Source: Paracrocinitomix mangrovi (GTDB lineage: Bacteria > Bacteroidota > Bacteroidia > Flavobacteriales_D > Crocinitomicaceae). From it: a DNA stretch of 64,000 bases. The notes beneath the pieces are model-generated. The model saw only the letters and a list, made by a program, of their open reading frames with translations. It was not told where the DNA came from and ran no database searches. The DNA is taken from positions 2,480,001-2,544,000 of the forward strand of contig NZ_CP091819.1 in NCBI RefSeq assembly GCF_019740355.2, in the 5' to 3' direction. Positions 1 through 64,000 of the stretch are shown piece by piece (the first letter of the stretch is position 1; each line of letters starts with the position of its first letter). A program made the translations under genes and the position numbers.

Positions 1-546
1 ATCAACTGTGCCGGAATCATACAGCCGTTTATTAAAGTATCAGACTTGACATACGAGCAAATTGAAAGGGTAATGAACATCAATTTCTACGGAACAGTTT
101 ATATGACCAAGTCTTTTCTTCCGCATTTGTTAAAAAGACCAACGGCACATATTGTAAATATTGTCAGTATGGGCGGATTTTTACCTGTTCCAGGACAAAG
201 TATCTATGGAGCCTCCAAAGCGGCTGTAAAATTGATGACAGAAGGGATGCATTCAGAGCTAATGGATACAAATGTTAATGTCACAGCCATTTTTCCGGGA
301 GGTGTTGACACCAACATCATGGCCAATTCAGGTTTGAAAATTGACAATGATAAAAACGAAAGCAACAAAGAGCAAATGAAACCTTTACCGGCAGATGAAG
401 CAGCTCGTCAAATAGTTGCTGCAATGGAAAAAAACAAAGTAAGAGCCTACGTAGGTAAAGATTCAAAAATGATGAATTTCTTATATCGTTTCAGCCCAGG
501 AATGGCCTCTAAAATGATTTACAAAAAATTAGCCGATCGACTGTGA
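1..546 (+). CDS. Short-chain dehydrogenase/reductase (SDR), 5' end missing
   Basis: C-terminal 181 residues of an SDR-family oxidoreductase; the reading frame is open from base 1, so the gene starts outside the window and the ATG at 46 is internal. The fragment opens with NCAG, the NAG-type motif that shapes the Rossmann fold, followed by the catalytic Ser region (NIVSMGG) and the YxxxK catalytic pair in YGASK. The N-terminal TGxxxGxG cofactor motif is not in view. The family uses NAD(P)H to reduce or oxidise alcohols, ketones or acyl chains; the substrate cannot be inferred. It overlaps the next gene by 4 nt (GTGA), suggesting translational coupling. Confidence 0.9.
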   Translation: MNCAGIIQPFIKVSDLTYEQIERVMNINFYGTVYMTKSFLPHLLKRPTAHIVNIVSMGGFLPVPGQSIYGASKAAVKLMTEGMHSELMDTNVNVTAIFPGGVDTNIMANSGLKIDNDKNESNKEQMKPLPADEAARQIVAAMEKNKVRAYVGKDSKMMNFLYRFSPGMASKMIYKKLADRL

Positions 547-986
547 AATTCGACTTTGATGGCATAACAGTTATACACGGTATTTTTTATTTGGTACTGC
601 TAATCATTGTTTCGGCATTTGCAGATAAGTACCACAAACAGCTAAAAAAAATAAATCTCTTAAACAAAGCATCAGAAAGAGAAGGAGCCAAAAAAGATAA
701 GATCAATTTGGAAGTAACATCAATTAGGCAATCTATTCATAGCTTAAGAAAGACAAGTCTAAAACAATTGGGAATAGTAGCTTTTGTTTTCTTTTTGTTC
801 TGCCTCTTGAATTATAAAGGGAGTCGCAACTATCAGGACAGTCAACAAATTTTAAACTTGTTTAGCGCACCAGGAGGATTTATAGTTTCAGCACTTATTT
901 TACAAGCTGTTTACTTTCTAAAAGGCAAAGGTGGAGGTATTCCTAGCAATCACATTATGGACAGATTTCCTACAGATAGATATTAA
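543..986 (+). CDS. Small membrane protein, three predicted TM helices with a charged linker
   Basis: 147 aa, GTG start overlapping the SDR stop by 4 nt. I do not recognise it by family. Hydrophobic stretches lie at about 12-28, 76-92 and 111-127. Between the first and second is a Lys/Glu-rich, probably helical linker (about 29-75). This order, TM1 - charged coiled segment - TM2 - TM3, is reminiscent of small Oxa1-superfamily members (DUF106/EMC3/TMCO1 type), but the resemblance is topological and weak. There is no signal peptide or catalytic motif. Overlap with the SDR gene implies joint expression. Confidence 0.65.
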   Translation: MKFDFDGITVIHGIFYLVLLIIVSAFADKYHKQLKKINLLNKASEREGAKKDKINLEVTSIRQSIHSLRKTSLKQLGIVAFVFFLFCLLNYKGSRNYQDSQQILNLFSAPGGFIVSALILQAVYFLKGKGGGIPSNHIMDRFPTDRY

Positions 987-989
987 AGG

Positions 990-1430
990 TTATTTCTTTT
1001 CGTAAGAAAAAGCTTCACCTTCTTCAAGATCTATAAATACATTATAAAGCTTTTCAGGAGGCGTTGTCAATTTTCGTTTATGCAAATCCATCCACGCTCC
1101 TACAACTGCAATGTGAGCCAGCCTATCGCCATTTTGATTGTACAAATCATGATACAACACCCAACGCGATCCGTCATCTGAAATTGGGCCTCTTTTCAAA
1201 TTCACAAACACTTGATCTTCTGCTTTTATCTCTTTTAAAAAATTCACTTCTTCTTTAAAAAGAATCGGACCTATACCCATGGCTCCCATTTCTTTAATAC
1301 CAAATCCGCTTTCAGTAAGGAATCTAGTTCTTACAAAAGCTCCATAGTCATTATAAGCTGAATGTCTAACGTGTCGGTTCAAATCCAAATCTGACCATCT
1401 TACTTCTACTTCTTTTTTATATGCGCGCAT
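990..1430 (-). CDS. Acyl-CoA thioesterase, hotdog fold (4HBT, YbgC/FatA-like)
   Basis: 146 aa, the usual length of a single hotdog domain. The N-terminal segment VRWSDLDLNRHVRHSAY matches the 4HBT pattern in which an Asp/Asn of the D-x-D-x-N-x-H motif activates water to hydrolyse acyl-CoA or acyl-ACP thioesters. Cytosolic; no signal peptide. Convergent with the upstream membrane-protein gene (3-nt gap). The acyl substrate cannot be read from sequence. Confidence 0.85.
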   Translation of the reverse strand: MRAYKKEVEVRWSDLDLNRHVRHSAYNDYGAFVRTRFLTESGFGIKEMGAMGIGPILFKEEVNFLKEIKAEDQVFVNLKRGPISDDGSRWVLYHDLYNQNGDRLAHIAVVGAWMDLHKRKLTTPPEKLYNVFIDLEEGEAFSYEKK

Positions 1431-1495
1431 AATTTTAATTGTAGCTTAAAGATAGTAATTAATGCAATCTATAAGCAGATGAAATCAAATTTAAA

Positions 1496-1525
1496 TTGGA
1501 AAGTCATAAAATTTATATAATTTTA
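1496..1525 (+). promoter_or_regulatory. Candidate promoter of the peroxidase/regulator unit
   Basis: TTG at 1496-1498, then 19 nt, then TAATTTTA at 1518-1525, one mismatch from the Bacteroidota -7 consensus TAnnTTTG. The predicted start of transcription falls inside the palindrome at 1525-1540. Inferred by eye only. Confidence 0.45.
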
Positions 1526-1540
1526 TATCGTGTACGATAT
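1525..1540. promoter_or_regulatory. Palindromic operator candidate (MarR/OhrR type)
   Basis: Perfect inverted repeat: ATATCGT (1525-1531), GT, ACGATAT (1534-1540). It lies 20 nt upstream of the peroxidase start, next to the candidate -7 box, in the unit that also encodes a MarR/OhrR regulator. Size and symmetry fit a winged-helix dimer site; autorepression relieved by peroxide is inferred. Confidence 0.6.
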
Positions 1541-1560
1541 TTATTGAACCTAAAATTAAA

Positions 1561-2049
1561 ATGATGTCAGATAAATTTTATGAATTTGAAGCGCAAAACA
1601 TGCGCAATGAAACAGTTAAAATGAGTGATTATCAGGGCAAAACAGTCCTGGTAGTAAACACTGCCACTAAATGTGGATTAGCACCACAATTTGATGGCTT
1701 AGAAGATTTGTATCAAAAATATAAAGACAAGGATTTTGTGATTCTTGGTTTTCCCAGCAACCAATTTGCCAATCAAGAACCGGGAAATAATGATCAGATA
1801 GAGCAATCTTGCAGAATAAATTTCGGAGTTACATTTCCAATATTTCAAAAAATCAAGGTGAATGGAGACCAAACACATCCCATATTCAAATACTTAAAAT
1901 CAGAACTTAAAGATTTTTGGGGGCCTAGAATAAAATGGAATTTTACCAAGTTTTTAATTGGACCTGATGGCAAGCCGGTTAAGCGTTTTTCTCCACGTAC
2001 CTCACCTGCCAAAATAGACCAATATTTACAACAGAAAAACATGATTTAA
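1561..2049 (+). CDS. Glutathione peroxidase family protein (thiol peroxidase, Cys type)
   Basis: 162 aa thioredoxin-fold peroxidase that reduces hydrogen or organic hydroperoxides, in bacteria usually with thioredoxin as electron donor. The catalytic set is intact: Cys38 (ATKCG) in place of selenocysteine, Gln68 (FPSNQF) and Trp126-Asn127 (WNFTKF). Cys84, before the GVTFP motif, is placed like the resolving Cys of thioredoxin-dependent members. The second Met (codon 2) is an alternative start. The stop codon abuts the ATG of the OhrR-like regulator, so the two form a peroxide-response operon behind the operator at 1525-1540. Confidence 0.93.
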   Translation: MMSDKFYEFEAQNMRNETVKMSDYQGKTVLVVNTATKCGLAPQFDGLEDLYQKYKDKDFVILGFPSNQFANQEPGNNDQIEQSCRINFGVTFPIFQKIKVNGDQTHPIFKYLKSELKDFWGPRIKWNFTKFLIGPDGKPVKRFSPRTSPAKIDQYLQQKNMI

Positions 2050-2517
2050 ATGAAAAATCAAGAAGGAATTCTATGGCTTGAGAACCAAATTTGTTTTCCA
2101 ATTTACGCCACTTCAAGACTAATTACAAAGTTATATACTCCTATGCTAAATGAGTTGGATATTACCTATCCGCAATATTTAGTATTGTTGGTTTTGTGGA
2201 AAGAAGACAAACAAAAAGTCACCTCTATCAGTCATCAAATTAAACTTGAAACCAATACACTTACTCCATTATTACAAAGGATGGAAGCAAAAGGAATTAT
2301 AAGTCGTAAAAAGAGCAAAACAGACGAGCGAAGTATTGTTGTATCATTGACCCAAAAGGGAAAGAAAATGGAACAAAAGGCAGCTTGTATTCCTGCAAGT
2401 ATAATAGAAGAATTATCCAGCGAAACAATCAACTCAATAGAGATAAAAGACCTTTATCATACTCTTTATAAGATTATTGACACTATTGAAGGTCATTTAT
2501 CAGATAAGGCATCATAA
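2050..2517 (+). CDS. MarR family transcriptional regulator, OhrR-like organic-peroxide sensor
   Basis: 155 aa winged-helix repressor. The N-terminus LENQICFPIYATSRLI is the OhrR signature, with the peroxide-reactive Cys at position 15; the following region LDITYPQYLVLLVLW and the wing with DERS are also typical. OhrR proteins repress a hydroperoxide reductase gene until the Cys is oxidised. Here the partner is a glutathione-peroxidase-type enzyme rather than Ohr. No further conserved Cys was noted near the C-terminus other than Cys133, so a one-Cys or two-Cys mode is open. Ends just before a hairpin terminator. Confidence 0.9.
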   Translation: MKNQEGILWLENQICFPIYATSRLITKLYTPMLNELDITYPQYLVLLVLWKEDKQKVTSISHQIKLETNTLTPLLQRMEAKGIISRKKSKTDERSIVVSLTQKGKKMEQKAACIPASIIEELSSETINSIEIKDLYHTLYKIIDTIEGHLSDKAS

Positions 2518-2518
2518 A

Positions 2519-2547
2519 AAAAGCCATCCAATAATAAGATGGCTTTA
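2519..2547. terminator. Bidirectional terminator between ohrR-like gene and ssb
   Basis: Stem AAAGCCATC (2520-2528) / GATGGCTTT (2538-2546) with a 9-nt loop, an A-run on the left and T-rich flank on the right; sits between two convergent genes. Confidence 0.7.
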
Positions 2548-2568
2548 TACTTAAATTAAACAATTGTA

Positions 2569-3021
2569 TTAAAATAGATCATGCTCTAGTTCTTCAAGCA
2601 ATCTTCTTGTTGCATCAGAACTGTAGTTGTTTTCGTTTGAATCGTCATCCTCATCAAAATCATAATCAACTTCTCCACCCTTAGCTGGTCTAAGGATATT
2701 GGTTTTAGAAACATTTAATCTGATTTCTGCTTTCACTGATTGATCATCTTGAAGATATCCTTTAGCAAAAGGAGTTCCAACGATTTCAACTAGCGTACCT
2801 TTTTTAAGGAAATCAAGAATTCGCATATTAGCACCTTCCCTCTTCCAAATGGTACAATTCACCCAGGTGGTCTTTGTTCGCTGCTCACCCGTTCGCTTGT
2901 CGCGCCAGTTCTTATTATGAGCTACCGGAAAGTTTAAAGCGATAACGCCTTTGTCCATGGTTTTTACAACTGCGTCTTTTCCGATATTACCAATAAGCCT
3001 GGTTTCAAAAATGGTTGCCAT
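2569..3021 (-). CDS. ssb: Single-stranded DNA-binding protein
   Basis: 150 aa OB-fold protein. The N-terminal domain (about 1-110) carries the SSB landmarks: RLIGNIGKD, VAHNKNW, the KTTWVNCTIW strand and a KGTLVEIVGTPF strand. It is followed by an acidic linker (DYDFDEDDD) and a C-terminal acidic/hydrophobic tail ending in DLF, which in SSBs recruits repair and replication partners. The tail ends HDLF rather than the classic DDLPF. It may be one of several SSB paralogues in the genome. Confidence 0.92.
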   Translation of the reverse strand: MATIFETRLIGNIGKDAVVKTMDKGVIALNFPVAHNKNWRDKRTGEQRTKTTWVNCTIWKREGANMRILDFLKKGTLVEIVGTPFAKGYLQDDQSVKAEIRLNVSKTNILRPAKGGEVDYDFDEDDDSNENNYSSDATRRLLEELEHDLF

Positions 3022-3123
3022 AAGTAAGTATATTAGTTTGTAATGTTTTTCAATGTTAATAGCAATTTAAGTCATTTTTTCCAGTTATCAAATTAAAAGT
3101 GAGTGATTTATCTACGTTTTTTG

Positions 3124-4041
3124 CTAAACGTAGGTAATAAAGGCATCTTTGAACCCTTTATCCTGCACATCCTTCCTAACCGGTTTTGCATCTTTCTTGC
3201 TATTGTATTTTCCTACGTAATAGCGATACTTGTAGTTACTACTCGTCTCTATCATGACACGTTCTACCTCATAATCAATACACTTAAAACGAGCATCATC
3301 AGGTTCAATTGGCGATTTAGATGACATTATTTGTACCCTATAAAAAGCCTCATTCTTGCCCTCTTCCTTCACTACATTTTCCTGTAATTCTTTAACACTA
3401 AAATCAATTTTTGGATGCTGTGTTTTAACAAAAGATCTAGTAGCTCTAAAAATGGCAGATGCAATTATATCTTGTCCATAATCAGTAGCTAAATAGGCAG
3501 ATTCAGTAGAATTAGTAATAAATCCACACTCTACAACAACTGTTGGAATCTTGGTAAACTTTAATACTTGCAACGAATGTCCCAAATCATCAGAAGTTTT
3601 AACTCCCCTACTGTGTCTTCCTGCTCTACTTTTAAATTGATCTTCTATCAACTGAGCCCATTTGTAAGATGTTTTAGCAGCATAGTTATGAATGATGGTT
3701 TCTGTGCCACTGATTTGATCTTTAGTACTTCCATTGATATGAATACTTAACATATAATCATACCCATTGTTAGCCATCTCAACTCTTTCATCCAAGGTAG
3801 GATAAGAATCATCTGTTCTTGTATAACCTACTTTAACATTGCCAATATTGTGGGTTAAATAAAACCCAACTTTCTCCGCAATTTTTAGTGTCAATACCTT
3901 TTCTTGCAATCCGTTTTTTACATGCGGTAAATGACCGGGATCTTTTCCGCCATGACCGGGATCAATCAAAATTGAAACTTGATCATCATTGGCCCTTACT
4001 AACAAAGCCGTAAAACACAATATGGTAAATATGTACTTCAT
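3124..4041 (-). CDS. N-acetylmuramoyl-L-alanine amidase with C-terminal SPOR-like domain
   Basis: 305 aa, secreted: signal peptide at 1-17. Amidase_3 domain about 22-210 with the full zinc/catalytic set: His30 in DPGHGG, Glu47, His101 in SIHING and Glu171 in VVECGF. It cleaves the lactyl-amide bond between MurNAc and the peptide stem. The C-terminal ~70 residues (YRVQIMSS ... YRYYVGKY) look like a SPOR domain, which binds denuded glycan strands, so a role in daughter-cell separation is likely. Stands alone on the minus strand. Confidence 0.93.
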   Translation of the reverse strand: MKYIFTILCFTALLVRANDDQVSILIDPGHGGKDPGHLPHVKNGLQEKVLTLKIAEKVGFYLTHNIGNVKVGYTRTDDSYPTLDERVEMANNGYDYMLSIHINGSTKDQISGTETIIHNYAAKTSYKWAQLIEDQFKSRAGRHSRGVKTSDDLGHSLQVLKFTKIPTVVVECGFITNSTESAYLATDYGQDIIASAIFRATRSFVKTQHPKIDFSVKELQENVVKEEGKNEAFYRVQIMSSKSPIEPDDARFKCIDYEVERVMIETSSNYKYRYYVGKYNSKKDAKPVRKDVQDKGFKDAFITYV

Positions 4042-4164
4042 ACTGCTAAAATATTGGACTAAAAGGGGATTTTCCAGAGGGTGACCTACAATTTATTCCA
4101 ACGTCTGTTGTTGAAAATTGAGTCAACTACCTCTTTAAATAAATAATAAGACAATAAAGGAAAG

Positions 4165-5712
4165 TTACACCTTAGCTTCTTCTCTATACACAGCTAAACC
4201 ATAAAACAATCCAAAAATGGTAACGCCTGCTTGCGTCTCCAACATATCTTGAAAAAGCATTGAAATAGTGAGCGTCAACATTACAATCCAAAAGAAATAA
4301 TCCTTGTTTTTTGCTTTTAACATAGGATAGAAAAGCATTCCAACAATCATCAACAAGCCAAATATTCCATGTGATATCCATAAGGTTAAATATTGATTGT
4401 GAGAGCGGTGACGATTTTCTTCAGCCAGCATTGATTCTGAACTGATATATTCTTGCTCAAAAGCTTCAGGTACATCTCCCATTCCAACACCAATAATAGG
4501 TTGATCCCTAACTATTCTCCAGGCAATTCTCAAGTGTTCTAAACGTTGTAAGAGCGAATGTCCATTTGGATCTCCTTGATATTGATAAACTTCAAATTGA
4601 TAAATAAACTCATGTAGTTTCTTTTTCAAACTATTTGTCTGTGCAATAGATGTTTTTCCGTTCTCAATTTCATGTATTTCTTCTTCAGTCAACGTCCAAA
4701 CACCAACTGAATCTTTTCTGAGATTCTTTGAAGTCATGTATCTCAAAATAGTACCAAACATTGGTTGTCCTTTGGCATCCTTTCCCATGTAAGGAATTGA
4801 AGATCTTTTGTTCCATTCACTTTCCAATTCTTCTTGCTGAACATAAATCCAAACATGATTCCCATTTTCTCTTTCCTGAACTGATAAGTCATGATGATAT
4901 AATCTACCATTTACGGTATGGCCGTCTAAATCTTGATATGTCAATTGTGGAGCTGAAGTGTATGAACCTACTGCATTTGATAAGATCCAAACAAAACCTG
5001 CTAAAGAAGAAACGATTAGCCCATTTAAGGACCATTTTAATCCCTTGTGCTTTAATTTACTGATGAAGTACAATGCGCTAAACAATCCTAAAACAGCCAT
5101 TAAAATATAAGCTGTTAAGGTTTGTGAGCGGATATTGTAAAAAATCAACCATGCTAAAATGATCGTCCACAACCACCACAATTTTGACCTTTTAACAATT
5201 AAATAAATCGCAATAAAAACCCCTAATGCTGTTAAAATACCAAAGCGAACATGAGATATAAAAAAAGACATTTCACGGACGTCCACTCCTTCAATTACAA
5301 AATGATACCTGTAAAAGTTGATAGCCGAAGTCAAGGTTAGTATTCCAAGAAACAGATAAAGTAAAAAGTATAAGACTTTCTTCTCTATTGGTTTGGATAA
5401 TCCCAATGCAAACGGAATGGCAAAAAACGGCATTTTACGCGCCAAATCTTTTAAACCATACTGCACATCATCTGACCATAAAAGTGAAAGTAATCCCCAC
5501 AGCAATATTCCCAAAAGCATCCAAACTGTAGGGGTAGTTTTAAATCGTTTCCAGTAATCTTTAAAGTCTGCCTCAATCAACCAATTGGCAACAATCCAAA
5601 TAGCTCCAATACTCATCAATGTATTGTGCAGGCAAACCCCTAACGTCAAGATGACGAGCGCTGTAATTTTGAGGTAATAGTGGGCAGGTAAATTAAGCCA
5701 CTTATCAAACAT
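4165..5712 (-). CDS. O-antigen ligase-like polytopic membrane protein (Wzy_C / WaaL type)
   Basis: 515 aa with roughly ten hydrophobic helices. Near the C-terminus is HRSHNQYLTLWISHGIFGLL, the hallmark His-containing loop/helix of the PF04932 O-antigen ligase family, which transfers undecaprenyl-linked polysaccharide onto lipid A core or polymerises it. Between the mid and C-terminal helices is a long soluble segment (about 245-415), probably periplasmic. It follows the S41 protease gene by 4 nt. No glycan cluster surrounds it, so its exact role (ligase, polymerase or protein glycosylation) is open. Confidence 0.8.
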   Translation of the reverse strand: MFDKWLNLPAHYYLKITALVILTLGVCLHNTLMSIGAIWIVANWLIEADFKDYWKRFKTTPTVWMLLGILLWGLLSLLWSDDVQYGLKDLARKMPFFAIPFALGLSKPIEKKVLYFLLYLFLGILTLTSAINFYRYHFVIEGVDVREMSFFISHVRFGILTALGVFIAIYLIVKRSKLWWLWTIILAWLIFYNIRSQTLTAYILMAVLGLFSALYFISKLKHKGLKWSLNGLIVSSLAGFVWILSNAVGSYTSAPQLTYQDLDGHTVNGRLYHHDLSVQERENGNHVWIYVQQEELESEWNKRSSIPYMGKDAKGQPMFGTILRYMTSKNLRKDSVGVWTLTEEEIHEIENGKTSIAQTNSLKKKLHEFIYQFEVYQYQGDPNGHSLLQRLEHLRIAWRIVRDQPIIGVGMGDVPEAFEQEYISSESMLAEENRHRSHNQYLTLWISHGIFGLLMIVGMLFYPMLKAKNKDYFFWIVMLTLTISMLFQDMLETQAGVTIFGLFYGLAVYREEAKV

Positions 5713-5716
5713 TTAG

Positions 5717-7369
5717 TTATTCTTGGATGTTGAGTATGGACTTATAACGTGAAGGATCGTTTAATATTTTAACGGCTTCTAATATGAAAGGATCCTCTCC
5801 CATATTTTGTTCTATTCTACCCTTTTGAAAATAGTATCTTCCAATAATCTCATCCTCTAAAATCTCAGTGATTTCAGACTTGAATTTTTGTAAATCTCTT
5901 TCTTTTGACGGCTTGAATTTCTCCATTAATGCATTGAATTCAGCCTCAGCATCTGTCAGATAATTTTCATCCTTAGCTGTTTCTTCTAATCTCTTCATCA
6001 AATCTCCTGAAGCTGTAGAATATTCAAATTCACGTTCCATTACATAAGTAACAAAAGCCTTGTACGTGTCATCAGATAAATTGTATTCTCCTGGCTTGGC
6101 AATTGATTCATTTTCTGCTCTGAACTTTGTAGCAAAATCAAATATGATGTTATTAATTACTAAGGTTTGCAACAATCTGCTGTATTCTCTATCCGGAACT
6201 TTTACATCTGGTTCAATTCCTCTTCCGTCCAATACTTCCCTTCCATTTCTGGTTTTAAACTTGTGTAATAATGAATCAGATACGGCACTGGCATCATCCC
6301 CTTCTTTACGGTTGGTGTAATCCAATTTTTGAATACATCTACCACTTGGAGTATAATACTTGGCGATAGTAACTTTGATTTTGGCATTGTATTTAAGATC
6401 CAAAGGTCTTTGTACCAATCCTTTTCCGTATGATGTTTGACCAACAACTACAGCACGGTCAAAATCTTGCAAAGCACCGGACACAATTTCAGATGCAGAA
6501 GCTGAATTTCCATCCACCAAAACCACAACCGGTATATTCAAATCCTCAGGTTTAAGAGGAGCAGCATAAGAAACATCATTTCTGTTATCTCTTCCTTTCA
6601 TCCAAACAATAACTTCTCCTTTGTTTACAAACATGTTAACAATCTTCACTGCCTCAATTAATAAACCACCCGGATTACCTCTTAAATCAAGGATTAGCTT
6701 TTGCATGTTTTTGTCTTTTTTCAAACTTCCAAAAGCAGCTTTTACATCTTCTCCGGCAGTTTTAGTAAAAGAGGTAAGTTTGATATATCCCACATCTTCA
6801 TTGACCATTCCATAATAAGGAACCGGACTCAACTTAACTTCTTCTCTGGTAAGTGTTTTAGTGATTGTTTCACCATTTCTATTGACTTTAATTTTTACTT
6901 CACTTCCGGGCTTACCTTTCAACTTTTCTGAAACTTCTGAAGAGCTAAGACCTTCTACATTTTTATCATCAATTTCAATGAATTCATCACCGGCATATAA
7001 ACCAGCTTTCTGAGCAGGATAACCTTCGTGAGGATCTGTAATTACTACCTTATCATCTTGTTGTTGAATCAATGCTCCAATTCCCCCATATTGACCAGTG
7101 GTCATTAATTTGTAATCTTCAATTTTTGATTCAGGAATGTAATTGGTATAGGGGTCCAATTCAGCTAACATTGCATCAATTGCCGTCTTCATTAAGTGAC
7201 CCGGATTGGTAACGTCAACATATTCCATGTCAACAGTTTTGTATACCAATTCAAACAGCTCAAGATTCTTATAAATCTCAAAATCTGTTGGGTTCTCCTT
7301 TTGCGACCAGCCTTGAAGCTGAATTAACATTAAAGGAAGAAGTAACCATTTACTCATTGTAATCTTCAT
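5717..7369 (-). CDS. S41 family C-terminal processing peptidase (Ctp/Prc-like)
   Basis: 550 aa, exported: signal peptide about 1-22 ending GWSQ. A PDZ domain (about 92-170, YGGIGALI ... GDEFIEID) selects C-terminal substrate tails. The S41 protease core follows, with catalytic Ser291 in GNSASASE and Lys316 in SYGKG. A C-terminal helical region (about 400-550) completes the usual Bacteroidota layout. It acts in the periplasm. Its start overlaps the end of rnpA by 4 nt, and the O-antigen-ligase-like gene begins 4 nt after its stop, so all three are probably one operon. Confidence 0.95.
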   Translation of the reverse strand: MKITMSKWLLLPLMLIQLQGWSQKENPTDFEIYKNLELFELVYKTVDMEYVDVTNPGHLMKTAIDAMLAELDPYTNYIPESKIEDYKLMTTGQYGGIGALIQQQDDKVVITDPHEGYPAQKAGLYAGDEFIEIDDKNVEGLSSSEVSEKLKGKPGSEVKIKVNRNGETITKTLTREEVKLSPVPYYGMVNEDVGYIKLTSFTKTAGEDVKAAFGSLKKDKNMQKLILDLRGNPGGLLIEAVKIVNMFVNKGEVIVWMKGRDNRNDVSYAAPLKPEDLNIPVVVLVDGNSASASEIVSGALQDFDRAVVVGQTSYGKGLVQRPLDLKYNAKIKVTIAKYYTPSGRCIQKLDYTNRKEGDDASAVSDSLLHKFKTRNGREVLDGRGIEPDVKVPDREYSRLLQTLVINNIIFDFATKFRAENESIAKPGEYNLSDDTYKAFVTYVMEREFEYSTASGDLMKRLEETAKDENYLTDAEAEFNALMEKFKPSKERDLQKFKSEITEILEDEIIGRYYFQKGRIEQNMGEDPFILEAVKILNDPSRYKSILNIQE

Positions 7370-7740
7370 AAATTCGATTGTAATTTCTTCAACAAATCAA
7401 CTAATTTCTTTTCTAACCATTGATAGTTCTGATCCTGTTCTCCGGTATAAACTAAAAATAGTGCTAAACCTTTTTCTTTGCCTTCAAATTTTGATAAAAG
7501 GTCGGATTTATTGAGACGATAAGCTTCTCTAATCTGTCTTTTAATCCTGTTTCTCTTCACTGCTTTCTTTACTTTCCTTTTAGGAACGGCGATAGCAATT
7601 TTCACATTGGCACCGTCTTCAAAATCAGCAAGGAGATATTTTAAACGAAATGGAAAATGATTTATTTGCTTTCCATTGTCGTAGACATCCTCAATAATTT
7701 TGCGGCTTTTGAGTCGTTCGGATAAAGGGAAAGTAGACAT
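7366..7740 (-). CDS. rnpA: Ribonuclease P protein component
   Basis: 124 aa basic protein that binds the RNase P RNA and helps cut tRNA 5' leaders. The RNR box KRNRIKRQIREAYR is intact at about 62-75, preceded by the conserved ERLKS N-terminus and the VPKRKVKKAV strand. The gene is not next to rpmH; it sits between DUF3109 (1-nt overlap at 7740) and the S41 protease (4-nt overlap). Confidence 0.96.
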   Translation of the reverse strand: MSTFPLSERLKSRKIIEDVYDNGKQINHFPFRLKYLLADFEDGANVKIAIAVPKRKVKKAVKRNRIKRQIREAYRLNKSDLLSKFEGKEKGLALFLVYTGEQDQNYQWLEKKLVDLLKKLQSNL

Positions 7741-8327
7741 TAATCATTCAATTTTGTTTGCTTTAACTCCTTATCCACCTGCTCTAATTCATTATAAAAA
7801 TCTTCACCAAAAGCCCTGATGATAGGTTCCTTTAAAAATTTGTAAACCGAAACTTTTAACTCTTTGCCCAATTTACAAGCATCACTGCATATCGGCCATC
7901 TATCATAATTCAAACTACTAAAAGATCTATACTCCTTTACGCGAATTGGATATAGATGACAAGAAATAGGTTTGTTAAAATGGATGGCTCCATCTCTGTA
8001 AGCCTGCTCAATTCCACACTTATAAATTCCATCTTCACCTTTGGTAACAAATGAACATTCTTTTCCGCCATTTAACATGGTAACAGGATCATTATCTCTA
8101 TCCATATAAAAGACCCCATTTTTTTCAATCTCTGCCAATCCTTTTTCATTCAGATAAGGCTTAATCAAATCAATATGATCTTCCAATAAATTGACTTCAT
8201 CCATGGTCAATGGCGCACCATCATCCCCATCTACACAACAAGCTCCTTTACATGCACTCAAATTGCATACAAACTCTTCTTCAAAAAGTTCGGTAGAAAC
8301 CAGTTTATCACCTATCTCTATTATCAT
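7740..8327 (-). CDS. DUF3109 family Cys-rich protein
   Basis: 195 aa, cytosolic. The N-terminal cysteine cluster (Cys21, Cys26, Cys30, Cys31 in CNLSACKGACC) together with later cysteines (GGKECSF, YKCGIEQ, SCHLYP, PICSDAC) is typical of DUF3109 and the related YkgJ-type zinc/iron-sulfur cluster proteins. The cysteines probably bind metal; the reaction is unknown. The stop codon shares one base with the rnpA start, so the two are co-translated; this pairing hints at a link with RNA processing, but that is inference only. Confidence 0.88.
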   Translation of the reverse strand: MIIEIGDKLVSTELFEEEFVCNLSACKGACCVDGDDGAPLTMDEVNLLEDHIDLIKPYLNEKGLAEIEKNGVFYMDRDNDPVTMLNGGKECSFVTKGEDGIYKCGIEQAYRDGAIHFNKPISCHLYPIRVKEYRSFSSLNYDRWPICSDACKLGKELKVSVYKFLKEPIIRAFGEDFYNELEQVDKELKQTKLND

Positions 8328-8376
8328 AATGCAAATGTAATGTTTGTTAAGAGCAAAAAATTGAAGGGGGCATTAT

Positions 8377-8622
8377 TTATCTTCTTCTGCCAACTTTGTC
8401 AAAGTTCTTTTTTTTACGCTTAGCCAATTTTTTATACAGATTGACTTTTTCCTCGTATCCTTTCTTCCTTCTCCTATAGGTATTCATTGCGAGCAGATAA
8501 AAAATAAGTGTAATAACTCCACAAATGGCGATACCTAATAATATGCTTTGCCAGGAATATTCACCACTACTGTTATTTGTGTGATGAATAAAACCGGAAG
8601 GTAATCTTTGAACAAGTAACAT
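8377..8622 (-). CDS. Small single-pass membrane protein, unknown function
   Basis: 81 aa. One hydrophobic helix (about 26-46, LLGIAICGVITLIFYLLAM) followed by a highly basic tail (RRRKKGYEEK, KRKKKNFDKV). The tail is probably cytoplasmic and could touch nucleic acid or the ribosome. It lies 49 nt upstream of the DUF3109-rnpA-S41 unit on the same strand and may be its first gene. No family recognised; being short, it is only a moderately safe call. Confidence 0.5.
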   Translation of the reverse strand: MLLVQRLPSGFIHHTNNSSGEYSWQSILLGIAICGVITLIFYLLAMNTYRRRKKGYEEKVNLYKKLAKRKKKNFDKVGRRR

Positions 8623-8737
8623 AAGTGTCCAAGATACAAATGATTGGGTAATTTTTTTGTTATGGCTTAAAATCTAAGTTGAATCAATAATTCTATATTT
8701 AGCATCCAAATTACCTACCCATTAAGTTGTTAGCATC

Positions 8738-11700
8738 TTGAAACAAATAGTAAAATCCCTGTTCATTTTATTGCTTGCTATTAGCTGCAACAATACTACC
8801 CAAGTAGAGAATCAACCGGGTAACATAGAAGTAAATCCTCCTTCTTCTGAATTAAATCTAAATGAAGGATATTTCTTTAATCAGCTCACTAATGACACTA
8901 TTCAGGATATCATAGATTTTTATGGTGATACAGTAATTACCGGTCAGGAAATTGATTTTGAAGGTGAAACTTTTTCAAATGAAGAGAAGAATTTCATTAA
9001 AAAACAAGTAAAATATAATCCTTCAGCCGTTTCACATTTTGAAGCTTATCCAAATTTTAAAATGGCAAGCGGAGTTTTTGAGGAGCATCAAATCAAGAAA
9101 GAAAATCTAAAAGTGATTAATGTTAAATCCACTTTTAATGACACTACCCCTCATTTTATCATTGGGGCATTAGGAGATACAATACCAACAGGAGTGCCTT
9201 TTAAAATGACCGGAGAAAAAGTAAAGCTAATACAACCGGAAATAGTCGCAGCTAAACCTCCTTCATACAAAGATGCTACAAGTGTTAATATCCAGTATTT
9301 TGATATTTATCAGGGTTTAAAATCTTCCACTTCAAGAGGGTTATTACAAGACAGCAAGGGTAATATTTGGATGGGCACATCAGGAGGTGGGGCTAGCAAA
9401 TATGATGGTCACAATTTCATCCATTACTCAGAAGAATCAGGTTTATACGCAAATTCAGTTAATTCATTTTATGAAGATTTAAAAGGAAATATTTGGATGG
9501 CAACTGATCAGGGACTATCAAAATTTGACGGCGAAAGTTTTACAAATTACACAGAAGAAAACGGTTTGCCTTTTAATAGAGTTTGGGATGTAAAGGGGGA
9601 CAAAGATGGAGTAATATGGTTTGGTGGAGTTGGGTGTTTAAATAAATTAGATGGTGACTCTTTAACCATTTATTCCCATAACGAAGGTATGGCAGAAAAA
9701 GTAATTCTTTCCCTTTTAATTGACCATAAGAATAGAGTTTTGGTAGGAACAAATGGAGGAGGCCTGCATATTTTTGACGGAGAGAACATCACCATTTTAA
9801 GTAGCGAAACTGTAGGTCTTAATAGAGATGTAATCAATGACATTGAAGAAGACAAAAATGGGGTGATTTGGCTGGCACTAGGAATGGGTGGTGGCTTGAA
9901 CAGGTTTGACGGAAATTCTATTAAAAGATATTCAACTGAAAGTGGTTTAAATCACAACATAATCCGATCTACATTAATAGATAGTAAAGGAAATATTTGG
10001 TTTGGAACTTATGGAGCCGGAATTACTAAATGCGAAATCAATGAAGCAGGTGAAATTATTTCGTTGTACACTTTTGATGAATCAAACGGCTTAACCAGCA
10101 ATGTTGTTGAAGAAATTATGGAAGACAATGCCGGAAATATATGGTGTGGAACAAAAGATGGTGGAGTTTGTATGATTGATTTTAACGGTTTTGAAAATTA
10201 TGCTGAAAATGAAGGAATTAGCAATCGACATGTAAGTAGTATTGCTAAAGATAAAAATGGAGATTTATGGTTCGCCACTTTTGGGGCAGGAGTAACCAAA
10301 TACAATGGTCAAACATTTTCACATATTGATCAAGACGCCAACATCAACAGGAATTTTTTAAGATCGATTTACAATGATAAAACAGGAAATATTTGGATGG
10401 GATATAATTCAGGTGGGGTCAGTAAATTTGACGGAGAAACCTTCACCAATATCTACATTAGTGATGCATACGGCGGAAGTTCAATATCATTAATTTACAA
10501 TGATAATGCAGGTAATTATTGGTTTGGAAATGATTTAGGCATTTCAAAATTCGACGGTAATGAAATGACGCATTATCATGGAGCGAATGCCTTTGCCAGT
10601 TTTACAATTCACTCAATTTTGGAAGATGATGAACAAACTATGTGGATGGGTAGCCACGGAAGAGGTTTATACAAAATAGTTGATGACAAAATCACCTATT
10701 ACACTGAAAGAGAAGGATTAAGTTCAAATTTTGTTTCTTGTTTGTCTCAAGATCCTCAAGGTAGAATATGGATAGGTACCTACTTTGGCGGAATAAATGT
10801 TTTTGACGGTGAATCATTCACCTATTACTCAGAAAAAGATGGTTTACCATCTAATAATATTCGTTCAATAATTCAGGATCCAAAAGGAAACTTTTGGCTA
10901 GGGACCTCAAATGGAGTGGCATACATTTGCTTTGATAATCCAAAACCCAAAATTTACAGTTTTGGAAATCTGGATGGATTAAAAGGAATAAACTTTAATT
11001 CAAACAGTGTAGAAATAGATAATGAAAACAAAATTTGGTGGGGCACCGACAAAGGTTTGGTTGCACTGGATGTAGACAACTTAAAACTTTCAGAAAATCC
11101 CCCTCAAGTATCTTTGAGACAATTGGATCTCCATGGAAAATTTGTTGATTTCAGAAACAATGAAGACAGTCTTTTGGAAGATATAACTTACACTGAAGTA
11201 GCTTCATTTGAAAACTATCCTCTCAATTTAAAATTACCGTACAATAAAAATCATTTGACTTTCCACTTTTCTGCACTTGATTGGAATGCTCCACATAAAA
11301 TTAAATACAGCTACATTTTAGAAGGATTAAACAATGACTGGAGTGAACCTAGTGATGAAGGAAAAGCAGAATACAGAAACCTGCCACATGGACAATTTAA
11401 TTTTAAAGTATGTGCCATTGGTGAAAGTGGTGAATGGAGTCAACCATTTATTTACAGTTTTACAATTACACCACCATGGTGGAAAACCTGGTTTGCTCGC
11501 ATTTCTTTCATTGTAATTGTTTTGTTAATAATGTATGTTGGGATGCGTTTGAGAACCAGACAACTTAAAATACGACAAAAGGAACTAGAAACTAAAGTTG
11601 ACATTGCCACTCAAGAAATTAGAACACAGAAAGAAGCCGTTGAAAAGCAAAAAGCAGTCATTGAGCAGACACACAAACAACTTGCAGATACACATCAGGA

Positions 11701-12556
11701 ACTGGAAGAGAAAAACACTGAGATTTTAGACAGTATTCAATACGCAAAAAGAATCCAATCTGCCATTCTTCCACCAGAAAAATTGATTCATCAACACTTA
11801 CCAAACAGCTTTATCCTATATAAGCCTAAAGATATTGTTGCCGGTGATTTTTATTGGATGGAAGTAAAACCAAATGAAGTGCTAATTGCAGCAGCAGATT
11901 GTACCGGTCACGGTGTTCCGGGTGCAATGGTTTCTGTTATTTGTAATAATGGATTGAACAGATCTGTTAGAGAATTTAGCTGTGAAAAGCCGGGTGAAAT
12001 ATTGGATAAAACAAGAGAGTTGGTAATTGCGGAATTCGAAAAATCTGAAGAAGAAGTGAAAGACGGAATGGACATTGCGCTTGTTTCGCTTACACTCAAT
12101 AAAAAGAATGATATAGAGAATGAGAATGAAGATAACGAGCATTCTGTTTCTCATTCTCATTCTACTTCTCATTCTGTTTCTCATTCTCATTCTCTTCTAA
12201 AGTATGCTGGAGCTCACAATCCACTTTGGGTTATTAGAAAAGGAGAAACGGAAATTGAAGAAATAAAAGCTGATAAACAACCAATAGGAAAATTCATTGA
12301 TGCAGTTGATTTTCAAACACATGAAATAACCTTAAATAAAGGAGATCGTTTTTATATATTTTCAGATGGTTTTGCCGATCAATTTGGTGGAGATAAAGGC
12401 AAAAAATTTAAGTCGTCTAACTTTAAAAAGCTATTGCTGTCCATTCAATCAAATTCCATGTTTGAGCAGCAAGCTATTATTGACCAAACATTCGAAGAAT
12501 GGAAAGGACATCTTGAACAACTAGATGATGTTTGTGTAATTGGTGTTGAAGTTTAG
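8738..12556 (+). CDS. Two-component-type propeller sensor with SpoIIE (PP2C) phosphatase output
   Basis: 1272 aa, TTG start giving a lipoprotein-like signal (LLLAISC, Cys17). After an N-terminal domain (about 30-180) come many ~40-residue repeats with the regulator-propeller motif (GNIWMGT, FDGESFTNY), making two beta-propellers to about 790; then a Y_Y_Y domain (about 810-905), one TM helix (about 913-937), a coiled coil (940-1000) and a SpoIIE/PP2C phosphatase domain (about 1000-1272). Metal-binding and signature motifs are present: AGDFYW, DCTGHGVPGAMVS, GMDIAL, SDGFADQFGG and DDVCVIG. In common Bacteroidota relatives the same sensor feeds a histidine kinase; here it feeds a Ser/Thr phosphatase. 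Residues about 1125-1153 are a His/Ser-repeat insertion. Confidence 0.9.
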   Translation: MKQIVKSLFILLLAISCNNTTQVENQPGNIEVNPPSSELNLNEGYFFNQLTNDTIQDIIDFYGDTVITGQEIDFEGETFSNEEKNFIKKQVKYNPSAVSHFEAYPNFKMASGVFEEHQIKKENLKVINVKSTFNDTTPHFIIGALGDTIPTGVPFKMTGEKVKLIQPEIVAAKPPSYKDATSVNIQYFDIYQGLKSSTSRGLLQDSKGNIWMGTSGGGASKYDGHNFIHYSEESGLYANSVNSFYEDLKGNIWMATDQGLSKFDGESFTNYTEENGLPFNRVWDVKGDKDGVIWFGGVGCLNKLDGDSLTIYSHNEGMAEKVILSLLIDHKNRVLVGTNGGGLHIFDGENITILSSETVGLNRDVINDIEEDKNGVIWLALGMGGGLNRFDGNSIKRYSTESGLNHNIIRSTLIDSKGNIWFGTYGAGITKCEINEAGEIISLYTFDESNGLTSNVVEEIMEDNAGNIWCGTKDGGVCMIDFNGFENYAENEGISNRHVSSIAKDKNGDLWFATFGAGVTKYNGQTFSHIDQDANINRNFLRSIYNDKTGNIWMGYNSGGVSKFDGETFTNIYISDAYGGSSISLIYNDNAGNYWFGNDLGISKFDGNEMTHYHGANAFASFTIHSILEDDEQTMWMGSHGRGLYKIVDDKITYYTEREGLSSNFVSCLSQDPQGRIWIGTYFGGINVFDGESFTYYSEKDGLPSNNIRSIIQDPKGNFWLGTSNGVAYICFDNPKPKIYSFGNLDGLKGINFNSNSVEIDNENKIWWGTDKGLVALDVDNLKLSENPPQVSLRQLDLHGKFVDFRNNEDSLLEDITYTEVASFENYPLNLKLPYNKNHLTFHFSALDWNAPHKIKYSYILEGLNNDWSEPSDEGKAEYRNLPHGQFNFKVCAIGESGEWSQPFIYSFTITPPWWKTWFARISFIVIVLLIMYVGMRLRTRQLKIRQKELETKVDIATQEIRTQKEAVEKQKAVIEQTHKQLADTHQELEEKNTEILDSIQYAKRIQSAILPPEKLIHQHLPNSFILYKPKDIVAGDFYWMEVKPNEVLIAAADCTGHGVPGAMVSVICNNGLNRSVREFSCEKPGEILDKTRELVIAEFEKSEEEVKDGMDIALVSLTLNKKNDIENENEDNEHSVSHSHSTSHSVSHSHSLLKYAGAHNPLWVIRKGETEIEEIKADKQPIGKFIDAVDFQTHEITLNKGDRFYIFSDGFADQFGGDKGKKFKSSNFKKLLLSIQSNSMFEQQAIIDQTFEEWKGHLEQLDDVCVIGVEV
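12115..12195. repeat. Simple-sequence insertion with inverted and direct repeats inside the PP2C domain
   Basis: Arms AGAGAATGAGAATGA (12115-12129) and TCATTCTCATTCTCT (12181-12195) are perfect 15-bp inverted repeats. Between them, a ~30-bp unit is repeated directly (12141-12163 and 12171-12193 identical). It encodes ENENEDNEHSVSHSHS-type low-complexity sequence that the paralogous phosphatase lacks. Confidence 0.9.
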
Positions 12557-12557
12557 G

Positions 12558-13157
12558 CTAATCAATCTTAATTTTTGGCAATCCCAAATTGAATTTTACG
12601 GCCAAAATTCTGATACCTATCACTAAAGAAACAGCAATAATAAATCCTACAACAGGTAATAAAAAAACATTTTGAAAAAGGAAAAACACCACTACTCCAA
12701 CTAATGCAGCTGAAGCGTAAATTTCTTTTCTAAAAATCAGGGGAACATCATTGCACAATACATCTCTCAGCAATCCACCAAAAGTTCCAGTTATCATTCC
12801 GCAGATGATAGCATATACTGGATCAATACCTGCCGCCAGAGCTTTTTGAAATCCACCTATTGCAAAAACTCCCAAACCAATGGCGTCAAACAGGAATAGT
12901 GATTTTCTAAGAATCTGCAGTTTCTTATAAAACACATATGCCAAAACAACGCCACAGAAGACCGCTAAAGCATACCACTTGCTCTGCATCCATCCAACCG
13001 GTAAAGAACCTATTAAAACGTCTCTAATCGTCCCTCCGCCCAATGCTGTGACAAAGGCAATAACACTTACTCCTACAAAATCAAATCTTTTATTTGCGGC
13101 GGTCAATGCACCACTGATTGCAAAAACCATTGTTCCAATAACTTCTACTACGAACAT
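12558..13157 (-). CDS. TRIC-type cation channel / UPF0126 membrane protein (YicG family)
   Basis: 199 aa from the chosen start, with six to seven hydrophobic helices and two copies of the family repeat: GTMVFAISGAL ... GGGTIRDVL and GVFAIGGFQKAL ... TFGGLLRDVL. The duplicated GG-x-x-RD motif is diagnostic of this family, whose prokaryotic members form trimeric monovalent-cation channels. A longer frame begins at 13184, but those nine extra codons lie inside the atpG terminator hairpin, so the ATG at 13157 (MFVVEVIG) is preferred. Convergent with, and 1 nt from, the propeller-phosphatase gene. Confidence 0.9.
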   Translation of the reverse strand: MFVVEVIGTMVFAISGALTAANKRFDFVGVSVIAFVTALGGGTIRDVLIGSLPVGWMQSKWYALAVFCGVVLAYVFYKKLQILRKSLFLFDAIGLGVFAIGGFQKALAAGIDPVYAIICGMITGTFGGLLRDVLCNDVPLIFRKEIYASAALVGVVVFFLFQNVFLLPVVGFIIAVSLVIGIRILAVKFNLGLPKIKID

Positions 13158-13159
13158 AT

Positions 13160-13199
13160 CATAAAACAAAAAACCCGATCTCATAACGAGATCGGGTTT
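13160..13199 (-). terminator. Rho-independent terminator of the ATP synthase operon
   Basis: 12-bp perfect stem AAACCCGATCTC (13171-13182) / GAGATCGGGTTT (13188-13199) with loop ATAAC, followed on the minus strand by a T-rich tail. Lies 20 nt after the atpG stop. Confidence 0.9.
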
Positions 13200-13219
13200 G
13201 TATAAATAGATTTTTAATC

Positions 13220-14101
13220 TTATCCTTTTAGTGCTTCTGCACCTCCAACGATCTCTAAAATCTCGTTTGTAATTGCTGCCTGACGAGCTTTGTTGTAATC
13301 AATTTTCAATTGTTTATTCAACTCAGCTGCGTTATCAGTTGCTTTGTGCATTGCAGTCATCCTTGCTCCATGTTCACCAGCATGTGAATCTAATAAAGCA
13401 GAGTACAACTGAATTTTTAAAGATTTAGGAATTAAGCTTTCCACGATCTCTTCTTTTGAAGGTTCAAAAATGTAATCAAGATTCACTTTTGATTCTTCAT
13501 CTGATTCAGCAGGTACAATGGGTAAAAATTGCTCAGCAGTTACAATTTGAGTGGCTACATTTTTAAAGTGGTTATAAACCAATATCACTTTATCAATGTT
13601 TCCTGCAGTATAAGCATCCATGATTTTTTCAGCTGCCGGAGCTGCTTTATCAAATGACAAGTCGTTCCAGATTTCCTCCATGTGACTTGGCAAGTTTCTA
13701 CCACGAATGTTGAATTCAGTTTTCTTAAAAACGTCGTTCGCTTTTTTACCGATAGACAAAACAGAAACGTTTTTATCTGCATAATCGTTCTTAGCCAATC
13801 TCAACGCTTCTTTGATTACGTTGTTATTGAAACCACCACATAAACCTCTGTTAGAAGTTACTGCAACGATCAATACATTTTTAATGTCTCCACGCTCAGC
13901 AAATTTGTTTTCAGACAAATCCAATGAAGCAGATAAATTAGATAAAATCTCCTGCAATTTATTTGAATAAGGACGCATTTGCGTAACGGCATCCTGAGCT
14001 CTTTTTAACTTAGCAGCAGATACCATTTTCATGGCAGAAGTAATTTGCATAGTAGAGTCTACTGATGCAATTCTGTTTCTAATTTCTTTTAAGTTCGCCA
14101 T
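13220..14101 (-). CDS. atpG: ATP synthase F1 subunit gamma
   Basis: 293 aa central-stalk subunit that rotates inside the alpha3beta3 head. The N-terminal helix MANLKEIRNRIASVDSTMQI and the C-terminal helix (EHGARMTAMHKATDNA ... RQAAITNEILEIVGGAEAL) are the conserved shaft helices; VAVTSNRGLCGGFN is the Rossmann-like core motif. Last gene of the operon, followed by a strong terminator. Confidence 0.98.
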   Translation of the reverse strand: MANLKEIRNRIASVDSTMQITSAMKMVSAAKLKRAQDAVTQMRPYSNKLQEILSNLSASLDLSENKFAERGDIKNVLIVAVTSNRGLCGGFNNNVIKEALRLAKNDYADKNVSVLSIGKKANDVFKKTEFNIRGRNLPSHMEEIWNDLSFDKAAPAAEKIMDAYTAGNIDKVILVYNHFKNVATQIVTAEQFLPIVPAESDEESKVNLDYIFEPSKEEIVESLIPKSLKIQLYSALLDSHAGEHGARMTAMHKATDNAAELNKQLKIDYNKARQAAITNEILEIVGGAEALKG

Positions 14102-14125
14102 ATCTATTTTAAGATATAAAACAAA

Positions 14126-14155
14126 AGATCGCTTCGCTCTTCAACCAAGCGATCT
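14126..14155. other. Intercistronic hairpin between atpA and atpG
   Basis: Perfect 9-bp inverted repeat AGATCGCTT (14126-14134) / AAGCGATCT (14147-14155), 12-nt loop, in the 70-nt gap after atpA. No clear T-run follows on the coding strand, so it may affect mRNA processing or stability rather than termination. Confidence 0.6.
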
Positions 14156-14171
14156 GTCTTAATTCTAACTA

Positions 14172-15749
14172 TTATTCGTATTTAGCAGCAATATCTTTTG
14201 CTACTGTCTCCAATACATTTGTCAAATCATCATTGTAATCACCTTTGGCCAATTTGTCCATAGTGTCTTTGTGATTTGCATTCAATGTATTGATAAACTG
14301 AGATTCGAATTCTTTTACTTTGTTTACAGGAACATTAGTCAATAAACCTTTTGTTCCAACGTAAATAATAGCAACTTGATTCTCTACTCTAAATGGATCT
14401 CCTTCTCTTTGTTTCAAGATCTCCACGTTTTTAGATCCTTTATCAAGTACCGCTTTAGTAGCAGCATCCAAATCAGAACCAAATTTTGCGAAGGCCTCTA
14501 ACTCTCTATATTGCGCTTGATCCAATTTCAAAGTACCAGATACTTTTTTCATTGATTTAATTTGCGCAGATCCACCAACACGTGATACAGAGATACCAAC
14601 GTTAATTGCAGGACGTACACCAGAGTTAAACAAGTTAGACTCCAAGAAAATCTGACCATCAGTAATCGAAATTACGTTAGTCGGAATATATGCAGATACG
14701 TCACCCGCTTGTGTTTCAATAATTGGAAGGGCAGTTAATGATCCACCACCTTTTACTTTTCCTTTCAATGATTCAGGAAGGTCATTCATTTCACCTGCAA
14801 TTTTATCGTCAGCGATAACTTTAGCAGCTCTCTCTAACAATCTTGAGTGCAAGTAGAATACGTCACCAGGGTAAGCCTCACGTCCTGGAGGTCTTCTAAG
14901 TAACAATGATACCTCACGGTAAGCAACTGCTTGTTTTGATAAATCATCATAGATAATCAAAGCAGGTCTTCCTGTATCTCTAAAATACTCACCAATTGCA
15001 GCACCAGCAAACGGAGCATAGAACTGCATTGGAGCAGGGTCAGATGCGTTTGCAGCAACAATTGTTGTATAAGCCATAGCTCCTGCAGCTTCTAATTTAG
15101 AAACGATTCCAGCAACAGTTGAAGCTTTTTGTCCAATTGCTACATAGATACAGAATACAGGCTCTCCTTTATCGTAAAATTCTTTTTGATTCAAAATGGT
15201 ATCGATCGCCACTGTAGTTTTACCAGTTTGACGGTCACCAATGATCAACTCTCTTTGTCCTCTTCCAATTGGAATCATTGAGTCAATCGCTTTAATACCA
15301 GTTTGCAACGGCTCGTTTACCGGCTGACGGAAAATTACACCGGGTGCTTTTCTTTCTAAAGGCATTTCCAAAGTTTCGCCTTGAATTTCACCTTTACCAT
15401 CAATTGGAGTACCCATTGTGTCAACAACACGTCCAACAATACCTTCACCTACATTAATAGAAGCGATTAAGTTCAATCTTTTTACAGTATCTCCTTCTTT
15501 AATCTCATCAGATTTTCCTAACAATACTGCACCAACGTTGTCTTCCTCAAGGTTCAAAACGATTCCTCTTAAACCATTGTGGAATTCAATCATCTCACCG
15601 TACTGAACTCCGTTCAATCCGTAAATACGTGCAATACCATCACCTACTTGAAGGATAGTACCTACTTCTTCTAATTCAGCTTCCGTTTTAACTCCTGAAA
15701 GTTGCTCTCTCAAAATTGCAGAAACTTCTGCCGGTTTTACATCTGCCAT
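14172..15749 (-). CDS. atpA: ATP synthase F1 subunit alpha
   Basis: 525 aa non-catalytic nucleotide-binding subunit of the F1 head. Walker A is GDRQTGKT (about 172-179), followed by the conserved [10 protein letters not shown] and the ATPase alpha/beta signature [17 protein letters not shown]. The length matches other Bacteroidota alpha subunits. Within the operon it follows atpH and precedes atpG. Confidence 0.99.
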
Positions 15750-15811
15750 CTTTATTTGTTTTTGTTTGGTGTCAATCGCTTTAGCTTAATTTATCGATCA
15801 ACACAAATACT

Positions 15812-16348
15812 TTAGTTTAACAATATGTTTTTCAAATTCGCCAATTGACTCTTAATAGAAGCGTCAATTTGTTTATCTTCAACTGAAACGATAAATCCAC
15901 CAATCAAAGATTGATCAACTGATTCGTTCAATTCAACATCACCTTTAAAGTGCTCGTTTACTTTAGCAACGATAGCTTTCTTTACTTTATCCTCTAAAGC
16001 AACTGCAGATTTTAAATTAACCACTACAATTCCCTTGTGTTTTTTATACTGAGAGATAAAGCTTTCTGTAATTTCAGGTAATAAGTTTTCTCTTGAATTT
16101 TTTGTAATCAACTTCAAAAACTCAAGGGTCATTTTTTCAACTTTACCTTGAAACATTGCATCATAAACCGTGTTCTTTTTTCTTTTTTGAATTATCGGAG
16201 AATCCAAAAATGCCATGAACTCGCGGCTATCGTAGCAAAGTGAATCTAGCATTTGCACATCAGCATATACCTTTTCAATTGACTTCATTTCAATTGCCAG
16301 GTCCATGTATGCTGTTGCGTATCTTATTGCTGCTTTACTTGCTGCCAT
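15812..16348 (-). CDS. atpH: ATP synthase F1 subunit delta
   Basis: 178 aa peripheral-stalk subunit joining the b subunit to the top of F1. Landmarks: N-terminal RYATAYMDLAIE, the central FLKLITKNSRENLLPEI, and the C-terminal VDQSLIGGFIVSVEDKQIDASI, where GGF and D are family-conserved. Between atpF and atpA. Confidence 0.96.
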   Translation of the reverse strand: MAASKAAIRYATAYMDLAIEMKSIEKVYADVQMLDSLCYDSREFMAFLDSPIIQKRKKNTVYDAMFQGKVEKMTLEFLKLITKNSRENLLPEITESFISQYKKHKGIVVVNLKSAVALEDKVKKAIVAKVNEHFKGDVELNESVDQSLIGGFIVSVEDKQIDASIKSQLANLKNILLN

Positions 16349-16436
16349 TTGTTTTTGTTTAGATCAAAGATTAAGGAGAAAAGAGCAATGACTTTATGAG
16401 TCGGATTTCTTAATTCCCTGTTCCTTTTTCAATTTT

Positions 16437-16934
16437 TTAATTAACGTTGATGTCTTCAGCTAATTTTTCAGCCAATGCTTTTTGTTTAGCATCAGATGTC
16501 ATTTCACCTTTAATTACTTTTTCAGCAATTTCTAGAGACAATGAAGCTACTGTAGTTTTCAATTCAGATAAAGCAGCAGCTTTTTCTGATTGAATAGTTT
16601 TTTGTGCGTCAGCAATAATTCTGTTTGCTTCAGCTTTAGCTTCTTCTCTTGCCTCAGCCACCAATTTTTTGCTAGTTTCAGTTGCTTCTTTCATCATCTG
16701 ATCACGCTCAACTCTAGCTTCTTTCAACATCTTCTCATTTTGAGCTTGCATTTGTTGCATCTCGTGCTTTGTTTTTGTCGCCATTTCAATTGACTCAGCG
16801 ATTACTTTTTCACGATCGTTAACAGCAGTTAACATTGGTTTCCAAGCAAACTTCTTTAATAAGAATAACAAAACAAGAAATACTAAACCACCCCAAATGA
16901 TTTGTCCTACTGCAGGTGTAATTAATGGATGCAT
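16437..16934 (-). CDS. atpF: ATP synthase F0 subunit b
   Basis: 165 aa. One N-terminal membrane helix (about 9-27, GQIIWGGLVFLVLLFLLKKF) followed by a long charged helix rich in Glu/Lys/Ala that dimerises as the peripheral stalk (about 30-160). Typical length and position between the c and delta genes. Confidence 0.97.
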   Translation of the reverse strand: MHPLITPAVGQIIWGGLVFLVLLFLLKKFAWKPMLTAVNDREKVIAESIEMATKTKHEMQQMQAQNEKMLKEARVERDQMMKEATETSKKLVAEAREEAKAEANRIIADAQKTIQSEKAAALSELKTTVASLSLEIAEKVIKGEMTSDAKQKALAEKLAEDINVN

Positions 16935-16973
16935 ATCTAAAATTTTACTTTTTAATTAATCTTTTTTAAAAGC

Positions 16974-16998
16974 TGGTGTCAGGCAATCCCTGACACCA
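16974..16998 (-). other. Intercistronic hairpin between atpE and atpF
   Basis: Perfect 10-bp stem TGGTGTCAGG (16974-16983) / CCTGACACCA (16989-16998), 5-nt loop; on the coding strand it is followed by CTTTT. It lies directly downstream of atpE, the most abundantly needed subunit gene, so it could be a partial terminator or 3' stabiliser. Confidence 0.7.
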
Positions 16999-17012
16999 AA
17001 CTTTTTGTTTTT

Positions 17013-17237
<225 letters not shown>

Positions 17238-17257
17238 TTAATTAAAAAAATTACAAT

Positions 17258-18322
17258 TTAATGGTGTGCACTTTCAACTGACGATCCTATATACAATGCA
17301 GCCAACATTGTAAAGATGTACGCCTGTAAGAAAGCCACTAACAATTCCAACGTTGAAATAAACAACGTCATTGGCACTGATAATCCAGCCCAACCAACAT
17401 GCTGGTTCACGAAGATGATTCCAATCAATGAAACCACGATAATGTGACCTGCAGTAATGTTAGCGAACAAACGAATCATCAAGGCCATTGGCTTGATAAA
17501 AATACCTGCGATTTCAATCGGCACTAAGATTGGGTATAACCAAACGGGTGCATCAGGTAATAAAATGTGTTTCCAAAATGGTGCTTTTGAACTAGCCATC
17601 TGAATAATAAATGTGATGACAGCTAAAAGCATAGTGATTGAAATACTTCCAGTCAAGTTTGGATTTGATAAGAAAGGAATCAATCCTAATAAGTTTCCGA
17701 ATAAAATAAAGAAGAACAAAGTCAACAAGAATGGAGTAAATCTCTTGTATTTATCTCCTTCAATGTTATCCTTTGCAATGTCTTGTACAAATACTACACC
17801 CGGCTCAGCCCATTTAGCGATACCTTTTGGAGGTGCATTTCCACCTTCTTTATAAGTACGTGCAGATTTGATAAATAAAAACAACATCAATCCGGCAACT
17901 AAGAAAAGTGTTACAATGTTTTTAGTGATTGATAAATCATAAATCACCTGATGTGCATTAGTTGGGTGATGCTCTTCATCCATTTCAATATGTTCAGCAC
18001 CAGCCTCTAATTGGTAAATTTTCTCGTGTAATTTCACGAATTTCATTCCGTCTTTTTCAACGATATGATGACCTGAATCATCATGGTGAAATGCTGAAGA
18101 CATGAAAGTCACTAAACCGTTATCTGTCCATAAAATAATTGGAAGAGGAATAGTAAAACCATCTGCAATGTGAATGTCGTGAGCATCTAATGCGTGATGA
18201 ATAGCGTATTCTGCTGCATTAAACTCTTCGATCTCTTCTTTAATTGGTGGATGCTCTTCATGTTTAGCTTGAGCATTTACAGTTAAAATCGACAATAACA
18301 AAAAACCAAAAATTCTTTTCAT
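17258..18322 (-). CDS. atpB: ATP synthase F0 subunit a
   Basis: 354 aa from the chosen ATG at 18322, which gives a clean N-terminal hydrophobic segment (MKRIFGFLLLSILTVNAQA); a longer frame starts at 18385 but adds 21 residues with no family resemblance. As is usual in Bacteroidota, there is a ~140-residue His/Glu-rich extension before the membrane core. The core has several TM helices and the essential Arg in MIRLFANITAGH. Forms the proton half-channels next to the c ring. A purine-rich AAGGAG lies only 2 nt before the ATG, too close for an ideal Shine-Dalgarno. Confidence 0.95.
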   Translation of the reverse strand: MKRIFGFLLLSILTVNAQAKHEEHPPIKEEIEEFNAAEYAIHHALDAHDIHIADGFTIPLPIILWTDNGLVTFMSSAFHHDDSGHHIVEKDGMKFVKLHEKIYQLEAGAEHIEMDEEHHPTNAHQVIYDLSITKNIVTLFLVAGLMLFLFIKSARTYKEGGNAPPKGIAKWAEPGVVFVQDIAKDNIEGDKYKRFTPFLLTLFFFILFGNLLGLIPFLSNPNLTGSISITMLLAVITFIIQMASSKAPFWKHILLPDAPVWLYPILVPIEIAGIFIKPMALMIRLFANITAGHIIVVSLIGIIFVNQHVGWAGLSVPMTLFISTLELLVAFLQAYIFTMLAALYIGSSVESAHH

Positions 18323-18412
18323 ATCTCCTTTACAATTAAGGCCTTTACACATAAAAAAAGGACCCCGATAGAAATTTCGGCGCAAAGTTATATATAAAAA
18401 GCTTTACAGGGA

Positions 18413-18853
18413 CTATTTTCTGGACTGAATTTCGTCAGTATTTATTTTTTCGTCCAATGGCTTATTTAAAAACCTGATTAGTAAGATAGTTTCGACCAAT
18501 AGGTAGGGAAAAAAAATTAAAAAGAAATGACCTACAAAAATTTTGGCAATTTCCTTACTCATCAGTAACCAGGGCAATAAAAAAACAAAGGATAATACGA
18601 TTTTTAGTGTCGTAAAAATTAGATATGCTTTACCGACAGATTGAATCTCTTTTGACTTATTGTATTGAGCAGAAATAAAAAAGAGTCCAAGGACGGTTGC
18701 AACAAAAAGGTATGTATGAGATAACCACCACCAATTTTGTAGCTCAATGATATTTGTAGTTGTATAAATATAAGTGCCATGCACAGCTGCAAATAGCATA
18801 GCGACAATAACAACTACATTGATTGATGACTTAAAAAGAGTGTTAGTCTTCAT
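18413..18853 (-). CDS. Small four-TM membrane protein at the AtpI position of the ATP synthase operon
   Basis: 146 aa with four hydrophobic helices (about 9-27, 41-59, 77-95, 108-126) and a charged C-terminal tail. It overlaps the preceding AtpZ-like gene by 11 nt and lies upstream of atpB. I cannot identify it beyond position: AtpI-type proteins of about this size and topology help assemble the c ring in other bacteria, so an assembly role is inferred. Confidence 0.65.
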   Translation of the reverse strand: MKTNTLFKSSINVVVIVAMLFAAVHGTYIYTTTNIIELQNWWWLSHTYLFVATVLGLFFISAQYNKSKEIQSVGKAYLIFTTLKIVLSFVFLLPWLLMSKEIAKIFVGHFFLIFFPYLLVETILLIRFLNKPLDEKINTDEIQSRK

Positions 18854-19031
18854 CCGACATTTTCTTTACCGATCGAATAACAAGCACCAAAGATACAATT
18901 GTTCCCAAGGCGGCAAACAAAATTGTCCAAACCGGTTTTTCTGTTTGTTGATTTTGATCTAACAAATGTCCACCGTATGCACCCAGACCAATTGTAGCCA
19001 ACATCTGAAAAGCCATACCTGAATACTTCAT
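18843..19031 (-). CDS. AtpZ/AtpI family protein (F0F1 ATPase accessory)
   Basis: 62 aa from the first ATG. Two membrane helices; the segment KYSGMAFQMLATIGLGAYGGHLLD is broken here as KYSGMAF and ATIGLGAYGGHLLD, both characteristic of AtpZ, a small partner of F0 assembly or ion transport. The frame is open and looks coding for a further ~17 residues upstream (Lys-rich, as in other AtpZ N-termini) but contains no ATG, GTG or TTG; an ATT codon at 19080-19082 is the only near-cognate candidate. Start therefore uncertain. First of the ATP synthase genes proper. Confidence 0.8.
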   Translation of the reverse strand: MKYSGMAFQMLATIGLGAYGGHLLDQNQQTEKPVWTILFAALGTIVSLVLVIRSVKKMSDED

Positions 19032-19094
19032 GTAAGCCTGAACTTTCTTGTCCTTTTTTTCAGATGGTTGATCTGATTTAATAAGATGATGATT

Positions 19095-19520
19095 TTAGTA
19101 TACCAATTCTGATTCGCTCTCTTCCTCTACCTTAGGCAAAGCTGTAGTTTCAACCGGAGTGCCACCCATAGCACAATTACCATTAAATGCGGCTCCATTT
19201 TCAACACCAATTTTACCGGCAACAATGTTACCTTTTACTTTGGCAGTAGCTTTTAAGATTAACAAACCATCTACTGTGATGTTACCGACAACTTCCCCTT
19301 CAATATCGGCATTGGCACATAAGATTTCTCCTTCAATTCTTCCTGTAGTACCTACTACTAACTTTCCTGTAGTTCTTAAAGTTCCCTCTAAAAAACCATC
19401 CATTCTGAAATTACTATCAGTAATTACATCTCCTTTGATACTAGTTCCCTCAACAATTCTGTTTAATTGATCAGGAGAACTCACGCTGCTCACTTGACTG
19501 TTCTTATTTCCTTTACGCAT
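19095..19520 (-). CDS. Bactofilin family cytoskeletal protein
   Basis: 141 aa. The central ~100 residues form the beta-helical DUF583 bactofilin core, with repeats such as IVEGTSIKGDV, MDGFLEGTLRTTGKLVVG and IEGEVVGNITVDGLLIL, between short disordered ends. Bactofilins polymerise without nucleotide and act in cell shape or peptidoglycan placement. It is 63 nt upstream of the AtpZ-like gene on the same strand and in the same frame, so it may be the first gene of the ATP synthase transcript. Confidence 0.95.
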   Translation of the reverse strand: MRKGNKNSQVSSVSSPDQLNRIVEGTSIKGDVITDSNFRMDGFLEGTLRTTGKLVVGTTGRIEGEILCANADIEGEVVGNITVDGLLILKATAKVKGNIVAGKIGVENGAAFNGNCAMGGTPVETTALPKVEEESESELVY

Positions 19521-19628
19521 CTTAAAATTAGGTATTGGTTAAAAACAAAAATATAAAATATAAAACGCCATGACAAGGCTTTACGTCAAATTACGTATAA
19601 AGTCGGAGCAACATTTATTATTCGTCGA

Positions 19629-20891
19629 CTAATCCTTTACTTTGACCTTTACTAAATCGATTTTTGATTCAGAAACTTCCATAACGGTAATCACTAAATC
19701 ATCTGTTTCAATTAAGGTATTAGGTTTAGGAATTTCTTCCAGCTTATTGATGATAAATCCGGCTATGGTCTCATATTCTGCCGATTCAGAAATTGGAATT
19801 TCGTATTCTTGCTGCAAATAATCAATCTCCATCCTACCAGAAAACAAGTAGGTGTTTTCATCTATTATTTGCTCCACGTCATCTTCATGATCATGTTCAT
19901 CTTCAATTTCACCAAATATTTCTTCAACAATATCTTCAACCGTGATGATTCCGGAAGTTCCTCCAAACTCATCTACCACCACAGCAATACTTCGTTTTTG
20001 TTTGGTAAACTGTTCCAATGAATCTTTTACTAAAACTGCTTCAGGCACCACGAAAATTGGCAATAATATTTGTTTGATAGACTCTGGCTTTGATAACATT
20101 TCATGTGCATGCACATATCCTATAATATTGTCAATATTATCTCTATAAATAACCACTTTAGATAATCCGGATGAAATAAAAAGCTCTTTTAATACCTGAA
20201 TATCGTCATCTATATTTAAGGCAATAATCTCTGTTCTGGGAACCATGCAATCACGTGCCTTTACATTTGGAAACTCCAATGCATTTTGTAATATCTGCAG
20301 CTCATTCTCCATTTCAGACTCCTCTTCCATTCGCTCATTGATGTCCCTCACGTAGTGATCTAAATCTACCTTTGTAAATGCCTGTTCTGAATCAGATATA
20401 TCTACTTTCACCAACTTTAAAAACAATTCAGAAATCCACATGGTGATCATGGTTGGGATATAGAAGACTCCATATATAATCACTAAAGGAATAACACCAT
20501 ACTTCAAACTTCTGTTGGGATTGATTCTGAAAAGTGCTTTTGGTAAAAATTCTGCCGTAATTAAAACTAAAAGGGTTGAACAGATGGTTTGTAGAATCAA
20601 AATAACTGCTTGATTCTCTGAAACGTAAGCAAAAACCGGTTCTAACACCATGGCCATGTAAATACCATAAATCACCAGGGAAACATTGTTACCCAATAAC
20701 ATTGAACTGATAAACTTTGGCGTTTCTTTAACGAAATAGGATAATACACGACCCGAAAAGTATCCTTGCTGCTTGTCTAGCTCAATTTTAAGCTTATTTG
20801 AAGACACAAAAGCAATCTCCATTCCCGAAAAAAAAGCGGAACACAATAAGGTTATTATGATAATCAGAAATCTCTGGGACTCCGGGTCCAT
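19629..20891 (-). CDS. CNNM/CorC (hemolysin-type) family transporter with CBS domains
   Basis: 420 aa. N-terminal CNNM membrane domain (about 5-180, four helices, FFSGMEIAF motif), a CBS pair (about 200-325, with CMVPRTEI and VVVDEFGGTSGIITVEDIVEEIFGE split as VVVDEFGGTSG and VEDIVEEIFGE), and a C-terminal CorC_HlyC domain (about 345-420). Family members export magnesium or cobalt, or sense them. It resembles the gliding-associated GldE type in layout, but no gld genes are nearby. Confidence 0.92.
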   Translation of the reverse strand: MDPESQRFLIIIITLLCSAFFSGMEIAFVSSNKLKIELDKQQGYFSGRVLSYFVKETPKFISSMLLGNNVSLVIYGIYMAMVLEPVFAYVSENQAVILILQTICSTLLVLITAEFLPKALFRINPNRSLKYGVIPLVIIYGVFYIPTMITMWISELFLKLVKVDISDSEQAFTKVDLDHYVRDINERMEEESEMENELQILQNALEFPNVKARDCMVPRTEIIALNIDDDIQVLKELFISSGLSKVVIYRDNIDNIIGYVHAHEMLSKPESIKQILLPIFVVPEAVLVKDSLEQFTKQKRSIAVVVDEFGGTSGIITVEDIVEEIFGEIEDEHDHEDDVEQIIDENTYLFSGRMEIDYLQQEYEIPISESAEYETIAGFIINKLEEIPKPNTLIETDDLVITVMEVSESKIDLVKVKVKD

Positions 20892-20967
20892 AGTCGCGTT
20901 TGTCTTAGAACGAATTTATAGAAAAATAGCAAATGTAACAATCAATAAAAAATTAATTGCCTATTAA

Positions 20968-22251
20968 TTAGTCGTATTCTTCTAAATCAAATCCAATATC
21001 CTTTCTATAATAAGCGTTTTCGAAGTCAATTTTCTTAAGGTTGTCGTAGGTTTTATCAAGTGCAGCCTCTAGTTTTTTACCGTATGAAGTAACACACAAT
21101 ACACGACCACCTGCAGTTACGTATGTTGGCCCATCTTGTTTAGTGCCTGCATGAAAAATCATAGAATCAAAAATTCCGTTAAGTCCAGAAATGTTTTTTT
21201 CTTTTTCATATGCTCCGGGATATCCACCTGAAACCATCACAACTGTTGAAGCAGCACGTTCATCAAAAACCACATCTCTTTCAGACAAGGTTCTGGTAGC
21301 TACACCTTCAAACAATTCCAGAATATCAGATTTTAATCTTGGAATTACCACCTCCGTTTCAGGATCACCTAAACGACAGTTGTATTCAATAACGAATGGA
21401 TCTTTTTTAACATTGATCAATCCAAAAAAGATGAATCCAACATAATCAATCCCCTCATTTTTCAATCCTTTAATGGTTGGGATTATTACTTGATTTTCTA
21501 CTTTATCCATGAAGGCAGTATCTGCAAAAGGAACCGGAGAAACAGCTCCCATTCCACCAGTATTTAAACCGGTATCACCCTCACCAATTCTTTTATAATC
21601 TTTTGCTTCAGGAAGAATCTTATATGATTGTCCATCTGTAATTACAAAAACAGACAATTCAATTCCATCTAAAAACTCTTCGATAACCACCGAGCTAGAT
21701 GCATCTCCAAATTTTGCATCCTCTAACATGGCGCGAAGCTCATCTTTGGCTTCATTCAAATCATTTAAAATAACCACTCCTTTTCCGGCAGCTAAACCAT
21801 CCGCTTTTAAAACATACGGAGGTTTCATCCCATCTAAAAAAGCGTATCCTTCTTCTAAATTGTCTTTTGTAAATGTTTGATATTTAGCTGTAGGGATATT
21901 GTATTTTTTCATGAATTGCTTAGAGAAATCTTTTGATCCTTCTAACCTTGCTGCCGATTTGTTTGGTCCAATAACGGCAATGTGTCTTATTTCAGGATCA
22001 TCTTGAAAGAAATCTGCGATACCATCAACAAGTGGTTTTTCAGGTCCTACAACTACATAATCAATTTTATTCTCCAAACAGAATTTTTTAATCCCCTGAA
22101 AATCATCAGCTTCAATATCTACATTGGTGCCCACCTGATTTGTTCCGGCATTTCCGGGAGCAATAAATAGTTTGTCTATTTGAGAACTTTGTGCAATTTT
22201 CCAGCTGATAGCGTGTTCTCTTCCGCCTGAACCAAGGACCAATACGTTCAT
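20968..22251 (-). CDS. purD: Phosphoribosylamine--glycine ligase
   Basis: 427 aa ATP-grasp enzyme, second step of de novo purine synthesis: joins glycine to phosphoribosylamine using ATP. Starts MNVLVLGSGGREHAISWK, the classic N-terminal domain; the ATP-grasp core holds KADGLAAGKGVVI, the metal-binding EYNCRLGDPETEVV and TGGMGAVSP. Full length. It is 76 nt upstream of the CNNM gene, probably co-transcribed, and divergent from the second SpoIIE sensor. Confidence 0.98.
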   Translation of the reverse strand: MNVLVLGSGGREHAISWKIAQSSQIDKLFIAPGNAGTNQVGTNVDIEADDFQGIKKFCLENKIDYVVVGPEKPLVDGIADFFQDDPEIRHIAVIGPNKSAARLEGSKDFSKQFMKKYNIPTAKYQTFTKDNLEEGYAFLDGMKPPYVLKADGLAAGKGVVILNDLNEAKDELRAMLEDAKFGDASSSVVIEEFLDGIELSVFVITDGQSYKILPEAKDYKRIGEGDTGLNTGGMGAVSPVPFADTAFMDKVENQVIIPTIKGLKNEGIDYVGFIFFGLINVKKDPFVIEYNCRLGDPETEVVIPRLKSDILELFEGVATRTLSERDVVFDERAASTVVMVSGGYPGAYEKEKNISGLNGIFDSMIFHAGTKQDGPTYVTAGGRVLCVTSYGKKLEAALDKTYDNLKKIDFENAYYRKDIGFDLEEYD

Positions 22252-22428
22252 GAAATATTATTTTAACTGCACTTTCTCCAAGGAAATATACCCGGCGTTC
22301 TGTGCTGGGACAAAGTTAGGTAAAGCGCAGGGTTGATTGAAGACGAATTATTAACAAACCGCATTTTTTATCCATCAAATAAAATATTTACTTTTAGCTT
22401 TTCCTTTTCCCTTTTACCCACATTAGAT

Positions 22429-24534
22429 TTGAAATTGCTGAGATTTGCAGTCATATTATTCTTTATGTTGAGCTTTCAACTTTTCAGTTATGCACAAAAT
22501 GATGTATATGCTGAAAAAGGCGTGATTGACTTTAGCCAATGGGACACCCAAAAAGACCCTAGTTTATTTCTAAAGGGGAATTATGAGTTTTATTGGAATC
22601 AACTTATTTATCCCGGAAATTTTTCAGGAGGATATATTGACAATATCGATTATCAGTCTTGTGATGACAATTGGAATAAATACAAAAACAGTTCATTTGG
22701 CAACTTACCTGCCCAAGGTTATGCTACTTACAGAGTAAGATTTATCAATTTACCTGAAGAGGAACTGAACATAATGGTGAAATCTGTAACCTGTGCTGTT
22801 CGCATATACTTCAATGGTGAATTAGCTTCAGAAATTGGCAAAGTAGGTACAAAAAAGGACGAAGAACAGCCCAAATATGATCATCAAATAATTCCGCTCC
22901 CTCATGGAGAAAGCAATGTTGAGATGATAATTCATCTATCCAATTTCCATCACAGAAATGGAGGATTTAACAACCCTTGGTACATTGGAACTGAAGAAGC
23001 CCTTTACGGAATTCACCGCAAAAACATCATGTTAAATGGTATTGAAGGAAGTGCCTTTTTGTTTGCCGGCTTGTTTTTTTTAACGCTCTATATTTTCAGG
23101 AGGAAGGATAAAGCACTATTGTACTTTAGTTTATATGCACTTACCTTTTTCATTCGCCCTCTGGTATCATTTGATTATATGATAACCACCATTTGGCCGG
23201 ATATCAACTGGACATTGCTTATTCACATTGAGTATTTGTCATTGTTTTTACCAGGTGCCTTTATGCTTTTGTTTATAAGAGAAAGATTCAAAGAACAAGC
23301 GCCTCAAAAATTAATGATGATTATAGCAGTGCTGGTTTTTCTAGAAGCATTTGTTGTTTTAGTAACACCAACAACAATATTTACGCATTTGCCATTACCT
23401 CATCAGCTGATATCATTTGTAAGTTTTGCCTTGATGATTTATGTGAGCATTAAAGCCATGAAAGACAGAGTGAACGGAGCTGTTTTTGCCACCATTGCCA
23501 TGATCTGTTTGATCTTAAGTTCAGCCTACACCATTTTTCTTTATGTGGATTTGATTACTCCTTCGCCCTATGGATATGTGGCTTTGCAAATGGCATTTTT
23601 ACTTTCTATGACAATGATTCTAGGATCTAAATTCGCCTCTCAGTTTAGAAAAGTAGAATACCTGCAATTAGAAACAGCCAATCAAAAAGAAGAAATTGAA
23701 ATTCAGCATCACGCATTAGAAGCCAAAAACGAGGAAATAACATCTTCCATCACCTATGCCAGAAGAATTCAAAATGCTATTTTACCTCCAACCAAAAAAA
23801 TAGATGGAATCGCTAAAGATGCATTCGTTCTTTACAAGCCCAAAGATATTGTAGCAGGTGATTTTTATTGGCTAGAAGAAAAAGATGAGTTGGTATTTAT
23901 AGCATCTGCAGATTGTACGGGTCATGGCGTGCCAGGTGCAATGGTTAGTGTAGTTTGTAACAATGCGTTAAACAGAAGCATAAGAGAATTTGGATTAACA
24001 GAACCCGGAGAAATTCTGGATAACACCAGAAAACTAGTAATTGAAACCTTTGATCAAAGTGAAGAGGAAGTAAAAGACGGAATGGACATTGCTTTGATTG
24101 TGTTCAACAAAAAAACCAGAGAATTAAAATTTGCCGGAGCTAATAATCCATTGTGGATTGTGCGAGATACTAATAATGAAACTAATCTCCCTTTAGAAAA
24201 AGCAAAAGTACTGGAAGAAGAAAATATTCAACTTGTAGAATTTAAAGGAGACAAACAGCCAATTGGAGTTCATTTTGATCCAAAACCTTTTCACACACTT
24301 ACCCTCACAGTTAGTAAAAATGAATGGATTTATATTTTCTCTGATGGATTTGCCGATCAGTTTGGAGGTGAAAAGGGTAAAAAGATGATGTATAAACCTA
24401 TGAAGAAAAACATCATGGAAATTTTTAATCTGGATGCCCAAAATCAAAAATCACATTTGGATAAAGTATTTGATGATTGGAAGGGGAAATTTGAACAAAC
24501 TGATGATGTTTGTTTGATAGGAATAAAGTTTTAG
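22429..24534 (+). CDS. 7TM sensor with SpoIIE (PP2C) phosphatase output
   Basis: 701 aa from TTG at 22429, which gives a proper signal peptide (KLLRFAVILFFML ... SYAQ); an open frame from 22333 adds 32 unlikely residues. Layout: extracytoplasmic jelly-roll-like domain (about 25-200, 7TMR-DISM type), seven hydrophobic helices (about 204-410), coiled coil, then a SpoIIE/PP2C phosphatase (about 440-701) with AGDFYW, DCTGHGVPGAMVS, GMDIAL, SDGFADQFGG and DDVCLIG. The linker SSITYARRIQNAILPP closely matches that of the propeller phosphatase, marking them as paralogous outputs. Its stop abuts the stop of the convergent FkbM gene. The phosphoprotein target is unknown. Confidence 0.9.
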   Translation: MKLLRFAVILFFMLSFQLFSYAQNDVYAEKGVIDFSQWDTQKDPSLFLKGNYEFYWNQLIYPGNFSGGYIDNIDYQSCDDNWNKYKNSSFGNLPAQGYATYRVRFINLPEEELNIMVKSVTCAVRIYFNGELASEIGKVGTKKDEEQPKYDHQIIPLPHGESNVEMIIHLSNFHHRNGGFNNPWYIGTEEALYGIHRKNIMLNGIEGSAFLFAGLFFLTLYIFRRKDKALLYFSLYALTFFIRPLVSFDYMITTIWPDINWTLLIHIEYLSLFLPGAFMLLFIRERFKEQAPQKLMMIIAVLVFLEAFVVLVTPTTIFTHLPLPHQLISFVSFALMIYVSIKAMKDRVNGAVFATIAMICLILSSAYTIFLYVDLITPSPYGYVALQMAFLLSMTMILGSKFASQFRKVEYLQLETANQKEEIEIQHHALEAKNEEITSSITYARRIQNAILPPTKKIDGIAKDAFVLYKPKDIVAGDFYWLEEKDELVFIASADCTGHGVPGAMVSVVCNNALNRSIREFGLTEPGEILDNTRKLVIETFDQSEEEVKDGMDIALIVFNKKTRELKFAGANNPLWIVRDTNNETNLPLEKAKVLEEENIQLVEFKGDKQPIGVHFDPKPFHTLTLTVSKNEWIYIFSDGFADQFGGEKGKKMMYKPMKKNIMEIFNLDAQNQKSHLDKVFDDWKGKFEQTDDVCLIGIKF

Positions 24535-25392
24535 TTACCCTTTAACGTACTCCCAATCTTTGATGGGCTCAAATAATTTGTATGATTCTTTTACGGATGG
24601 ATGCTGTAATACTGATTCAACATCTACTTCAGGAAGTAATTCATCTCCCAAACCGTTTTTAACAAAAATGAAGTTGAATCCCAAATCATTGGCTCCTACT
24701 AAACGGTAACCTTTTTGTTTGGCTAAATTAACCATTGCCACAGGAGAGGCTCCGTGATATACAGGATGTTTTCCCGGATAAAAGTAATTAGGATCGTAAG
24801 GAACGACGATATTATTTAAACCAAACTCTACATGCGTTTCAATAATCACCACATTAGGAGATACTTGCTCAAGTGCTTTCCAAATCCAATAATCATTTCC
24901 GTCAATATCTACAGACAACAAATCAATTTCACCAGTAAGGCCGGCATTTTTAACTAATTCGTTGATATTTTCTGCCGTTACTTTTGAACAAGTAAAAACA
25001 GGCTGATGCATATATGGATGAGGATACTTTGCATAAAATTTACGTCCCCTTTTAATCGCTTTTTCATTGCCATCCAAAAACAATCCATGATAGCCAAAAT
25101 TAAAAGCCAGGTTAGCGCAATTGCTATTGATACCATCATCAGATCCAATTTCTACAAAGGTTTTATTGCGCATTCCAATAATTGAGAAGATGTACAGTAA
25201 TTTGCCATCCTCTTCAAATTGGGAAAACACCCTGAAACCGGTATCATTAAACGCAGGTAATTTTCCTTCTGAACTCCAAACCTGATATTGGTTGAAGAGC
25301 TGACGTTGGCTCACTTGTACCTCAGGCGAAAAGCGATTTCGTACTTTAAAAATGTAAAACTTACTTTTTAATATGTCCTTTAACCAAGCCAT
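24535..25392 (-). CDS. FkbM-like SAM-dependent methyltransferase
   Basis: 285 aa. SAM-binding motif FVEIGSDDGINSNCANLAF (about 79-97) and the acidic post-II motif LLSVDIDGNDYWIW match the FkbM-type Rossmann methyltransferases that modify sugars or small molecules. No signal peptide. Its ATG directly follows the stop of the Ig-like lipoprotein gene (TAAATG), so the two are coupled; the biological link between them is unclear. Confidence 0.75.
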   Translation of the reverse strand: MAWLKDILKSKFYIFKVRNRFSPEVQVSQRQLFNQYQVWSSEGKLPAFNDTGFRVFSQFEEDGKLLYIFSIIGMRNKTFVEIGSDDGINSNCANLAFNFGYHGLFLDGNEKAIKRGRKFYAKYPHPYMHQPVFTCSKVTAENINELVKNAGLTGEIDLLSVDIDGNDYWIWKALEQVSPNVVIIETHVEFGLNNIVVPYDPNYFYPGKHPVYHGASPVAMVNLAKQKGYRLVGANDLGFNFIFVKNGLGDELLPEVDVESVLQHPSVKESYKLFEPIKDWEYVKG

Positions 25393-26994
25393 TTATTGTG
25401 CTACCTCTTCTTCTTTTTTATTGAACAGCCAATCTACTTCTTTTTCCCATTTAGATTTGACGGCAATTTGCTCTGTATTATATATCACCTTTTCAGGTAA
25501 TCTTTTTTCTTTTAAAGAACCTGTTGTCCAGGCTCCGTTTCCGTCTACGTCAAAAATCAATCTAAGTTGGTATGTGCCGGGTAAAACTTTCTCAAATACA
25601 ATTCGATTAGCAAAATCTGCTGTATCCACTGCTTCACCTTTATCATTGAGCAGATGTACTATTACCTTTTCTGTAAATACAGTATCCACATTAAGGATTA
25701 AACTACCATAATAGTCATCTTCTTCATTGTCAAACAATAAACTGATTGCCTTATTATTTTCTCTTCCGTAACGCGTTTGAACTGCTGCTGAATCAATTAT
25801 AATTTGATGCGCTTTAGTACCAAAAGTGCTGAATTCAATGTCCCTCACCTTGATTTCATAATCTGGCAATTCCAATAAATTAGAGTCCGCATCAAATACT
25901 TTTACCATGGTATCATTTATAGATGCAACGGGCTCAGAGAAAGTAAAAATCAGATTGGTTTGCGGCAGTAATTTTCCCTTTTTTACATTGTTATTGACTT
26001 TGATTTCAACTTTACTTACATCATCAGGAATATTAGCATACACCGGTTTTACTGTATCTTTTTCTCCGTTTAACTCAACATAAAAATGTGTTTTAGAGGA
26101 AGGATTTTCTGCCAACCAAAACACCAATGAATCTTTAGTACTTGTCTCTTCTTGCAGCAACTCAATATTAGATGTAACACTTATTGAATCAGTTGGATTA
26201 GATAATAGAACCTCAACTCTCCCCGGAAAATCAAAGTTTAAATCGTTCATTTGTACGCCGCTAACGGCATGTTCAAAAGCCTTCATTTCAAATCGCCCAA
26301 TGCTATCAGGGCCCAGGATAAAATGTTCTTCCTCTATGAAAGCCATTGTTTCATCCGGATCTAACAATAAGTTTTTGTTTTTATCATTGATAGCAAACAT
26401 GTAATAAACACCCGCCTTTAGGTAGTTTAATTTAAACAATCCGGTATTGGAAGTTTGACCCAAATACATAGGTTTAAATTTGTATGGAATACTGTCAAAA
26501 TTGGCTTCTAAGCTTTTGGGATATAATCCTACCAACATTCCTCCAATAGGCTTATTAGTAAATCCATCTATTACTCTACCCTCCACCTCAAGTGAATCAA
26601 TATAATTACCCGTAGAAAAGACATATTGAAAAACCGAATCATTTTTTTCGGTAAAATCTTGAATGGCTCCGTTAAATGTGATAGTATAAGTTGTATTCTC
26701 TTCTAAAGGCTCATTAAAAAGAATACTCATTCTTTTATTTTTAGAAGTAATGGTTGGCCTTTCAACAGGCTGAGGAATAATTAAAATATTGTCATTGGGA
26801 TTGTTGAGGGTGATAAATTCATTGAACTTCAAACTGACCTCATTTCCTTTAAAATTCAACTGCCCATTAGCCGGAAAAGATTTTGCTGTATCAATTACCG
26901 GGGCATAAATATCTTTGGGTCCACCGGTTAAAGGCTCAGTTTGTGCACATCCCCCAAATATTAAAATCAATATGGCAAAACCAAGATATCTCAA
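25393..26994 (-). CDS. Lipoprotein with bacterial Ig-like (Big_5/SbsA) domain
   Basis: 533 aa, TTG start. Lipobox LIFGGC with Cys16 shows lipidation. The segment after it (GGPKDIYAPVIDTAKSFP) opens a Big_5-type Ig-like domain with the family's SLKFNEFI and TYTITFNGAIQD strands; further beta-rich domains follow, including one resembling a carboxypeptidase-regulatory fold (about 155-225). Probably a surface or periplasmic structural/adhesive protein. One nt separates it from the methionine sulfoxide reductase upstream; it is coupled to the FkbM gene downstream. Confidence 0.85.
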   Translation of the reverse strand: MRYLGFAILILIFGGCAQTEPLTGGPKDIYAPVIDTAKSFPANGQLNFKGNEVSLKFNEFITLNNPNDNILIIPQPVERPTITSKNKRMSILFNEPLEENTTYTITFNGAIQDFTEKNDSVFQYVFSTGNYIDSLEVEGRVIDGFTNKPIGGMLVGLYPKSLEANFDSIPYKFKPMYLGQTSNTGLFKLNYLKAGVYYMFAINDKNKNLLLDPDETMAFIEEEHFILGPDSIGRFEMKAFEHAVSGVQMNDLNFDFPGRVEVLLSNPTDSISVTSNIELLQEETSTKDSLVFWLAENPSSKTHFYVELNGEKDTVKPVYANIPDDVSKVEIKVNNNVKKGKLLPQTNLIFTFSEPVASINDTMVKVFDADSNLLELPDYEIKVRDIEFSTFGTKAHQIIIDSAAVQTRYGRENNKAISLLFDNEEDDYYGSLILNVDTVFTEKVIVHLLNDKGEAVDTADFANRIVFEKVLPGTYQLRLIFDVDGNGAWTTGSLKEKRLPEKVIYNTEQIAVKSKWEKEVDWLFNKKEEEVAQ

Positions 26995-26995
26995 A

Positions 26996-27484
26996 TTATG
27001 ACGCGATTATTTCGGATATGATTAACGCCAACTTCTCCAGATATATTTTATCCACCTCTCCAAAATCATTTAGCTTGTCACTATCTATATCCAATACAGC
27101 AACAACCACATTATTTTTAAAAATTGGCACTACGATTTCTGATTTGCTTAAGGCACTACAAGCAATATGTCCGGGAAAAGCCTCCACATCTTCTACAACA
27201 ATAGTTTCCTCTTTCTCCCATGCGGTACCACATACACCTTTGCCAATCCTAATTCGAGTACAGGCAATATCTCCCTGAAAAGGGCCTAACACTAGTTCTT
27301 CCTGATTTTTTACGAAATAAAATCCTACCCAAAAAAAGCCAAAAGTTTGTCTTAAAGCAGCTGCAATATTTGCGCAATTGGCAATAAAATCATCTTCGGG
27401 CTCAATTAATGATTTAATTTGAGGTAGTAATGATTCGTAAACTTCTTGTCTACTGCCTGATGTGATTTTTAATTCTTCTGCCAT
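26996..27484 (-). CDS. Free methionine-R-sulfoxide reductase (GAF-domain fRMsr)
   Basis: 162 aa single GAF domain. The three active-site cysteines of fRMsr are all present: Cys75 (GDIACTRI), Cys85 (GKGVCGTAW) and Cys109 (GHIACSAL). The enzyme reduces free methionine-R-sulfoxide, with thioredoxin regenerating it, so it belongs to the oxidative-stress set. Cytosolic. First gene of a three-gene unit with the Ig-like lipoprotein and FkbM methyltransferase. Confidence 0.93.
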   Translation of the reverse strand: MAEELKITSGSRQEVYESLLPQIKSLIEPEDDFIANCANIAAALRQTFGFFWVGFYFVKNQEELVLGPFQGDIACTRIRIGKGVCGTAWEKEETIVVEDVEAFPGHIACSALSKSEIVVPIFKNNVVVAVLDIDSDKLNDFGEVDKIYLEKLALIISEIIAS

Positions 27485-27589
27485 AGGATTGTAAGAGGGG
27501 CAAAATTACGGTTTTAAATAAAAGATCAGTTTAGATTTAACTTGATTGTTAATTCCTGTTCACCATTTCTGGAAATTTCTGCTTTTTAT

Positions 27590-27780
27590 CTGCATCTACT
27601 TTTTTCCCTTAGATGAAAAAAGTAGCAAAAAAATCATTGTGGCGGCGGCTGCTAATTTGCTATTTTCCAATTCCTCAAAAGCTAAAGCCTTAATATTGCA
27701 CTAAGGTGCAATCGGTCGGCTTTTGACGCTTTTTGCGGATGCAAAATCACTCAATCTTAGCAGATGCCGGTTTTAAAAAA
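27590..27780. other. Structured extragenic element in a ~300-nt gene-free gap
   Basis: The 302-nt gap 27485-27786 has no credible gene. Inside it are a perfect 11-bp hairpin CTACTTTTTTC (27596-27606) / GAAAAAAGTAG (27615-27625), a perfect 7-bp hairpin ATTGCAC / GTGCAAT (27695-27712), and loosely complementary outer parts (GGCTGCTAATTTGC near 27646 and GCAAAATC...TTAGCAG near 27740). It has locally higher GC than its surroundings. It looks like a dispersed intergenic repeat or structured RNA; copy number cannot be judged from this window. Confidence 0.55.
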
Positions 27781-27786
27781 ATCTCA

Positions 27787-28911
27787 TTAGACAAAAAGAT
27801 CGGCTGAGATTTGATCTGCTAACAACATTCCTTCTTCTGTGAGGTATACAAAGCCATCCTCAATCTTTATATGTCCTTCATTTTGATGATGCAACAAGGT
27901 ATTATTAAAATCATCTAAACTCAGAAACATGGCCAATTGTTTTACCTCATTTAAATTCAATCCCCATTTTGTTCTGAGTCTTGTGAGTATGTAGTCGTTG
28001 AATTTGTCTTTTTCAGTTAATTCTTCAATGGTGTGTACGTTTTCGCCAGCTATTATTTTCTTGATGTATTGGGGATTATTGGCAATATTCCAACCTCTGT
28101 TTTTACCATCAAATGAATGTGCAGATGGACCTATTCCAAGATACTTTTTCCCTAACCAATAGGCACTATTGTGTTTTGAAATGTATCCCTCTTTGGCAAA
28201 ATTCGAGATTTCGTAATGTTCGTAATCGTACTTTTTGAAAACTTCGCGCATTTTTTTAAACTGCTGCACAGTTTCAACATCCTCTGGCACTGTTATTTGT
28301 CCGTTTTTAAATCGTTTTCCAAACACCGTGTTTGGTTCAATTGTCAAGCAATAAGAAGACACATGCGGCACATTTAAATCCACTAACTTTTGCAATTGCT
28401 TTTCCCAATATTCAATAGTTTGATTGGGAATTCCATAAATCAAATCAACCGTTATATTATCAAAACCTAAATTTTGTGCTGTCAAAACGCATTCAGTAGC
28501 TTGAAAAGAAGAATGCGCACGATTCATCATTTGTAATACTTCATCATCAAATGACTGAATTCCAATGCTCAATCTATTAAACCCAATTTCTTTTAGCTCA
28601 GATAACTTCGCTTCAGAAAGATCATCCGGGTTTGTTTCTATTGTAATTTCTGTATTCGCAGCTACTTCAAAATTGGAATAGATAGTATCCAGGATTCGCT
28701 TTAGCTCTTCTTTATTTAAAATACTTGGAGTTCCGCCGCCGAAATAAATTGTTTCAACCGTTTCATTTTGCAGATAAGATTTACGTTTTTCGAGTTCTAT
28801 AACAATGGCATCAATCATTTCTGACTGACCCTTTGTATTGGTTGAAAAATGAAAATCGCAGTAGTGACACTTTACCTTACAATAAGGAATGTGCACATAA
28901 ATTCCGGACAT
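27787..28911 (-). CDS. hemW: Radical SAM heme chaperone HemW (coproporphyrinogen oxidase-like)
   Basis: 374 aa. The [4Fe-4S] radical-SAM motif CKVKCHYC (Cys11, Cys15, Cys18) sits at the very N-terminus after GIYVHIPY, as in HemW. YFGGGTPS, ETNPDD, SIGIQSF and DLIYGIPNQT are the conserved core motifs; a winged HemN C-terminal domain follows. HemW binds heme and delivers it to apoproteins; true HemN-type coproporphyrinogen dehydrogenase is less likely given the N-terminus. Starts 5 nt after the peptide-binding protein gene. Confidence 0.92.
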   Translation of the reverse strand: MSGIYVHIPYCKVKCHYCDFHFSTNTKGQSEMIDAIVIELEKRKSYLQNETVETIYFGGGTPSILNKEELKRILDTIYSNFEVAANTEITIETNPDDLSEAKLSELKEIGFNRLSIGIQSFDDEVLQMMNRAHSSFQATECVLTAQNLGFDNITVDLIYGIPNQTIEYWEKQLQKLVDLNVPHVSSYCLTIEPNTVFGKRFKNGQITVPEDVETVQQFKKMREVFKKYDYEHYEISNFAKEGYISKHNSAYWLGKKYLGIGPSAHSFDGKNRGWNIANNPQYIKKIIAGENVHTIEELTEKDKFNDYILTRLRTKWGLNLNEVKQLAMFLSLDDFNNTLLHHQNEGHIKIEDGFVYLTEEGMLLADQISADLFV

Positions 28912-28916
28912 CTTAA

Positions 28917-30662
28917 CTATGCTCCTTCTTCAGCTTCAGCCTTTTCTTTGTCTTTAGCCTCTCTTTTCTTGAAATACACTGAACGAAGATCAAGATATCT
29001 CATTCCATTAGTGTGTAAATCACGAACATCAGATTGTAGCAACATCAAATCCTCACCATACCATAAGATAATGAATGGAGGATCTTCCATTAAGATTTTT
29101 TCAGCTTCAGCAAATGCTTTTAAAGACTCTTCTTTATTGGCAGTTTTACTTCCTCTTTCATAAGCCTCATCAAAAGCCGGATTCATATATCTTGCACTGT
29201 TCAAGTATGAAGGCTCATCCATGCTTTCAGGAACAATTCCACCATAGGCATTAATCAAGAACGTTTCAGGATTTGGATAATCACCAAACCAGGTAGATCT
29301 GAAGATATCAGCACTTCCCATTGCTTGATTTTCAATTAACTTATTGAACTCAACACCTTCAATTTCAATATTGATGTTTAATGCTGATTTCAATTGATTT
29401 TGAATTTCAGATGCAATCAAATAATGATCATTACCTACTCTAAATTGGAAAGATAAAGTCGGGAAATTTTTTCCATTTGGATAACCAGCTTCAGCTAATA
29501 GTTTTTTAGCTTCTTCAGGATTATAAACGTATGACAAATCTTCAATTCCTTCAAAATCGTAATCTGTAAAGATCTTAGGAAGTGGAGGAGTGATTCCGAA
29601 TTTACCAATTTCATAAGCCTGATTTTTCATGATTTTCTCCACCAATTTTTTACGGTTAATTGCCATGTTTAAAGCCTGTCTTACTTTTTTGTTTTTCAAT
29701 ACAGGAGTATTCATGTTAAACTCAAGATAAGTAGTAGACAATTGTGGTTCAGAAATCAACATGTATTTTGGAGGATCACTCTCAAAATCACCAATTCTTT
29801 CTTCTAAAACTTCAGATACACTGGTAATTGGAACTCCAGGAATGTAAGATAATTTTCCTTCCCAGAATAGATCCATGTGATCTTCAGAATGCTCATAGTA
29901 TTTATACTGAACAGAATCCAAATAAGGTAATTTGTTTCCATCCTTATCACTGATGTAGAAATTGTCATTTCTTACCAATTTTACCAACTCAGAATTTGAA
30001 CTTTTATCATATTTAAATGGCCCTGTACCCACTGGATGAAACTCTGATAATTCAAGAGATTCATGAGGAACAATTCCAGCAAAAGTTGTAGCTAATTTTT
30101 GCAAGAAAACCGAACTAGGTTCAACTAATTCAATATTAACTTTTTGACCATCTACTTTTATCCCAGAAATTTCCTGAGCTGATTGGTTGTAAAATTCTTC
30201 ACCACCAACCACTGTATTTTTAAAATTAAGGTAAGCTCTGTTTTCAGGATCTTTCGTGTAGATATTTTTAAAAGTACCAACAACATCATCCGTAACTAAT
30301 TTTCTTCCTTTTCCATCAGGGAAACAAGCATCATCATGAAAATAAACATCATCTCTAATAGTAAAAGTGTAAGTTTTACCATCTTCAGATACTGACCATT
30401 CAGACGCAATAGCCGGTTCAATTTCTAAAGTTTTAGGATTGTATTTAACCAAACCTTCAATTACCTGCTCATAAATTTGAGCAGTTTCCAATTTTTGAAT
30501 TTCTACCGGACGAACGCTTTGATAGTAGCTGCCCATAGGCATACTAAATGTTCCTCCATAGATAGAATTTTCGTTAGTTTGGTCTCCTTCGTCAGACGAT
30601 CCTCCGCAAGAAAATGCAAATGCTGCGAGTCCTGCTAATAAGATATGATTCAGTTTGTTCAT
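28917..30662 (-). CDS. ABC transporter substrate-binding lipoprotein, family 5 (oligopeptide/dipeptide)
   Basis: 581 aa. Lipoprotein signal (AGLAAFAFSC, Cys19). The solute-binding family 5 core follows, with YNPKTLEIEPAIASEW, the WLxD-like region AIASEWSVSEDGKTYTF split as AIASEWSVSED and GKTYTFTIRDDV, VRQALNMAINRK and a C-terminal lobe. It captures peptides or related ligands for an ABC importer; no permease genes are adjacent, so partners lie elsewhere. A candidate promoter with TATATTTG lies about 47 nt upstream. Confidence 0.92.
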   Translation of the reverse strand: MNKLNHILLAGLAAFAFSCGGSSDEGDQTNENSIYGGTFSMPMGSYYQSVRPVEIQKLETAQIYEQVIEGLVKYNPKTLEIEPAIASEWSVSEDGKTYTFTIRDDVYFHDDACFPDGKGRKLVTDDVVGTFKNIYTKDPENRAYLNFKNTVVGGEEFYNQSAQEISGIKVDGQKVNIELVEPSSVFLQKLATTFAGIVPHESLELSEFHPVGTGPFKYDKSSNSELVKLVRNDNFYISDKDGNKLPYLDSVQYKYYEHSEDHMDLFWEGKLSYIPGVPITSVSEVLEERIGDFESDPPKYMLISEPQLSTTYLEFNMNTPVLKNKKVRQALNMAINRKKLVEKIMKNQAYEIGKFGITPPLPKIFTDYDFEGIEDLSYVYNPEEAKKLLAEAGYPNGKNFPTLSFQFRVGNDHYLIASEIQNQLKSALNINIEIEGVEFNKLIENQAMGSADIFRSTWFGDYPNPETFLINAYGGIVPESMDEPSYLNSARYMNPAFDEAYERGSKTANKEESLKAFAEAEKILMEDPPFIILWYGEDLMLLQSDVRDLHTNGMRYLDLRSVYFKKREAKDKEKAEAEEGA

Positions 30663-30708
30663 AATCCCTTTTGATAATTTATTGGAAATACAATGATAAA
30701 AGTAATAT

Positions 30709-30716
30709 CAAATATA
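30709..30716 (-). promoter_or_regulatory. Candidate -7 box for the peptide-binding protein gene
   Basis: TATATTTG on the minus strand, exact match to TAnnTTTG, leaving a leader of about 40 nt. I see no good -33 TTG at normal spacing. Confidence 0.4.
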
Positions 30717-30808
30717 AACTAATTTTATTTATCACTATTTCTGAAACTTATACTGAGTGTATTGTAATTAAAAGTTTGCGAGATAAAAAAAAGCTTTAAT
30801 ATTTTGGT

Positions 30809-30816
30809 TATCTTTG
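30809..30816 (+). promoter_or_regulatory. Candidate -7 box for the secreted protein gene
   Basis: TATCTTTG, exact match to TAnnTTTG, 57 nt before the start codon. No TTG at the usual distance upstream. Confidence 0.35.
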
Positions 30817-30872
30817 AGGGAAGTTTTAATATTGCACATTGACTTATAAGTATATACGAGTTTAAACTTACT

Positions 30873-31682
30873 ATGATGTTGAAAAACACTATCTTACTGT
30901 TTGTCCTTATGCTGGGAGCCTCTTACAACTCCTTTGCAGATTTGTCAATTGAAGGGCATTACCAGGGCAAGAATTTATATGTTCAGAACCCTGAAGATGA
31001 GGATGGGTTTGGTTTTTGTGTTGTAAAAGCAACAGTTAATGGAGACCCAATCTCAGACGGGATTCAATCTTCTGCTTTTGAAATTAATTTTGCGGAATTT
31101 AGCGTAAACATTGGTGATCCTGTGTTTATCGTTCTAGAGCATGGAATTGGTTGCAAACCAAAAATTTTAAATCCTGAAGTATTATTGCCAAAAAGTACTT
31201 ACGTAATTGGAGACATTACTTGTACACCTGATGGTTCTCTTACTTGGACAACTACAGGTGAATCTGGAAAACTTCCTTTCGTTATTGAGCAATACAGATG
31301 GAACAAATGGGTTGCAGTTGGTGAAGTTGATGGAATTGGATCTTCTGGAGAGAATAGCTACAAATTTCAAGTTACTCCTCACTCAGGTGAAAACAAAGTG
31401 AGAGTGGTTCAAACAGACCACACAGGTAAAAAGAAACCTTCTAAAGCAGTTACTTTCTCTAATCCTAATATTAAGGAACCGGATCTAAATCCGAAAAAAG
31501 TGAAAGACGAAATTAAATTTACTGCCGGAGGAACCCCTGTTGAAACTAAGTATGAAATTTATGATGCTTACGGAAATATCGTTAAGAAAGGGGTGGGATC
31601 ATCCGTAAATTGTGAAAACCTCAAAAAAGGAGCTTACTATATTAATTACGATAATAAGAACGAGAAGTTCATCAAAACATAG
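30873..31682 (+). CDS. Secreted protein with T9SS-like C-terminal tail, unknown function
   Basis: 269 aa; signal peptide about 1-22 (LFVLMLGASYNSFA). I do not recognise the body, which is beta-rich and probably has two domains, with cysteines at FGFCVV, GIGCKP and ITCTPD. The last ~55 residues (YEIYDAYGNIVKKGVG ... KKGAYYINYDNK) follow the pattern of a type A sorting domain, suggesting surface delivery by the type IX system. Codon 2 (ATG) is an alternative start. A strong terminator follows. Confidence 0.75.
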   Translation: MMLKNTILLFVLMLGASYNSFADLSIEGHYQGKNLYVQNPEDEDGFGFCVVKATVNGDPISDGIQSSAFEINFAEFSVNIGDPVFIVLEHGIGCKPKILNPEVLLPKSTYVIGDITCTPDGSLTWTTTGESGKLPFVIEQYRWNKWVAVGEVDGIGSSGENSYKFQVTPHSGENKVRVVQTDHTGKKKPSKAVTFSNPNIKEPDLNPKKVKDEIKFTAGGTPVETKYEIYDAYGNIVKKGVGSSVNCENLKKGAYYINYDNKNEKFIKT

Positions 31683-31703
31683 GGTTTTAAAAAGTTTTGT
31701 AAG

Positions 31704-31734
31704 CCCGATTAGCTTTTGCTAATCGGGTTTTTTT
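31704..31734 (+). terminator. Rho-independent terminator
   Basis: 10-bp perfect stem CCCGATTAGC (31704-31713) / GCTAATCGGG (31718-31727), loop TTTT, then seven Ts. Ends the secreted-protein transcript. Confidence 0.93.
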
Positions 31735-31759
31735 ATGCCCAAACTTTTATCTTTACAAT

Positions 31760-32158
31760 ATGAAACTAGAACACATTGGAATTGCAGTTAAAGACCTGGA
31801 GTCTGCCAATCAACTTTTTGAAACCTTGTTTAATAAACCTCATTATAAAATTGAAGAGGTAGCTTCAGAAGGAGTTAAAACCTCTTTTTTTCAAGTTGGT
31901 GAATCTAAAATTGAATTATTAGAAGCCACCAATGAAGAAAGCGCCATCTATAAGTTTATTGAAAAAAAAGGAGAAGGGATACATCACCTGGCATTTGAAG
32001 TAGCAGATATAGATGCAGAAATAAAAAGACTTTCAGAAGCGGGATATCAATTAATTCATCAAACTCCCAAAGATGGGGCGGACAACAAAAGAATTGCTTT
32101 TTTACATCCTAAATCTACAAATGGAGTGTTGGTAGAATTGTGTCAGGAAAAATCCTAA
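31760..32158 (+). CDS. mce: Methylmalonyl-CoA epimerase (VOC fold)
   Basis: 132 aa glyoxalase/VOC-fold metalloenzyme that interconverts (R)- and (S)-methylmalonyl-CoA between propionate and succinyl-CoA. Starts MKLEHIGIAVKDLE with metal ligand His5; the second half has GIHHLAFEV and the terminal metal-binding Glu in VLVELCQ. Typical length. No mutase gene is adjacent. Its stop overlaps the convergent histidine kinase stop by 4 nt. Confidence 0.9.
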   Translation: MKLEHIGIAVKDLESANQLFETLFNKPHYKIEEVASEGVKTSFFQVGESKIELLEATNEESAIYKFIEKKGEGIHHLAFEVADIDAEIKRLSEAGYQLIHQTPKDGADNKRIAFLHPKSTNGVLVELCQEKS

Positions 32159-33750
32159 ACGGGTAATTGAATCCTAAAGGTTGTTCCTTTACCAACTTCA
32201 GAATTTAAAACGAAGACTTTGCCATTGTGAAACTCTTCAATAATTCTTTTGACCAAAGATAACCCAAGTCCCCAACCGCGTTTTTTGGTTGTATAACCCG
32301 GTCTAAACACTGATTTAATTTTATTGGCCGGAATTCCCTTTCCGTCGTCTTCAATATCTATAAAGACATCATCCTCTTGCTGGCTAACAGTAACTTTAAT
32401 ATTTCCATTAGATTCCATTGAATCAACAGCATTCTTGACAATATTCTCAACTGCCCATTCCAATAATGCTTCATTTAATCGAACCATTATCTTGTCCGTC
32501 TGAGCAACGAACTGTAAATCCACCTTGGATGAAATTCTGTTCTTTAAATAGGATATAGCATGATCTACTACCTCAACAATATTTTGCTCTTCTAAGGCAG
32601 CTTGCGAACCAATCTTAGAAAAACGATTGGTTACCATATTCAATCTATCAATATCCTTATTGATTTCTTTAGTTATAGACTCATCAGTTCCTTTTGCTTC
32701 TAACAATTGGTTCCACGCCATTAATGAAGAAATTGGTGTTCCTAATTGATGTGCTGTCTCCTTTGCCATTCCGGCCCAAACCTGATCCTGCTCAGCCTTT
32801 CTGAAAGTTGAAAACGCCAAATACGCAATCAACACAAACAATCCAATTATGAAGAACTGAACAATTGGAAAAAACTTCATTTGCGTAATTTCCTCTGAAT
32901 GCTCATAATAAATTACTCCTGACCTATCTCCACTTAACTCTACAACAATAGAATCCCCAGTACTTCTCAACTGTTGTATCAATGACGCTGCATTAGTTGA
33001 ATCATAATCTTCTCTATTTGTAGCAATGACATCTCCTGTAACAACATCAACAAATAATACAGGTACTAAATATTCATTGGTAACCAATTCATCACTAAAA
33101 GCATCAATTAATGAATCCCTGCTATATTCAAGCGCAGTGAGCTTTTGAGTTTTATAAAAGATAGAATCAAAATAAAAAACCATCTGCTTATCACCATAGT
33201 CTAAATCAATTTCCAAAGGTGGATGATCTTTACGCCAAAACTCCTTGTAACTATTTAAACTATCCTTTTTTGCTTTGCGTTTAAGTGAATCCTGAAAAGA
33301 CTTTTTTTCATTAGAGTATGAAGTGCGCAGCATCCTATTGATACTAGTATCTAAGGCAGATAGGTTATAACTTGAAATCACCTCCTCTTTGTTGTCTGTA
33401 ATTATTATTGGAATATCATTGTTCCCTTTGATAATTTCTACGACAAATGAATAATCCTCAAGTGGTTTGTTAACTTCTTGAATTGCCAATGACCACATTT
33501 CAACTTTCTGTCTGTCACGTTCTTTTAAAGATTCTAATGCATCACTTAATTCATCAAATGCATTGTTGGTTAAACTCACCAACTCAGATTTTCTCTTTAC
33601 AGCATCTGCCCATTGTTCAATTCTATCAACTTCTCTTTGCTGAACTTTATCTACTATCCGAAAAGAAAACCACAAGGATACAGCCACCAATAGAATAGCT
33701 ACTCCCAGCAATGCAATTTTCCAACGTTGTTTTTTATGATAAAGATTCAT
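32155..33750 (-). CDS. Membrane sensor histidine kinase, no adjacent response regulator
   Basis: 531 aa. TM1 about 12-30, a ~260-residue extracytoplasmic region with a helical first part, TM2 about 294-314, then a kinase core: H-box MAKETAHQLGTPISS with phospho-acceptor His334, and an ATPase domain with ENIVKNAVDSM (N-box), DDGKGIP (G1) and GWGLGLSLVKRI (G2). The ETAHQLGTP variant is common in Bacteroidota. No HAMP domain is obvious. No regulator gene lies nearby, so it is an orphan kinase. Confidence 0.93.
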   Translation of the reverse strand: MNLYHKKQRWKIALLGVAILLVAVSLWFSFRIVDKVQQREVDRIEQWADAVKRKSELVSLTNNAFDELSDALESLKERDRQKVEMWSLAIQEVNKPLEDYSFVVEIIKGNNDIPIIITDNKEEVISSYNLSALDTSINRMLRTSYSNEKKSFQDSLKRKAKKDSLNSYKEFWRKDHPPLEIDLDYGDKQMVFYFDSIFYKTQKLTALEYSRDSLIDAFSDELVTNEYLVPVLFVDVVTGDVIATNREDYDSTNAASLIQQLRSTGDSIVVELSGDRSGVIYYEHSEEITQMKFFPIVQFFIIGLFVLIAYLAFSTFRKAEQDQVWAGMAKETAHQLGTPISSLMAWNQLLEAKGTDESITKEINKDIDRLNMVTNRFSKIGSQAALEEQNIVEVVDHAISYLKNRISSKVDLQFVAQTDKIMVRLNEALLEWAVENIVKNAVDSMESNGNIKVTVSQQEDDVFIDIEDDGKGIPANKIKSVFRPGYTTKKRGWGLGLSLVKRIIEEFHNGKVFVLNSEVGKGTTFRIQLPV

Positions 33751-33794
33751 AGTATCAGAAACTCACCTGTTAACGTAACAAGTATAGAATTATT

Positions 33795-36485
33795 CTAATT
33801 CATATCATAGATGATTTCTTCTTGTTTTTGTGTTGTATCAGCTTTAAAATACTTCAACAACGTTTTATTGAAATCATTTGTTTTGTCTTTTCGCTTTATT
33901 TTACCGGGTATTGAATCTTGAGACTGTTCATCTTCTTCATCATACATGATAAATTTAATTTCCTCTTTGTTGTCTTCCTCAATTTTCTGAACCGTACTAT
34001 CCTTTTTAAAGAAACCTAATTCTGTTTTTAAGATAGACTTAACATTTTGCTTTTCCTCCGCAATACTCTCCTTGATTTGTTTCCTTCTTTCTGTTCCATC
34101 CAGTGCAAAAGTTGGATCAAATAAATCACCACTCATATTTAAGTAAATCACTAAACCTAATCCATCATCTTCAATTATACCAAATTCGTTCTCTGTTACC
34201 TGCTCCTTTAACTCTCTGAAACGGAAACTAAAATGATAATCTATCATGTTGTCAAAACTGTGCCAACCAAACAAATCAACATCCAGGGCATTTGATCCAA
34301 TGGTCATTTTAGGTATTATCAACTTACGATCTTTGATGGTAATTTCATTCTCAATTGTTGCAAACTTTAAATGAAGCAACTTATCTTCAAAAGCATCTAT
34401 ATGTTTGTTGAGCATGAGTTTTAAACCTTTATTTGATCTCATGTAATCCGTAATCATTTTCATGGTTTCAAGCTCATTTAACTCACCATTTTTGATTTTA
34501 AGATTACACTTGGCATACAACTCATCTTCCTTGAGTGAAAAGTATGGATTAAAACTCAGTAAAAAATCTATACTGCCAGATGCCGTTCCACTTATATGTT
34601 GACTTGTGATACTGCTTTGTTTAAAATTATCCCAATCTTTAAACAGTCCTTTTACATCTACATTATTAAAGGTCAGCTTACCGTCAATAATGTTTCCTTT
34701 TTCCATTCTGTTTTTCATTACAAGATTACCGTGTGCTTTACCTCCCTGCAAACCAAAATCAAGATTATTCAATTTTACTTCCCTACTAGCCATTAGCAAG
34801 TTGGTATTAATCGTATTGAATTGATGACCATCCCAATGTAAGTTGGCAACTGATAAATCAACATTGAGGTTCAAATTTGCCGGGAGTTCAAAAATCTTTG
34901 GCCTTTTGTTTTCTTCAGGTTCTGGATTAGCCATGAATTCATTCAAATCAAGATTGTTAGATTCAATGGATGCAATTAGACCCAGGTTACCTGTCCCGTC
35001 AAGGAAAGGCATAAAATTTTTCATTGATCCATTTACCAGAATATCAGATTTAGCGGTTTTAATTTGAAGCTGATTAACACCTGCATCTTTATTATACAAG
35101 ACAATTTCACCACTCATATTTCTGTAAGTAATGTCATCATTAACTCCCTTGTAAAGCACATCTTTTAATATAAAAGAACCATCTGATTTTAGCACATCAA
35201 AGTTTTTTTGATTGTACTGAGGGTCAAAGAATTTTACAACAGCTCTACAATTCAAGCTCAATTGTCCACCCAATTTTTCTACATTCTTAAAATTGAAAAA
35301 TTGGTGGAACTTATCCAATCGTAAATCTCCTTCCATGGCGGTATTCAATGTTGGCTCCTCAAAATCACTTATGGTAGCTCTACCTTTAAAATAACTGTCT
35401 AATAATCTCAGTTGCACATTTTCAAGCTTCATTTCTTCTTTCCTTCCCTCTTGGGCATTTTGATAATGACCTTCAAAGTAAACATCAGTTATAGTTAGCT
35501 TACTTTCAGGTTCAGATATTTTCCCGTTTTTGATATTAAACTCAGCTTCTATGGCCGGCATTTGAATAGCTGATAATGGGCCATGAATTTTAGAATTAAA
35601 GCTTATGATTCCTTCACTTTCATAGGATTTAACCTTTTCCATTTTTTCATCAACCAGGCTATTGGCAAGATCAGCCAACTCAATTTCATTTCCTGATAAT
35701 TCTAAATCAATGGAGGTTGAATCAATAATTCCGGTTAGATGAAAAGGCATTTTTTCAACCAACAAATCACCTTTTTTAAAAGTGTAAGATTTGGCAATTG
35801 TATTTACATCCAACTCAAGATTTAGATTAGATTCTTTATCCGTTATCAAATTAAAGGAATTACTTTTTACCCTTTCAATTTTCATTTCAGTTTCAGCAAT
35901 TACTTTGTATTGATCATCAGAAAAATCACCTTGAAACAGACCTTTATGGATGTCAAGGTCATAAAACTGCCTTGCAGCCAAATTTTTATACCTGAATTTA
36001 AAATTCTCAACTTTTAAAAGCTCGAGCATAAACTCAAATTTGCTTTCTTCCTGGGTCTCCTCGCGGTCCTTTATAATGTTGAAGTTAGCCTGGCCATCTT
36101 TGGCGGTTTTTAAATATAAACAACCATCATATACATTAATTCTTCTTACTTGATAATCTCCTGAGTAGAAGTCCATCAAGTTAAAATTGAAGAACATTTT
36201 TTCAGCATAAAAAAGGGTGTCATCACTTTCAATTTCAGGAAAAGCATCAGCTATGAATACTTTCTTGAATTCTACAGATGCATTTGGAAAGTCATGAAAA
36301 AAAGAGAGCTGAATGTCTTGCACTTCTACATCCGTAGTAAGCCGATCATTCAGCTCATCAATAGCAAATTGCTTGATGTCATCTTCATAAATATGAAGCA
36401 AGACAGTAACAACCGTTGTCAGAAATAAACTGACAAAGAATATCCAAAAGAGGAATTTGCGAAGGATTTTGAGTGCTTTTCTCAC
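33795..36485 (-). CDS. AsmA-like outer-membrane biogenesis protein
   Basis: 896 aa. A single N-terminal membrane anchor (about 9-30) is followed by the AsmA N-terminal pattern (DDIKQFAIDELNDRL, then beta-strands with ASVEFKKVFIAD) and a very long repeating beta-rich region, ending in an AsmA C-terminal-like part and a charged tail. AsmA-family proteins are periplasm-spanning, groove-like proteins implicated in phospholipid traffic to the outer membrane. Single gene, 44 nt from the histidine kinase upstream end. Confidence 0.85.
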   Translation of the reverse strand: MRKALKILRKFLFWIFFVSLFLTTVVTVLLHIYEDDIKQFAIDELNDRLTTDVEVQDIQLSFFHDFPNASVEFKKVFIADAFPEIESDDTLFYAEKMFFNFNLMDFYSGDYQVRRINVYDGCLYLKTAKDGQANFNIIKDREETQEESKFEFMLELLKVENFKFRYKNLAARQFYDLDIHKGLFQGDFSDDQYKVIAETEMKIERVKSNSFNLITDKESNLNLELDVNTIAKSYTFKKGDLLVEKMPFHLTGIIDSTSIDLELSGNEIELADLANSLVDEKMEKVKSYESEGIISFNSKIHGPLSAIQMPAIEAEFNIKNGKISEPESKLTITDVYFEGHYQNAQEGRKEEMKLENVQLRLLDSYFKGRATISDFEEPTLNTAMEGDLRLDKFHQFFNFKNVEKLGGQLSLNCRAVVKFFDPQYNQKNFDVLKSDGSFILKDVLYKGVNDDITYRNMSGEIVLYNKDAGVNQLQIKTAKSDILVNGSMKNFMPFLDGTGNLGLIASIESNNLDLNEFMANPEPEENKRPKIFELPANLNLNVDLSVANLHWDGHQFNTINTNLLMASREVKLNNLDFGLQGGKAHGNLVMKNRMEKGNIIDGKLTFNNVDVKGLFKDWDNFKQSSITSQHISGTASGSIDFLLSFNPYFSLKEDELYAKCNLKIKNGELNELETMKMITDYMRSNKGLKLMLNKHIDAFEDKLLHLKFATIENEITIKDRKLIIPKMTIGSNALDVDLFGWHSFDNMIDYHFSFRFRELKEQVTENEFGIIEDDGLGLVIYLNMSGDLFDPTFALDGTERRKQIKESIAEEKQNVKSILKTELGFFKKDSTVQKIEEDNKEEIKFIMYDEEDEQSQDSIPGKIKRKDKTNDFNKTLLKYFKADTTQKQEEIIYDMN

Positions 36486-36520
36486 AAACTATGAAGTTAT
36501 GTGAATATATCGCACCTTTT

Positions 36521-36536
36521 CTCTGTAGTTACAGAG
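36521..36536. other. Small perfect inverted repeat between two lipo/AsmA genes
   Basis: CTCTGTA (36521-36527), GT, TACAGAG (36530-36536). It lies in the 82-nt gap between a lipoprotein gene and the AsmA-like gene (both minus strand). No T-run, so operator or mRNA hairpin rather than terminator. Confidence 0.35.
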
Positions 36537-36567
36537 TTTATCAACCCCAGGCAGTTAGTACAGAAAC

Positions 36568-36897
36568 TTATTTTTTTCTGTTTCCTTCTATTGTTTCTTC
36601 TTTAATGTCTTGTGCTTCAGTAGTAATTTCTTTTACTACTTTATCCTTTAGATCTTCAGATACAGTATCAATTGCTTTGTTCAAGTCAGAATTTGGATCT
36701 GCGATTTCTTCTCCAACTTTATCCGAAATTTGATCAATAGCGTCATTCATTACGTTCTCAATACCATTTGCATTTTCTTCAATTTCTTGCTCTAAAGATT
36801 CCGACTCATGCTCTGTAGTAGACTCTTCTTCTCCACCACAAGAAATCATAGAAATTGAAAAAATAAAAGCGCCGATAAACAAAAAACTCTTTTTCAT
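36568..36897 (-). CDS. Small acidic lipoprotein, unknown function
   Basis: 109 aa. Signal and lipobox SISMISC with Cys20; the mature part is short, strongly acidic and probably helical (EQEIEENANGIENVMNDAI). No domain recognised. It is divergent from the superoxide dismutase gene and on the same strand as the AsmA-like gene. The lipobox makes it a credible gene despite low-complexity composition. Confidence 0.7.
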   Translation of the reverse strand: MKKSFLFIGAFIFSISMISCGGEEESTTEHESESLEQEIEENANGIENVMNDAIDQISDKVGEEIADPNSDLNKAIDTVSEDLKDKVVKEITTEAQDIKEETIEGNRKK

Positions 36898-36994
36898 TGT
36901 TATTTAATTTGGTTCAAAGTAAAAATAAGTAAACTTCTGATAGTTCTTGACTAAATTTTATGATTTTGTTTAGAATCGTTCTCAATAAACTTGT

Positions 36995-37002
36995 TAATTT
37001 TG
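36995..37002 (+). promoter_or_regulatory. Candidate -7 box for superoxide dismutase
   Basis: TAATTTTG, exact match to TAnnTTTG, 47 nt before the ATG. The nearest TTTG (36965-36968) is 26 nt upstream, longer than usual. Confidence 0.4.
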
Positions 37003-37049
37003 ATAACAATCATAGATTTTATTATTAATCATTAAAAACATAAAATAAA

Positions 37050-37655
37050 ATGGCATTTGAATTACCAAATCTTCCATATGCGTTTGACGCTTTGGAACCA
37101 CATATTGACAAACAAACTATGGAAATCCATCATGGAAAACACCATGCAGGATACACAACTAAATTAAATGGAGCCATTGAAGGAACAGATTTCGCTGGAA
37201 AATCAATAGAAGATATTTTAGCAAATTGTGCTGACAATGCAGCAGTAAGAAACAACGGTGGTGGATATTATAATCACTGTTTATTCTGGGAAGTAATGTC
37301 ACCAAATGGTGGTGGTACACCTACCGGAGAATTAGCAGACGCTATTAACGCATCATTTGGATCATTTGACGGATTTAAAGAAGCATTCTCTAATGCTGCA
37401 GCAACTAGATTCGGTTCTGGATGGGCTTGGCTTTGCGTACATCCTGGTGGAAAAGTTGAAGTTTGTTCAACTGCCAACCAAGACAATCCATTAATGAATA
37501 TTGTAGGTTGTGGTGGAACTCCAATTTTGGGATTAGATGTATGGGAACATGCATATTACTTAAAATATCAAAACAGACGCCCTGATTACATTAATGCATT
37601 TTTCAATGTAATTAACTGGGATGAAGTATCTAAAAGATACGCGGACAATAAATAA
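37050..37655 (+). CDS. Superoxide dismutase, Mn or cambialistic Fe/Mn type
   Basis: 201 aa. Metal ligands His27, His76, Asp163 and His167 (DVWEHAYYL) are all present. GGGYYNH and the outer-sphere Gln144 in TANQDNPL are of the Mn-type pattern, so manganese or mixed metal use is more likely than strict iron. No signal peptide: cytosolic. It converts superoxide to hydrogen peroxide and oxygen. Own promoter-like box upstream and terminator downstream, so probably a single-gene transcript. Confidence 0.96.
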
Positions 37656-37675
37656 AATTGACCAATCATTAGATG

Positions 37676-37714
37676 ATACCCACTTATTCCTTGTAATGAG
37701 TGGGTATTTTTTTT
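37676..37714 (+). terminator. Rho-independent terminator after superoxide dismutase
   Basis: Perfect 9-bp stem ATACCCACT (37676-37684) / AGTGGGTAT (37699-37707) followed by eight Ts. Confidence 0.9.
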
Positions 37715-37725
37715 ATTTTTAGTTC

Positions 37726-38088
37726 ATGAAAAAGGCTACACTCATATTTTTTGGGTTATTTCTTGTATTGACCTCTTGTCTCAAAGACAAAACGCAACCT
37801 AAAACGAGTGGAGATGAATGCTTTGACATCTCTTATCACTATAACATCCGCCCCATTATCGAAACTTCTTGCAAAACTCACATAGGTCCCGGAACAGGAT
37901 GTCATGATGCCTGGATTGACAATTATGGATCTATTAAAAACTTCATAGTAAGTGGTGCTTGGGAAGTGGAATTGTTCATTGATAAAACCATGCCTGTAAT
38001 GCCAAATACATGGGGAATTGACTCGCTTACAACAGCAGAATTACAAACAATGAAGTGCTGGTTGGAACAAGGATATCCGAATAACTAA
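37726..38088 (+). CDS. Cytochrome c-like lipoprotein with an altered heme motif
   Basis: 120 aa. Lipobox LVLTSC (Cys18). The body has the layout of small Bacteroidota c-type cytochrome lipoproteins: Ile-rich start (NIRPIIETSC), a CH pair, a Met-containing loop (TMPVMP) and a closing helix (LTTAELQTMKCWLEQG). However, the cysteines are arranged as C-x9-C-H (SCKTHIGPGTGCHD) rather than CxxCH or the common CxxxxCH, so covalent heme attachment is doubtful. Function unknown. Confidence 0.7.
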   Translation: MKKATLIFFGLFLVLTSCLKDKTQPKTSGDECFDISYHYNIRPIIETSCKTHIGPGTGCHDAWIDNYGSIKNFIVSGAWEVELFIDKTMPVMPNTWGIDSLTTAELQTMKCWLEQGYPNN

Positions 38089-38120
38089 AAAAAGCCTTTA
38101 TCTCAAGCAGTTTTAATTAT

Positions 38121-38128
38121 TAAATTTG
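38121..38128 (+). promoter_or_regulatory. Candidate -7 box for leuS
   Basis: TAAATTTG, exact match to TAnnTTTG, 23 nt before the leuS ATG. No TTG at ideal spacing. Confidence 0.45.
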
Positions 38129-38151
38129 CCCTTCAAATTCAGGCAAATTAC

Positions 38152-41094
38152 ATGGAATACGATTTTTTATCCATTGAGGAAAAATGGCAAAAATACTGGG
38201 CAGAAAATAAAACTTATGCTGCAGTAGAAGATAAAAATACCCCTAAGTACTACGGATTATCAATGTTTCCTTATCCTTCTGGAGCAGGTTTACATGTAGG
38301 ACATCCACTGGGTTATATTGCATCTTGTATTTATGCCAGATACAAAAAATTAAAAGGATTCAATGTATTGCATCCAATGGGATATGATTCCTTTGGTTTG
38401 CCTGCTGAGCAATATGCCATCCAAACGGGACAGCATCCTGCATTAACCACTGAACAAAACATTAATAGATACAGAGAACAACTAGATAAACTAGGATTCT
38501 CATTTGACTGGGATCGTGAAGTTAGAACTTCAGATCCAGCCTACTATAAATGGACACAGTGGATCTTTAAACAACTTTATAATAGCTGGTACAACAACGA
38601 TTCAAACAAAGCTGAGAACATTGACTCACTAGTTTCCATTTTTGAAAAAGAAGGTAATGCTAAGGTCAATGCTCCTAATGATCAAAAAGATATTTTTTCT
38701 GCTGAAGAATGGAAATCTTTTTCTGAAAAAGAACAGCAAGATGTATTGATGAATTATCGTCTTACCTTTTTGGCTGATTCATGGGTTAACTGGTGCCCTG
38801 CTTTAGGAACAGTATTGGCGAATGACGAAATAAAAGACGGCGTTTCAGAAAGAGGTGGACATCCTGTTGAGCAAAAGCTCATGAAACAATGGTCAATGCG
38901 TATTACAGCCTATGCTGAGCGTTTATTAAACGATTTAGAAACTATTGAATGGTCAGATTCAATCAAAGAACAGCAAAGGAATTGGATTGGTAAATCAGTT
39001 GGAGCTTCAGTTCATTTTAAATTAGATGGTCATGAAGGGGATATTGAGGTATTTACCACTAGACCTGACACTATTTTTGGTGTTTCATTCATGGTATTAG
39101 CACCAGAACATGAATTGGTTGAACAAATTACAACTGCCGAGTATGCAGATTTAGTTGCAGACTATAGAAAACAAACAAGTTTAAAAACTGAAAGAGACAG
39201 ACAGTCTGATGTAAAAAATATCTCTGGACAATTTACCGGAGCATTTGCCATTCATCCATTTACTGGTGCGCAAATTCCTGTTTGGATAGCGGATTACGTT
39301 TTGGCAGGTTATGGTACGGGCGCAGTAATGGCGGTACCTTGTGGAGATCAAAGAGACTGGGATTTTGCCAAGCATTTTGAATTACCGATTCCAAACATAT
39401 TTGAAAATGCAGATATCACTGAAGGAGCATTTGATGACAAAGACATTGCAGTCATAGCCAACTCAGATTTCTTATCCGGATTACCGGCAAAACAGGCTAT
39501 CAAAACTGCCATTGATGAAATTGAAAAAAGAGGCTTTGGTAAGGGACAAACCAATTACAGACTAAGAGACGCAGTATTCTCAAGGCAACGTTATTGGGGA
39601 GAGCCATTTCCTGTTTATTATAAAAACGACATTGCTCACTTGATTCCGGATGATAAACTACCGGTAAAATTGCCCGAAGTAGATAAATATCTACCAACTG
39701 AAGATGGTGAACCGCCATTGGCAAGAGCTCCTAAATCAGCATGGGATATTGAGTTTGACGGTGATCACATGGAATACAACACCATGCCTGGTTGGGCAGG
39801 ATCATCCTGGTATTTTTTAAGATACATGGATCCGCATAACGAGCAGGCTTTTGTGTCTAAAGAAAAGGCTGAATACTGGAATCAAGTTGACTTGTATATA
39901 GGTGGTTCGGAACATGCAACTGGACACTTACTGTATGCCAGATTCTGGACGAAATTCTTATTTGACATGGGCTACATTACTTTTAATGAGCCATTCAAGA
40001 AGATGATCAATCAAGGGATGATTTTGGGGAGAAGTAGTCTAATCTACCAAATAGTTCCCCAAAGCAGAACCGGTTCCTTCGTAGGTTCCAAAGTTGCTGA
40101 AATTTTTGGAAAATTTAATGTTAAACATGGACTGTTTATATCGGCTGAAAGACTGAATGAATTGAATAGTGAAACCTTAGAAGAGGAAATATGGAAATTG
40201 TATCCAGAAGAAATTAGCTCTTCTATTCCAAAAGAGACTAAAATTGAATTTGGACCCAACATAATTACTCATCACGTTGGAATTGAATATGTAGAAAATG
40301 ACATTCTAAATATTGAAGAGGCTGCAAAGGATCCAAGATTCAATTATTTAAAAGATGCACTTTTTATCCGTAATAAGGACAATACATTCGGTTGTGGATA
40401 CGAAGTAGATAAAATGTCAAAGCGTTGGCACAATGTAGTCAATCCAGATGTTCTTTGTGAAAAATTTGGAGCGGATACAATGCGTTGTTATGAGATGTTC
40501 CTGGGTCCTTTAGAGCAATCAAAACCATGGGATACCCAAGGTATTAATGGAGTACACAACTTTTTACGTAAGTTTTGGAGACTGTTCCATGATGCAGATA
40601 ACAACCTCAACCTTAGTGAAGGTGAAGCGGATAAAAATGCCTTAAAAACACTACATAAAACAATCAAAAAAGTAACAGATGATTTGGATAGATTTTCGTT
40701 CAACACAGCTGTTTCAAATTTTATGATTGCCACTAATGAATTAACTGATCAAAAATGCAACAACAAAGCTGTATTGAGAGAATTAGTGATTTTATTATCA
40801 CCTTATGCTCCTCACATTGCTGAAGAATTGTGGCAAAGATTAGGAGAAACTGAAAGTGTTACTAAAGCCAAATGGCCAAGCTTTAATCCGGATTATTTAG
40901 TAGAAGCTTCACATGCTTATCCGGTATCTTTTAATGGTAAAATGAGGTTTAAAATTGAATTGCCTACCAACTTATCTAAGGAGGATATTGAGAAAGAAGT
41001 ATTAGCAGCTGAAGAATCTCAAAAGTGGTTAGAAGGTAAAGACCCTAAAAAGGTGATTGTGGTTCCTGGTAAAATTGTGAATGTGGTAATCTAA
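38152..41094 (+). CDS. leuS: Leucyl-tRNA synthetase
   Basis: 980 aa class I synthetase, charges tRNA-Leu. HIGH motif appears as HVGHPLGY (about 47-54); the CP1 editing domain spans about 230-425 (TTRPDTIFGVSFMVLAPEH split as TTRPDTIFG and VLAPEH); KMSKR serves as the KMSKS motif at about 756; the anticodon-binding domain is C-terminal. A ~125-residue leucine-specific insertion precedes KMSKR, longer than in E. coli. It overlaps the convergent downstream gene by 4 nt. Confidence 0.98.
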   Translation: MEYDFLSIEEKWQKYWAENKTYAAVEDKNTPKYYGLSMFPYPSGAGLHVGHPLGYIASCIYARYKKLKGFNVLHPMGYDSFGLPAEQYAIQTGQHPALTTEQNINRYREQLDKLGFSFDWDREVRTSDPAYYKWTQWIFKQLYNSWYNNDSNKAENIDSLVSIFEKEGNAKVNAPNDQKDIFSAEEWKSFSEKEQQDVLMNYRLTFLADSWVNWCPALGTVLANDEIKDGVSERGGHPVEQKLMKQWSMRITAYAERLLNDLETIEWSDSIKEQQRNWIGKSVGASVHFKLDGHEGDIEVFTTRPDTIFGVSFMVLAPEHELVEQITTAEYADLVADYRKQTSLKTERDRQSDVKNISGQFTGAFAIHPFTGAQIPVWIADYVLAGYGTGAVMAVPCGDQRDWDFAKHFELPIPNIFENADITEGAFDDKDIAVIANSDFLSGLPAKQAIKTAIDEIEKRGFGKGQTNYRLRDAVFSRQRYWGEPFPVYYKNDIAHLIPDDKLPVKLPEVDKYLPTEDGEPPLARAPKSAWDIEFDGDHMEYNTMPGWAGSSWYFLRYMDPHNEQAFVSKEKAEYWNQVDLYIGGSEHATGHLLYARFWTKFLFDMGYITFNEPFKKMINQGMILGRSSLIYQIVPQSRTGSFVGSKVAEIFGKFNVKHGLFISAERLNELNSETLEEEIWKLYPEEISSSIPKETKIEFGPNIITHHVGIEYVENDILNIEEAAKDPRFNYLKDALFIRNKDNTFGCGYEVDKMSKRWHNVVNPDVLCEKFGADTMRCYEMFLGPLEQSKPWDTQGINGVHNFLRKFWRLFHDADNNLNLSEGEADKNALKTLHKTIKKVTDDLDRFSFNTAVSNFMIATNELTDQKCNNKAVLRELVILLSPYAPHIAEELWQRLGETESVTKAKWPSFNPDYLVEASHAYPVSFNGKMRFKIELPTNLSKEDIEKEVLAAEESQKWLEGKDPKKVIVVPGKIVNVVI

Positions 41095-41474
41095 TTAAAA
41101 GATCTTAACCATTCTTCTGCTTTCTCAGTTGAACTGAAAAGCTTTACAGGGAATGAGGGTTTATTGAACCCCATGAACATATTACCAATAATCCTACTTA
41201 CAGCATTGTCAATAACAAATGCGCAAACCTTTACGCCTTTGTTGTTGTCTGATATGTAATAACTTCTTGCGTCTCTACTTACAAAATTTGACTGTCTAAT
41301 GTCAACCAATAAACGATAATCAGTGCCTTCTGATATCTCAATAGTAGCGCGCACATTTTCCTTAGCATCTTCTAAATTATGCTTGGGAACAGATTTCGTA
41401 ATACAGTACATGATTCCATTTTTGAAATACACTTTTTCTGTACGTGTTTCTATGATTTTATTTTCAATTGGCAT
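41091..41474 (-). CDS. SpoIIAA/STAS-like small protein (tentative)
   Basis: 127 aa, no signal peptide. Pattern of alternating strands and helices: IMYCITKSV, a central TDYRLLVDIRQ strand, KVCAFVIDNAVSRIIGN, and a final STEKAEEWLRSF helix like those closing STAS/SpoIIAA-type domains. I cannot assign it firmly. If the STAS relation is right it could be a regulatory partner, for example for a SpoIIE-type phosphatase, but no phosphorylatable Ser motif is evident. Stop overlaps the leuS stop by 4 nt. Confidence 0.6.
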   Translation of the reverse strand: MPIENKIIETRTEKVYFKNGIMYCITKSVPKHNLEDAKENVRATIEISEGTDYRLLVDIRQSNFVSRDARSYYISDNNKGVKVCAFVIDNAVSRIIGNMFMGFNKPSFPVKLFSSTEKAEEWLRSFN

Positions 41475-41591
41475 TTCGCTAATTATGAATCTAAGATAAT
41501 CGAATATTCCACCGGCAAAATATTTTTAACCTAAATGATTAAACCTTTTAGCTAAATGTATGTCAAAAAACAAAAACTTAAAAGATTGGCT

Positions 41592-42425
41592 ATGAAATGT
41601 TTAAAATTCACTGTTGCAATTGCAACTATGCTTTGGATGCAAACTGTATCCTTTGCTCAAGAGAAAGATTCATTAGGAGAAATTGGCGATAACCTTGATC
41701 TGTTTGCCGTACTAGATGCATTCAAAAATGCAGAAAGTATTGAGGCATTCGAAAAAACTATCAACGATCCTGACCAAAAAATTAATAACCTGGATTTAAA
41801 TGAGGATGATGAAGTAGATTACATTCAAGTTCACGACGAAGGTGAAGATGATGTACATGCTTTTATTTTGAGAATTGATTTAGGTGAAGGAGATGATGAA
41901 ACACAAGATGTTGCAGTTATCGAATTAGAGAAATCAGGAGATAATCAAGCCACCATACAAATAGTAGGTGATGAAGAAATCTATGGCACAGATTACATAG
42001 TTGAGCCAAAAGAAGATGAGGCTATCACCAAAAGGCTAATGATGCCAAATGTTGTAGTTGTCAATGTGTGGCTTTGGCCCAGTGTGAGATTTGTATACGG
42101 ACCCACCTATGTAAGATGGAGATCTCCATACAGATGGGGAATTTATCCAAAATGGTGGAGACCATGGAAACCTTACAGATGGGGAGTTTATCACGGATTT
42201 CACGCCCATCATCATGCACATTTTCATGTAGTAAAGGTCAGAAGATGTACAAAAGCTCATGGCTTCTATGTGAAGAAAAGAAGAACAGCAGTTAGAATTA
42301 AACATCACAAAAATCATCATTCACATCATCCTCATCACAAAACAAGCAATGGTGGTGGAAAATCTCCAAATGTAAAAGCCGGATCAAAAACCTCTCATAG
42401 AGGACGAGCAGGAAGAAGACGATAA
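41592..42425 (+). CDS. Secreted His/Arg/Trp-rich protein, unknown function
   Basis: 277 aa from ATG 41592, giving a signal peptide (MKCLKFTVAIATML ... SFAQ); an in-frame ATG at 41556 is possible. First half acidic, with an Asp-rich loop DLNEDDEVDYIQVHD recalling a calcium-binding loop; a hydrophobic strand (NVVVVNVWLWPSV) follows; then a basic part rich in Tyr/Trp/Arg and a tail with many histidines (HAHHHAHFH, HHKNHHSHHPHHK) ending GRAGRRR. The tail may bind metal or polyanions. Family not recognised. A bidirectional terminator follows. Confidence 0.75.
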   Translation: MKCLKFTVAIATMLWMQTVSFAQEKDSLGEIGDNLDLFAVLDAFKNAESIEAFEKTINDPDQKINNLDLNEDDEVDYIQVHDEGEDDVHAFILRIDLGEGDDETQDVAVIELEKSGDNQATIQIVGDEEIYGTDYIVEPKEDEAITKRLMMPNVVVVNVWLWPSVRFVYGPTYVRWRSPYRWGIYPKWWRPWKPYRWGVYHGFHAHHHAHFHVVKVRRCTKAHGFYVKKRRTAVRIKHHKNHHSHHPHHKTSNGGGKSPNVKAGSKTSHRGRAGRRR

Positions 42426-42428
42426 TAA

Positions 42429-42454
42429 AAAAGGGACATTAACATGTCCCTTTT
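42429..42454. terminator. Bidirectional terminator
   Basis: 11-bp perfect stem AAAAGGGACAT (42429-42439) / ATGTCCCTTTT (42444-42454), 4-nt loop, T-run on both strands, between convergent genes. Confidence 0.9.
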
Positions 42455-42468
42455 CTTTTTTTATTCTT

Positions 42469-42891
42469 TTACCAATCACTTCGTTTCTTGCGAGCCATTA
42501 CATTAGCAATTAATGCAAATGGCAAATAAGCAAAAACAAGGTCAATAATTATAAACGTCATAGGTGCCGGAATCATTTTAGCGGCAGCAATACCTCCGAT
42601 TAAGGAAATTACACCGATTAGAAATCCAAAAAAAGCTGGAGCTTTTGTTACCAATCTTGCCGCAAAATACGCACCCGCCAAAGTTCCTAATGCATGTGCC
42701 AAAAACACCATTAAAAAGTGCTTAAACTCATACTTGTCTATATTGGCTGCAATGTTATCCATATCTGTTGGATCAACTCCTTCAGGTGGAGCAATAATTG
42801 ATGGTGAAATGGAAATAATCCCCATATTAACCACCGAGCCAATTATTAGCGCTCCTATAACAACCAATGTATTTCTTAAATATGGATTCAT
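42469..42891 (-). CDS. Four-TM membrane protein, unknown function
   Basis: 140 aa with hydrophobic helices at about 8-30, 57-78, 84-104 and 110-132 and a short basic end (ARKKRSDW). Between the first and second helix is a soluble loop with EGVDPTDMDNIAANI. Its start lies 1 nt from the stop of the copper-monooxygenase-like gene on the same strand, so the two are probably co-expressed. No family recognised. Confidence 0.7.
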   Translation of the reverse strand: MNPYLRNTLVVIGALIIGSVVNMGIISISPSIIAPPEGVDPTDMDNIAANIDKYEFKHFLMVFLAHALGTLAGAYFAARLVTKAPAFFGFLIGVISLIGGIAAAKMIPAPMTFIIIDLVFAYLPFALIANVMARKKRSDW

Positions 42892-42892
42892 T

Positions 42893-44449
42893 TTATCTCT
42901 TCAGAATTTTACCGGTGTATGATTTACCATCTATCATCATTGAATAAACGTACATACCAGAACCAACTTCTTTTCCTTCACCGTCATTACCATCCCAATT
43001 AATAGAATGTGTTCCCGAAACTTGTTGTTCTCTAATCAATTTATTGATAATTCTACCTTGCATATCATATATGTAGACACTTACAAAAGAAGCTGAATTC
43101 AGATGATATGTAATAGTAGTGGATTGATCAAATGGATTTGGATAAACAATTACATCTGAATGATGCGGATTTTCTCCACCAAAATTCAAAAACTCAGTAG
43201 TTAAACTATCTATATTAATATTTTCATCTCCCGCCCAATAATCCATATAATGATAATAGATCAGGAACATTTCATCTGAAGTATTTAATCCAGCGCCTAC
43301 AGTAATTGGCGGGCTATTTGGATTATGTGGATTAGTTACAGTATTGTTCCATATCCCTTTTCCAAAAATGTTTGTTCCGGCAGGAATATGTTGCATGTGC
43401 TCAAACCAATAAAAATCTTGCCAATCAAAATCCCACTGAGGAATTCTAACAAAATTCAAAGTATCATTACCAGATGTTACTCCCCATGATTCAATATAAT
43501 GACCTAATAAATGCATGTGAGGAAAAACACTTAACATGGTATAGTCATTTGGAATAGCACCACTTGCAACTGTGATAGTATCAAAGCTATTTGCCGGTAT
43601 TGAAAAAGACCAATTTTGAATAATAGGTTCGCAAGAAACAGGTCTGTAATTATTTACCGGTTCGTCATAGAAATAAAAATTCACTTTAGTTTGATCAAAC
43701 TCCCCATAACTTCCCGCAGGATAATGCATTGCCAAAACAATGTCCGTTCCGGCAGTTAACTCCATTCCAGCCGAAAAATTAGCCGTAGAAGGAAAAATAA
43801 TCGGAGAAGATCCAGGTGTATATCCACCCATAAGTGTACTTGAAACAGGACCCGCACAGTTTCCAGAAGTATCTGTTGCCGGCCATCCGGTATCATCACT
43901 ATAAACTAGACAATGGTGTACAATTTGTCTGTTACCCGGGATTACTTCAAATGCCTTTACTTTTCTGTTTTGCAATAAATTAGATGGAATCACAAAACAT
44001 ACATAATCATCATCTGAAGAAGTTGCTTTACTCATATAGTTAGGAGCGGTAACCACTAAATCCGGTACTCCGGGTAAAACTTGATCACTGCTATATACAG
44101 GTTGCGGAGGTGCTTGACCTAAATCACCCATTTGCGTACCATCCTGAATCCAATCTAAAATGATTTGCTTTTCCTGAGCAGACAACACTCTTTCCTGAGA
44201 AAAATGCTGATATCCTGTATCTGCTGTCCACGGTGGCATTATACCGGCATCCACATATGATTCAATCAAAGGAGCATATGTCACCGCATCTGCATAAGAC
44301 ATTAAAGACATAGGCCCTATCCCATTAGGGTTGTGGCATTCTGTACAATGATTATAAAAAACTTCAGCTGCGTGTTCAGCCCACATTGTCTGGGCTTTAG
44401 AATAAATAGCTGAACACGTCATCAAGACAAGTACGAATGTTTTTTTCAT
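42893..44449 (-). CDS. Cytochrome c - copper type II monooxygenase-like fusion with T9SS sorting domain
   Basis: 518 aa secreted protein (signal about 1-20). N-terminal cytochrome-like domain (about 22-105) with heme motif Cys35-x-x-Cys38-His39 (CTECHN) and Met-Pro loop (GIMPPW). Two PHM-like domains follow (about 125-440): His178/His179 (VHHC) with His242 (MHYPAG) match the CuH site, and His311/His313 (HMH) with Met394 (EMFLIY) match the CuM site of peptidylglycine/dopamine monooxygenases, so both copper sites look complete. The tail (YPNPF ... GKILKR) is a type A T9SS sorting domain. Natural substrate unknown; electrons could pass from the heme domain to copper (inference). Downstream of dxr. 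Confidence 0.88.
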   Translation of the reverse strand: MKKTFVLVLMTCSAIYSKAQTMWAEHAAEVFYNHCTECHNPNGIGPMSLMSYADAVTYAPLIESYVDAGIMPPWTADTGYQHFSQERVLSAQEKQIILDWIQDGTQMGDLGQAPPQPVYSSDQVLPGVPDLVVTAPNYMSKATSSDDDYVCFVIPSNLLQNRKVKAFEVIPGNRQIVHHCLVYSDDTGWPATDTSGNCAGPVSSTLMGGYTPGSSPIIFPSTANFSAGMELTAGTDIVLAMHYPAGSYGEFDQTKVNFYFYDEPVNNYRPVSCEPIIQNWSFSIPANSFDTITVASGAIPNDYTMLSVFPHMHLLGHYIESWGVTSGNDTLNFVRIPQWDFDWQDFYWFEHMQHIPAGTNIFGKGIWNNTVTNPHNPNSPPITVGAGLNTSDEMFLIYYHYMDYWAGDENINIDSLTTEFLNFGGENPHHSDVIVYPNPFDQSTTITYHLNSASFVSVYIYDMQGRIINKLIREQQVSGTHSINWDGNDGEGKEVGSGMYVYSMMIDGKSYTGKILKR

Positions 44450-44458
44450 TTCTTAAAG

Positions 44459-44470
44459 TTTAGCGCTAAA
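44459..44470. promoter_or_regulatory. Perfect 12-bp palindrome upstream of the heme/copper fusion gene
   Basis: TTTAGCGCTAAA, self-complementary, ending 10 nt before the start codon at 44449. Possible operator or start-site hairpin; could be chance. Confidence 0.35.
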
Positions 44471-44512
44471 TAGCTACAAGGCAAACAAATATAGCTTAAA
44501 ATCAGCTAGATA

Positions 44513-45670
44513 TCAAGCATTGAACAATTCACGCGCACAAATGCGAGCTTCTTTATCCGATTTTACTAAATCATCTAGACCCGGATTTTGTACAAAAGAT
44601 ACCTTTTGACAGACTTTTTCATTGATTTCAGCTATCTGATGAAAGGCTATTTGGTTTGTTAAAAAACCATCAACAGTAGCTTCATTTGCTGCATTTAAAA
44701 CAGCCGGAATATTTCCACCTCTTGCCAAAGCCTCATAGGCCAATTGTAAATTGGTGAAAACCTCCTTGTTGGGACTCTCAAAATTTAGTTGAGGATAATC
44801 CATGAAGTTAAATCTTTCAAAATTTGTCTCCAACCTGTTTGGGTAAGACATGGCAAACAAGATAGGTAATTTCATATCCGGTAAACCCATTTGGGCTTTT
44901 ATCGCACCATCCCTAAACTGCACCAAAGAATGTACAATTGATTCAGGGTGAACAATTACGTCTATTTGCTGTGTATGCAATCCAAAAAGCCATTTAGCTT
45001 CAATCACCTCAAGGCCTTTGTTCATCATTGTTGCAGAATCAATGGTGATTTTATCTCCCATTTGCCAATTAGGATGCGCCAAGGCTTGTTCCTTGTTTAC
45101 CTGTTTAAGCATATCAGAAGTATATCCTCTAAAAGGTCCACCTGAAGCTGTGAGGTAAATTTTTTCAATTGGATTTTGAAATTCTCCTACTATGCATTGA
45201 AAAATCGCCGAGTGTTCTGAGTCAACCGGATAAATATTAACTCCCTTTTCACGTGCTAATTTGGTAATTATTTCTCCAGCAACAACCAATGTTTCTTTAT
45301 TGGCTAGTGCAATATTTTTACCTGCTTCAATTGCTTTAATTGTAGGTTTTAATCCTGCAAATCCAACAATACCTGCAACAACCAAATCCACCTCATCCAT
45401 TTGCACAACATCTTCTAATGCAGTAGCACCAGTGTAGGTTTTTATATCTTCTTCCCACAATACGCTTTCTACTTTTTCATAGAGCGCTTCATTAGAAATA
45501 ACCACACAATTAGGCTTGAACTTTAGTGCTTGTTCAATTAATAAATCAGCATTATTATGGGCAGTGAGCACAGAAACTTCAAATTGATCGGGATAATTCT
45601 CAATAACCTCCAGGGCTTGAGTTCCAATGGATCCTGTAGATCCTAATATCGCCAATCTTTTCTTGTGCAT
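44513..45670 (-). CDS. dxr: 1-deoxy-D-xylulose 5-phosphate reductoisomerase
   Basis: 385 aa, second enzyme of the MEP isoprenoid pathway; NADPH-dependent conversion of DXP to MEP. N-terminal nucleotide motif LGSTGSIGTQALEV, active-site metal region PVDSEHSAIFQ, the flexible loop HPNWQMGDKITIDSATMMNKGLE (seen as HPNWQMG and DSATMMNKGLE) and ALANKETLV are all present. Typical length. Confidence 0.98.
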   Translation of the reverse strand: MHKKRLAILGSTGSIGTQALEVIENYPDQFEVSVLTAHNNADLLIEQALKFKPNCVVISNEALYEKVESVLWEEDIKTYTGATALEDVVQMDEVDLVVAGIVGFAGLKPTIKAIEAGKNIALANKETLVVAGEIITKLAREKGVNIYPVDSEHSAIFQCIVGEFQNPIEKIYLTASGGPFRGYTSDMLKQVNKEQALAHPNWQMGDKITIDSATMMNKGLEVIEAKWLFGLHTQQIDVIVHPESIVHSLVQFRDGAIKAQMGLPDMKLPILFAMSYPNRLETNFERFNFMDYPQLNFESPNKEVFTNLQLAYEALARGGNIPAVLNAANEATVDGFLTNQIAFHQIAEINEKVCQKVSFVQNPGLDDLVKSDKEARICARELFNA

Positions 45671-45727
45671 GAGGCAAAAGTAACTTTAAGTAAAGTTAAA
45701 ATGTTATAAAAAGTAAAGTATTTATTC

Positions 45728-45756
45728 TTGATCAACTATACGTTTATCTAAATTTA
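45728..45756 (+). promoter_or_regulatory. Candidate promoter for the outer-membrane barrel gene
   Basis: TTG at 45728-45730, 18-nt spacer, TAAATTTA at 45749-45756 (one mismatch to TAnnTTTG), about 29 nt before the TTG start. Confidence 0.45.
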
Positions 45757-45785
45757 TGCGTTAAGCATTTTACAAAAGAAAATTT

Positions 45786-46850
45786 TTGAAAGCACTATCT
45801 AAAATATTGATCCTTATTGCTTTGGTTTTCTCAACCCAATTGGCCTTTTCACAAGAAGATACCACAAAGGTGAATCCAAAAGTTACCGTTATAAAAAATG
45901 ACGGAGCAACATACACTGGAACTATTGAAAAAGATGATGCCAGAGAAATATTGTTGAGATCAGATCAAGTAGGTTTAATGTATATCCCTAAACACTTGAT
46001 TAAGGAAATCAAACCTTTTAAAGAAGAAGCAGAAGAGGAAGTTGTTAAGGAAACAACGGTAGTAGATACTGTTAAAGAAGAAGTTGTAGAAATTGAAAAG
46101 GAAGAACCTATAGAAGTTGATCCAAAAACCAAAAAAGAGGTACATCCGGATGATACCATAACTTATGCTAATTATCATTCTACAAAAAACATTTATTCAG
46201 ATAACGCATTTCCATTGAGAAAGGGAGAAGCTTATTTAAAAACAACTTTTGTAGGAATAGAAGGTGGACTACCATTGACCAAAAACTGGTCTGTAAGTGC
46301 AATAGCCTCATTTTTTGGAGCACCGGCTGCGCTTAAAACCAAATTTAGCTTTCCTGTTTCAGATGAATTCAGGATGTCTTTAGATGCAGGTTATGGTACT
46401 ATGGCATTTGGCACATGGTTAGGAAGAGGAATTAGAGATGGTGCAGGATTTATGTCTTTTACTGCAACATTTGGAGACAGAATAAACAACTTTTCTGTAA
46501 AAGGAGGTTACGTATTTATTCATGAATACTGGAACAATGGTTTTACCTGGGACCCTAACACACAAATGTTCATTCCAATTCAAGCAGATATGGCATATCA
46601 CCACGGACCTTTTATTAATGTAGGAGGACAGTATGCTTTCACAAATTCTTCATCATTGGTTTGTGATGCTACAGCAGTTTTGATTGAAAATTCTTTTGGT
46701 ATGTCAGTTGGAGCTTCAGTAAGATTTGGAAAAAGTCCGAAAAATAAATGGCTATTGGGTGGTTCTTTATATGTAGTAGATGGCTTTTTCTCTCCTATTC
46801 CAATGCCGCACGTTTCTTACACATATATCTTTCCTGCAAGAAAACCTTGA
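45786..46850 (+). CDS. Outer-membrane beta-barrel-like protein, unknown function
   Basis: 354 aa, TTG start with signal peptide about 1-22 (VFSTQLAFSQ). An N-terminal part (about 30-75) resembles a small beta domain (VTVIKNDGATYTGTI), then an acidic Glu/Val-rich linker (about 75-115), then about 230 residues of alternating, aromatic-ended strands (FPLRKGEAYLKTTF ... PHVSYTYIFPARK) that fit an outer-membrane barrel. Family not recognised. No terminator is obvious before the tRNA gene. Confidence 0.7.
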   Translation: MKALSKILILIALVFSTQLAFSQEDTTKVNPKVTVIKNDGATYTGTIEKDDAREILLRSDQVGLMYIPKHLIKEIKPFKEEAEEEVVKETTVVDTVKEEVVEIEKEEPIEVDPKTKKEVHPDDTITYANYHSTKNIYSDNAFPLRKGEAYLKTTFVGIEGGLPLTKNWSVSAIASFFGAPAALKTKFSFPVSDEFRMSLDAGYGTMAFGTWLGRGIRDGAGFMSFTATFGDRINNFSVKGGYVFIHEYWNNGFTWDPNTQMFIPIQADMAYHHGPFINVGGQYAFTNSSSLVCDATAVLIENSFGMSVGASVRFGKSPKNKWLLGGSLYVVDGFFSPIPMPHVSYTYIFPARKP

Positions 46851-46858
46851 TATAAATA

Positions 46859-46889
46859 TTGCGATAACCAAAAAAACTATTTAAATTTG
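46859..46889 (+). promoter_or_regulatory. Promoter of the tRNA-Leu gene
   Basis: TTG (46859-46861), 20-nt spacer, TAAATTTG (46882-46889), an exact fit to the Bacteroidota TTG / TAnnTTTG arrangement. Predicts a leader of about 80 nt. Confidence 0.7.
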
Positions 46890-46978
46890 CGCGCCCGTCT
46901 GAATTTTTACTGTTTCAGATATTTAGGCGAGCCCCAAAAGCGTTTGGGAAAAATGATCAGCAAATGATCTATATTATT

Positions 46979-47060
46979 GCGGGTGTGGTGAAATTGGTAG
47001 ACACGCTAGACTTAGGATCTAGTGCCGCGAGGTGTGTGGGTTCGAGTCCCTCCACCCGCA
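46979..47060 (+). tRNA. tRNA-Leu, anticodon UAG
   Basis: 82 nt class II tRNA. Acceptor stem GCGGGTG (46979-46985) pairs with CACCCGC (47053-47059), discriminator A; anticodon stem CTAGA/TCTAG encloses loop CTTAGGA with anticodon TAG; long variable arm; T-loop GGTTCGAGTCC. The 3' CCA is not encoded (genomic CAT follows). Confidence 0.96.
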
Positions 47061-47065
47061 CATTG

Positions 47066-47118
47066 TGGTCCCATCTCATTCCGATTTGAGTCGGGATTGG
47101 AGGGGACCATTTTTTTTT
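47066..47118 (+). terminator. Rho-independent terminator of the tRNA-Leu transcript
   Basis: Outer stem TGGTCCC (47066-47072) / GGGACCA (47103-47109), with a further imperfect inner stem, followed by nine Ts. Confidence 0.9.
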
Positions 47119-47169
47119 CGCACAAGTTGCGATTGTAATGCAAATTTTAATTGTTCAAAAAAGTAAAGT

Positions 47170-48504
47170 ATGAACGTAGTTGAGGAAAAAATTGATGCGC
47201 TAAATGCAGTTTTAAGAGTGAAAATTGCTCCTGAAGACTATGCAGATAAGGTAGAAAATACCTTAAAAGATTACCGTAAACAGGCAAACATGCCCGGATT
47301 CAGACCTGGAAAAACTCCAATAAGTCTTATCAAAAAGAAATACGGTAAAGCAGTATTAGCAGAAGAATTGAATAAAGCGGTGAGTCAATCACTTCATGAT
47401 TTTATTACTTCAAATAACATCAATATTTTAGGAAATCCACTTCCTAAAGAAGATGAAGAGGTAAAAGGTGATTTTGACAATCCAACTGAGTTTGAATTTG
47501 TATATGAGATTGGAATCACTCCTGAATTCGATCTTAAATTATCTAAGAAAAATAAATTCGAGCACCTTACTGTAAAAGTAGACAAGGACATGCTTGATAA
47601 AGAAGTTGAGAACCTTGCCAGAAGATACGGAAAACTAGTTTCTGAAGAAGCTGTTGGTGAAAGAGATATGGTGATGGGTGAGTTCACTGAAGTAAAAGGT
47701 GAAATCAAAAACAACTCAACTATTTCAATGGAATACGTTGAAGATAAAGCCACTCAAAAGAAATTTATTGGTGCAAAGGTTGGTGATGTAATCAACATTG
47801 ATCCTAAAAAAGTTTCAAAAGGTGAACAAGACATGGCTTCTATGTTGGGTATCACTGAAGAAGAAGCGGCAGGACTGAAATCTAAATTCGACTTTAAAAT
47901 CACTGAAATCAAAAGAATGATTCCTGCTGATGTGAATCAAGAACTTTTTGACAAATTATTTGGTGAAGGAAATGTGAAGTCTGAAAAAGAATTGAGAGAG
48001 AGAATTGAAGCAGACTTAAAAAACATGTTTGCCAACGATTCTGATCGTATATTGAACCAAAAAATGGTAGATGAATTAGTTGACAAAACTAAAGTTGATT
48101 TACCTGAAGAATTCTTAAAGAGATGGATTTTAGCATCTGCAAAAGAGGAAATAACTTCTGACCAAATTGAAGCTGATTTTGATAACTACAAGAAAAGCTT
48201 GAAATGGCAGTTGATTCAGAATAAAATCATCAAAGACAACGACATTAAGGTTGATCCACAGGAGGCAGTTGATTACACAAAAAGTTTGTTGGTTAATCAA
48301 TACGCTCAATACGGCATGCCTGCTCCGGATGATGAGCAATTAGACGGACAAGCTAAAAACGTGTTGTCAAATCAAGAAGAAGCAAATAGAATTTACGATA
48401 ACTTGTACAACAACAAAATAATGGCTCATTTGAAAGAGGCTGTTACTTTGACTGAAAAAGCTTTGCCTTACGAAAAGTTTATTGAGCAAGCTTATAGCAA
48501 CTAG
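47170..48504 (+). CDS. tig: Trigger factor
   Basis: 444 aa ribosome-associated chaperone. N-terminal ribosome-binding domain with the signature PGFRPGKTP (about 39-47, the GFRxGxxP motif); a diverged PPIase-like middle domain (about 155-240); a long helical C-terminal arm domain. The PPIase part lacks an obvious FKBP active-site pattern, as in other Bacteroidota trigger factors. Followed by a strong terminator, then clpP and clpX, the common tig-clpP-clpX order. Confidence 0.96.
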   Translation: MNVVEEKIDALNAVLRVKIAPEDYADKVENTLKDYRKQANMPGFRPGKTPISLIKKKYGKAVLAEELNKAVSQSLHDFITSNNINILGNPLPKEDEEVKGDFDNPTEFEFVYEIGITPEFDLKLSKKNKFEHLTVKVDKDMLDKEVENLARRYGKLVSEEAVGERDMVMGEFTEVKGEIKNNSTISMEYVEDKATQKKFIGAKVGDVINIDPKKVSKGEQDMASMLGITEEEAAGLKSKFDFKITEIKRMIPADVNQELFDKLFGEGNVKSEKELRERIEADLKNMFANDSDRILNQKMVDELVDKTKVDLPEEFLKRWILASAKEEITSDQIEADFDNYKKSLKWQLIQNKIIKDNDIKVDPQEAVDYTKSLLVNQYAQYGMPAPDDEQLDGQAKNVLSNQEEANRIYDNLYNNKIMAHLKEAVTLTEKALPYEKFIEQAYSN

Positions 48505-48540
48505 TTATCTAGAATAAATTTTCTGGACTTTATACTTTAA

Positions 48541-48573
48541 AATAATACCTATCTTTATAGGTATTATTTTTTT
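48541..48573 (+). terminator. Rho-independent terminator after tig
   Basis: 12-bp perfect stem AATAATACCTAT (48541-48552) / ATAGGTATTATT (48557-48568), loop CTTT, then T-run. Separates tig from clpP. Confidence 0.9.
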
Positions 48574-48590
48574 GCAATTTATTTAAGCCA

Positions 48591-49262
48591 ATGTATAATA
48601 AAGACGAATTTAGAAAATACGCTGTAAAACATCAGGGGATAAGCAGCAATACAGTTGATAGTTACATGTCAACAATCACATCCATGACTCCATATATCTT
48701 GGAAGAAAGACAATTAAATGTTCAGGCAATGGACGTTTTCTCAAGATTGATGATGGACAGAATCATCTTTTTAGGGACAGGAATTGATGATCAAGTAGCA
48801 AATATCATAACAGCACAGTTGTTGTTTTTGGAATCAACAGATCCTAAAAAAGACATACAGATTTACATGAACTCACCAGGAGGTAGTGTATATGCGGGAT
48901 TAGGAATTTATGATACTATGCAATTTATCTCTCCTGACGTAGCAACAATTTGTACAGGTATGGCAGCTTCAATGGGAGCGGTATTATTGTGTGCTGGAGC
49001 AAAAGGAAAAAGAGCTGCATTGCCTCACTCAAGAGTAATGATTCACCAACCTTTAGGTGGAGCTCAAGGACAAGCGTCTGACATTGAAATTACAGCTAGA
49101 GAGATTTTAAAGTTGAAAAAAGAGCTTTACGAAATCATTGCAAAGCACTCAGAAAATGATTACGATAAAGTTTACCAAGATAGTGATAGAGATTACTGGA
49201 TGATTGCTGAAGAAGCAAAAGAATACGGTATGGTTGATGAAGTTTTGAGTAGACAAAAATAA
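48591..49262 (+). CDS. clpP: ATP-dependent Clp protease proteolytic subunit
   Basis: 223 aa serine protease forming a 14-mer barrel. Catalytic Ser127 ([11 protein letters not shown]) and His152 (VMIHQP), with Asp further on in the DRDYWM region. N-terminal ~25 residues include a likely propeptide. The clpX ATG follows the stop by 1 nt. Confidence 0.98.
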
Positions 49263-49263
49263 G

Positions 49264-50493
49264 ATGGGTAAAGACGAAAATATCAGTTGTTCATTTTGTG
49301 GGAGAGCAAAGGTTGATACCGGCATTTTAATAGCTGGTTTAACCGGTCATATATGTGCTAATTGTATTGAACAAGCTCATGGTATTATCGAAGAGCAAAA
49401 AAAGCACGATCACGCGCAACAGGTAAATCACGATTTTAGATTACTTACTCCACAACAGATCAAAGAAGAACTGGATGAGTATGTAATTGGTCAGGATGAC
49501 GCTAAAAAAGTGTTGGCTGTATCTGTTTACAATCACTACAAAAGATTGTCTTTAGTGGATAATCAAAGTGATTTTGAAATTGATAAATCTAACGTGATTT
49601 TGGTGGGAAGAACCGGAACCGGTAAAACGCTTTTGGCTAAGACCATTGCTCGTTCATTGAACGTGCCTTTTTGTATTGCTGATGCTACTGTTTTAACAGA
49701 AGCGGGATATGTAGGAGAAGATGTTGAATCAATTTTATCAAGATTACTTCAAGCTGCAGATTACAATGTAGAAGCTGCTGAAAAGGGAATCGTGTTCATT
49801 GATGAGATAGATAAAATTGCCAGAAAATCTGACAATCCTAGTATTACAAGAGATGTATCGGGCGAAGGCGTGCAGCAAGCCATGTTAAAATTGTTGGAGG
49901 GGACAGAAGTTAACGTTCCACCACAAGGAGGTAGAAAGCACCCTGAGCAAAAAATGATCAAAGTAAATACCAAAAACATCTTATTCATTGCCGGAGGAGC
50001 CTTTGATGGAATCGAAAAACTCATAGCACGTAGGCTTAACACTAACGTGATAGGATTCTCATCAAAAGATGAAAAAACTGACACTGAAAACTTACTACAA
50101 TACGTTATACCTTCTGACATCAAAGAATTTGGATTGATTCCTGAATTAATTGGTAGAATGCCTGTGTTGACTTATTTGGATCCATTAGATGAAAAAGCTT
50201 TAAAGCGCATCTTAACAGAACCAAAAAACGCATTGATCAAGCAGTATATTCAACTATTCAATTTAGATAATATCGACCTTAAATTTGATGCAGATGTTTT
50301 TGACTTTATTGTTGAAAAAGCGTTGGAATACAAACTTGGAGCAAGAGGTTTAAGATCAATTTGCGAAGCGATTCTAAATGATGCCATGTTTGAATTACCA
50401 TCTAAAAAAGACACTACTGAACTTAGAATTACATTAGAATATGCTGAGTCCAAATTTGCAGGTTCAAAAATGGCGCAGCTTAAAATCGCTTAA
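49264..50493 (+). CDS. clpX: ATP-dependent Clp protease ATP-binding subunit ClpX
   Basis: 409 aa AAA+ unfoldase that feeds substrates to ClpP. Zinc-binding domain with Cys9, Cys12, Cys31, Cys34; Walker A GRTGTGKT (115-122); Walker [11 protein letters not shown]; sensor and pore loops ([14 protein letters not shown]). ClpP-docking region LIGRMPV. Coupled to clpP. Confidence 0.99.
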
Positions 50494-50495
50494 TT

Positions 50496-51461
50496 ATGGA
50501 TAAAAACAAAATTGCCGTAGTTGATTACCATGATTACACTTCAGGTGATCCGGAAAAAAGAGCTCGTTTTATTCAAGAGTTTGGAGATTCATTCTCTAAC
50601 ATGGGTTTTGCCATTGTTAAAAACCATGGAGTAAGTGAAGAACTTAAAGCCAAATTATTTGAAGTTTCAAAAGCTTTCTTTGCATTACCTGATGATGTAA
50701 AGAAGCAATATGAAGATGAAGCAAATCATGGACAAAGAGGGTACATTTCAAAAAATAAAGAAAGTGCAAAAGGCCAATCTGTTCCTGATATAAAAGAATT
50801 TTATCACATTGGTCAAACTGTTACAGATGGTGATCCAATTAAAAGTGAATATCCAGACAATATCTTTCCTGATGTAATTGCTGAATTTGAAGCAGTTACT
50901 CAAAAAGTATATCAAACATTTGAGCAAACAGGTAGAAATTTACTGCGTTCAACTGCACTGTATCTAGATTTACCTGAGACTTATTTTGACGATAAAATCC
51001 ACAATGGGAATAGCATTTTAAGATTGTTGCATTACTATCCTGTAAAAGACAAATCGCAAATTCCTGCCGGAGCTGTTAGAGCTGCTGCTCATGGTGATAT
51101 CAACTTAATTACACTGTTAATGGGTGGATCTGCTGATGGACTAGAAGCACAAACTTTAGATGGTGAATGGATTCCGGTAAGCCCTGCAGATGATGAGATT
51201 GTGATTAACATTGGAGACATGTTAGCGAGATTAACAAACGATAGATTGAGATCAACTCAACACAGAGTTATCACACCAAGAGAAGAGTCATGGTTAACAC
51301 CAAGATACTCTACTCCGTTTTTCTTGCACCCAAGATCAGATATGGATTTGACATGTTTAGACACTTGTATCTCAGATGAAAATCCTAAGTTGTATGAAGA
51401 TATGACAGCAGGTGAATTCCTAACAGAAAGACTAATTGAATTAGGATTGAAAAAAGCCTAA
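50496..51461 (+). CDS. 2-oxoglutarate/Fe(II)-dependent oxygenase, isopenicillin-N-synthase-like
   Basis: 321 aa with the double-stranded beta-helix of plant-type 2OG oxygenases. N-terminal DIOX_N part (about 1-140, FAIVKNHGV); iron ligands His-x-Asp in AAHGDINLITLL (about 189) and a distal His in RSTQHRV; Arg/Ser of the RYSTPFF motif bind the co-substrate. No beta-lactam genes are nearby; in Bacteroidota the substrate is unknown. It starts 2 nt after clpX, so it is very probably in the clpPX transcript. Confidence 0.9.
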   Translation: MDKNKIAVVDYHDYTSGDPEKRARFIQEFGDSFSNMGFAIVKNHGVSEELKAKLFEVSKAFFALPDDVKKQYEDEANHGQRGYISKNKESAKGQSVPDIKEFYHIGQTVTDGDPIKSEYPDNIFPDVIAEFEAVTQKVYQTFEQTGRNLLRSTALYLDLPETYFDDKIHNGNSILRLLHYYPVKDKSQIPAGAVRAAAHGDINLITLLMGGSADGLEAQTLDGEWIPVSPADDEIVINIGDMLARLTNDRLRSTQHRVITPREESWLTPRYSTPFFLHPRSDMDLTCLDTCISDENPKLYEDMTAGEFLTERLIELGLKKA

Positions 51462-51481
51462 TCCAATTCACATAAAATATC

Positions 51482-51512
51482 AAATCCCACCCAATGCGGT
51501 GGGATTTTTTTT
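51482..51512 (+). terminator. Rho-independent terminator (copy 1 of an identical 31-bp pair)
   Basis: Stem AATCCCACC (51483-51491) / GGTGGGATT (51498-51506) then eight Ts. The whole 31 bp recurs unchanged at 54370-54400. Confidence 0.93.
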
Positions 51513-51539
51513 GCTACATGTTAAAAGTTTATACTTTTA
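51510..51539 (+). promoter_or_regulatory. Candidate promoter for the large T9SS protein
   Basis: TTTG (51510-51513, in the terminator tail), 18-nt spacer, TACTTTTA (51532-51539; one mismatch to TAnnTTTG), 15 nt before the ATG. Confidence 0.4.
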
Positions 51540-51554
51540 AGCAAAATTTTAATT

Positions 51555-54365
51555 ATGAAACATTTAACCCAATTACTGCTTCTATTTATTCCATTTCTTT
51601 CGTTGAGTCAATCGAGTATTTCAAAAGGATTTAACTATACAGGAACATCCGCCATAAGTGGTGCATACATTGAAAAAGACCTCACTAATAATGAGTTTTA
51701 TGTGTCTACTCAAAAACAAAACGCTACAAACACTTTTGTCACCATTACTAAACTAAGTGAAAATGGAAAAACACTATGGTCAACTAAACATGATTTTCCG
51801 GCTTTATACATATCGGCTTTAAGCGGTTTTTTTGATATCAAAATTGTAGGCTCCTATTTATATACCGGTCATCTTTTGTCTACATCTCCTTCTGCCAATT
51901 CAATCAAAATTTTAAAGTTTGATATGAGTGGTAATTACGTAGATGAACTTGATATTACAACCGCCAACGGTTTTTACAGAAGAAAATCAGAAATGTCAGT
52001 TACTGATAATGATAAACTCATTTTTGCTGCACAGTTAAACGGAAGTAATACCGTACTCACATATTTAATTGATCCCGTAACCATGACTGTTGCTAACAAT
52101 GTTGTTACCGGAGCTTCTTCAGATGGAGCAACACAAGATTTTAGAATGTTTTGGACAGAAAATGACGGAGATAACAACGTCATTGCCTTCAATAGAGCGG
52201 ATTCTATTAGGTTTTTTAAGTTAAACAATGTAGGAGTAGCTATTGATAGTTTTAGTATTTATTCTCCTAACGCAGATTTGGCTGACTTTGCTATCAATGG
52301 AAATAACTATGAAATGGTTTTGAACACAACGACTACACCATCTGTTCCAGCTGACAATCCGGTTATTGTTAAAACTATTTCAAATACCGGATCCGCCATA
52401 ACTGACTTCTCATTCGATCCTATGGCTCCTTATCAGTATTCAGATATTGCCCTTGATCAAAATGGGGATTATCTAGTGTCTTGCCGTGGACCTTGGGCTG
52501 GAGTGAACACTACTAATAGTGCAATTATTAAAATCAATAGTTCAGGAATTCAACAAGAATTTTCTATTGAAGAAACAAAATTGTGTGAAATTGATATAAC
52601 CGCTTCAAACATATTTTCCTCTGGAATAGAAGCTGATATAGTGAATGATTGTCAGGAAGATCATGAAGGATTGACATTTATTAAATATGAAGAAAACTCA
52701 ACGCCAGAATTAAATATTGCTTCTCCGCATATGAAACTTGAAAACAATAATATTGAAGCCGTTATTTCTTCATGTGGTAGCAATTTTCAAGACACTTACA
52801 ACGGAATCAATGGTTATTTAGTGAATGGTACTGATGCCATTTATAGATCAGTATTGCATATATGTGGTGTTGATCAAATGGGTCAAATTCATTCCTCTTC
52901 TCAAAATTACTACGAGGTTTATGCCGCCGGCCCTGTCACAAATCAAACAGATTATGTACAAACAGAAAGAGATAAATGGGACAGGGTTTGGATAATCGAC
53001 AAACAACAAATTGATGCACATATTTTAGCTTTTCAAACAGGAGATGCTTCTTATAAAATTCCAGAAGTGATTCTTAATTGGCCAGCACATGGTGATGTAA
53101 GCAAAGGACAATTGGCAAATTTGGCCAGGTATAAGGATATAAACAGCAATGGAGTTTATGAGCCTCATGAAGGTGAATATCCATTGATAAAAGGAGATTA
53201 CTGTGCACTTTCAATTTACAATGACTTTAATACTGATACTGCCAACAATTGTATTTTATCTACCGACAGAATGAATGTGCAGATTTCAGAATATCAGTAT
53301 GGATTTCAATGTACTGGTGACTCTGCCTTGCAAAACACATTGTTTACTTATTATGAGATAATTAATTTATCAGCTAATGACTATGATTCTACTGTTATTG
53401 GTCATTACAATGACTTTGATGTTGCACAAGTATTTGCCAATTATGTAGGAACAGATCCTTCAAGAGGGATGACCTATTCATGGTATACTCAGTTTGATTC
53501 TATCCATCAGTCCTATGTTATTTTAGGTGCAAATATGATGGCAGATGGCTTTGATAATCCATATGGCATAGGAGCTCTAGAAAGTGTAAATGGAATTGGA
53601 TTTGGTGACGGAATTGAAGATAATGAAAGAATGGGAATGACTAATTCTATGTACTTCAATGCAGGTGGAGGCGTTACAGGAGATCCCAGCACAGTATCTG
53701 ACTATTTTAGTTATTTGTATTCAATTTGGAAAGATGGAACTCATGTTACTTATGGAGGAACAGGCCACAATAGTTCCGGAATTGAAAGTGATTATTTCTT
53801 TCCTGGAGGAGACGACACTTTGTTTGGGGGGACTAGCGGCACAGACCCGGGTGGAGATTGGTCAGAAGTAGGTGAAAGCAATCCGGCAGGAGACAGAAGA
53901 ATTATTGGATCTGTAGGACCAATTTCATTTGACATGCAAGACACATTATTTTTTGATATTGCCTATGTGTCAGGAGTAAAAAATTCAAGTGGGTTAAGCA
54001 GTCATGAAATACTGGATGAAAACGTAGATTCATCTCGAGCTTATTTTATTGACAACACAACACCTTGCGGTCAAGATTTTGATTTCTATGCTCCTTTTGA
54101 TGGACCTTATCCTTCAATTGGGTTTGAAGAAAATGTTGCTACACTTTTAGTTTATCCAAATCCTACAAAAGGCAATTTGACCGTTCAAAACATCAAGGAA
54201 AATAGCACCCTAATAATATACAATTCAAATGGTTCAATATTGTATGTTAACCAAAACGTATCTAACGGAATTGTTTTAAATGTCAACGATTACGCTAAGG
54301 GCTTATATATACTGGAGATTAGCTCAGATCAGAGCACTGAACGAATTAAATTCATCAAACAATAA
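51555..54365 (+). CDS. Large secreted protein with T9SS type A sorting domain
   Basis: 936 aa; signal peptide about 1-19 (LLLLFIPFLSLSQS). The N-terminal ~390 residues are beta-rich and repetitive (possibly a propeller); the middle region (about 400-830) has Asp/Gly-rich stretches typical of Bacteroidota surface proteins; the last ~80 residues (VYPNPTKGNLTVQNI ... KGLYILEISS) are a type A sorting domain. No enzyme motif recognised. The gene has its own candidate promoter and is bracketed by two identical terminators. Confidence 0.88.
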   Translation: MKHLTQLLLLFIPFLSLSQSSISKGFNYTGTSAISGAYIEKDLTNNEFYVSTQKQNATNTFVTITKLSENGKTLWSTKHDFPALYISALSGFFDIKIVGSYLYTGHLLSTSPSANSIKILKFDMSGNYVDELDITTANGFYRRKSEMSVTDNDKLIFAAQLNGSNTVLTYLIDPVTMTVANNVVTGASSDGATQDFRMFWTENDGDNNVIAFNRADSIRFFKLNNVGVAIDSFSIYSPNADLADFAINGNNYEMVLNTTTTPSVPADNPVIVKTISNTGSAITDFSFDPMAPYQYSDIALDQNGDYLVSCRGPWAGVNTTNSAIIKINSSGIQQEFSIEETKLCEIDITASNIFSSGIEADIVNDCQEDHEGLTFIKYEENSTPELNIASPHMKLENNNIEAVISSCGSNFQDTYNGINGYLVNGTDAIYRSVLHICGVDQMGQIHSSSQNYYEVYAAGPVTNQTDYVQTERDKWDRVWIIDKQQIDAHILAFQTGDASYKIPEVILNWPAHGDVSKGQLANLARYKDINSNGVYEPHEGEYPLIKGDYCALSIYNDFNTDTANNCILSTDRMNVQISEYQYGFQCTGDSALQNTLFTYYEIINLSANDYDSTVIGHYNDFDVAQVFANYVGTDPSRGMTYSWYTQFDSIHQSYVILGANMMADGFDNPYGIGALESVNGIGFGDGIEDNERMGMTNSMYFNAGGGVTGDPSTVSDYFSYLYSIWKDGTHVTYGGTGHNSSGIESDYFFPGGDDTLFGGTSGTDPGGDWSEVGESNPAGDRRIIGSVGPISFDMQDTLFFDIAYVSGVKNSSGLSSHEILDENVDSSRAYFIDNTTPCGQDFDFYAPFDGPYPSIGFEENVATLLVYPNPTKGNLTVQNIKENSTLIIYNSNGSILYVNQNVSNGIVLNVNDYAKGLYILEISSDQSTERIKFIKQ

Positions 54366-54369
54366 ATTA

Positions 54370-54400
54370 AAATCCCACCCAATGCGGTGGGATTTTTTTT
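54370..54400 (+). terminator. Rho-independent terminator (copy 2 of an identical 31-bp pair)
   Basis: Same sequence as 51482-51512, with stem, loop and eight-T tail identical. Ends the T9SS gene 5 nt after its stop. Confidence 0.93.
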
Positions 54401-54413
54401 AGATTAGCAAGGA

Positions 54414-55562
54414 ATGAAAAACAGTAAAATATATCTCTACTCATTTGGTTTTATAGCCGTTATGCTGCTATTATTCTATTTGTTAGGATCTATTTTATTG
54501 CCATTTGTGATAGGTTTAATGCTGGCGGCAATCTTGAATCCTTTAGTTAAAAAAGTACAAAGGTTGATACCAAATAGAAATTTAGCCGTAACCAGCTTAC
54601 TCGTTTTGACCTTTGCCGTATTTACCTCTGTTTTATACATTTTTGGTAACGAGATTGTCAAAGACATTCAAAGACTGAATGGTGCCTTTGTAACATTTGC
54701 AGATGACCATCACGAGCAAATAGATGAAACCAATGCAGAAATCAGATCCTTTCTTCAGCAGATTTATAACACAGATCAAGTTCAAGAAGGAATCCATACA
54801 ATTGAAAATGAATCTGATTCATTACAGGCCACAGCTTTAGACAATTTACAAACCGCACTTTCAGGAATCAGTTCTTTTATAGGATCATCAGATAACAGTC
54901 CAGAAGAAGTTAAGGAGGTGGTGAACCTCAATTGGATGGCTATTTTTCTGGGATCCATCATTTACTTCCTTTACATTATTTACACCTTCAATTATTTTGA
55001 AGAAAAATACCAAAAGTACTTTGATGGCAATTTAAAGAAAATGCAGTTTATCAAAGATTTCATAAGTGATTTCAAGCGCATTTTTCTCAACTATTTTGGA
55101 AAAAGAACTGAAGTGGTAGTGATTTGTTTTGCCGTGTTCTTAATCACCTTTTTGATAGTTGACCTGCCGGGTGGGATTATAATAGCATGTATTGCAGCTA
55201 TTTTATGTTATATACCACATTTTCATTATTTGGCTTTGATTCCAATATCTTTAGGGTGCTGGGTATTGTCAATGGAAACAGGAACGGGATTTTTTGTATA
55301 CCTGGGTAGTATAGCAGGTGTTTTTGTTGTTGTTTCTGTACTGGAAGAATTACTTTTTACGCCTAAAATCATGAAGGATTACAATGGATTAAATCCGGCC
55401 ATTATGATTCTTTCTTTTGCATTATGGAGCCATTTGTTTGGCACCGTTTTAGGAACTTTAATAGCACTGCCACTTACTACTGTTATATTAATCTATATAG
55501 ACAGATTACTGGTACATACTAAAGAAGTGTTGATAGAAGAAAATGAACAAGTAAATATTTGA
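54414..55562 (+). CDS. AI-2E family transporter (PerM-like permease)
   Basis: 382 aa polytopic membrane protein with about eight helices: two near the N-terminus (about 10-65), a charged soluble stretch (about 75-160), then the rest. The C-terminal LPLTTVILIYIDRLL and the region GLNPAIMILSFALWSHLFGTVLG (as GLNPAIMIL and LWSHLFGTVLG) match PF01594. Members export small molecules or sodium; the name does not prove autoinducer transport. Confidence 0.9.
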   Translation: MKNSKIYLYSFGFIAVMLLLFYLLGSILLPFVIGLMLAAILNPLVKKVQRLIPNRNLAVTSLLVLTFAVFTSVLYIFGNEIVKDIQRLNGAFVTFADDHHEQIDETNAEIRSFLQQIYNTDQVQEGIHTIENESDSLQATALDNLQTALSGISSFIGSSDNSPEEVKEVVNLNWMAIFLGSIIYFLYIIYTFNYFEEKYQKYFDGNLKKMQFIKDFISDFKRIFLNYFGKRTEVVVICFAVFLITFLIVDLPGGIIIACIAAILCYIPHFHYLALIPISLGCWVLSMETGTGFFVYLGSIAGVFVVVSVLEELLFTPKIMKDYNGLNPAIMILSFALWSHLFGTVLGTLIALPLTTVILIYIDRLLVHTKEVLIEENEQVNI

Positions 55563-55617
55563 AGTAAGACAAAAAATTACTTGCTTTAATTTGAATGAAT
55601 AATCGTATTTTCATTTC

Positions 55618-56010
55618 ATGAGTTTTCCAGAAGACATTGATTTCATTCAACAGTTGGCTCGTATGCTTTACACTGCAGGTCAAATAGATGGCGATTTTTC
55701 TAGGGATGAGAAAAAAGCATCACTATCAATCATCCATCAATTAAGTCAAAAAAATTTCGGTGAATATGCGGAACAATTGATGATTAACGAAATAAAGGAT
55801 CTGGTTGAAAACAATTCCTCTTCTGCGGATTTGATACAAGACTTTAAACAGTATTATCATCAACATAAAAACTTATTTACTGATGATATAAAAACTGACT
55901 TTTTAAAAACAATAGATGCGGTTGTATATGCTCACTCTAAACGGAACAAGTCAGAATTAACTTTACTATCTCAATTGGAAATACTTTTCTTTGGAATTAA
56001 AGTAAAATAA
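55618..56010 (+). CDS. Small helical cytosolic protein, TerB-like (tentative)
   Basis: 130 aa, all-helical by composition. The first part (FIQQLARMLYTAGQIDGDFSRDEKK) has the aliphatic helix plus DGxxxxxE turn that recalls TerB-like domains, but the match is weak and I would not assign a function. No signal peptide. 55 nt downstream of the AI-2E gene; convergent with the OmpA-like lipoprotein. Confidence 0.6.
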   Translation: MSFPEDIDFIQQLARMLYTAGQIDGDFSRDEKKASLSIIHQLSQKNFGEYAEQLMINEIKDLVENNSSSADLIQDFKQYYHQHKNLFTDDIKTDFLKTIDAVVYAHSKRNKSELTLLSQLEILFFGIKVK

Positions 56011-56039
56011 AAAAACCCTCAAGTGGTTAGCTCGAGGGT
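56011..56039 (-). terminator. Terminator of the OmpA-like lipoprotein gene
   Basis: Stem ACCCTC-AAG (56015-56023) / CTC-GAGGGT (56031-56039) with one mismatch; on the minus strand it is followed by a run of Ts. Confidence 0.75.
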
Positions 56040-56065
56040 CAAGGTATTTGGTTTGTTGTTGTAGA

Positions 56066-57037
56066 TTATTCGCTGCTTTGAGAAATCAAATCAAACAATG
56101 GTTTTAAATCCGGTGAGATAATGATTTCAATTCTTCTGTTTTTTGCTTTATCATCAGGATCAACCGGATGAAACTCAGATCTACCTGCTGCAGTAATTTT
56201 TGCAGGATCCATATGACTGTTACCTAACATAATCTCCACTACTGCTGTTGATCTTAATACTGATAATTCCCAGTTATTCTTTGGATGTGCACTACTTTTC
56301 ATTGGGTCCGAATCTGTATGACCTTCTACAATAATGTCCAGTTCAGTTTGATCTTGTAATACTTTAGCCAAATCTATCAATACTCCTTTTCCTTCATTAT
56401 TTACTACTGTACTACCTGAAGGGAAAAGTAATTTGGCTTCCATTGAAACATAGATTTTTCCATCCTTTTCAACTACAGTAATTCCCTTATCGGCAAAACC
56501 TCTCAATGCTTCGGTGATTTTAGCTTTTAGATCAGCTACAATCTTCTCTTGCATTTTAATTACTTTCTCTAATTCCTCTATTCTTTCTTCTTTAGCCTTA
56601 ATAGCTTTTTCACGCGCAATTAAATCTTGTTCCAATTTATTAAGTCTGTCTTCTTTTTTCTGAAGTTCTACTCTTGTGTCTTCTAAATCTCCCACCAACT
56701 TTTGCATGTCTTGAGATCCTGAAGCCATCATTTTTTCATAGCGTTTTTCCAGATCAGAGCATGATTGAACTTTTCTATCATACTCCGTTTGCAGCATTCG
56801 ATAGTCGTTCATCATTTTAGTAGTATCAGAAGTCAATTGCTCATAAGCATCTTTTAAAGTAGATAATTCAACTTCCACTTCCTTTAGCCTGTTACCGTAT
56901 TCAATAGATTGAGATTTGTAACTAGCTTGATCTTCCTGACACTTGTTGTATTTAGCTTCTAATTCCTTGTATTTCTTTGCAGGAACACAAGCTACAGCCA
57001 ACAATGACACAAAAGTTATGTAAACGATCTTCTTCAT
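56066..57037 (-). CDS. OmpA-family peptidoglycan-binding lipoprotein with coiled coil
   Basis: 323 aa. Lipobox LLAVAC (Cys17); a long coiled coil (about 22-195, heptad-rich KEDRLNKLEQDLIAREKAI); then an OmpA_C domain (about 200-315) with SMEAKLLFPSG, VEGHTDSDP and the peptidoglycan-binding DDKAKNRRIEI (Asp and Arg). It would tether the outer membrane to the wall across the periplasm. Confidence 0.92.
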   Translation of the reverse strand: MKKIVYITFVSLLAVACVPAKKYKELEAKYNKCQEDQASYKSQSIEYGNRLKEVEVELSTLKDAYEQLTSDTTKMMNDYRMLQTEYDRKVQSCSDLEKRYEKMMASGSQDMQKLVGDLEDTRVELQKKEDRLNKLEQDLIAREKAIKAKEERIEELEKVIKMQEKIVADLKAKITEALRGFADKGITVVEKDGKIYVSMEAKLLFPSGSTVVNNEGKGVLIDLAKVLQDQTELDIIVEGHTDSDPMKSSAHPKNNWELSVLRSTAVVEIMLGNSHMDPAKITAAGRSEFHPVDPDDKAKNRRIEIIISPDLKPLFDLISQSSE

Positions 57038-57122
57038 AATAACACTAACTCAAAACAAAATTCAGAAGAAAATCGCCATGTTTTGGGGATTTGTGAGATA
57101 GTTATGAACAGCTGCTTTTTGA

Positions 57123-58457
57123 TTATCTGACAACAGCAAACTTACCAGACTCTAGTAGTTCAGCATCTTCATTGTAGATACCGAAATAATAAACTCCTGC
57201 GCGAAGATTTAATGGAACATTTACCCAATTTAAATAGTCTTCCTGGTGCAAAACTGCCGCTCCTCTCAAATCAAAGATGCTGAATTTGATTTTACCTTCA
57301 TTGAAGTAATCACGTGCTAAAATAATGCTGTTTTCATCAATTAAAGGGATGTTAGTTTGAACAACACCTGAACTGTTAGACTCCATGATATCAATAGGGA
57401 AACTAAATAAATGCGCACCATTTTGGCGATCTAAAATTACCACCTGATTACTGTTTTCAAAAACGTATACACCCCAAGCTCCATTAAATTTATAAGCCGT
57501 TTCTTGATCAAATGTATCGTAATAAGCTATTTCTTTAATCGGCGATCTACTGATATCATACACCCTAAAACCTTCATTGTAATAAGCCACAAAAGCCAAT
57601 TTATTCAGGAGTATAACATTGTGCGGAACATAATCCAAATAATCACTTGTTCCAAAGGTTTCGTTTACCTGAATAATAGAAAGGTCATTAACCTCACACA
57701 GTTTGATTTTTGTGCCTTCTGTTTCATCAATAAAGACATAATTTTTTCCATCCTTTGAGAGCCAACCACTGTGATTATATCCTTGATTGGCGTAAAAATC
57801 AAGCACTCCTAACTGAATGGGAACAGCACCTGCGAAATTATAAATCTGTAAACCGTCAAAACCACAATTTAAATAGGCTGTATCGTTTCTTACATAACAA
57901 TCATGTACATAGTTTACATTGTTAAAGTCATGTGTTAAAACAGGATTAATAGGATCTGAAATATCAAAAACTTTCATTCCCATACCATTGGTTCCTGATG
58001 CGTACAATTTTGCTTTTACAGTATCAATGTAGATATTGTGGCATATCCCAAACAAACTATTGCTATCATATACTTTTGAGATAGAATCAGGCAAATAAGA
58101 AATGTCAAAAATTTGTAAGGTAGCAGTACCTTCATCTCCTACTGCGTACAAGTAATTTTTATAGGTTTTATAATCCCTATGAACCACAGTATAACCTTGA
58201 AACGCGCCCGCTTTTCTGTCTACCCGCACTAATTCATCATCTGTTACCATTAATACTTCAACGCCCTCAGAAGATCCAATGGCGCAATAATTTTGCCCAT
58301 TGTAATTAAATCCCCAAACGTCAGAATACCGTGCTTCTTCAACTGCCAGTGTGATGTTGGTATCATTCCAAACATCTTGCAATTGCACATTTTGATAATC
58401 TTGCGCATTAGAACCGATACTCACGGTTAGTAGAAATATGAATAATTTAATTTTCAT
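57123..58457 (-). CDS. LVIVD-repeat (choice-of-anchor B-like) secreted protein with T9SS-like tail
   Basis: 444 aa; signal peptide about 1-18 (FLLTVSIGSNAQ). The body repeats a pattern such as LQIFDISYLPD, MKVFDISDPINP and FRVYDISRSP about every 40-45 residues, the LVIVD-type repeat that folds as a beta-propeller. The C-terminal ~65 residues (KFSIFDLRGAAVLHQ ... AGVYYFGIYNED) look like a sorting domain. Function on the surface unknown. Confidence 0.85.
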   Translation of the reverse strand: MKIKLFIFLLTVSIGSNAQDYQNVQLQDVWNDTNITLAVEEARYSDVWGFNYNGQNYCAIGSSEGVEVLMVTDDELVRVDRKAGAFQGYTVVHRDYKTYKNYLYAVGDEGTATLQIFDISYLPDSISKVYDSNSLFGICHNIYIDTVKAKLYASGTNGMGMKVFDISDPINPVLTHDFNNVNYVHDCYVRNDTAYLNCGFDGLQIYNFAGAVPIQLGVLDFYANQGYNHSGWLSKDGKNYVFIDETEGTKIKLCEVNDLSIIQVNETFGTSDYLDYVPHNVILLNKLAFVAYYNEGFRVYDISRSPIKEIAYYDTFDQETAYKFNGAWGVYVFENSNQVVILDRQNGAHLFSFPIDIMESNSSGVVQTNIPLIDENSIILARDYFNEGKIKFSIFDLRGAAVLHQEDYLNWVNVPLNLRAGVYYFGIYNEDAELLESGKFAVVR

Positions 58458-58568
58458 TCTGCTACTGCAAAATTACAGAGTTTAATCATCTGTTTGTGCA
58501 GAAATAACGCAAGTAATCAACTTAAATTTCGTTAAAACGATAAACAATGCTATCAATGACTAAAAGAT

Positions 58569-58602
58569 TTTGGCAAAATAAATATATCTTAGCGCATCTT
58601 TG
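58569..58602 (+). promoter_or_regulatory. Candidate promoter for the DPM1-like gene
   Basis: TTTG (58569-58572), 22-nt spacer, CATCTTTG (58595-58602), one mismatch to TAnnTTTG. Very short leader (about 7 nt to the ATG), so uncertain. Confidence 0.3.
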
Positions 58603-58609
58603 AATTTAG

Positions 58610-59317
58610 ATGAAAAATCTAGTCATCATACCAACTTATAACGAGAAGGAGAATGTGGAGAAAATGATCCGAAAAGTATTCTCTTTGCCGGAGGTATTCC
58701 ATATTTTAATTGTTGATGACGGTTCACCTGATGGTACTGCAGATATTGTCAAAAATCTTCAAACTGAGTTTCCAGAAAAATTGCACATTGAAGAGCGAGA
58801 AGGTAAACTTGGACTAGGAACAGCTTATATCCATGGTTTTAATTGGGGATTAGCTAAAGGGTATGATTACCTTTTTGAAATGGACTGCGATTTTTCACAT
58901 AATCCTGATGACCTAGTAAGATTATTAGATGCTTGCAAAAAAGGAGCAGACATGTCAATTGGATCAAGATATACCAAAGGGGGTAAAGTATCAAATTGGC
59001 CATTAGGAAGATTGATGCTTTCTTATTTTGCATCTATTTATGTCCGCATGATTTTGTGGATAGGTATCAAAGATACAACGGCAGGCTTCAAATGTTATCA
59101 CAGATCAGTTCTTGAGGCTATTAATTTTGATGCAGTTCAATTTAAGGGATATGCTTTTCAAATCTGCATGAAATATGCCGCTAAAAAACACGGATTTAAG
59201 ATAGTTGAAGTTCCCATTACATTTATTGATAGAGAATTTGGACAATCCAAAATGAGCACCGGTATTTTCAAAGAAGCCATTTTTGGTGTTTGGAAAATGC
59301 GTAGACTGGATTTATAA
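58610..59317 (+). CDS. Polyprenol monophosphomannose synthase-like GT2 glycosyltransferase
   Basis: 235 aa GT-A fold enzyme. Starts with IIPTYNEKENVEK and LIVDDGSPDGT (nucleotide-sugar binding), metal-binding DCDFSHNP, then SIGSRYTKGG and KDTTAGFKCYHR, the dolichol-phosphate-mannose synthase pattern. It transfers a sugar from GDP- or UDP-sugar to polyprenyl phosphate at the inner membrane. No TM segment, as in soluble DPM1-type members. First gene of a run with dihydroorotase. Confidence 0.92.
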   Translation: MKNLVIIPTYNEKENVEKMIRKVFSLPEVFHILIVDDGSPDGTADIVKNLQTEFPEKLHIEEREGKLGLGTAYIHGFNWGLAKGYDYLFEMDCDFSHNPDDLVRLLDACKKGADMSIGSRYTKGGKVSNWPLGRLMLSYFASIYVRMILWIGIKDTTAGFKCYHRSVLEAINFDAVQFKGYAFQICMKYAAKKHGFKIVEVPITFIDREFGQSKMSTGIFKEAIFGVWKMRRLDL

Positions 59318-59363
59318 TTCAATCTTACTAGCCATATCACAATCCTTTCTGAGCAGTTCTTTG

Positions 59364-59371
59364 TACTTTTG
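59364..59371 (+). promoter_or_regulatory. Candidate -7 box for dihydroorotase
   Basis: TACTTTTG, exact match to TAnnTTTG, 18 nt before the ATG; no clear TTG at normal spacing. Confidence 0.4.
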
Positions 59372-59389
59372 TAAATAATTTCTAGGCAA

Positions 59390-60724
59390 ATGGGCAAAAC
59401 ACTTCTAAAAAACGCTACAATCATTAATGAGGGCAAAAGATTTGAATCTGATTTATTAATCAATAATGACAGAATAGAAAAGATTGCATCTAATATTTCT
59501 GATGATACGGCAACCGTAATCGATCTGAATGGGAAATGGTTAATTCCAGGAATGATAGATGATCAGGTACATTTTAGAGAACCAGGTTTGACTCATAAAG
59601 CAAATATTTATACAGAAAGCAGAGCTGCTGTTGCAGGAGGAATCACATCCTTTATGGAAATGCCCAATACCAAGCCAAATGCCGTAACTCAAGAGTTGTT
59701 GCAGGATAAATATGACATTGCTTCAAAATCTGCCATTGCTAACTATTCTTTTTTCATGGGAGCCACCAATGATAACATTGAGGAGGTACTTAAAACTGAC
59801 AGAAAGAATGTTTGTGGTGTAAAAGTATTTATGGGTTCATCAACCGGAAACATGCTGGTGGATAATGAACAAACATTGGACAACATCTTTTCAAAATGTG
59901 ATATGTTAATTGCAACACACTGTGAGGATGAAGCAACTGTTCGCGCCAATATGGCCAAGTTCAAAGAACAATATGGAGAAGATGTGCCTATTAAATATCA
60001 TCCAATAATCAGAAGTGCAGAAGCTTGTTATTTGTCATCATCAATGGCTGTAAGATTGGCTAAACATCACGGAACCAGATTACACATTTTGCACATTTCA
60101 ACGGCAAAAGAATTAGATCTATTTGATGCTACAACTCCTTTGAAAGAAAAGAAAATAACTGCAGAAGCCTGTGTTCATCATTTGTGGTTTACAGATGCAG
60201 ATTATGAAGAAAAAGGAACTTTTATCAAATGGAATCCAGCTGTTAAAACTGCTCACGATAGAGACAGTATTTGGGAAGCAGTAAACGACAACAGAATAGA
60301 TGTATTGGCAACTGATCACGCTCCGCATACAATAGAAGAAAAACACAACAATTACTTTAACGCTCCTTCAGGTGGACCTTTAGTACAGCATGCCGTTTTA
60401 GCTATTTTACAAAAAGCCAAAGAAGGTAAAATTACTGTAGAGAAAGCGGTAGAAAAAATGTCTCATGCTGTAGCAGACTGTTTTAATATAGTAGACAGAG
60501 GTTACATTAGAGAAGGGTACTTTGCAGATTTAGTTGTGGTGGATCCTAACAAACAATACGGAGTAAATAAGTCTAACATTCTATACAAATGTGGATGGTC
60601 TCCTTTTGAGGGTGTTGTTTTTGATCACAGCATAGATACCACTTTCGTGAATGGAAATATCGTTTATCAAAATGGATCAATTGTAGAAGGCAATACAGGT
60701 CTTCGCCTTACGTTCACATCTTAG
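59390..60724 (+). CDS. pyrC: Dihydroorotase (amidohydrolase superfamily)
   Basis: 444 aa. Third step of pyrimidine synthesis: cyclises carbamoyl-aspartate to dihydroorotate. Recognised by DDQVHFREPGLTH, GGITSFMEMPNTKPN, the metal His in ATHCED, HILHIST and TDHAPHT. The first motif reads Gln59-Val-His61 where most class I enzymes have His-x-His, so one usual zinc ligand is replaced by Gln; this seems to be a common state in Bacteroidota, as far as I recall. Stop shares one base with the next gene. Confidence 0.93.
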   Translation: MGKTLLKNATIINEGKRFESDLLINNDRIEKIASNISDDTATVIDLNGKWLIPGMIDDQVHFREPGLTHKANIYTESRAAVAGGITSFMEMPNTKPNAVTQELLQDKYDIASKSAIANYSFFMGATNDNIEEVLKTDRKNVCGVKVFMGSSTGNMLVDNEQTLDNIFSKCDMLIATHCEDEATVRANMAKFKEQYGEDVPIKYHPIIRSAEACYLSSSMAVRLAKHHGTRLHILHISTAKELDLFDATTPLKEKKITAEACVHHLWFTDADYEEKGTFIKWNPAVKTAHDRDSIWEAVNDNRIDVLATDHAPHTIEEKHNNYFNAPSGGPLVQHAVLAILQKAKEGKITVEKAVEKMSHAVADCFNIVDRGYIREGYFADLVVVDPNKQYGVNKSNILYKCGWSPFEGVVFDHSIDTTFVNGNIVYQNGSIVEGNTGLRLTFTS

Positions 60725-61095
60725 TGAAAAAACAGTCGCTAATCATATTATCTTCTTTGATGTTGGCTTGTGGTTCAGGCGAATCTACAAATGTACCTAT
60801 CCAACGTCCGGATAACTTGTTGCCATTAGATCAGATAATACCTGTAATAATTGATCTACAGATCTTAGAATCACATTATCAAAGGATGTATCAAAGACCT
60901 AATATGTACAAAGAAGCCCTTGATTCAGCTTCTACTTTCGTTTTTGAAGATCATCAAATATCTTCAGAACAATTTAGAAGTAGTTATGAGTACTATGCTT
61001 GTGATGTACCTACTTTGTTCTTTATTTACGAAACTGCGTTAGATTCTGTAAATACTAGAGTTACCTTGAGGCAACAACAAAATAATCCACAATAA
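60724..61095 (+). CDS. DUF4296 family small lipoprotein
   Basis: 123 aa, GTG start overlapping the dihydroorotase stop by one base. Lipobox LSSLMLAC (Cys16). The helical mature part (PLDQIIPVIIDLQILESHYQRM, read as LDQIIPVIIDLQILE and HYQRM; then FRSSYEYYACD) fits DUF4296, a Bacteroidota-specific lipoprotein domain of unknown function. Coupled translation with pyrC is likely. Confidence 0.85.
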   Translation: MKKQSLIILSSLMLACGSGESTNVPIQRPDNLLPLDQIIPVIIDLQILESHYQRMYQRPNMYKEALDSASTFVFEDHQISSEQFRSSYEYYACDVPTLFFIYETALDSVNTRVTLRQQQNNPQ

Positions 61096-61123
61096 AAAAA
61101 GCCCATACTCTTAGAGCATGGGC
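61094..61123 (-). terminator. Terminator between DUF4296 gene and the choice-of-anchor T9SS gene
   Basis: Stem GCCCAT-CTC (61101-61110) / GAG-ATGGGC (61114-61123), one mismatch bulge; on the minus strand a seven-T run follows. May act for both genes. Confidence 0.8.
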
Positions 61124-61148
61124 CTTCATCTTTAAATAAGATTGAGAT

Positions 61149-62990
61149 TTATTTCTTAACAATCTTCTTAACTTCTCTGTGGTTTTCGTTGATCATTTCT
61201 ACGAAATAAACACCAGTTGCGAAGTCTCTCATTGAGATTGTAATGTTTTTATCTCCTTGGATATTTCCTAAGTTTCTAGTAGCAATAACTTTTCCTGAGA
61301 TGTCTAATACATTGATAGTAGTATTTTCTGACTCAGTTAATGAAATTGAAACATTGATGAAATCATTAGCAGGATTTGGATAAACAGAGAATTTATCTTC
61401 TGTCATATCTTCTTCTAATCCAGTATAATCTTGCATTAACAATCTAACTGCAGGAGCAGAAGGATCGATCAAGTTAACAAATTGCTGAGTTTCATCTGTA
61501 CCTAATACAGCACCTTGAGCAACTCTACCAGACATTTCCCATCCAGCAGTTTCAGTTCCACCGTAGTGAGCAGCAACTCCTAATAATTGATCTCCAGCAT
61601 TAACTGTAACAGGGTTTGTAAAGAACAAGTCTACAAAGTTTCCTTCATCAGCAGAAGTTGTTGTATAATCAGAAGTTTGCGCTAAATAATCATACTCACC
61701 AGTTCCTGAATTGTAGATATACAATACATAGTAAATGATTTTATCTGCTACAATAGCATTGTTATCCAATTCAGCTCTCATTGCTCCAACAACACCACCA
61801 GCTTGAACCAAGAAAACGTTACCTACTGAAGCGGCACCGTTGTTATTGTTAGCCCAGTTATAGAAAGCAGAAGTTGGCGTTCCGTAATCTGCTCCATATT
61901 CATAATCAGTTAAATGAAATTCCTGATCGATTTCCCAGTTGTTAGTAGTATCAGCCGGTAATTCAGTTTGATCAGCAATAGCTTTAAAGTTGATTGTATA
62001 GTTTCCAATAGCAGTTGGAGTAACTGTAGTTGTTACCCAAACAGTATCGTTTTGACCATTGCTCAAAGAAGCAATATTAGCTGAAGTTGTTCCAGAACCA
62101 ATTGAAGTCATTGAACCATCAAAAATTTCCCACTCAAAACCAACGTTAGTTTGATCTGCGAAACCAATATTTTTGATGTCAGCTCCTAATACGAAAGGAA
62201 CAGTTTGCTCATCCGGAATTCTTGAATACATGATAGAGTTGATTAAATCTCCTCTGAATACATCCTGAACGATCAAATCGTTATCCGGTAAATCTAAAAC
62301 AGATACGTTGTCAATTTGCCATCCGTAAGCCCAGTTTCCTTTCCATCTGAATCTTACTTGAATGTTAGCCTGGTTAGTAACATAAGGAGTAATATTGATA
62401 GAAACTAATTGTGGATTAGGTCTTCCTTCTCTACCAACACCATCTTCAATAACTATTTCACTCCAAGTTGCTCCTCCATCATCAGAAACACCAACATATA
62501 AAGTATCAAAGTTTGCACCTTGCTCCCACTCAGCAAAGAATTGTTCAAATTCTAATTTCAATGGTCCTCCTCCAGCACCTGAAGCATTGATTACGGGTGA
62601 AGTTAAAGTAGCATTTTCATCAGTTCCTGATGAACCGTCTGAATCTGAATCTAAAACAACCCATTGAGTTGGAGTAGATGATAATAAAGCGGGAATAAAG
62701 AATGAAGAACCTGCATCATTTGCGTGTCCAGTAGAAGTTAATGCGAAACCAACTCCACCAGTTTGCACTGCAGCGATCCAAGTAGTATTAAGGTCTGACA
62801 TTGCGTCAAAATCCTCTGTATAATACGTAGTTCTATCCCCTCCCTGATAAATAGCATCTCTATTTTCAATAGTAGTGATACTATAAGGAGTGTGCTTACT
62901 GTCAGCTGAAAAGTGGTATTGAGTATTCAACTGAGAAAAAGACGCTCCCGAAGCCAAAACTGCTCCTAATAAAACGTAGATTTTTTTCAT
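61149..62990 (-). CDS. Secreted T9SS type A sorting-domain protein (choice-of-anchor type)
   Basis: 613 aa; signal peptide about 1-19 (GAVLASGASFSQ). An N-terminal jelly-roll-like domain (about 55-235: YYTEDFDAMSDLNTTW ... FRWKGNWAYGWQIDNVSVLD, shortened here) resembles the choice-of-anchor J/MAM type; a CARDB-like Ig domain follows (about 240-345); then an unassigned domain; a sorting domain at the C-terminus (VYPNPANDFINVSI ... EMINENHREVKKIVKK). Likely adhesin or structural surface protein. Confidence 0.88.
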   Translation of the reverse strand: MKKIYVLLGAVLASGASFSQLNTQYHFSADSKHTPYSITTIENRDAIYQGGDRTTYYTEDFDAMSDLNTTWIAAVQTGGVGFALTSTGHANDAGSSFFIPALLSSTPTQWVVLDSDSDGSSGTDENATLTSPVINASGAGGGPLKLEFEQFFAEWEQGANFDTLYVGVSDDGGATWSEIVIEDGVGREGRPNPQLVSINITPYVTNQANIQVRFRWKGNWAYGWQIDNVSVLDLPDNDLIVQDVFRGDLINSIMYSRIPDEQTVPFVLGADIKNIGFADQTNVGFEWEIFDGSMTSIGSGTTSANIASLSNGQNDTVWVTTTVTPTAIGNYTINFKAIADQTELPADTTNNWEIDQEFHLTDYEYGADYGTPTSAFYNWANNNNGAASVGNVFLVQAGGVVGAMRAELDNNAIVADKIIYYVLYIYNSGTGEYDYLAQTSDYTTTSADEGNFVDLFFTNPVTVNAGDQLLGVAAHYGGTETAGWEMSGRVAQGAVLGTDETQQFVNLIDPSAPAVRLLMQDYTGLEEDMTEDKFSVYPNPANDFINVSISLTESENTTINVLDISGKVIATRNLGNIQGDKNITISMRDFATGVYFVEMINENHREVKKIVKK

Positions 62991-63025
62991 AATTGTGATC
63001 TTATAATTTTGTGAACGGTAAATTT

Positions 63026-63069
63026 AAAAAATTAAACCTTAGGTGCCTAATATTCTAGCACCTAAGGTT
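63026..63069 (-). terminator. Rho-independent terminator of gcvP
   Basis: 12-bp perfect stem AACCTTAGGTGC (63035-63046) / GCACCTAAGGTT (63058-63069), 11-nt loop, T-rich tail on the minus strand; 31 nt after the gcvP stop. Confidence 0.92.
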
Positions 63070-63100
63070 GAAATCTTATATCAGTCTATCAGACGAGTAT

Positions 63101-64000
63101 TTAAACGGTTTCTAAATATGCCTCTATTGGTGTACAGCTACAAATAAGGTTTCTGTCACCATGTGCATTGTCAACTCTACGTACCGGAACCCAGTATTTA
63201 TTGGATTTCAGGTAAGCTAATGGATAAGCAGCTTTTTCTCTTGAATAGCTATAATTCCAATCATTAGCAGTTACAACCAATGCCGTATGAGGTGAATTTT
63301 TCAATACATTATTTTCCTGGTCTAAACCTTGAGTTTCAATCTCTGTAATTTCATTTCTAATTGAAATCAAAGCTTCAATGAAACGATCCAATTCAGCTTT
63401 ATCTTCACTTTCAGTTGGTTCAATCATCAAAGTTCCGGCAACAGGGAAAGACACTGTAGGAGCATGGAAATTATAGTCAATCAATCGCTTAGCAATATCT
63501 GCAACTTCAACACCTGCAGTTCTTTTGAAATCACGACAATCAACAATCATTTCATGCGCAACTGTTCCGTTTGTTCCGGTATATAATATTGGAAAATGAT
63601 CTTTTAACTTAACTCTTAAATAGTTGGCGTTAAGGATAGCATTCTCAGTAGCTGCTTTTAATCCATGGGCACCCAACATTTTAATGTAAGCATATGAAAT
63701 TAAAAGGATCAAACCACTACCATAAGGAGCAGCTGAAATAGCATTGATTGCTTTATCTCCACCAATACCATCTACCATAGGACTTCCTGGTAGGAAAGGA
63801 ACTAGGTGTTTAGCCACACCGATTGGTCCCATTCCAGGTCCACCACCTCCATGAGGAATGGCGAATGTTTTATGCAAGTTCAAATGACAAACATCTGCCC
63901 CAATGTTACCCGGATTAGTTAATCCTACCTGAGCATTCATGTTGGCACCATCCATATAAACCTGACCACCATTGTCATGAATAATTGAAGTAATCTCCAT
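63101..64000 (-). CDS. gcvP: Glycine dehydrogenase (decarboxylating), P protein, C-terminal part
   Basis: Last ~300 residues of the glycine cleavage P protein; the frame runs off the right end, and the Met at 64000 is internal. PLP-binding Lys in [16 protein letters not shown] and the flanking [15 protein letters not shown] are unmistakable; the C-terminal [17 protein letters not shown] is also conserved. The enzyme decarboxylates glycine and passes the aminomethyl group to the H protein. A strong terminator follows. Confidence 0.97.

Follow-up and report, generated by a model that had tools for sequence, protein, structure and literature searches.

A probable local copy of a terminator beside a probably older T9SS gene in Paracrocinitomix mangrovi

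A gene that stands between two copies of a short perfect repeat can be read against several described systems. Intrinsic (Rho-independent) terminators, which combine a stem with a G+C-rich core, a short loop and a T-run behind a gene, are one of them. RecA-independent deletion between short direct repeats is another: in the accessible text of PMC5426353, deletion was detectable in a plasmid model with repeats of 46 bp at a distance of 886 bp, and the same text, citing others, states that recombination becomes more frequent as repeats lengthen and the distance between them shrinks. Integrons, finally, are reported from Bacteroidota in the accessible part of PMC8618304. Among the papers listed by searches on terminators as sites of insertion, duplication or deletion, or on their evolution, none dealt with duplicated terminators, which is not to claim that the matter is unpublished.

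Here, we describe a locus at which an exact repeat of 31 bp encloses a single gene. The window – the whole stretch of 64,000 nucleotides that was analysed – corresponds to positions 2480001–2544000 of a genome consisting of one contig of 4,365,762 bases, and coordinates refer to the window unless a contig or locus is named. The repeat, AAATCCCACCCAATGCGGTGGGATTTTTTTT, lies on the + strand at 51482–51512 and again at 54370–54400, with 2,857 bp between the two copies, and the identity noticed in the first-pass annotation is indeed exact, loop and T-run included. Copy 1 is found 20 bp 3' of the stop codon of a 2OG-Fe(II) oxygenase family gene (50496–51461, +), which stands at the end of a conserved tig–clpP–clpX–2OG block; copy 2 follows the stop codon of the enclosed gene by 4 bp and precedes the start codon of an AI-2E family transporter gene (54414–55562, +) by 13 bp.

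Both copies can form a hairpin with the loop CAATGC and a T-run after the stem, and the predicted folding energy of the 31 nt is -14.8 kcal/mol; the stem has one more pair at copy 2 (11) than at copy 1 (10), there being an additional A upstream of copy 2. Each has the G+C-rich core, the short loop and the T-run behind a gene that mark an intrinsic terminator, and from this anatomy we infer that both would function as such. With up to 3 mismatches allowed, the window holds these two matches only, and 100 shuffled windows yielded a mean of 0.00, so the pair is not a product of chance. Exact identity between the copies ends at 31 bp. When the flanks and segment ends were compared, four of five comparisons stayed at shuffle level; the fifth, over the right 200 bp, exceeded most shuffles (14 of 300 reached the same score) through a gapped alignment of 27 columns within the two coding starts. 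A longer, degenerate duplication around the repeat was rejected, as these comparisons gave no good sign of one relative to shuffles.

Between the repeats there is one gene-sized ORF on the + strand, at 51555–54365, in agreement with the earlier claim of exactly one enclosed gene. It encodes a protein of 936 aa whose C-terminal residues 866–936 constitute a type A sorting domain of the T9SS (TIGR04183, 43.4 bits with a cut-off of 23; PF18962, 40.3 bits with a cut-off of 27), which makes it probable T9SS cargo; outside this domain, the Pfam/NCBIfam search returned no family. The N-terminus is hydrophobic, as read by eye in the translation, the predicted structure is poor (mean pLDDT 52.8), and the G+C content of the gene, at 0.354, compares with 0.352 for the window. 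A candidate Bacteroidota-type promoter lies at 51510–51539 (+): TTTG at 51510–51513, which we take to be the -33 element and whose three T are shared with the T-run of copy 1, is separated by 18 nt from TACTTTTA at 51532–51539. TACTTTTA is TAnnTTTG – the -7 promoter consensus in the accessible text of PMC9723704 – with one mismatch. That the gene has its own promoter, asserted in the first-pass annotation, is no more than plausible, with a weak candidate whose -7 box is imperfect.

Genome-wide (4.37 Mb), the 20-bp core of the repeat occurs in two exact copies, a search tolerating as many as 3 mismatches over 25 bp revealed no third one, and no other TCCCACC-N3-8-GGTGGGA hairpin (7-bp stem, loop of 3–8) exists elsewhere. 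The search for more copies that had been proposed thus returned none beyond the two, and a common terminator type, found throughout the genome, was rejected. Among 240 family genomes, the core is present in one, namely the genome under study (G000). A 24-bp pattern of the repeat matched 0 species in a genome-contig collection and nothing in viral contigs – collections from which this genome may itself be absent – and no known mobile element was matched, either by pattern in these genome and viral contigs or by blastn in plasmids.

How unusual identical terminators are was gauged in 864 kb of the same genome, made up of the window and 40 stretches, of which 6 were picked around T9SS genes and the remainder roughly spaced along the contig. 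Here, 94 terminator-like sites were counted by a script, hits separated by no more than about 15–30 bp being merged into one regardless of strand, and two pairs had identical cores: the 31-bp pair and a pair at a tRNA-Gly gene. At the latter locus (L145), 45 bp spanning the tRNA-Gly 3' end and its terminator, at 1435–1479, are repeated 108 bp downstream at 1543–1587, and ARAGORN finds one tRNA there; this repeat is a precedent for local copying of a terminator in the same genome. A sample from relatives (461,529 bases, 27 loci, 111 sites counted strand by strand, 137 pairs within 6 kb) contained one near-identical pair, in G111, at positions 3543 and 3750 of L132, 207 bp apart. Four terminator cores in this sample are common to different genomes – one between G111 and G062, and one being the terminator behind 2OG in G085 and G119 – so terminator turnover is not generally fast, and the 31-bp copy could therefore be older than supposed. 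Hairpins with the same core were seen in different relatives at L132 11099 and L133 12630, and at L126 4508, L127 4672 and L129 11453; unlike the hairpins behind the 2OG genes of the congeners, these shared cores are possibly conserved RNA elements.

The surroundings of the 2OG gene were compared in the family. Strong matches to it occur in 17 of the 240 genomes; G006, whose homologue (65 percent) lies away from clpX, was left out, and in the remaining 16 the gene stands behind clpX (clpP is missing from the ORF list of G040, and tig is cut by the contig end in G002). This count excludes matches weaker than E 1e-120, seven loci of which were also inspected, and the locus listings exclude unmatched ORFs under 85–91 aa. 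Across these 16 genomes, the slot behind the 2OG gene is variable. A convergent gene, gene X, stands directly behind it in five (G001, G013, G095, G085 and G047), lies one or two genes further in four (G119, G074, G002 and G003) and is not in the stretch viewed in seven (G000, G022, G010, G040, G055, G062 and G111); the genome under study has a gene X homologue at 30 percent only, at 3.9 Mb. Two of the 16, G000 and G022, carry the T9SS gene immediately behind 2OG, so that the comparison suggested in the first-pass annotation shows it not to be present at this locus in all relatives. With the repeat not genome-wide either, neither outcome named there as refuting the proposal was obtained. A T9SS label three genes past 2OG in G047 was rejected, since the match covers the sorting tail only (query residues 866–936, E 2e-7).

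Behind the 2OG terminator, G085 (L126 9081–9123) and G119 (L127 9245–10542), which are closely related to each other and belong to another genus, offer a nearly empty site and its filled counterpart. The two genomes are 90 percent identical over 9.1 kb to just past this terminator; there, G119 has 1,296 bp, including a 392-aa gene, where G085 has 41 bp, after which identity continues at 84 percent. Each of the two loci has one copy of the terminator core, and the slot thus takes up genes, in that case without terminator copying.

Such a slot invites the view, close to that of the first-pass annotation, that the T9SS gene was recently inserted behind the 2OG terminator as a cassette, the terminator being doubled in the same event. 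The shifting position of gene X, the insertion in G119 where its near relative has 41 bp, and the lack of the T9SS gene from the slot in all three congeners (G001, G002 and G003) all speak for it. Yet the closest relative of the gene that was found occupies the same slot in another genus, in G022, without the 31-bp repeats, and G119 acquired its insertion with its terminator left undoubled. Moreover, neither the ORFs nor the profile searches revealed a recombinase or transposase in the segment between the repeats, inverted repeats at its ends did not rise above shuffles, and the recurrence at other places that a mobile cassette might be expected to show was not seen for the unit or the repeat in what was searched of this genome, the other family genomes, the contig collections and plasmids. 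A transposon or IS-type insertion was rejected for want of a transposase and of terminal inverted repeats. The three congeners lack both gene and repeat and so do not represent the predicted empty site with one repeat; the genus is covered by four genomes, with one strain of this species. Behind 2OG, each congener has a terminator at a similar place but of different sequence. What survives of the original proposal is the duplication, probably recent as the repeat is unique and the terminators sampled in this genome nearly always differ; its cassette part finds no support in the slot of G022 and the other points above, and we consider insertion together with the terminator unlikely, if still deserving of some weight. 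The locus offers a calibration in this respect: a gene enclosed by an exact terminator repeat can pass for a cassette, yet here the closest relative of the gene that was found stands in the same slot of another genus without the repeat.

Descent of the gene and of the repeat can be considered separately. In a tree of 18 homologues of the T9SS gene (stops in tblastn matches being written as X), G000 groups exclusively with G022 at a support of 100. The summed branch length between them is about 1.25 for this gene and about 0.52 for core genes, a ratio of 2.4, compared with 3.1 (0.84 against 0.27) for a paralogue in G000 and its counterpart in G002, and 3.7 (1.20 against 0.32) for G001 and G010, although both yardsticks may be paralogues, their grouping (supports 80 and 72) being at odds with the species tree. 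As the rate between G000 and G022 is not above these yardsticks, it is compatible with common descent as well as with an old transfer. On the core tree, which used 16 of the 17 genomes (G006 left out) and has several weak deep nodes (support 34–56), descent would imply about six losses, a number that speaks against simple descent, and two gains or an old transfer fewer events. A protein pattern scan of the genome-contig collection gave 8 matches, none a relative of the T9SS gene, a weak result given that the family genome search did find relatives. The repeat, by contrast, is probably younger than the gene, judging from the differing terminators of the congeners, the sister species G001 among them, and from the absence of its core genome-wide in G001, G002, G003 and G022. 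If gene and repeat differ in age, as they apparently do, it is unlikely that the repeat delimits an inserted unit. In this genus, the terminators that follow the conserved 2OG gene have different sequences in the four species, and identical pairs are rare in the part of the genome sampled (2 among 94 sites), which together make the exact pair point to fairly young copying.

The junction between copy 2 and the AI-2E gene deserves separate mention. At 54400–54414, a strong terminator is followed after 13 bp by the AI-2E start, without a consensus promoter between them: the gap leaves no room for one, TAnnTTTG does not occur in 53401–54414, nor TAnnTTT in the 160 bp 5' of the ATG. Transcription of the AI-2E gene would accordingly require read-through or a promoter located upstream of the hairpin. 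Since both hairpins lie in the same orientation 5' of a gene, this arrangement might suggest that they have been kept identical as a common leader element, a regulated terminator of the T9SS and AI-2E genes. Both copies, however, adjoin a stop codon, as ordinary terminators would, and outside the 31 bp there is no clear common sequence able to form an antiterminator. Among the four strong AI-2E matches examined (G000, G001, G010 and G028; 16 weaker ones left out), those of the three other genomes stand in other surroundings and have no hairpin with a T-run directly 5' (160 bp, by eye), and a junction of the T9SS gene with AI-2E was seen in no relative examined. A shared leader element is thus improbable, and its bolder form, in which read-through at the copied hairpin would set the output of both genes, is more improbable still; if true, terminator copying would have brought a second gene under the same read-through control.

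We give even less credence to the hairpin being a site for site-specific recombination by a recombinase acting in trans. At copy 2, two 11-bp arms enclose 6 bp, lengths in keeping with the core sites of tyrosine recombinases, and the genome encodes integrase-like proteins below the curated cut-off. Ordinary terminators have comparable lengths, however, copy 1 has only 10 pairs, the sites number only two, and integrase matches are found in 14 of 14 control genomes too, with 0 above the cut-off.

The explanation that we favour, with a probability of roughly 0.6, is a one-off and probably recent local copying of a terminator beside an older, patchily kept T9SS gene. Copy 1 would end the tig–clpP–clpX–2OG block and copy 2 the T9SS gene, one having been copied from the other once, in a short-patch event limited to 31 bp, for instance by template switching or short-tract repair. 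The T9SS gene, fast-evolving and patchily kept in a variable slot, would probably have been present before. A local, one-off copy explains both the sharp limit at 31 bp and the lack of clear similarity in the flanks, and the rarity of identical terminators in the sampled 864 kb, with one other pair, argues for a single event. We lean slightly towards copy 2 as the newer one, as the junction of the T9SS gene with AI-2E was seen in none of the relatives examined. The terminator duplication is, then, a real though minor accident of the genome, and the T9SS gene gives no impression of recent insertion as a cassette.

Compared with the systems introduced at the outset, the locus resembles an integron gene cassette in having one gene bounded by a repeat. 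The same genome does contain what looks like an integron-type cassette array, at C1:2128021–2158326, where a repeat starting TAACGTTTGG occurs 17 times on a single strand (L159, 3 copies; L148, 14; L158 and L160, 0); in the listed part of L148, neighbouring repeats are mostly separated by single ORFs on the other strand. The attC likeness is our own reading, and TIGR02249 has no match at cut-off in this genome. Inside this array, an exact direct repeat of 770 bp, offset by 761 and running from L148 13347, suggests tandem duplication of one unit. The start of the array repeat, with 1 mismatch allowed, does not occur in the window, and in this the T9SS locus differs from a cassette.

With RecA-independent deletion, the locus shares short perfect repeats around one gene, but here 31 bp are separated by 2,857 bp, as opposed to 46 bp and 886 bp in the plasmid model, as given in the accessible text of PMC5426353. 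Recombination between the repeats, which had been expected to delete the gene cleanly, may be possible, at a rate that this text would lead one to expect to be low; its product – 2OG, one terminator and AI-2E – is shown by no genome examined, the species being represented by one strain. With the intrinsic terminator, both copies share the G+C-rich hairpin core, the short loop and the T-run behind a stop codon; they stand apart from the other sampled sites, nearly all of which are unique, in that two exact copies, loop included, flank one gene.
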